Source of the DNA: Spirogloea muscicola
Lineage: Eukaryota; Streptophyta; Zygnematophyceae; Spirogloeales; Spirogloeaceae
Reading direction: 5' to 3'
Assembly: GCA_009602725.1 (NCBI GenBank)
Contig: WELB01000150.1
Coordinates: 96,607 to 123,923 of the forward strand
Length of the DNA: 27,317 nucleotides
Notes under the pieces: generated by a model
Databases searched by the model: none
The model's input: only the letters and a program-made list of their open reading frames with translations
Told to the model about the DNA's origin: nothing
Translations under genes and position numbers: made by a program
Part shown: positions 1-27,317 of the stretch, piece after piece
Layout of the letters: each line of letters starts with the position of its first letter
Numbering within the stretch: the first letter of the stretch is position 1

Positions 1-52
<52 letters not shown>

Positions 53-54
53 TG

Positions 55-91
<37 letters not shown>
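1..91. repeat. poly(A) run followed by (GCG)n
   Basis: Bases 1-50 are an uninterrupted run of A and about 55-91 are GCG trinucleotides. The run could be the poly(A) tail of a retroposed copy to the left, or a contig-edge artefact. The GCG repeat gives a poly-alanine reading frame that is not evidence of a gene. Confidence 0.9.
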
Positions 92-1119
92 GGCGGCGCA
101 GGTGGGTTGCACTGCCTGCAACTAGAAGTCTGCGCAAGTGCTCAACACAGGCTGTTCTAAGATCACAGGAAACTGTTGTACTGGCCACATGCTTCTCAAC
201 GTGCAACAACTTCATGTACTTTGTCCATGCAGCAGCATTCATACAGATTCTTGGATGGCATTGAAGAAAGAGCTCTTCCACTTCAAGGCCATGGCTGTGA
301 GAGGCCAGCCCAAAGTAGATGAAAGACTCCTCCAGTAGAGGGCTGCAACTGGCCAGCGCAGAAATGAGTGACGAGGTACTGGAAGGGCCAGAACGTGCAA
401 CAAGAATGATCCTACGCTTCTTGACTTATGCGAATGAAAGCACAATGACCTCTAGTCAGCAAGTACAGATCAGGATAAATAGAGGGCGGGAAAGTGTCGC
501 CCTGCATAGCTAGCGGAAGCTGCCATAAATTGCATGTTGACTCGTGGTCACGAGGTCAAGCCTGTCTGTGAACCCTTGGAACTGCATGGCCACAAGAAAA
601 CGACCATGCTGGCAAGGTGCGAAGCGAATCCATGTGAGGAAGTGGGCTTGTGAATTATTCAACTCCTCATGGCATTAGACACCGTTTTCTACGTAAGAGG
701 CTCACCTGCCCTGCAGTACAAAACTGTAATATTCCAAATTCTTGAGGCGCTTGGCCTCTGTGTTTGCGCTTACATGTACTATCAGTGGCGCAGGCCACTC
801 GTATTCTTTCGCCCCCATGGCCATCGTCCTCGTCATGCTGACTTGTCAGCATGATGGCCTGGGTCAGCGTCATCTAGGTACCAGGGAGAGCATGGCCCAT
901 ACTGACCCGCTTGACGGCTATGATGTTCTCGACCGGAAGAAACTCCTCACAAATGATGCCGATGACCATCACATAAACAGCTCGCAGTGCACTTGCGGGC
1001 AGGCCGCGCTAAGGCTGCTGCTTCTGAGTCTCGTCGGGGTGCCTCTTTTCAGCTGCAAGTCACTCCGATTTGCGGCTGCTGACTCTGGGTTCCTAAGCTC
1101 CCATGCGCTGTGGTCTCTT
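92..1119. other. No recognisable gene; repeat-derived DNA
   Basis: Short open frames exist on both strands (for example 742-1125 on +), but none shows a domain, a start context or splice signals I recognise. Apart from one tail-module copy at 266-315 I see nothing I can name. The stretch sits next to retroelement debris and is probably decayed repeat DNA. Confidence 0.5.
266..315 (-). repeat. Retroelement 3' tail module, copy 1
   Basis: Read on the minus strand this carries the hairpin GGGCTGG-loop-CAGCC followed by a purine/pyrimidine stretch containing AAGAGCTCTTTC. It matches the tail modules listed below, in inverted orientation. Confidence 0.65.
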
Positions 1120-1263
1120 GCATAGCTGTGAGGTTACGGCCCTTGGGACCTTGTCCGTTCTGTCTGGGCTGGCTTTTCACAGCCCCTGCCCCCTTTGGAC
1201 CTTGTTCACTCTTCTAGAAAGTGGCTCTCCCAAAGGGGGGCGAGGGCTGTGAACAGCCAGCCC
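1120..1263 (+). repeat. Tail module, long form, with a 33-bp inverted repeat
   Basis: The module runs from a leader resembling AGCTGTGAGGTT, through GGACCTTGTCCGTTCTGTCT, to a hairpin arm at 1166-1198. Bases 1230-1263 are a near-perfect reverse complement of that arm (about 30 of 34 positions by eye), leaving a loop of about 31 bases. The pair could be one long foldback element or two head-to-head tail copies. It lies directly upstream of the endonuclease fragment at 1290. Confidence 0.7.
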
Positions 1264-1289
1264 GGAAAAGAGAGAGAAAACATGTTCTG

Positions 1290-1922
1290 CGCTGTTCCCA
1301 CGGCGGAGAGCGGACAGCGGCCCATGACCATCTCCGGGATGCGATGCATGGCATCCTTGTGGAGGCTGGCTTCTCGGTGGCAGCCGAGAACTCTGCCGTC
1401 ATGCCGCTCCAGCAACGGGCCGACAGTCTCCACGCTCGTCGCGTGGACCTTGTGGCCACCCCACCAGCAGGCGGGCCACGTCTTCTCCTGGACGTCGTGA
1501 CCACCGACTCTTACGACCGCTCACATCCAACCGTGTGTGCCACCAAGGCTGGGTATGCGGTAGCCTGCTCTGCTCGGGCCAAGGAGCTAAAACACGCAGA
1601 TCACCCGCGGGAAGACGAGTTCTTCCCGCTCGCCATCGATACGCACGGGGCGCTGGGCGCTCGGTGGCTCGAGCTGCTCAACCAGCTCTCTCGTCACGCC
1701 ATTGCCCGCCGCTTCCATGGGGAGCCGGTGGACTCCCGTGCAGCAGGGTCGCTAGCGCAGGTGTACCGCATGCGCTTGGCCGTCTCGCAGCAGAGGTCTA
1801 TGGCCCGCGCGCTGCACCTGCGTGCAGGCAGAGCGCTCGCTGCTGCCTCTGGCTCTGGCCAGGGGACCCGCTTCCAGGAACCCAGTCTCTCTGACCTGAA
1901 GCTGCTTAGCAGGGGATACTGA
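1290..1922 (+). pseudogene. Non-LTR retroelement endonuclease domain, 5'-truncated (copy A)
   Basis: An open frame to TGA 1920-1922 encodes the C-terminal part of a reverse-transcriptase element. The order is HLRDAMHGIL, a conserved Glu, then RRVDLVAT, RLLLDVVTTD, KAGYAVACSARAKEL and FFPLAIDTHGALGARWLELL. This E...D...D(V)...K pattern is what I expect of the PD-(D/E)XK (restriction-like) endonuclease that follows the RT domain in some non-LTR elements. The RT domain itself is missing here, as is usual for 5'-truncated insertions. The frame appears to open inside the foldback repeat just upstream, so no genuine start codon belongs to it. The same protein is found in two further broken copies (2045-2560 and 2830-3725, minus). 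The RT part of what may be the same family is at 16355-19420. Family assignment is from motif memory, not a search. Confidence 0.7.
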
Positions 1923-2060
1923 GTGCTTCGTAGCTGCTTCGTTTCTTTTCTGTGCTTGTTGTTCTTCGTACCTCCCCTGGCCCCTTCCGTCCTTTGTTCA
2001 TTCTTTTCTGGGCTGGCTTTTTCCAGCCCCTATCCTCAATGGGCGAGCCCTTCTCTGAAA
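1923..2060 (+). repeat. 3' UTR and tail module of endonuclease copy A
   Basis: The sequence after the TGA matches, on the other strand, the sequence after the endonuclease copy at 2960-3376. Shared stretches include the pyrimidine-rich stretch at 1936-1990, TTTGTTCATTCTTTT and the hairpin GGGCTGG-cttttt-CCAGCCCC at 2010-2030, ending near CCTCAATGGGCGAGCCC. This ties the hairpin to the 3' end of the retroelement. Confidence 0.75.
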
Positions 2061-2560
2061 GACTCTTCCAATAGAGGGCGATGGCTGTGATTGGCAAGCC
2101 CAGGACAAAGAATGAACACAGTGCAGAGAAGCCAGAATGCGCTAAAGCACACAGCAATCCAAGTGGCCACTGGATGCTCAATATCTCCATTTGCGCAGCC
2201 GCAGGTCAAAAGAACTAGTCTCCGGGGAGCGAGTCCCCTGTCGATAGCCAGAGGCTGCTGCCAAAGCACGACCAGCACGCAGATGAAGCGCGTGTGCATT
2301 TGACCGCTGCATGGATACCGACCGGCGCATGCAATAAAACTGGGCGAGAGAGCCTGTTCACGTTGATATCGGCTTGCTCTCTTGAGAACGTCGGATAACT
2401 GCATTGGGCGGGAGCCGATGCAGGAGCTCGAGCCACCGAGCGCCGCATGCCCGTGCACGTCGATGGCAAGGGGGAAGAATTTGTCCTTAGCGGATGAGCC
2501 GCATACTTAGCCTCCTTGCCTCGAGCAGCACTGGCCACTGCATGCCCTGCCTTTGGAATC
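2045..2560 (-). pseudogene. Non-LTR retroelement endonuclease fragment (copy C, most diverged)
   Basis: Read on the minus strand from about 2560, pieces of the same endonuclease protein appear in shifting frames. They include a GKEAKYAAHP-like segment, the DNA equivalent of the FFPLAIDTHGALG segment, and the Arg-rich C-terminal helix region. It ends with a tail module whose hairpin reads GGGCTTGCCAATCACAGCC (about 2075-2103). Several frameshifts make it a clear relic. It meets copy A tail to tail near 2050. Confidence 0.6.
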
Positions 2561-2611
2561 GCTGTTTCTCTGCCTTGGATGCGGAGTCAGTGGGGGGGGG
2601 CTCTTTCCCTG

Positions 2612-2806
2612 CAGCGAGCTACTCCGACCTGATGTTGCTCACTCGCGGGTACTGAACTTCCCTCTGCATCGTCTTGTGTTTTGTAGTGTTTTGTGCCGTC
2701 TTCTTATTTTGTGGTGTAGTCCTTTGTCGTCACCTCTTTTTCTGGTTTTGGACATTGTCCATTCCTTTTGGGCTGGCTTTGCCAGCCCCTCTTCTCTATG
2801 GGAGAG
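2612..2806 (+). repeat. Tail-only repeat copy (empty-site homologue)
   Basis: The unit starts GCAGCGAGCTACTC, continues through ACTTCCCTCTGCATCGTC and TTTTGTAGTG, then GGACATTGTCC, and ends with the hairpin GGGCTGGC-ttt-GCCAGCCC and CTATGGGAGAGC. It is an inverted copy of 3350-3605. No endonuclease frame precedes it. CTTCC at 2657-2661 is the uninterrupted version of the site that carries an insertion at 3477-3556. Confidence 0.8.
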
Positions 2807-2829
2807 CACTTTCTTCGCCAAAAAGAAGA

Positions 2830-3376
2830 AAGGGCTCGCCCATTGAGGATAGGGGCTGGAAAAGCCTGCCCAAAAAAGAAGGAACAAAGTACGAGAAGGG
2901 GGCCAGGGGCAGCGCTAAGAAAAACAAGCACAACAAGAAACAAAGCAGCTACGTATTACTCAGTAACCCTTGCTAAGCAGCCACAGGTCAGAGAAGCTAG
3001 GCTCCTGGAAGTGGGTCCCCTGGCCAGAGCCAGAGGCAGCAGCGGGGGCTCTGCCGGCACGCAGGTGCAGCGCGCGGGCCATAGACCTCTGCAGCGAGAC
3101 GGCCAAGCGCATCCGGTACACCTGCGCTAGCGACCCGGCTACAGGAAATTCCACTGGCTCCCCATGGAAGTGGCGGACGATGGCGTGGCGGGCGAGCTGG
3201 TTGAGCAGCTCCAGCCACCGAGCGCCCAACGCCCCATGCGTGTCGATAGCCAGCGGGAAGAACTCGTCTTCCCGCGGATGATCAGCATATTTGAGCTTCT
3301 TAGCTCGAGCGGCGCAGGCGACCGCATACCCAGCCTTGATGAGAAGTGCGCGCCCATAGAGAAGAGGGGCTGGCAA
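2830..3376 (-). pseudogene. Non-LTR retroelement endonuclease, C-terminal part with 3' tail (copy B)
   Basis: The minus-strand frame 3376-2960 encodes KAGYAVACAARAKKL, FFPLAIDTHGALGARWLELL and the same Arg-rich C-terminus as copy A, ending KGY and a stop. About 85-90% of residues agree with copy A by eye. The 3' UTR and the tail hairpin (GGGCAGGCTTTTCCAGCCCC on minus) follow down to about 2830. The N-terminal part of this domain is found separately at 3606-3725, because a tail-type repeat of about 250 bases (3345-3605) interrupts the gene. Confidence 0.7.
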
Positions 3377-3605
3377 AGCCAGCCCAAAATAGAATGGACA
3401 ATGTCCAAAGCCAAAGAATGAGGAGCCGGAAAAAGGACTACACTACAAAACACTGCAGAACACAGACGATGCAGAGGGAAGCAAGCGCGGCCAGATTAAC
3501 TGGTGGCTGGGAGAGGCCAGCCCAAAAGAATGGACGAGGTCTGAAGGAGTTGGAAGCTCAGTACCCACGAGTGAGCGACATCAGGTCTGAGTAGCTCGCT
3601 GCCGT
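3345..3605 (-). repeat. Tail-type repeat inserted into endonuclease copy B
   Basis: The minus strand reads GCAGCGAGCTACTC at 3605 and ends with hairpin GGGCTGGC-ttt-GCCAGCCC and CTATGGG at about 3350. This is the inverted counterpart of 2612-2806. It separates two halves of a continuous protein (LTQPNV | KAGYAV), so it went in after copy B was in place. It contains its own extra insertion at 3482-3551. Confidence 0.75.
3477..3556 (-). mobile_element. 70-bp hairpin mini-insertion with 5-bp target-site duplication
   Basis: GGAAG at 3477-3481 is repeated at 3552-3556. The 70 bases between them contain a single tail module (minus strand: GTCCATTCTTTT then GGGCTGG-cctctc-CCAGCC). The homologous repeat at 2612-2806 has one CTTCC (complement of GGAAG) at 2657-2661 and no insert, with matching flanks on both sides (GATGCAGAGGGAAG, then TCAGTACC against the variant TTCAGTA). 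This is direct evidence of a short mobile unit and its empty site within one window. It could be a very short SINE-like or MITE-like element. Confidence 0.75.
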
Positions 3606-3725
3606 GATGGCACATTGGGCTGTGTGAGCGGTCGTATGCGTCTGTGCATCACGTCCAGGATAAGACGTGGCCCGCCGGCTTGTGGGGTGGCCACAAGAAG
3701 AAGTGCGCGCCCAAGGTCTACGCGA
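3606..3725 (-). pseudogene. Endonuclease copy B, N-terminal part of the domain
   Basis: The minus strand encodes VDLGRALLLVATPQAGG, then PRLILDVMHRRIRPLTQPNV. This corresponds to RRVDLVATPPAGG and PRLLLDVV in copy A, with a small insertion after VDL. The protein continues at 3376 after the inserted repeat. Confidence 0.6.
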
Positions 3726-3790
3726 CCAAAAGGGCTGGCTTTTAACAGCCCTTCGCCCCCCTTTGGGAGAGCCACTTCTTTTTCAAAAGC
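3726..3790 (+). repeat. Tail module copy
   Basis: AAAAGGGCTGGC-ttttaa-CAGCCC is followed by a C-rich stretch, TTTGGGAGAGCCACTTCTTT, and a short foldback (AAGAAGTG). The upstream GGAC/GTCC part is not clear here. Confidence 0.65.
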
Positions 3791-3959
3791 GCTTGTTCAA
3801 AGAAGTGAGCTCCTCCACAGGGAGGTCTAGGGCCCGAAGGCGCCAAAAACACGAAACTACGAGCGCCCGCTTGCCCGCCGGGCTCGCCTCCTGATCCAAA
3901 CACTGCCCTAAGCCCGACCATTGCAGTAACCCAGCTCGGCCTCCGGTGGCGGCGGCCTG

Positions 3960-4310
<351 letters not shown>

Positions 4311-4322
4311 TACTAAGTCCCA

Positions 4323-4420
4323 CTAGCTGTAGCCACTTGCGCAGCTGTGTGGTTTTAGCACCTTCCGGCCCTCTGGATCTTGTCCAATTAGTTTGGGGCT
4401 GCCTTTCACATCCCTCCTCT
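4323..4420 (+). repeat. Tail module, long form, diverged
   Basis: The leader GCAGCTGTGTGGTTTTAGCAC is followed by GGATCTTGTCCAATTAGTTT and the decayed hairpin GGGGCTGCCTTTCACATCCC. It matches the long form at 1120-1200 and the minus-strand copy ending near 16110. Confidence 0.6.
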
Positions 4421-4509
4421 CTCCTCTTGTACGCATGCAGTGGCCCAGATTCTGGCTGTCTCTGACATTGACAAACGTTTGACAGCCTCTCTGCAGCCAT
4501 TCGGGAGGC

Positions 4510-7500
4510 ATGGCGGCCGCATCTGACACCAGAAGCTGCAAAGAAATGGTCGGGAGCAGCCAAGAGGCTGGGTACACGACCACGAGCTCGGTGCAGAAAG
4601 AGGGCCTTGACAGGCTTCGGAGCACGGTGCTCAACCTCTTGACCCCCCTCTCTCCTCTCCAGCCCTCGTGCTCTGTAGGAGCTTGCCATAGTGCTGGTGA
4701 CTGTGGGTCTGCGCTGCTTGGCCGTCAGCCGGCACCTGGCGCTGTGGCTCTGACAGGATCCCGTGGCGTCGACCGCGGCTCCAGCCCCGGAGGTCGCCCT
4801 GCCGGAGCAGGGCGGCAGCGCCGCCACATTGGCAGCAGCTTGTCCGCTGCCGGCCAAGCCGCTGCTGGGGCCGCTGGCAAGGACGCTGCAGCTCCTCATG
4901 GAGTTCACCGCCGCAGTCCTCCCATGTGCGGGCGGGGATGCCGCTGGCGTTCTGGCAGCCAGAGCGGGCGCGCCAGACGATGGCTGCCAGGGCAGCTGCG
5001 GCGGCAGCGGCGGCGGCGCCATCGGGTGGTCAGAGCCTCAAAGGCCGGCCAGCGGTAGCGGCGGTGATGGTGACCCGATGGCAGCGACGGAGGCGACGGC
5101 AGCAGCGGCGGAGATGGTGGAGCTGTGCGGAGCGGCGCCGCCTCCATTGCCGCTGCCTAGTCAGGCAGCGATCTGGGGCTCGGCTGCGGCGGGCAGCGCA
5201 CAGAGCCTCTTGCAGCGCCGCGCACTGGCCCGCCGGAACAGAGCCCGGCAGCTGCCGGCCGCAGCGACGGCGGCGACGGCAGTGGCGAGGAGTGCCAGAG
5301 TGTCGTTGCAGACTCGGCTGGCAGACAAGTCGTTGGCGCTTCTCGAGGACCTGGATGCAGCTACTGCAGCAGCGCTGGCAGTCACGGAGCGCAGAGAAGA
5401 GGGAGGGAGGCTCCCCAAGCGCCGGCAACGTCTGGAGACGGCCAGCCTGCCAGCTCTGCGGCGGGGCCCGCCCTCAGAGTTCCGCCAGCCCCTGCAGGCG
5501 AGGAAGACTGTCAAACTGCTGCTGCAGCTGCCGCCGCAGCCGCCGCGGCCGCAGACGCTACCGCTGCCGGCGCCGCCACCAAGTGGCAACGCTGTCGCCG
5601 GCCCCAACGACGAGGACGATGAGGAGGGGATTGAGGAGAGTCTGGCACGCCTGCTGGAGCCGCACGATGCCGCCGCCGTCGTCGCTGCCGCGACCGCCTC
5701 TGCTGCAATTGCAACTGAGGAGGCGGCCGTCGCCTCTGGCTGCAGCGACGGCGGCGGCAGTGGCGAGGCATCGGAGGAGGAGAGCGCGGCTGTGCTGCGC
5801 GCCCACTGCACGATACGCCTCTTCAATCACCTCCGACGCCGCGCACTGCAGGTGCACTCTGTTACAGAACCCGTGAATTTACATCCTGTTTAGGAAGCGC
5901 CGCTCGAGTGAGCAGCTTGAGAGCCGTGAACCCTTGACCCCCCACTGTGATTCTGGGACTGCATGAAAGCTTGGGTTGTCACGAAAAACTTCATTGCAAG
6001 CTATTGACCCTAACCCTAAATCCTCAACCCCTAAACCCTAATTCCTAAATCCACCGCTGCTGCGCTCAGTCGTTTGATCTGGTTGATCAAATGCGAAGCC
6101 GTCGTTCCTGGGTGTGGCGACAGGAGGAGGAGGCACGTGTGAGCGAGGAGGGTCGCGGGTCGCGCCGCGCCGACTTCAAGGCTGGCAAGGCTATGCGCGA
6201 GCGCGGCCTCATCTTCAACCCCAAGCCTGCAGTTGGCCACATCCCTGGTGAGCCGTCTGTGGCGCCGCCGCCGCCGTCATGGTGGTTGCCACTCCACCCC
6301 TCAGCTTCTGCGCAAGCTGGAGTGTTTAGTCCAGGACTAGGACTTGTGGTCTTGGGTGCCCATGTCTTCCATCGTAGGGGTTGAGCTGATGGCCTCGTGT
6401 GGCCTGTGGCGGCCGGGCGTGTTGGCTGGCCACAGGCATGCGGGTGGGGCATGCATTCTACAGCCGCCAGGAGATGATGATGGTGGGCATGCACCGGCAC
6501 CCGCAGGCGGGCGTCGACTGCATCGGCGGCAAGCGCAGCCCCTGGGGCCGGCACGTCGCGACCTGCATTGTGCTCTCAGGCGGTTACGAAGACAACTTGG
6601 ATGATGGCGAAGAGTTCTGGTATTCTGTGCATGGCAAGGATTCTGGCACGCACTCCATGCGTGGCAATGCTGCGCTTATTGGTTCCGCAGCGCTAGCCCT
6701 CCCTGTGCGTGTTGTCCGCCGGGTATTGACAAGCATCCTTCACATAGGCAGACATCAATTTTCTCCAATGCATGCTAAGCTTGGGAACTCATGACTTGCT
6801 TGCATCTTTTTATCATCCTTGAATCTACTCCAAAGTCTGCTTCTCCATAGGCCAGGTTAGCATCCTAGTAACATTCTCATCAATATTTGACCTGGTTTTT
6901 GAAACTGAAACCCTGCTCTCCGCCAGGCACCTGAACTGCACTCATACAGCGGCTCCGTGTACACGTATGACGGCTTCTACCGCGTTGAGGAGTGGCGTGC
7001 TACACCTGGCGCGAGTGGCCACGACGTGTATCGCTTCCGGCTGGCGCGCATGCCTGGCCAGGCACTGATTGCGCCAGGGCCCGTGAAAGGCAGCTACGCC
7101 CTCGGGACATCCATGAGTCAGGACTTGACCGCATCTGACCGCCCCGGCTTGCTCCTCGTCGACCTCTCAGGCGGTTGTGAGGCGGTGCCCATCTGCGTTG
7201 TGGATGACACGGCTGCCGCAGGAGGGCGACCACCGAGCGTGCCTCCAGTGTTCGAGTACCTCTCAAGGGTCTCGTACCCGGCAGCCATTGCTGCGACTCT
7301 GGCGCCAGCAGCAGGGTGCATCTGCAGTGGCCCCCGCGGCTGCGTGGACCCAGACGCTTGCGCATGTGCTGCGCGCAACGGCGGCACATTTCCTTACAAC
7401 TGCAACGGCAGCCTGGTGGAGGCCAGGGCGCTGGTGTACGAGTGCGGGCCCGCTTGCACATGCCCGCCGACCTGCCACAACCGCGTAGCTCAGCGCGGGC

Positions 7501-8081
7501 TGACACGCCGCCTGGAGGTTTTCCGCACGGCGAGCGGCAAAGGGTGGGGTGCGCGCTCATGGGATGCGATCGCAGCTGGCGACTTCCTCTGCGAATACAC
7601 GGGTTGCTTTCTGGAGGACGCTGACGCTGAGTGCCTCCTCGGGCGCGACGACTACCTGTTCGACCTCGACTGCTTCAAGAATGTGACCGAGCGGTGGAGT
7701 GCAGGCGATGGCCTCCTTCTTGCGGACCTTGGGGACAGCAAGCTGTCCGTTGACAAGGGTGGTGGCGAGAGGTCGGCAGTCTCCTCGGAGCGGCTGATGC
7801 GGGACGTGCACTTCTGTCTGGACGCTGCCAAGACGGGCAATGTCGCACGCTACCTCAACCACAGCTGCGCTCCCAACCTGTTTGTGCAGTGCGTGCTATT
7901 TGACCACCACGATGTGCGTGCGCCGCACGTCTGTCTTTTTGCCATGGAGCACGTTCCGCCGCTGGTTGAGCTCACATACGACTACAACTATGCTGTCGGC
8001 ACCGTGCGCAATGAGGATGGCAGTGTCAAGCGCATTTCGTGCCTCTGTGGTGCTCCCGGCTGCCGCAAGCGCCTCCTCTAG
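4510..8081 (+). CDS. SUVH-type histone H3 lysine-9 methyltransferase (SRA-SET)
   Basis: The product is a chromatin enzyme that reads methylated DNA through its SRA domain and methylates H3K9 through its SET domain. Well-supported exons are 4757-5851, 6124-6247, 6436-6722 and 6927-8081; all introns are GT-AG with matching phases. Conserved order: LRRRALQ joined to EEEARV, then RADFKAGKAM; SRA domain (GMRVGHAFY, SGGYEDNLDDG, RGNAAL, YTYDGFYRV); Cys-rich pre-SET (CICSGPRGC to CPPTCHNR); SET (GKGWGARSWD, CEYTG, YLNHSCAPNLF, ELTYDYNY); post-SET CLCGAPGCRKRLL. The catalytic motifs are intact, so it should be active, unlike SUVH2/9-type members. The N-terminal 300 or so residues are Ala/acid-rich low complexity. 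Start: the frame is open back to TGA 4751-4753 with no ATG before 4898. Codon use looks coding from 4757, so I prefer an upstream exon 4510-4674 with ATG in a strong context (GGCATGGCGG) and an 82-base intron, giving about 941 residues. Starting at 4898 would give 839. Confidence 0.88.
6008..6050. promoter_or_regulatory. Telomere-like CCCTAAA array with a telo-box, in a SUVH intron
   Basis: The plus strand reads CCCTAACCCTAAATCC, then CCCCTAAACCCTAATTCC, a degenerate run of plant-type telomere units. AAACCCTAA (6033-6041) is an exact telo-box. It lies in the intron 5852-6123 of the SUVH gene. It is too short and degenerate to be a chromosome end. Confidence 0.8.
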
Positions 8082-8605
8082 TGGCCCCTGGTGCGCAGCA
8101 TCTGGTCGCTCAAGGGATCACTTCTAGGATCAAGGGGTGGCTGGCTGCCTCTCTCTTGCGACGACATTTGTTGGTGTGGGTTCGTGAAGCACAGTACACT
8201 TGCAAGACAGAAAGACGTACGGCTCAATGTGGCGGCCAGTGGAATAGCACTGAACCGCCCACCAAATTATCACTCCAACCTGCCCTAAATGGTCTCAGCA
8301 CGACCCACGTGCGAGCTTGTAAGTGCTGTGGCACCTGGAGGTTCCAACTTCGAAGCCGTCCATGCTGCAATGCTCTTCGAAGCTGACGGCCATAGCACGG
8401 CTTTGGCGGCCTCGCCGCCAGATTGCAGGCGCTAAGCTGTGAATCTCAAGAAGGGTGACAAGGCAAAGATTGATGCCGAGTAGAGCCCCAGGGTAGTGAG
8501 CCTACTACACCAACCCCGAGGCTTTGTAATGACAGCTCAAAGAGCAATTTCTACTGCTATGTGTAGTGCTGCAGTGTGTGCACTGTACACCAGCCACAGC
8601 CTGGT
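8082..8605. other. Convergent 3' intergenic region
   Basis: This separates the stop of the SUVH gene (+) from the stop of the kinase gene (-), so it holds the 3' UTRs of both. A small inverted pair flanks 8346-8386 (CTTCGAAGCCGTC and GACGGC-type segments: TTCGAAGCCGTC at 8348-8359, CTTCGAAGCTGACGGC at 8375-8390), which could fold. I see no other feature. Confidence 0.5.
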
Positions 8606-11475
8606 CTAGTGTCTTGATGAGCCAAACTTGGATATGGTAGCTGGCAGTCGCCTCGCCGGTGCGTTATGCACGCTGTTGACGCGCGGAAGAGCCTGCTCCA
8701 TTTCTTCCCTCTTTTGTTCTTCTACGCTTGGCGCTTGCAGGTCAGCGTTCTCCATGCCCTTCTGTGAGAGTGGCCAAGACGTCATGCGGTCGGCGCTGCG
8801 TAGCGGCGGTGGCGGCGGTATGGGCAGCGGCGCCGCCACTGCCACGTCTTTCAGATCCAGGAGCGGCCGCAGCTCCTTCACGACGCGGCTCATGCTCGGC
8901 CGCTCCTTGGGGAGCTGGTTCAAGCAGGCTGTGGCGATGCCCACTGCGCGCGCTGCTGCGCGGATGGAGTAGTTGCCCTCCAGCCGCGTGTCCAGCAGCT
9001 TGTACATGCGGCGCTTGTCGAGCAGGTAGGGCTTGGCCCAGTCCACAAGGCTGACCTCTGACGCAGCCCGGCTCTTGTCCATGGACTTGCGCCCCGTCAG
9101 CATCTCCAGCAGAACCACTCCGAAGCTGTAGACGTCATTCTTTGCTGTGAGGTGGCCTGGGATACCAACATGAAGACGTACAGTTGCACGGAGTCAGACC
9201 TTTTACAGATCACCTGAGCCTTCCGGCACAAGAGTTCAGCATGGGCTTGTCACTGAAACCTTCAACAGTGTAGACCCTAAGGTTGGACAACCAGTGCTGA
9301 GACCATATTCTCGAAGACAATTGCTGTGACAAGGTGGATTGCTACCCAGTAAGCACAGCTTGCTCTTCCCATCACAAGTTGCTGGGCACGTCATTGACTG
9401 TAAAGGGAATTGCTCTGCAAGGTACCAGTCATGAAGTACTCTGGAGCAGCGTATCCATACGTGCCCATAACACGGGTCGACACGTGGGTTTTGTCGCCCT
9501 CGGGGCCATTCTTTGCGAGTCCAAAATCTGACAGCTTGGCCGAAAAGTCCTGGCCAAATAGTCACAGGTGGTGTTGAAGAGTTTGTGCAGAGGGACCCTT
9601 GATCTTTGCCCACAAAACTCCCTTGAACATGCTAATTGTAGGACAAGCATAAATTGCAGCTCTTGAAGGCAAGGGCTACTCAGCAAAATCAGAAGGTCAT
9701 GAGCTCTCACACATTTCAGATTCCATAAGAGGCAGAACTTGGCTTGAGAAGAGGATATTTTGTGGGTCCTTCTCTGGCGTGATCAAGTCTGGGCACTCAC
9801 GAAGTCAAGGAGGACGTTGGAGGTCTTGAAATCGCGGTAGATAACTTGCGTCTTGTCGTCCTCCTCACACACCTCATGCAAGAACTCCAAGCCTTCCGCT
9901 GAATCCAACAGGATCTTCAGCCGAATGTCCCAAGGCATGGGAGGGACATTCTCTGCACGAGCAACAGACTGTCAGTCTTTGTTACAAAGAAGGATAAGTA
10001 ATAGCCCGTGCCAGCCCTCGCAGGAGGCCCTTGCCACATTCGCTCAGAAACCTCAGCTTAGACGATGTTTCACCTCTCAAGCCATGACATACTTACAGCC
10101 ACCATAGGTCAAATCATTCACTAGCTCTGGCAAGTCCTCAGACAGAATATGCACGGCTTGTCCTGCTCTCAAGACCCCCTTATCATCAACTTCGCACAAA
10201 CTTATGCAGCCACACAGCCCGCCCGCGCACACATGACAAGCGATCATCACTCACTCCTGAATAAGTGATTGTCAAGGCTGCCGCGCCGCATGAACTCGTA
10301 CACAAGCAGGCGCTGCTTCTCCTCGGAGCAGTAGCCTACCAGTCTCACCAGCTTTGGGTGATGCAGGGCACCTAAGAAGTTGACCTCGGCCTGTTCAACA
10401 TCAGCCACGGCGCTTGTACCATGTCACAATTGCAAACTGGTCGTATCTCCATGGCAGGGTTTTAGCAGGGCTACCAGCTTACAGTTTCATTACGTCATGA
10501 TGCAACATGCTCAACATCACATAGCACAGAGTAAGGACACGCAAGTCAAGCTGACCAGTGCACCAGCCATAAGACTCAGCAATTCCAAGCAGTGCCCTGA
10601 GCATTCACGAGTTTGCTCATCACAGCTTGCAGTTGAGCCCGTGTCCCTCTCACTTACCAGCCACTCGGCGTGGCCCTGAAGGCCCGCATGGTTGAGGACC
10701 TTGACGGCGACTGTGAGCGTCTCTCCCTGGTCCACAATCCACCCCTTGTAAACCCCCCCGAAGCCGCCCTCCCCGAGCCTATTCTTGAAGTTCTGGGTCG
10801 CATTCTTGAGGTCCAGGTACGTGAATGCGCGCACAGGCGCGTAGTTGCCAGAGACCGTCTTGGACACATAGCCCACGCCGATGAACCCATTCGAGGGCGC
10901 CGGCAAGGCAGGCGCATCCACCACTGCGCCGGTGCCCTGCGCCGGGCCGCTGGGCGGGAACGGCGGCAGCTGTTGGCCCCGCGGCGACAGCACCCGTGGG
11001 TTCCGAGGCGCCTTGGCCGCCTCCACTCCCTTGACAGCGCTCTCAGCTTCCAGAGGGGCCTCTGCTGCGCACTCACAGCAGCTCAGCACCTTCGTCAGGC
11101 ATTCGTCCATGTAAGCTCGAGCGACTCGCTGCCTTAGGAACATTAATGTCCTGTGCTTGAAATGTGGCAAGACAACTGCCATTCATGTATCTGAGATCCT
11201 CATCGGCAGGGCAGCTGAGATGGCTGTTGCTGCAAGACCGAGTCATCTGACGGAAAGGTCAACAGCTCGGCCTGTTGACACCAATTGACGACCAATCGAT
11301 GACATGACTAAGCAGCGTTATGGCCGTACATCCACCAGCCGGCGGCGGGAGCGTGCTCGGTGACCGCACCCGGCTTCGGAGGTTCGGCGGGAGCGGCGGT
11401 GCCGGGCGCCGTCTCGCGCATCGACGAGGTCCCGAGCGCCGCCACCGGCTTGTCGGAGGAGAGGCAAGCACCCAT
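8606..11475 (-). CDS. Receptor-like cytoplasmic kinase, RLCK-VII (PBS1/BIK1-like) type
   Basis: This is a Ser/Thr kinase of the class that relays signals from membrane receptor kinases. Minus-strand exons: 11182 (or 11150) to 10658, 10390-10255, 9952-9801, 9549-9426, 9156-8606; phases fit throughout. Motifs in order: [14 protein letters not shown]-loop [16 protein letters not shown] (catalytic Lys), [35 protein letters not shown] (catalytic loop), [44 protein letters not shown]. All key kinase residues are present. The tail is Pro/Gln/Glu-rich. Two N-termini are possible. ATG 11182 without an intron gives 495 residues. Alternatively a first exon 11475-11336 begins [10 protein letters not shown], a classic N-myristoylation/palmitoylation start, and splices (donor CTG|GTGGAT, acceptor CACAG|G, phase 2) to 11150, giving 531 residues. 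I favour the second because it predicts plasma-membrane anchoring as usual in the family. It is head to head with the kinase at 12450. Confidence 0.88.
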
Positions 11476-12449
11476 CCCCGCGCCAGGCGGCCGACGGCCG
11501 CCGCCTAGTCAGCCGGACCGCATATCGCAGCGCCGATGGTGCTGGCCTGAGGCGGTGGCCAGGCTCCCGCTCGGCTCGCTCCTCCGGCGGCCCCCGGTCA
11601 GGCCGCGTCTGGCGCTCGCCGCGGCGTCTGCCGGCTGGCGAGCCCGCCGCCGAGCGCCGCCATCGCCGAGCCNNNNNNNNNNNNNNNNNNNNNNNNNNNN
11701 NNNNNNNNNNNNNNNNNNNNNNNNNNNNNNNNNNNNNNNNNNNNNNNNNNNNNNNNNNNNNNNNNNNNNNNNNNNNNNNNNNNNNNNNNNNNNNNNNNNN
11801 NNNNNNNNNNNNNNNNNNNNNNNNNNNNNNNNNNNNNNNNNNNNNNNNNNNNNNNNNNNNNNNNNNNNNNNNNNNNNNNNNNNNNNNNNNNNNNNNNNNN
11901 NNNNNNNNNNNNNNNNNNNNNNNNNNNNNNNNNNNNNNNNNNNNNNNNNNNNNNNNNNNNNNNNNNNNNNNNNNNNNNNNNNNNNNNNNNNNNNNNNNNN
12001 NNNNNNNNNNNNNNNNNNNNNNNNNNNNNNNNNNNNNNNNNNNNNNNNNNNNNNNNNNNNNNNNNNNNNNNNNNNNNNNNNNNNNNNNNNNNNNNNNNNN
12101 NNNNNNNNNNNNNNNNNNNNNNNNNNNNNNNNNNNNNNNNNNNNNNNNNNNNNNNNNNNNNNNNNNNNNNNNNNNNNNNNNNNNNNNNNNNNNNNNNNNN
12201 NNNNNNNNNNNNNNNNNNNNNNNNNNNNNNNNNNNNNNNNGCCGCCGGGGCGGCCCTGCCGGCGCGTTGCCAGCCTGCGGCGAATCGCTAGGCCGGCGCA
12301 GAGCCCGCCGGAGGCGACGCCGGGGGCCGATTCCCTTGGGCCGCGGAGGCGCGGCAGTCGAGGGCGGCGACCAAGCCGCCTCAAGGCGGCGACGGCGGCG
12401 GCGGCGGCGGCAGCGGTGGCGGCGGCCCAGCTGGGGTCGAGCTCCGGTC
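11476..12449. promoter_or_regulatory. GC-rich divergent promoter region with 568-base assembly gap
   Basis: Bases 11673-12240 are N. The flanks are very GC-rich (GCC/GGC triplets, CpG-dense) and lie between the first exons of two kinase genes transcribed away from each other. Long open frames running through the N block are artefacts. No TATA box is evident in the visible part. Confidence 0.6.
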
Positions 12450-14877
12450 ATGTGCGGAGGCAAGCCGAGGACGCTCGATGACGACGGCGGCGGCGGCGGC
12501 GGCGGCGGTGGCGCGGAGCCGCTCAAGGCCCCGCCTGCAGGTCCGCGACGGCGCCCCCCTCAGCGGCGGTTGCCGGGCGAGCATCGCCAGCCCGGATCTT
12601 TGCAGTCTGTAGATTGAGCAGACTTAGACGGGGCGGGGAATTGAACAGCCGCGCTGTCGGTGCGCAATGCGCCGCTCCCAGAGCCCAAGGAGAAGGTGAA
12701 GCACAGCGGGACCAAGGTGCCGCCGCCCATCCACAACGGCGGTGAGCGCCGCCCCTCCTTGCTCGCCCCTGCAGCAGCGCCGCCGGCGGCCCTCGGCAGG
12801 CAGAGCTCCAATGCAGCTCGCTCCACTGGGGCCGCGGTTGTGGGCACCCAGAGAGCTCGTTGGGCCAGCATGGGAACTCGCCGGGCGGCGAGGGCGGCGA
12901 GGAGCGCGCCCCCGGCGGCGCTGGTGGCGGCCTCCTGCGCAGCTTCTCCTACCTCGAGATGAAAGTGGCCACCAAGAACTTCCACTCCAAGAACCTGGTC
13001 GGGGAGAGCGGCTTCGGGCCCGTCTTCCATGGCTTCGTCGACGACCACGGCAAGCGCCTGGACGTCGCTGTCAAGCGGCTCAACCAAGCAGGCATTCAGG
13101 GCAACAAGGAGTGGCTGGTAACACTCAGTAATCCAATTTCACTAACAGGCCGTGGCCAGTAGACTGCGTCCTCCCTCGCTCAGCTGTGCGCGGGCGTGGA
13201 GGTGTCACAGCTGCCTTGCCTCTTCTCGCCGCCAGCTCCAGTCTAGGGGCGACTTTGTCATGCCATGTCTGCATGTCAGGATGGGGCGGCACTCGGTCAT
13301 TGATCTGCCCGGGCTCGCACGTTGTTCGGCCTGCCAACTTGCAGGCAGAGGTCTGCTACCTGGGGCAGCTGCAGCACCCAAACGTCGTCCGGCTCATCGG
13401 CTACTGCGCAGAGAATGAGCACAGGATGCTCGTGTACCAGTACATGTCGCGCGGGAGCCTGGACTTCGCCCTCTTCTCAGGAAGTGAGCATTCCCAACAA
13501 CATCCCTGTGTTTCTGTGCATGTCCTCGGCCAAGCCTTTGCTGATTTGCTGCTTGTGGGCGCTGGCGCAGTCAGCTGCTTGTCTCGGCTCCCCTGCATTG
13601 TGGGCAGTCGATGCAAGAGCGCTTTCAGACACAAGACCTTTGTGAGGGACTTGAAGTGTGATCAATGTGAAGGATAAGTGGAGCTTCTCTGTGGCAGACA
13701 GGATGCCTGCAACTGTAGAACACACGTTGGGAGGCCACCATGCAAGCAAGAGCGGCAGCTTACTGCAGCCCGTTGACCAGCTTCTGCTTCTGCTGGCCTC
13801 GTGCCCATGCTCTGTGCTTGCTTTGTCAACAGAAATGCCGCAGCCGCTGTCCTGGTCGTTGCGGTTGAAGCTTGCTCTGGAGGCTGCAAAGGGCCTGGCA
13901 TTCCTCCACGAGGAGGCCGATCCGCCTGTCATCTACCGCGACTTCAAGACGTCTAACATCCTCCTTGACACTGTGAGCTTCCTCACAAGGTCCTTGGGGC
14001 TCTGGCATCGCGCTAGCCTTTGGCACCACGCTTGCAATCACTATGGGGCCAGATGTAGACATTGATTGCCGCAAATTCAGACCAGCTGTCTGGCAGCAGG
14101 TTAATCCGCACCTCCGCAACTTGACCACACAGTGCATGATCCATGCAGGACTGGACGGCAAAGCTGTCCGACTTTGGGTTGGCAACGGACGGGCCCGTGG
14201 GTGACAAGTCGCACGTTTCCACGCGCGTCATGGGGACTGTAGGTTATGCTGCTCCGGACTACATGCTGACAGGTAGGAGGCAGGGCACAAGTGCGAAGGC
14301 AACACAACCTGAAATGTACCATCGTAGCCAGGATATCTGGAGCAGTGGTGTGTTGTCTCTAGTCCCCCTCTTTTGTCTTGTTCTTTGATGGTGCTTGTAC
14401 TCACTGGGGCCACCTTTATCTTGGTGCCTGCCAGGCCACTTGACGTCCAAGAGCGATGTGTACAGCTTTGGAGTGGTTCTCCTTGAGATCCTCACGGGGC
14501 TGCAGGCGGTTGACACGCGTCGGCCACGCAACGAGCAGAACCTGGTGGACTGGGTGGCGCCGCTGCTCAACGACCGCAAGAAGGTGCATCAGCTCGTCGA
14601 CCCTGCTCTGGAGGGGCAGTACTCTGTGCGTGGCCTGCAGAAGGCAGCATCGCTGGCGGGCCACTGCATCAACCGCGACCCCAAGTCGCGCCCGCTCATG
14701 AGCGACGTTGTCGCCACGCTGCAGCCTCTCCATGACTTGACGGACTATGCAAAGCCCATCATGCCGCCGGTTCAGGGACAGATCTCCGGCTCAGACCGGA
14801 GGGCTCAGCATGCGGGTGGCCTTGCAAATGGGTCATTGCAGAGGACACCTTCTCGGTTAGTCCAGAGAGTAAGCTAA
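12450..14877 (+). CDS. Receptor-like cytoplasmic kinase, RLCK-VII type, second gene
   Basis: Seven exons fit in phase: 12450-12540, 12649-12741, 12852-13117, 13345-13483, 13833-13972, 14149-14272, 14435-14877, giving 431 residues. Motifs: [16 protein letters not shown]-loop [94 protein letters not shown]. The catalytic Lys, Asp (YRDFK) and DFG are present. Two positions are unusual: the second P-loop glycine is Ser, and APE is APD. The first three exons are inferred from phase and splice sites. The start [11 protein letters not shown] lacks the Gly-2 needed for myristoylation, although Cys-2 could be acylated. Exon borders in the kinase domain match those of the neighbour at 8606-11475 (including a 124-base exon in both), so the two arose by duplication followed by inversion, and have diverged considerably. 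Confidence 0.86.
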
Positions 14878-15654
14878 GGTGAACTTTAGAAGAGCTAGAG
14901 CTCCGTAGGGCTTACAACCAGCGCAAGCTTCCTCATACTCCGTAACTCTTGATAGTTACACCAGCTCTGTTGAGCGCAGAGCAGATTCACAAGCCTCTTG
15001 CACGAGACCGGCACACCCAATCTATACGCCTTCACCTGACCATTTTGTGTGAGTCAGTCAATGTCATCCTTGGTGTATGTGGCTAGCCACCAACTTTGTT
15101 GTAGCGCAGCAAATACCTGCAAAGACAAGTACCGCTGTCATTTAGACACTCTCTTGCACCCACTTGAAGGTCGTGCCAGTAGCATCTGCACTGTTTGCTC
15201 CCTGCGCAACTAGATATGTTGACTTGATGGGCTGCACTACTGAGTACTAATGACTCGAGGTAGTCGGTTGTGCTACTACTATTCATTGAAGATGACCGCT
15301 GCCAATGAAGGATATATCAGCATTTGAAAGCAGCGCCCTTCATAGCAACCTCAACCATAGCAATGACGCACTCCAGCATGCATGTGAGCGTGCTCCACAC
15401 TTACAGTTGAGTCCAGCGGGCGTCAGCAGGGAGCTATGATGATATCTTACCATGTGCGACAAGTCCTGTGCTGCTAGTGTGTCTGGCTCTTTGTTGAAGG
15501 CCAATGTCCAGTATTCCGAAATCCAAAGGAAGAGGAGTGCCAGGTCTGTATGTGCAGATCAGTGCGTGCTTGACAAAGAAAAGAGACCAATGACAAGGAT
15601 GGATAAGGGTCACTGAGCAGGCACCCATAGTAGTCTCCATTTCCAGGCTACTTT
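14878..15654. other. Intergenic, no recognisable gene
   Basis: This holds the 3' flank of the kinase gene and AT-richer DNA. Open frames are short and show no domain. I see nothing further that I can support. Confidence 0.5.
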
Positions 15655-15710
15655 GGACATCGTTCATACTTCTGTTGGCCGGCTTTTCACAGCCCTCGCC
15701 CCCTTGAATA
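15655..15710 (+). repeat. Tail module copy
   Basis: GGACATCGTTCATACTTCTG is followed by the hairpin GGCCGGCTTTTCACAGCCC and CGCCCCCTTGAATAA. The layout is the same as the copy at 1150-1198. Confidence 0.65.
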
Positions 15711-15962
15711 AGAACAAAAAGGGAAGCTGCTTCTCCTTGGAAAAGCTGCTTTTACTTTGGAAAGGGCCAACACACTGAAGCAGAAGCGAGAAGGCGGGCG
15801 GTGTGCATAAAATATAAGGGAGGCCAGTTCAAGCTAAAAACATTGTTAAGGCAGAAACTAGTGCAAATTTTCAAGGCTACATAAGACAATGCCCTATGCT
15901 AAGGTGGCTATATAACAGTGTGGCGAATGGAGAGGAGAAGAAGAGCTCTTACAGCGTAAGCA

Positions 15963-16110
15963 AATGGCTCTGAGAGGCCAGCCCAGGGAAATGAACAAAC
16001 AAAAAGAGCTAATTTGAGAGGTGGCTGGAAAAGGCCAGCCCAGAAATTAACAAGGTCCGTAAAGCCGAAAGCCGAAAAGTGCTGAAACCACACAGCACAA
16101 GGCCTGAAAG
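15963..16110 (-). repeat. Two tail modules in tandem, minus strand
   Basis: On the minus strand, a long-form leader with GTGCTGTGTGGTTTCAGCAC (near 16110-16090) leads to GGACCTTGTTAATTTCT and hairpin GGGCTGGCCTTTTCCAGCC (about 16040-16022). A second module, TTGTTCATTTCCCT with hairpin GGGCTGGCCTCTCAGAGCC, follows at 15997-15963. They lie downstream (on minus) of the reverse-transcriptase copy at 16355, where the 3' end of that element would be expected. Confidence 0.65.
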
Positions 16111-16354
16111 AAGAGGGGCTGCGATGCAGCTCAACAAAGCTAGATATATTCTTTCTTTCTTCCTTCTGATATATAGGAGAATTTCGTGGATATGAAACAA
16201 ACGAAGGCCAAATGGCCAAGTACAAAGGCAAGCACATCTTACGACCTACATGACCTACTGTAGATTGACCCGCTCAGTAAGCACGGGTCAAAACATAAAG
16301 GTCGCTAACCGATGCCTGTATACTAGATGTCAGATACGAAGCCCTTCTGCCACC

Positions 16355-17960
16355 AACTAGAGCTCGCCCAGCTTCTGGTACAAAGCATTAGCCTGAGCAT
16401 GTTGCAAACAGGCCGAAGCTCGTCGCCGCAAGAACGACAAATATGCAGCTGGCAAGAGCTAAGGGTAAGCCGCCATGACTTCAGCTGGAGGTCCAATGAT
16501 GTGTGTATCATCGGCGTAGGAGGGGAAGAGGAGGTCTGGGTGTTGCCTCTGGGTGCACCGTGTAACCCGACAATGGGCCAAGGCAAACAGGATTGGGCTA
16601 AGGGGATCCCCCTGGCATGTGCCAGAAGATGACCACAGCGTTTTCCACGACTCTCCGGCTTGCCACAGCAGCTGCCCTGGGCGGCCATAGGCTATAAGGA
16701 AAAAGGGTGTAAGGGAAGGGAAGTGGTCGCGCAGCTCCTCCATGATGACGCTGCGCTCCACTGTGTTGAAGGCGTTACTGATATCCAGCCCAAGGACCAT
16801 CATTGAAGGGTCCACGTCGAGAGCAGCGCGGATGCCGTGGACGAGGGCCTCCTCCCCGCAGAACATGCCAGCACGAAATTGGTGGGGTGATAGGTGGCTG
16901 GTCAGCTGGGGTTTCAGCTTGCCGGACACAGCCTTTAATACCAGCCGCATGATAACCTCCGTCATCGCAATGGGTCTCGCACCGCCTGTCGGCTTTGCAA
17001 GGGCCAGCTGGTGGCTGGAATTTAAGGCGTCGGCAATGCGTGGTGGAATGGCAGCCCTGGCGATGTGCTGGCAGGTGGACAGGAACAGGGAGAAGCTCCT
17101 CTCATCCCCATCAAGGAAAAGGTCCTGTAGGTGCTCAATGAGCCATCCAGAAGGGCCTCCAGACACCATCCGGGGGGCTTTGGTCAGGGCCATGCGGAGC
17201 GCCTCTGCCGATAGGTCAAGAGGACTGGGGAGCTCGCCAGGGGTCAGGGCAAAGGGCCTGAGCGGCCCAAGGAAATTCTCCTGCCCTGCCAAAGCGTCTT
17301 GCGCGCGTTGGATTGCCAGCTGTGGACTGTTGAGAGGGCTGATTGACTGATCTGTTGCGCGCCCGCCGCTGTAAGAGCGCGACCCGAGCAGCTGCTGCAC
17401 GCTGCTGAGCCACATCCTCCCACTGTTCACTTGTTCAGCCAGTCTGGCCCGGAAAGTCTTGCGGCCACCGACGTCGAAGGAGGGAAGAAGGCCGAGAACA
17501 AGCTTGGGAAAAAGCATGTACAAGGCCCAGGCCGCCTCGTCCATAGAGTCCGCTTTGAGGCATGCGAGGTAAGGCGTAAGAACCTTGGTGCACTCACGAC
17601 GTGCCCATCTGGGAATGTGGCGTAGGTTTCGAAGGCCGTCAGGGACGAGAAGGGGGGTGAGGTCCACTGTGGCAGCCCAACGCCAGCTCTCTGAAGAAGG
17701 GAGTGGTGGAGGCCGGACGGTGCCAGGCACTTGCCACCAGCTCCTCGCGATTCTGGCCATTGCGGCAGTGATAGGCATGGACTGGCAGCCCTCTCGTGCT
17801 GAAACTTTGCTGGCATACTGGGCAGGGGACTCTCTGGTCTGGCGCATTTGGGAGGCCCGGGTGGACTGGGCTCGGGTCGTGAGACCGACCCTGCCGATGG
17901 CGAGGTCGTTCTCGATGGTCACCAGCTGGATCGCATCTCACGACAACAGGTCGAGGCAGC
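16355..17960 (-). pseudogene. Non-LTR retrotransposon: C2H2 finger plus reverse transcriptase (copy 1)
   Basis: On the minus strand a C-x2-C...H-x3-C finger (CPVC ... HAYHC, 17824-17764) is encoded in one frame. A +1 shift near 17700 leads into the RT frame, which is then open to a stop at 16459. RT landmarks: SSESWRWAATVDL, HIPRWARRE, GGPSGWLIEHLQDLF, AKPTGGARPIAMTEV (fingers), LGLDISNAFNTVER (motif A Asp), CQGDPLSPILFAL (motif B), SYADDTHIIG (motif C, YADD at 16518-16507). All catalytic aspartates are intact. The frame then breaks, although related sequence (FLRRRASACLQHAQAN) continues past the stop. The endonuclease domain expected after it is absent here but lies separately at 1290-3725. 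It is probably a dead copy, although a single indel or sequencing error could account for the upstream shift. I cannot assign the clade. Confidence 0.82.
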
Positions 17961-18110
17961 AAGGGAGGTGGAGGTATGGGTAGAGGTAACAGGGGAGGTA
18001 GAGGAGGCAATGATGGCGGCGGCACTGGAGGTAATGGTGGTGGTGGAGCAGGTGGTGGTGGTGGTGGTGGTGGCGGCTTCGGGGCGGGGACTGGTGCAGG
18101 CACTGGTGAA
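17940..18110. repeat. GGT/GGA-rich low-complexity tract
   Basis: The plus strand has G-runs in triplets (GGTGGTGGT and similar), giving a poly-Gly frame on + and poly-Pro or poly-His frames on -. It lies exactly between the end of RT copy 2 and the zinc-finger start of RT copy 1. It could be a Pro-rich N-terminal region of copy 1's protein, or an unrelated expanded repeat. It is rich in potential G-quadruplex runs. Confidence 0.75.
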
Positions 18111-18114
18111 TGCA

Positions 18115-19420
18115 CAGCTGAGGAAAGTACTGCCTTAGCTCCTCGGCGATAACCTGCCGATCCACGGAGTTGAAAGCATTACGTACGTCCACGCTCAATG
18201 CCAGCCGGTGGGGGTTGACATCCATTGCCGCTCGTACCCCGTGCACCAGGGTCTCAGCGCCAGCACGTATCCCAGCCCCAAACTGGTGGGGATGGAAGTG
18301 CGCCTGGGCATCGTCCTGGATCTGCATGATTAGGGTGCGCCCCACGAGGTGCGCCAGAACCTCCCCCATCGAGATAGGACGCATTCGGCTGTTGTCCTTC
18401 AGCAAAGCAATGAGATCACTTGTGCAGAGAACTGCGCCTACACGATGGGTGAGGTGTCAACGCGCAACATGTTGTGCAACCCTTTGCAACAGATCCAAAT
18501 CCTCCGAGTCGTCCTCCCCATACAACTCCTGCAAGTGCTCAAAGAGCATGCCAGATGGACCCCCGGCGACTGCCTTGCGGCTGCTCACAATAGCCCGACG
18601 GAAGACAGCCGGGTCCAAGTCCACTGGTTGAGCAGGCGTAAAGCTCTCCATCCATGTATCAAAATCACGCGGGGCTGGAGGATGGAGCTGCTCAAGTGCG
18701 GCCAGGGTTGCCGCATCATGCGGTGCTGGTGTGGAGGGCTCCAAGGCTTGGGCAGCCCTGGCAAGGTCGCCGGGTCGTCCGAATCGGATGGCACGCCGCT
18801 TGCCCGCCTCCTTGACATCAGATTCCGACGTGGTGGGCCGAAAATGGCTTGCGCGAGTTGCGCAGCCGCTTGGTGCTTTGCAAGTAGCAGCTGCCACGCC
18901 CCACCTTCAAACAGGTGGAGGCGCAGCAGCAGCTCCTTGCGACCTGCCTTCCCCTGCGGCAGGCGACCAAGCGAAAGTCGCGGAAACAACACAACCACAG
19001 CCCATGCAGCCTCATCCTCGCTGTCACGAGCCAGACGTGTCAGGAGGGGCCGAAGGGCTCGCCGTATGTGAGGCCGGGCCCAATACGGGATGTGTCGTAG
19101 GAGCTGCGTGTTGGTCATCCGCAGGACCTCGGAGACGTCCACGCTCTCCGCCCACCGCCAGTGTTCTGCCGAAGGCCCTAGTGGTGGTGTTGGCATCGCC
19201 CCTCCTGAAGGGGCTCTGCGAGCCCGGTGGCGGATGCCTCTGCCTGCTGCGCCTGTCTGTTGGCAGAACGCACGCAGGCCCGCTCGTGCGTGCTCAGACC
19301 CGCCTTGGTGGCACAGCGCCGCCGGCAGAGCCGGCAGCGGAGCTCCACAGGCGGGCAAGAAGTTGCCTACGCAGGGGGACGGAGGTCCTCTTGGCCCTGC
19401 TCCCGTTCCCCAGGTGCAGC
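18115..19420 (-). pseudogene. Non-LTR retrotransposon: C2H2 finger plus partial reverse transcriptase (copy 2)
   Basis: On the minus strand the finger CRLC ... HERAC (19336-19274) is followed, in another frame, by SAEHWRWAESVDVSEVL and HIPYWARPHIRRAL, which align with copy 1. Near 18870 the frame shifts again to FGRPGDLARAAQAL, AGGPSGMLFEHLQEL, a stop near 18455, then RPISMGEV, HPHQFGAGIRAGAETLVHG and LSVDVRNAFNSVDRQVIAEE (motif A Asp). Similarity ends at EELRQYFPQL (18115), before motifs B and C, so YADD is missing. At least two frameshifts and one stop mark it as a relic. It is in tandem with copy 1 in the same orientation. It is clearly the same family but well diverged, so it is probably an older insertion. 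Confidence 0.78.
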
Positions 19421-19960
19421 TGATACAGCGGCATTGCCAGCCACGGGCCCGTTAGCATCACTTGCGCCACTGCCACCACTCGCCGAACCCATGGCGACGA
19501 CCAATTCCAAGCGCCGCCTGGCTCCTCCGCTGCGGCGACCTGCCCTCCAAGATGCAGGGGGGTTTGCGGAAGCCGCCTGCCCTGCAGACGCGGGAGAGGT
19601 GCACGGCGCTGGTTGTGGGTGGGGCTCNGGTGGGGGGGAAGGAGCCATTTCTCTTGCTGCTGATGGCTGCTATCGATGCGAGGTGTAACCTGTCGTTGGG
19701 GCACCCAGCAGTAGTTGTGCTGTGTCTCAGCTGCAGCTGCCTCTGTGTCTGCGCCCGTGTGGCTGCAAGCTCTGGACTGCTCGTGCTGTGCTGCGGGAGC
19801 CGCCATCAATGCCGGCTTGCACTTGGGCGCCGCCGTCTGCAGCTTGCGTGCACCTTGCCGCTGGCGGCAGCGTGGCGTTACCTGCGACCGCCACCTTGTA
19901 CAGCGCAACAGCTGGACGTTCTGAGCCCGTCAGCGCTTCAAGCGCAGGCGGGCCGTGGAG
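19421..19960. other. Region between retroelement and DUF3727-type gene
   Basis: Open frames run through on both strands, including one of 224 codons on +, but they are Ala/Arg/Cys-rich without a recognisable motif. One N is at 19627. It may include the 5' end of RT copy 2 (minus) and the promoter of the gene to the right. Confidence 0.4.
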
Positions 19961-20140
19961 ATGGACCTCAAGATGCTCAGCATTCTCAGCAACACACGGT
20001 CACGTTACTTGGGCCGCTCGTCGGCAGGCTCGCTGCGGCTCTACGAGAGGAGGTGGCAACCAGACTCGTCCTCTCAGTGTGCGAGACGGACGCAAGGGGT
20101 CTCCTCCTGCCGCTGCCTGCGACAGCAACCTTCTGAGAAG
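19961..20140 (+). CDS. Candidate first exon: transit-peptide-like
   Basis: ATG 19961 opens 60 codons (MDLKMLSILSNTRSRYLG...) ending with a donor GAGAAG|GTGCGA at 20140. The segment is rich in Ser, Arg, Thr and Gln and poor in acidic residues, as in chloroplast transit peptides. It ends in phase 0, matching an acceptor at 20832 of the DUF3727-type gene. The link is plausible but unproven, and other exons could lie between. Confidence 0.35.
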
Positions 20141-20832
20141 GTGCGAGCTGCCCCGACGCCGACGTTGTTGACACGCACAGAAATTTAGCTGTAGGCGTGA
20201 GGTCTCTGGAAGGCGTGCCCAGATATGGCTGGCAACTGATCAGAACCTCCTCCCCCATAGTTAAGCATTGGCTGCTGTATTGTGAGAGTATCAGATCAGA
20301 GAGCACCTTCCCACTGTGGCAAGTCTTGACTGACTTGTTGGACACACCCTGACCGTGATTCTGCACGTGCCTGGCCTTTGCCGGTCATCACTACGCACAT
20401 GGAGTTGAAGTCCACAAGCCAAACGCCTTGAGGGCACGCAAGAAGCGCTTTAGTGTGACCTGCTTCCCGCGAGCTGCGTTTGCAGGGCTCAACAAGGACA
20501 AGGTGGGGCCAGGGCGGTCAGGTTGAGAGGGGCGGCCAGACTGGGCGAAGCACATACTGTTGACCTGTGGGCACACGCGGTCAAGGACTGGGACGCGGAC
20601 GCGGTGAGGGTGCTGATAGCTGCAGCTTATGGCGGACTTGTAGATGGCCCTGTCTCCTACAGAGATGATAGGACACCTAAGTTCATTGGACTCCCAAGAC
20701 ATGGATATGTGCTAGTTGCCTGTTGCCTCCCTCAAGCCATGCTCTGCTGTTGTTGCTGATGCTGAACCACCACTAAGCCCAGCGCCAAGCTTGTCAAACT
20801 GCCCTTCACCTCAGGGCCAAAGCCTTGCTCAG
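20141..20832. other. Unassigned stretch, possible intron
   Basis: If exon 19961-20140 belongs to the next gene, this is its first intron. It contains a plus-strand open frame 20523-20759 (DLWAHAVKDWDADAVRVL, AAAYGGLVDGPV) with fairly protein-like composition that I do not recognise. It could be another exon. Confidence 0.35.
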
Positions 20833-23800
20833 CTGCCCCTCCCAGCCCCGCCAGCAGGCTTCATCCTGGACAATGCAGGGGAGGTTGTCCTCGTCGCGCC
20901 TGCTGAGAAGAGGGTCGTGACTCTGGTGAGCTAGCTCGCCCGCTTGTCATGGTTGCCATCACCATGAGCCGAGACTGAGCTTCTCAGAAAGCGCCCCAGT
21001 CATGCCAGTCTTTACCTGGGGTTTAGGGGTTATACATCTTCAGATAAAACGGCCTTCAGGAGTGGCTGGCAAAGTGCCGGTTGATGGCTCTTGAAGGTTA
21101 AGTTAAGTGCGCCTCCTGCTCCTCTCCAACTGCAGGTTGATCCAGCGACAGGCTGGCCCCTAGAGTGTGTCGTCAGGCGTTCTTTTGCCTCCAGCAACGG
21201 CGTACAACTCCTGCTCGTTCTGCCCCTTGACGTGTAGGCGCCCCCCTTCATGAGTGCCACTTGTCTGCACATGAGCCATCACACACTTGGAAAAAGATTG
21301 AAAACATGACCCGCTTCTTGCACATGCAATAGACTATCAGATCTCTGGCATGAGGTCAGTGCTAAGTTGTCAACCAGCCTAAGCTCTGGACTTCTGTCGA
21401 CTTGCTGCTTTTGAGGACTGGAAGTTGCCATTGCGGACTGTCAATTTGCAAAGTGTCTGCACTGTCACTTACATCGTTTCTACTCGTCGGCACGAATAGA
21501 GGCTGGGGCCTTTGACATACCCAGCTAGCAAGTCAGCTGGGAAGGCAGGCGAGCCTCCTATCAGCCAGTTAGCTAATACTTCGAGGGCACTTCTCAATTG
21601 ATGACGCTGTGCCAGTTTTCCTGTGAAGGCCGCTGCAGATATTTGCTATTCAGGGTGGCGGAAATGCGGCCACTGAGGTGTGTTGTGGTCAGCCTCCAGC
21701 CTCATATGTCATCTCACGCTGCACAAAGAATATTAATGCTGCCCAGAGTCGTTGCGTAATTGCGTGCTGAGATGTGATCACATCAAGCCGCCAATGCTCT
21801 TTCCAGCTTGAAGACGAGGAGCTCAACAAAGTCCTCCCAGGTGCTGCCTACGCAATGGCCAAGAAGAGTATGCACCTCCTCCACACTGGGTAAGTGCAGG
21901 GCCTTCGGCACATCTGGAGGACCCGATTGACTATTTGCCTGCGTGATGAAAGAAGCACTGAGAATGCACCCCCTGTGATAGTCGAATTGCAACCACGTGC
22001 ATGTATTGTCACTTTAAGTGGCAGTGCCTGTCGTGCACGTCAGATGGGGCGTACTGATATGAGGGTTCACTGTCAGGGCTTGAGGTCAGGTTTATGAGCC
22101 TGCATGTCATCTTCACCTGCATCTTGGCTTGCTCACGACTTGCCTCTACGAGTTGGTGCAGCTTTTGCCTGACGGCAAGGGGAGCACTTTGCTACTCTCC
22201 TGACAATGTGACCGACCTACAAACAGGTCAGTCTCTCGAGGTGAGGTCCAAAGTAGGGGTCAGAACATCTTATGGGCTGCGGGCATGGGTTCTGTCATGA
22301 GTATGTCGTAAGGTCTTAGAGAGGAGGGTTGTAGCTCCAGCTGGAGCAGCTCATTAGCCAAACATGCCAATATTGAGCACGTATAGAAGAGGATATATGC
22401 AGCCGTGTACGTGCAAGTCCGAATATACAAGAAGGCCAAGTGCGAATGTCTTTCCACTACATCGTCTTCAAGGGCCTCTATTATCATCCACGGATTTACT
22501 GCTCCTGCAAGCAGCAATTGTATTGGAAAGGCAAGCAAAGTACACAGTGATTGCAGTATCTGCTGACGGATAGACAGTCTCAATAGGTTCTGTGACCTCC
22601 TGTAAAACTTCGCGATAACTGCAGAGCTTGGAATGTCCTTGGGAGGCTCGTTGACAGAGGGAGTGGAGATATGCAGGTTCCAAGTGGTGTGCTCTTGATA
22701 CTAAGACTTATGTTTTGAGCTTACAAAGCACAGGCTTGTTCGCGTCCCTCGACATGCTGCCAAGCGCCAAAATCAACCTGACATACCCAACTTGAATCAA
22801 CACTGTTGCACCTCCTGTTTGCTTCCACATGATGCTGTGGTCCTCGTTCAAGTAGGCCCGGGGCCCATAAATCCACTTTGAAAGAGAAATTGACACAATA
22901 TATGTTTAACATATTCGACATATTTTGTTGCGTGTGGAGTCAGAAGGGGAGAGAGTATCTCATCTTCACCCCGTTCAACCCTGTTATGTTTGTTGTCCAG
23001 AGGGTATGTGCAATTGCACGCCAAACAGAGCAGTAGAGTCTTCCTGCAAGTCTCACACCCCGCCCTGCTGTGCTTACATGACCCTAAATCCTAAAACCCG
23101 CTGAAATTGCAGCTACTGTTTTGCTCCTTGTGACAACTCAACCTTGAATGCTTGAATGTGCAATCTGAGATCATCGAAGTAGAGTTGCTTTAGACTGACC
23201 TTGGCCCAAAAGGGTCACATAAATAGCCACATTTCCAACTCCTTAGTAGTCTCAGCCGCTTATAATATGTCGTACGTATGTCTTCCTTGCTCCTTGTGCT
23301 TCTCTTTCCCGGTCAACTGTCTTGATCGAAGCTTGTCAGTCACATACTTCTTGACACGAAAGTGGGGGCCTAGCTTGAGTAGGCCTCACACTACTGGCAT
23401 GTCCACCTGCTTTTCTGCCAGGATGTCGATACACGAGAGATACGGCTGGCGGACGAGGTACAGATAATACTCCCTTGTGTCCTAGATACTACTTGCATCG
23501 AGCATCAAGCATGTTTGCCCATGCACACCCATGCCTTCTAAGAAGAAACTTGTTGCGCTTTCTTGTGGCATCATCGATTGTGGGTACAAGCCCGTATCCT
23601 GACCTGTGCATTGTGGATGCCTGGCAGGCTAAGCTCAACCAATATGTGAGCAGCACCTGCTTCTGACCCTTCGCCTGACTTGCAAATGTATGCATTTTCA
23701 AGGAACTGCTGGAAGATGAGGCCGTGATTGCTGCAATTGAGGAGGAAAATGATTTCCAAGAGCTCGTTGTGAGTAACTCGCATTGTCTGATCCAAAGCGC

Positions 23801-24037
23801 AAGGCTGGCAGGCTCTTCGCTTGCGTAAATTAATCTGCAGATCACACCTTTTCGCATGTTCCTCTCCCTGAGTCACTGTATGGTCAACGTGAAGAAGTAT
23901 TGCATCACCTGTTGAAATTAGCATGAGACCAGATGTACAACTGACTCCTGATGTTTGCATTTCAGGATGAAGAGGAGGCGTTGGCCGATCTCCTCAGCGA
24001 AGAGAAGCGCCCCACTCAGAAGGCACTGAGGACATAG
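20833..24037 (+). CDS. DUF3727-type (plastid) protein, multi-exon
   Basis: This resembles the DUF3727 family of plant plastid and cyanobacterial proteins, whose molecular role I cannot state. Exons: 20833-20925 (GFILDNAGEVVLVAP, EKRVVTL), 21136-21231 (VDPATGWPLECVVRRSF, LLLVLPLD), 21807-21889 (LEDEELNKVLPGAAYAMAKK), 22162-22240 (FCLTARGALCYSPDNV), 23422-about 23478 (DVDTREIRLADEVQIILPC), an exon ending 23645 (TSPYPDLCIVDAWQAKLNQ), 23703-23768 (ELLEDEAVIAAIEEENDF), 23966-24037 (DEEEALADLLSEEK, stop TAG). Phases join cleanly except before the exon ending at 23645, where I found no acceptor in the right phase. A short exon between 21231 and 21807 may also be missing. The gene therefore either has unseen micro-exons or carries a lesion. 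Recognition rests on the order VTLVDPATG...LECVVRRSF...VLP.AAYA.AK...TARGALCYS...LLEDEAVI. The 5' end is unresolved. It converges with the esterase gene. Confidence 0.68.
21018..21032 (-). promoter_or_regulatory. Telo-box-like motif in an intron
   Basis: GGGGTTTAGGGGTTA on + is one base off a tandem TTTAGGG-type motif. It lies in the intron 20926-21135. Confidence 0.4.
23081..23099 (+). promoter_or_regulatory. Telomere-like motif in an intron
   Basis: ACCCTAAATCCTAAAACCC contains two degenerate CCCTAAA units. It lies in the large intron 22241-23421 of the DUF3727-type gene. Confidence 0.4.
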
Positions 24038-24399
24038 ACAGACACACTGAGGCACTGGCATCAGAGGCGGTTGATCATTGGACTGCTGATGTCCTTCACT
24101 GTGCAATAGTAAGAGTCTAGGTGCTTCTTGAATTGAGGCAAGGCTGAGAGCCTTGGATGCTCCTCCTGATGATTGCTGGAGCAATTGCTGGAGCTTTGGA
24201 CCAGCAGGATGGCTTTCAATTTCCCTTGCGGGCAGTGCCCGCTGATTTGCACAGTAGGAATGCCAGAGGTGCAATGTGCACCTGTCTGCAGTAGGGACTC
24301 TGGTGCAGAAGTCCTACTTCGCCAGCTTTGACAGCAAGTCAGTTTAGCACCAGGTCAAGGCGACTGGTGCGTGCACGGCAGTGTGACTCTGGCGGCTGC
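24038..24399. other. Convergent 3' intergenic interval
   Basis: A 362-base interval between the stop codons of the DUF3727-type gene (+) and the esterase gene (-). It presumably contains both polyadenylation regions. No other feature is visible. Confidence 0.5.
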
Positions 24400-27317
24400 T
24401 CAATCAATGACGCCACCACTGTGAGGCTTGGGACATGCTCCTTCAGGCGCCATGCCCTTGGCGCACATGCCCTCAACAGCGGTACGGTACATGGTGTCAA
24501 ATGCGGGTGCCCACCAGGCGACAATGTACGCAAAGTGTGTGCAGTCACGCCTCGTCGACATATTCAATTCGAACAGGAAGTGGAAGTTGTGCATGTTCAT
24601 CTCCAGCAATACGGGCTGGATGAGGATGCCGCGTAGCTCTGCCGCAGCCGCCATCAGCCGATGCCGGTAGAGCTGTCCATGCCCATGCAAGCCGCCATCA
24701 GAGCCAAGCTGTTGTGTTTGTAACTACAGAGGCAGCCTCTGAGAAGCAAATGCAACGATTCACACTCTACATGCTACAACTGACCCCTTAGAGCTAAGCA
24801 CGTCAATGCTAGACCCTGATCCTGATCTGCACTCCTGGACGCTCAATTCCTGACCCTCTGCATCCCTGACCTTGACTGGATCCGCCAGCTTTGAAGCTCT
24901 TCTGTCTAATCTGAAAAGCGGGCAAAGAACCGGCACATGCTGGTCTGCAGATGGTGCTGCAAGTGACAGCGTTGACAGGCCACAGTGCGACAACGCTGCG
25001 CCTGCAGGAGTGACCAGAGAGCTTGTGGGGTACAGCCAGACATTATAATTTCAACAAGGGCGTGCTCCTCTCCACATTAGGCTTGAACAGGTTAGGCTTC
25101 TGGAGTCCAACTCAGGGTTCCAGCTCCAAGTACTAGCCATAAACTGGCCGCTGTTGTAGCAGCAGTGCATTGAGCAACAAACCTGCCAGAAGACATTGGG
25201 CGCAGCGTGGCAGTTGGTCAACTCAATGGGCAGGTGGCCCTTTATCGCCTTGTACCGTCCTGTGCCATCTGTTGAATAGAAATGCTGCGCGAGCGTTTGG
25301 CGGAAGAAGGCAAGGCGGCCCGGCCGCCTGTTGAAAGCCTCCATGCGCACAGCCAGCTGCTCGTAGTGAAGTGCCAGCTCCTCCTGTTCTGCTTCGCCAT
25401 AGTGTGCTCCCAGGTTGACGACTACCTGCACGTTGGAAGTGAGCGAACGCAATGGCATACTCTTCATTGATGAAGAGAACTCGTGCATATGCTGGCCAAT
25501 CTGAGGGTGGAAGGCTTCAGATTATCAAGGAGCAGACACACATCGTCTTGGCTTGGCAATGCCTTATACAACACTAGTGTTTGGACCATAATCTTGGTCT
25601 TACAGTCCAATTTCTGCCATGACCTGCAACAACAGTAAGATGAATGCATCTGACATAAGGTGGAGCTCAGAGATTATATAAAGACAGCTTGATGCTGGAG
25701 GGGCATCCGGGCAGCAAAGGATTCTCACGATGTCCGAATCCTCAAACAGGTAGTCCAGAACGCCCGGCCACAGGACGTATTTCGAGTTCTTGATTCCCTC
25801 CTTTGTTGGCAGCTTGTATGCTGCGGCAGAGCGCAGCTACAAGTGATCTATATAAAGAGTCTACACTACTGAAAGAGATACATCGGAGCTGATGCTGCAC
25901 CTTTTGGGTTTTTCAGCTTCGGGCCAACAGGCAAGGACTTGGGGAAAGGGGCGTGTGGGGCAGGGGAGGAGAGGGGGACGGAAGGGAGAAGGGGGGCGCT
26001 TGGCTCACTGCGCCAGTACTTCCACGTGATATTGAACGGCCCACCAATGAGAGATGTCTGGATCCACGTGTCGCAGTTGCGATCGTGCCAATTGATAACC
26101 TCATCACTATGACTCAGGTCGAGCGGCCAGAACTTGCGCAACGTCTCCTCCGATGTGTCATGCATGGTGCCATTGCATGAGTACCTGTGCTTGCAGGGTG
26201 CGAGCTGGGCTAAGGCAGTATGTGAGTCGAGAATCAATGGTGGAGGAGTGATTGGAGGATACGTGGATGGGAGGTAAGAAAGGCCAGTGGGGCAACGTGA
26301 GGGAAGAGGAATGCGGGACTGAAGGAAAAACATGAGGATCAGGAGAGCAGAAAAGGGGGAACCACAAGGGGGGGTACAGACGCACATGCGCCCGAGCTGG
26401 GTGATGTATTCCTCATAACCCGCCCTTTGGAGCGAGATGAGGAACATCGTGTACACCTGGTCTGATAGCGAGTCCCCTAGCAACGCCACACGTTTGTTCG
26501 CCAACAGCTGCCACCTCATTGGCACCCATCATCACCGCAGCAAGTGGCAGATGAGCATCCAGGACAGATTGCAGCCAGTGCTCTGAGTCCACCTTGGCAG
26601 CGGTGGTCACTCTGGTGGTGACTGCAGTAGCTGACACACCGGTGTAGCGGGGAAGTGAGTTGCTAGCTGAGCAAATAATGGTGGCAATACAGCCAAGTGG
26701 GCACAGGAGCTGCTCATGGACGCAGGAAGGTCTTGTGGTGGTGGGGGGGTGCTCACGTGCGCGAGGTCAGGAGTGGAATGCACGCGCGAGCCGTCGATGC
26801 GCGTGAATGCGTAGCGCTCGTAGCGGCGGTCAGAGCGCCAGTGGTTGCGGCCAAAGACGGGTGACCCCTCTTTCTCGAAAACCTGAGATGGAGCGTACCA
26901 GGGGGTGGGACTTTGGCCGGGCAGGGGAGAGAGGAGGTGAGAGCCGCCCATTCGGTCTGCTCTTTAGAGCAGTCCACTACACTCCCACGCAAAACGTGTA
27001 CACTCGATTGGAAATATCAAAGCATTTGTCTTTCATTTCTAGCGAGAGCCAGTGACACGGAGATGAGGTAGGGGGTGAGGAGGAGGACGGAGGTGGAACG
27101 ACAGAGGTTCAGAAAGGATGGAGGGGAAGGAAGAGGAGCGGCGCCGGGCACACCTTCGCCCACTGGTGATTGGGGTTCGGCGTGTCTGTGACGCCGCCGC
27201 CGCCACCGGTCGTCGGCCGCTCCACCAGCGCCCGGCGGAGCTGCGGCTGCTGCCGCTGCGGATCCGCGCTCGCCGCGGCGCCGCCGCCGCCGCCGCCGCC
27301 ACCGCTGCCGCCGCCGC
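24400..27317 (-). CDS. PC-esterase / trichome-birefringence-like (SGNH-type) protein, 5' partial
   Basis: Relatives O-acetylate cell-wall polysaccharides in the Golgi; the substrate here is unknown. Minus-strand exons: 27317-27154 (partial, runs off the edge), 26882-26757 (VFEKEGSPVFGRNHW), 26507-26382 (LLANKRVALLGDSLSDQVY), 26204-26009 (CKHRYSCNGTMHD, NITWKYWR), 25820-25729 (YKLPTKEGIKNSKYVLWPG, FEDSDI), 25425-25183 (VVVNLGAHYGEAEQEEL, AFFRQTLAQHFYSTDG), 24939-24871 (HVPVLCPLFRLDRR, less certain), 24708-24400 (NMSTRRDCTHFAY, stop TGA). All junctions are GT-AG and in phase. The GDS motif (nucleophile Ser) and DCTHF (Asp-x-x-His pair) together define the SGNH-like catalytic triad of this family. 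The visible N-terminal part is Gly/Ala/Pro-rich and no signal anchor is seen, so it must lie beyond 27317. VVVNLGAHY and AQHF resemble algal and moss family members more than classic angiosperm TBLs, as far as I can recall. Confidence 0.78.

Follow-up and report, generated by a model that had tools for sequence, protein, structure and literature searches.

The locus considered here raises the question of what kind of element a segment of only 70 bases can be. In the window, that is, the whole analyzed stretch of 27,317 nucleotides from Spirogloea muscicola, this segment (3482-3551) lies between two GGAAG pentamers (3477-3481 and 3552-3556, by direct reading) inside the tail of a non-LTR element denoted LINE B. 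The first-pass annotation interpreted it as a hairpin module that moved as a discrete element shorter than ordinary SINEs. The segment is almost certainly a severely 5'-truncated copy of another element, LINE A, that was placed in the LINE B 3' untranslated region (3'UTR) by target-primed reverse transcription that stopped early. The insertion is real but ordinary, and no new class of elements is needed to account for it.

The insertion and its surroundings

The relevant features of the window are as follows.

1221-1922, plus strand: second LINE C-type C-terminal frame, with the endonuclease domain (63% identity over 216 columns with the protein of genome locus L087)
2612-2806, plus strand: paralogous LINE B 3' fragment with the empty site (single CTTCC at 2657-2661; stop codon TGA at 2653-2655, identified by eye)
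2963-3336, minus strand: downstream half of a LINE C endonuclease frame interrupted by LINE B (65% identity over 127 columns with the L087 protein)
3337-3341, no strand: TGATG (CATCA on the minus strand), left copy of a possible 5-bp LINE B duplication
3342-3604, minus strand: LINE B 3' fragment hosting the insert (end of the frame, stop codon and 3'UTR), from alignment to the paralogue
3477-3481, no strand: GGAAG, left copy of the 5-bp duplication, by direct reading; present once in the empty site
3482-3551, minus strand: the insert, the last ~70 nt of the LINE A 3'UTR (97% match to the L087 3'UTR over 74 bases from 3481)
3482 and 3551-3554, sense on the minus strand: ends of the insert, namely the 3' end, ...GGCCGCGCTTG, at 3482 and the 5' truncation at 3551-3554
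3552-3556, no strand: GGAAG, right copy of the 5-bp duplication, by direct reading
3605-3609, no strand: TGATG, right copy of the possible 5-bp LINE B duplication
3610-3720, minus strand: LINE C, upstream half of the interrupted frame (by eye, against window positions 1480-1620)

Relative to the empty paralogue, the longer form contains a precise addition of 75 bp. When the flanks are joined with one GGAAG, the resulting 85 bases can be aligned to the reverse complement of 2612-2700 at the cost of nine mismatches and an internal gap of one base; this explicit join settles the placement of the gap, which MAFFT spreads wrongly when given the two regions alone. The LINE B frame ends with LLTRGY and a stop codon, and the duplicated CTTCC starts one base after the stop (by eye). 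Two claims of the first-pass annotation hold accordingly: there was a separate insertion with a 5-bp GGAAG duplication, CTTCC being single in the paralogue, and the empty site lies in the same window, where 2612-2806 aligns to the joined flanks without the insert. It is the existence of the empty site that proves the insertion. On its own, the pentamer would carry little weight: it lies at the low end of the repeat lengths and does not exceed what chance allows, given that mismatched flank pairs predict a repeat of at least 5 bp in 25 of 77 copies.

At the borders of the insert, the last base of the left GGAAG (3481) may be part of the LINE A end. On the other side, the first three bases of the right GGAAG (GGA) also match LINE A, so that the alignment of the insert to L087 reaches base 74, at position 3554, and there is a microhomology of up to 3 nt at the 5' junction. 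Short homologies of this kind are frequent at LINE 5' junctions.

The region 2963-3720 of the window holds three nested LINE families: the LINE A tail lies within that of LINE B, which in turn interrupts the endonuclease frame of LINE C; the sequence at 1480-1620 represents uninterrupted LINE C. The CATCA pentamers on either side of LINE B look like a possible duplication, but five bases could match by chance.

LINE A, the parent element

Pfam searches with four LINE-type frames of the window returned no families for any of them at E up to 0.1, and the parent was therefore traced through longer genome copies. Longer LINE A copies continue into a frame with reverse transcriptase and endonuclease. 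At L087, an open frame of 921 amino acids encodes both a reverse transcriptase and an R2-type endonuclease domain, and the sequence of the insert forms the end of the 107-nt 3'UTR of this locus. The reverse transcriptase domain is recognized in L087 and in L088 (RVT_1, E 1.5e-14 and 1.2e-14, respectively; YADD in frame, by eye).

A phmmer search with the 921-aa frame gave three R2 proteins at E 0.026-0.071 along with unrelated entries at 0.066 and 0.23, and hence was not decisive; the same program detected no PDB matches at E up to 10 for the 307-aa C-terminal part. The endonuclease was therefore assigned by fold comparison: the predicted C-terminal fold, of the PD-(D/E)XK type, best matches R2 proteins, in a model with a mean pLDDT of 60.9 and with ten-residue blocks of residues 81-240 between 53 and 88. 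An excerpt of PMC5678591 describes a KX2KY motif for restriction-like endonucleases (RLE) and, ahead of the endonuclease, a CCHC knuckle of the form CX2-3CX7-8HX4C. The motif appears as KERKY in L087, with the column of K167 nearly invariant in an alignment of 13, whereas the C, C, H and C of L087 and L088 show the spacing CX1CX12HX3C (by eye), unlike the published one. Judging from the modeled fold, LINE A is predicted to be a dispersed non-LTR retrotransposon of the RLE (R2-type) class. Among the papers listed by the literature searches, none was on the LINE A family. R2 proper, which occupies one site in the 28S rRNA gene, was rejected as an identification: 88 of the 90 sampled LINE A copies (90 less one duplicate and one with N) have distinct flanks, and the window copy resides in LINE B.

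A common core can be aligned in the 3' ends of LINE A, LINE B, LINE C, a fourth family (family D) and L088, with 32 of 80 columns invariant across the 5 sequences; several LINE families thus have this tail module in common. Two small hairpins are predicted in the insert. The fold of the 70-mer is no better than that of shuffled sequences (37 of 200 at least as stable, z -0.79), and the same holds for the whole 3'UTR (82 of 200, z -0.15), so selection for hairpins is not claimed, and the designation of the insert as a hairpin module is weak.

Genome copies of the LINE A terminus

The 23-bp terminus of LINE A has 859 exact copies in the genome, of which 90 were sampled, from the first 100 in list order and not at random; because the copies were chosen by the exact terminus, those with changed or missing 3' ends fall outside the sample. 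Measured from the 3' end, the LINE A extents range between 23 bp, which is the pattern length, and 1,015 bp (median 85); 78 of the 90 are below 250 bp, some of them cut by N. In 12 copies LINE A resumes beyond another insertion, 12 are cut short by N or by the end of the sequence retrieved, 7 run into the end of another LINE and 59 break cleanly, 58 after the removal of one duplicate. The median of these 58 clean breaks is 83.5; 25 are at 74 bp or less, and two fall within 3 bp of the value in the window. In L030, L080, L086, L089, L091, L118 and L125, LINE A breaks into N runs, which represent assembly gaps or withheld sequence, and the extents are lower bounds. Thus, in the sample of 90, LINE A copies have a common 3' edge and no common 5' boundary, which implies that there is no 70-bp unit.

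It is conceivable, albeit improbable, that the usual product of LINE A in this genome is an ultrashort 3' tag (~30-100 bp) with its own duplication, made in trans from short 3' RNA fragments. If this were the case, with use in trans rather than drop-off from full-length RNA, there would be a large class of micro-retrocopies missed by repeat annotation.

Very unlikely is a discrete, non-autonomous mini-SINE of ~70 bp that moves via the LINE A tail. The LINE 3' end would be held in common, as in tail-sharing SINEs, and the many short clean copies fit such an element. The second fixed end, however, is absent, as the scarcity of breaks near that of the window indicates, and the insert is LINE A sequence throughout, all 74 bases, without a foreign head; the tRNA gene scan of the window found no genes. 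A SINE in the proper sense, which would have two fixed ends and an unrelated head, was accordingly rejected on the spread 5' ends and the LINE A identity of the whole insert. At gathering scores, the window contains no Rfam matches. The discrete mobile element of the first-pass annotation is not supported, given the spread of the 5' edge and the longer copies that enter the LINE frame. For the refuting condition that it had named, copies that never end alike or never carry flanking duplications, the outcome is mixed: the 3' boundary is common, the 5' boundary is not, and duplications are frequent.

Exact flanking repeats of at least 6 bp are observed in 38 of 77 copies, where all mismatched pairs predict 8.2, and repeats of at least 8 bp in 16 copies against 0.74 (n=77); among clean copies no longer than 80 bp, 13 of 26 have repeats of at least 7 bp, compared with 0.92 expected. 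The counts for the 77 leave aside 13 of the 90 copies (1 duplicate and 12 whose edge falls on N or on the end of the sequence retrieved) and keep repeats at odd offsets (e.g., L036 and L057), which are probably due to chance and are treated alike in the control. The other 39 of the 77 copies lack a repeat of at least 6 bp, so age, rearrangement or blurring has affected many of the edges. Even LINE insertions of ~30-50 bp can have clear duplications here, as in L053, where ~30 bp of LINE A lie between copies of GGATTCGG, and in L032. In genomes of this kind, LINE tails may therefore account for some of the small indels that distinguish repeat copies.

On the sense strand past the LINE A 3' end, T is found in 89% of the 88 distinct flanks, followed mostly by C or T for a few bases; a short pyrimidine preference is all that these flanks share. 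The pyrimidine run may stem from the target, from a short tail or from both. The insertion site in the window, TTCCCTC, is consistent with this preference. A separate pattern involves family D, the tail of which adjoins LINE A 30-34 bp from its end in L046, L055, L058, L070, L075 and L098; in L055, L058 and L075, LINE A resumes after family D inserts of differing length. A 22-bp pattern of the LINE A/family D junction has 22 exact copies. These recurrent junctions suggest that the LINE A tail contains a preferred target.

Ancestral state, mechanism and related systems

Among the 42 matches listed for 2612-2806, the ranking of which favors copies without interruption, 40 (that of the window included) cross the site with no interruption of 75 bp and the remaining two are short pieces that end before it. 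In L060-L066, the site is visible in 12 related stretches, with CTTCCC in 10, TTTCCC in one and CTTCCA in one, and the insert is present in none of the 12. Exact copies of the empty junction number 574 across the genome, compared to two of the filled left junction (none for the reversed-pattern controls). Because of this disparity, the empty state is the ancestral state of the LINE B site. The reverse scenario, a loss of 75 bp from the 2612-2806 copy by recombination between GGAAG repeats with the longer form being ancestral, is hardly credible: although the segment is flanked by a 5-bp repeat, as short-repeat deletion needs, the filled form is the rare one and the segment belongs to the terminus of a different LINE family. 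Equally remote is a fusion of, or template switching between, LINE A and LINE B RNAs, or a later rearrangement, in place of a separate insertion, since, even if LINE ends often abut LINE A breaks (14 of 91 copies examined, the window included), LINE B stays in register across the insert, a single pentamer being duplicated, and an exact empty site for the duplicated flank was found. In a second LINE B copy of differing sequence (L129, G000:C156:275640-276000), a LINE A tail is located at the same CTTCC site; this LINE A stretch is shorter than that of the window and is perhaps an independent insertion.

For the early-stopping LINE A insertion, the parent element, the common 3' end, the variable 5' end, the duplications and the empty site come from the data presented here, and the biochemical steps are those of the known RLE-LINE pathway. 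The LINE A protein would nick a pyrimidine-rich site within the LINE B 3'UTR, and reverse transcription would be primed at the nick from the 3' end of the LINE A RNA. Synthesis would stop after about 70-74 nt, and a second-strand cut 5 bp away would give rise to the GGAAG duplication. Such LINE tail insertions provide precise empty and filled sites for ordering LINE activity.

Several characterized systems resemble LINE A in part. According to an excerpt of PMC7650587, 5'-truncated copies of R2 in Blattella germanica are ascribed to incomplete first-strand synthesis, and R2-like elements are located randomly. These R2 and R2-like elements have in common with LINE A an RLE-class protein, a retained 3' end and varied 5' truncation; in contrast to Blattella germanica R2 as described there, LINE A has no single target site, produces short duplications and mostly stays below 250 bp. 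The HERO clade, which in the cited part of PMC4640811 comprises many non-specific RLE families, is likewise similar, by description, in its RLE class and lack of a strict target. In green algae, some 3' ends of RandI/Dualen LINEs are shared with short elements, their SINEX partners (PMC3747384, in excerpt), which parallels the algal LINE 3' ends considered here, whereas the RandI families in that excerpt differ in carrying 3' repeats such as (ATT)n. According to PMC4640811 (same part), Dualen elements have endonucleases of both types, whereas the 1,521-aa frame of L088 has no Pfam match to an apurinic-type endonuclease, a missing match being weak evidence.

Elsewhere, GGC repeats follow a stretch of A at the start of the window (1-90), and a long CT repeat with one N lies at 4030-4160. 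A frame at 6957-8078 matches SET (E 2e-17) and Pre-SET (3.2e-17), with a partial SRA match just below the cut-off, and is a predicted histone methyltransferase-like gene.
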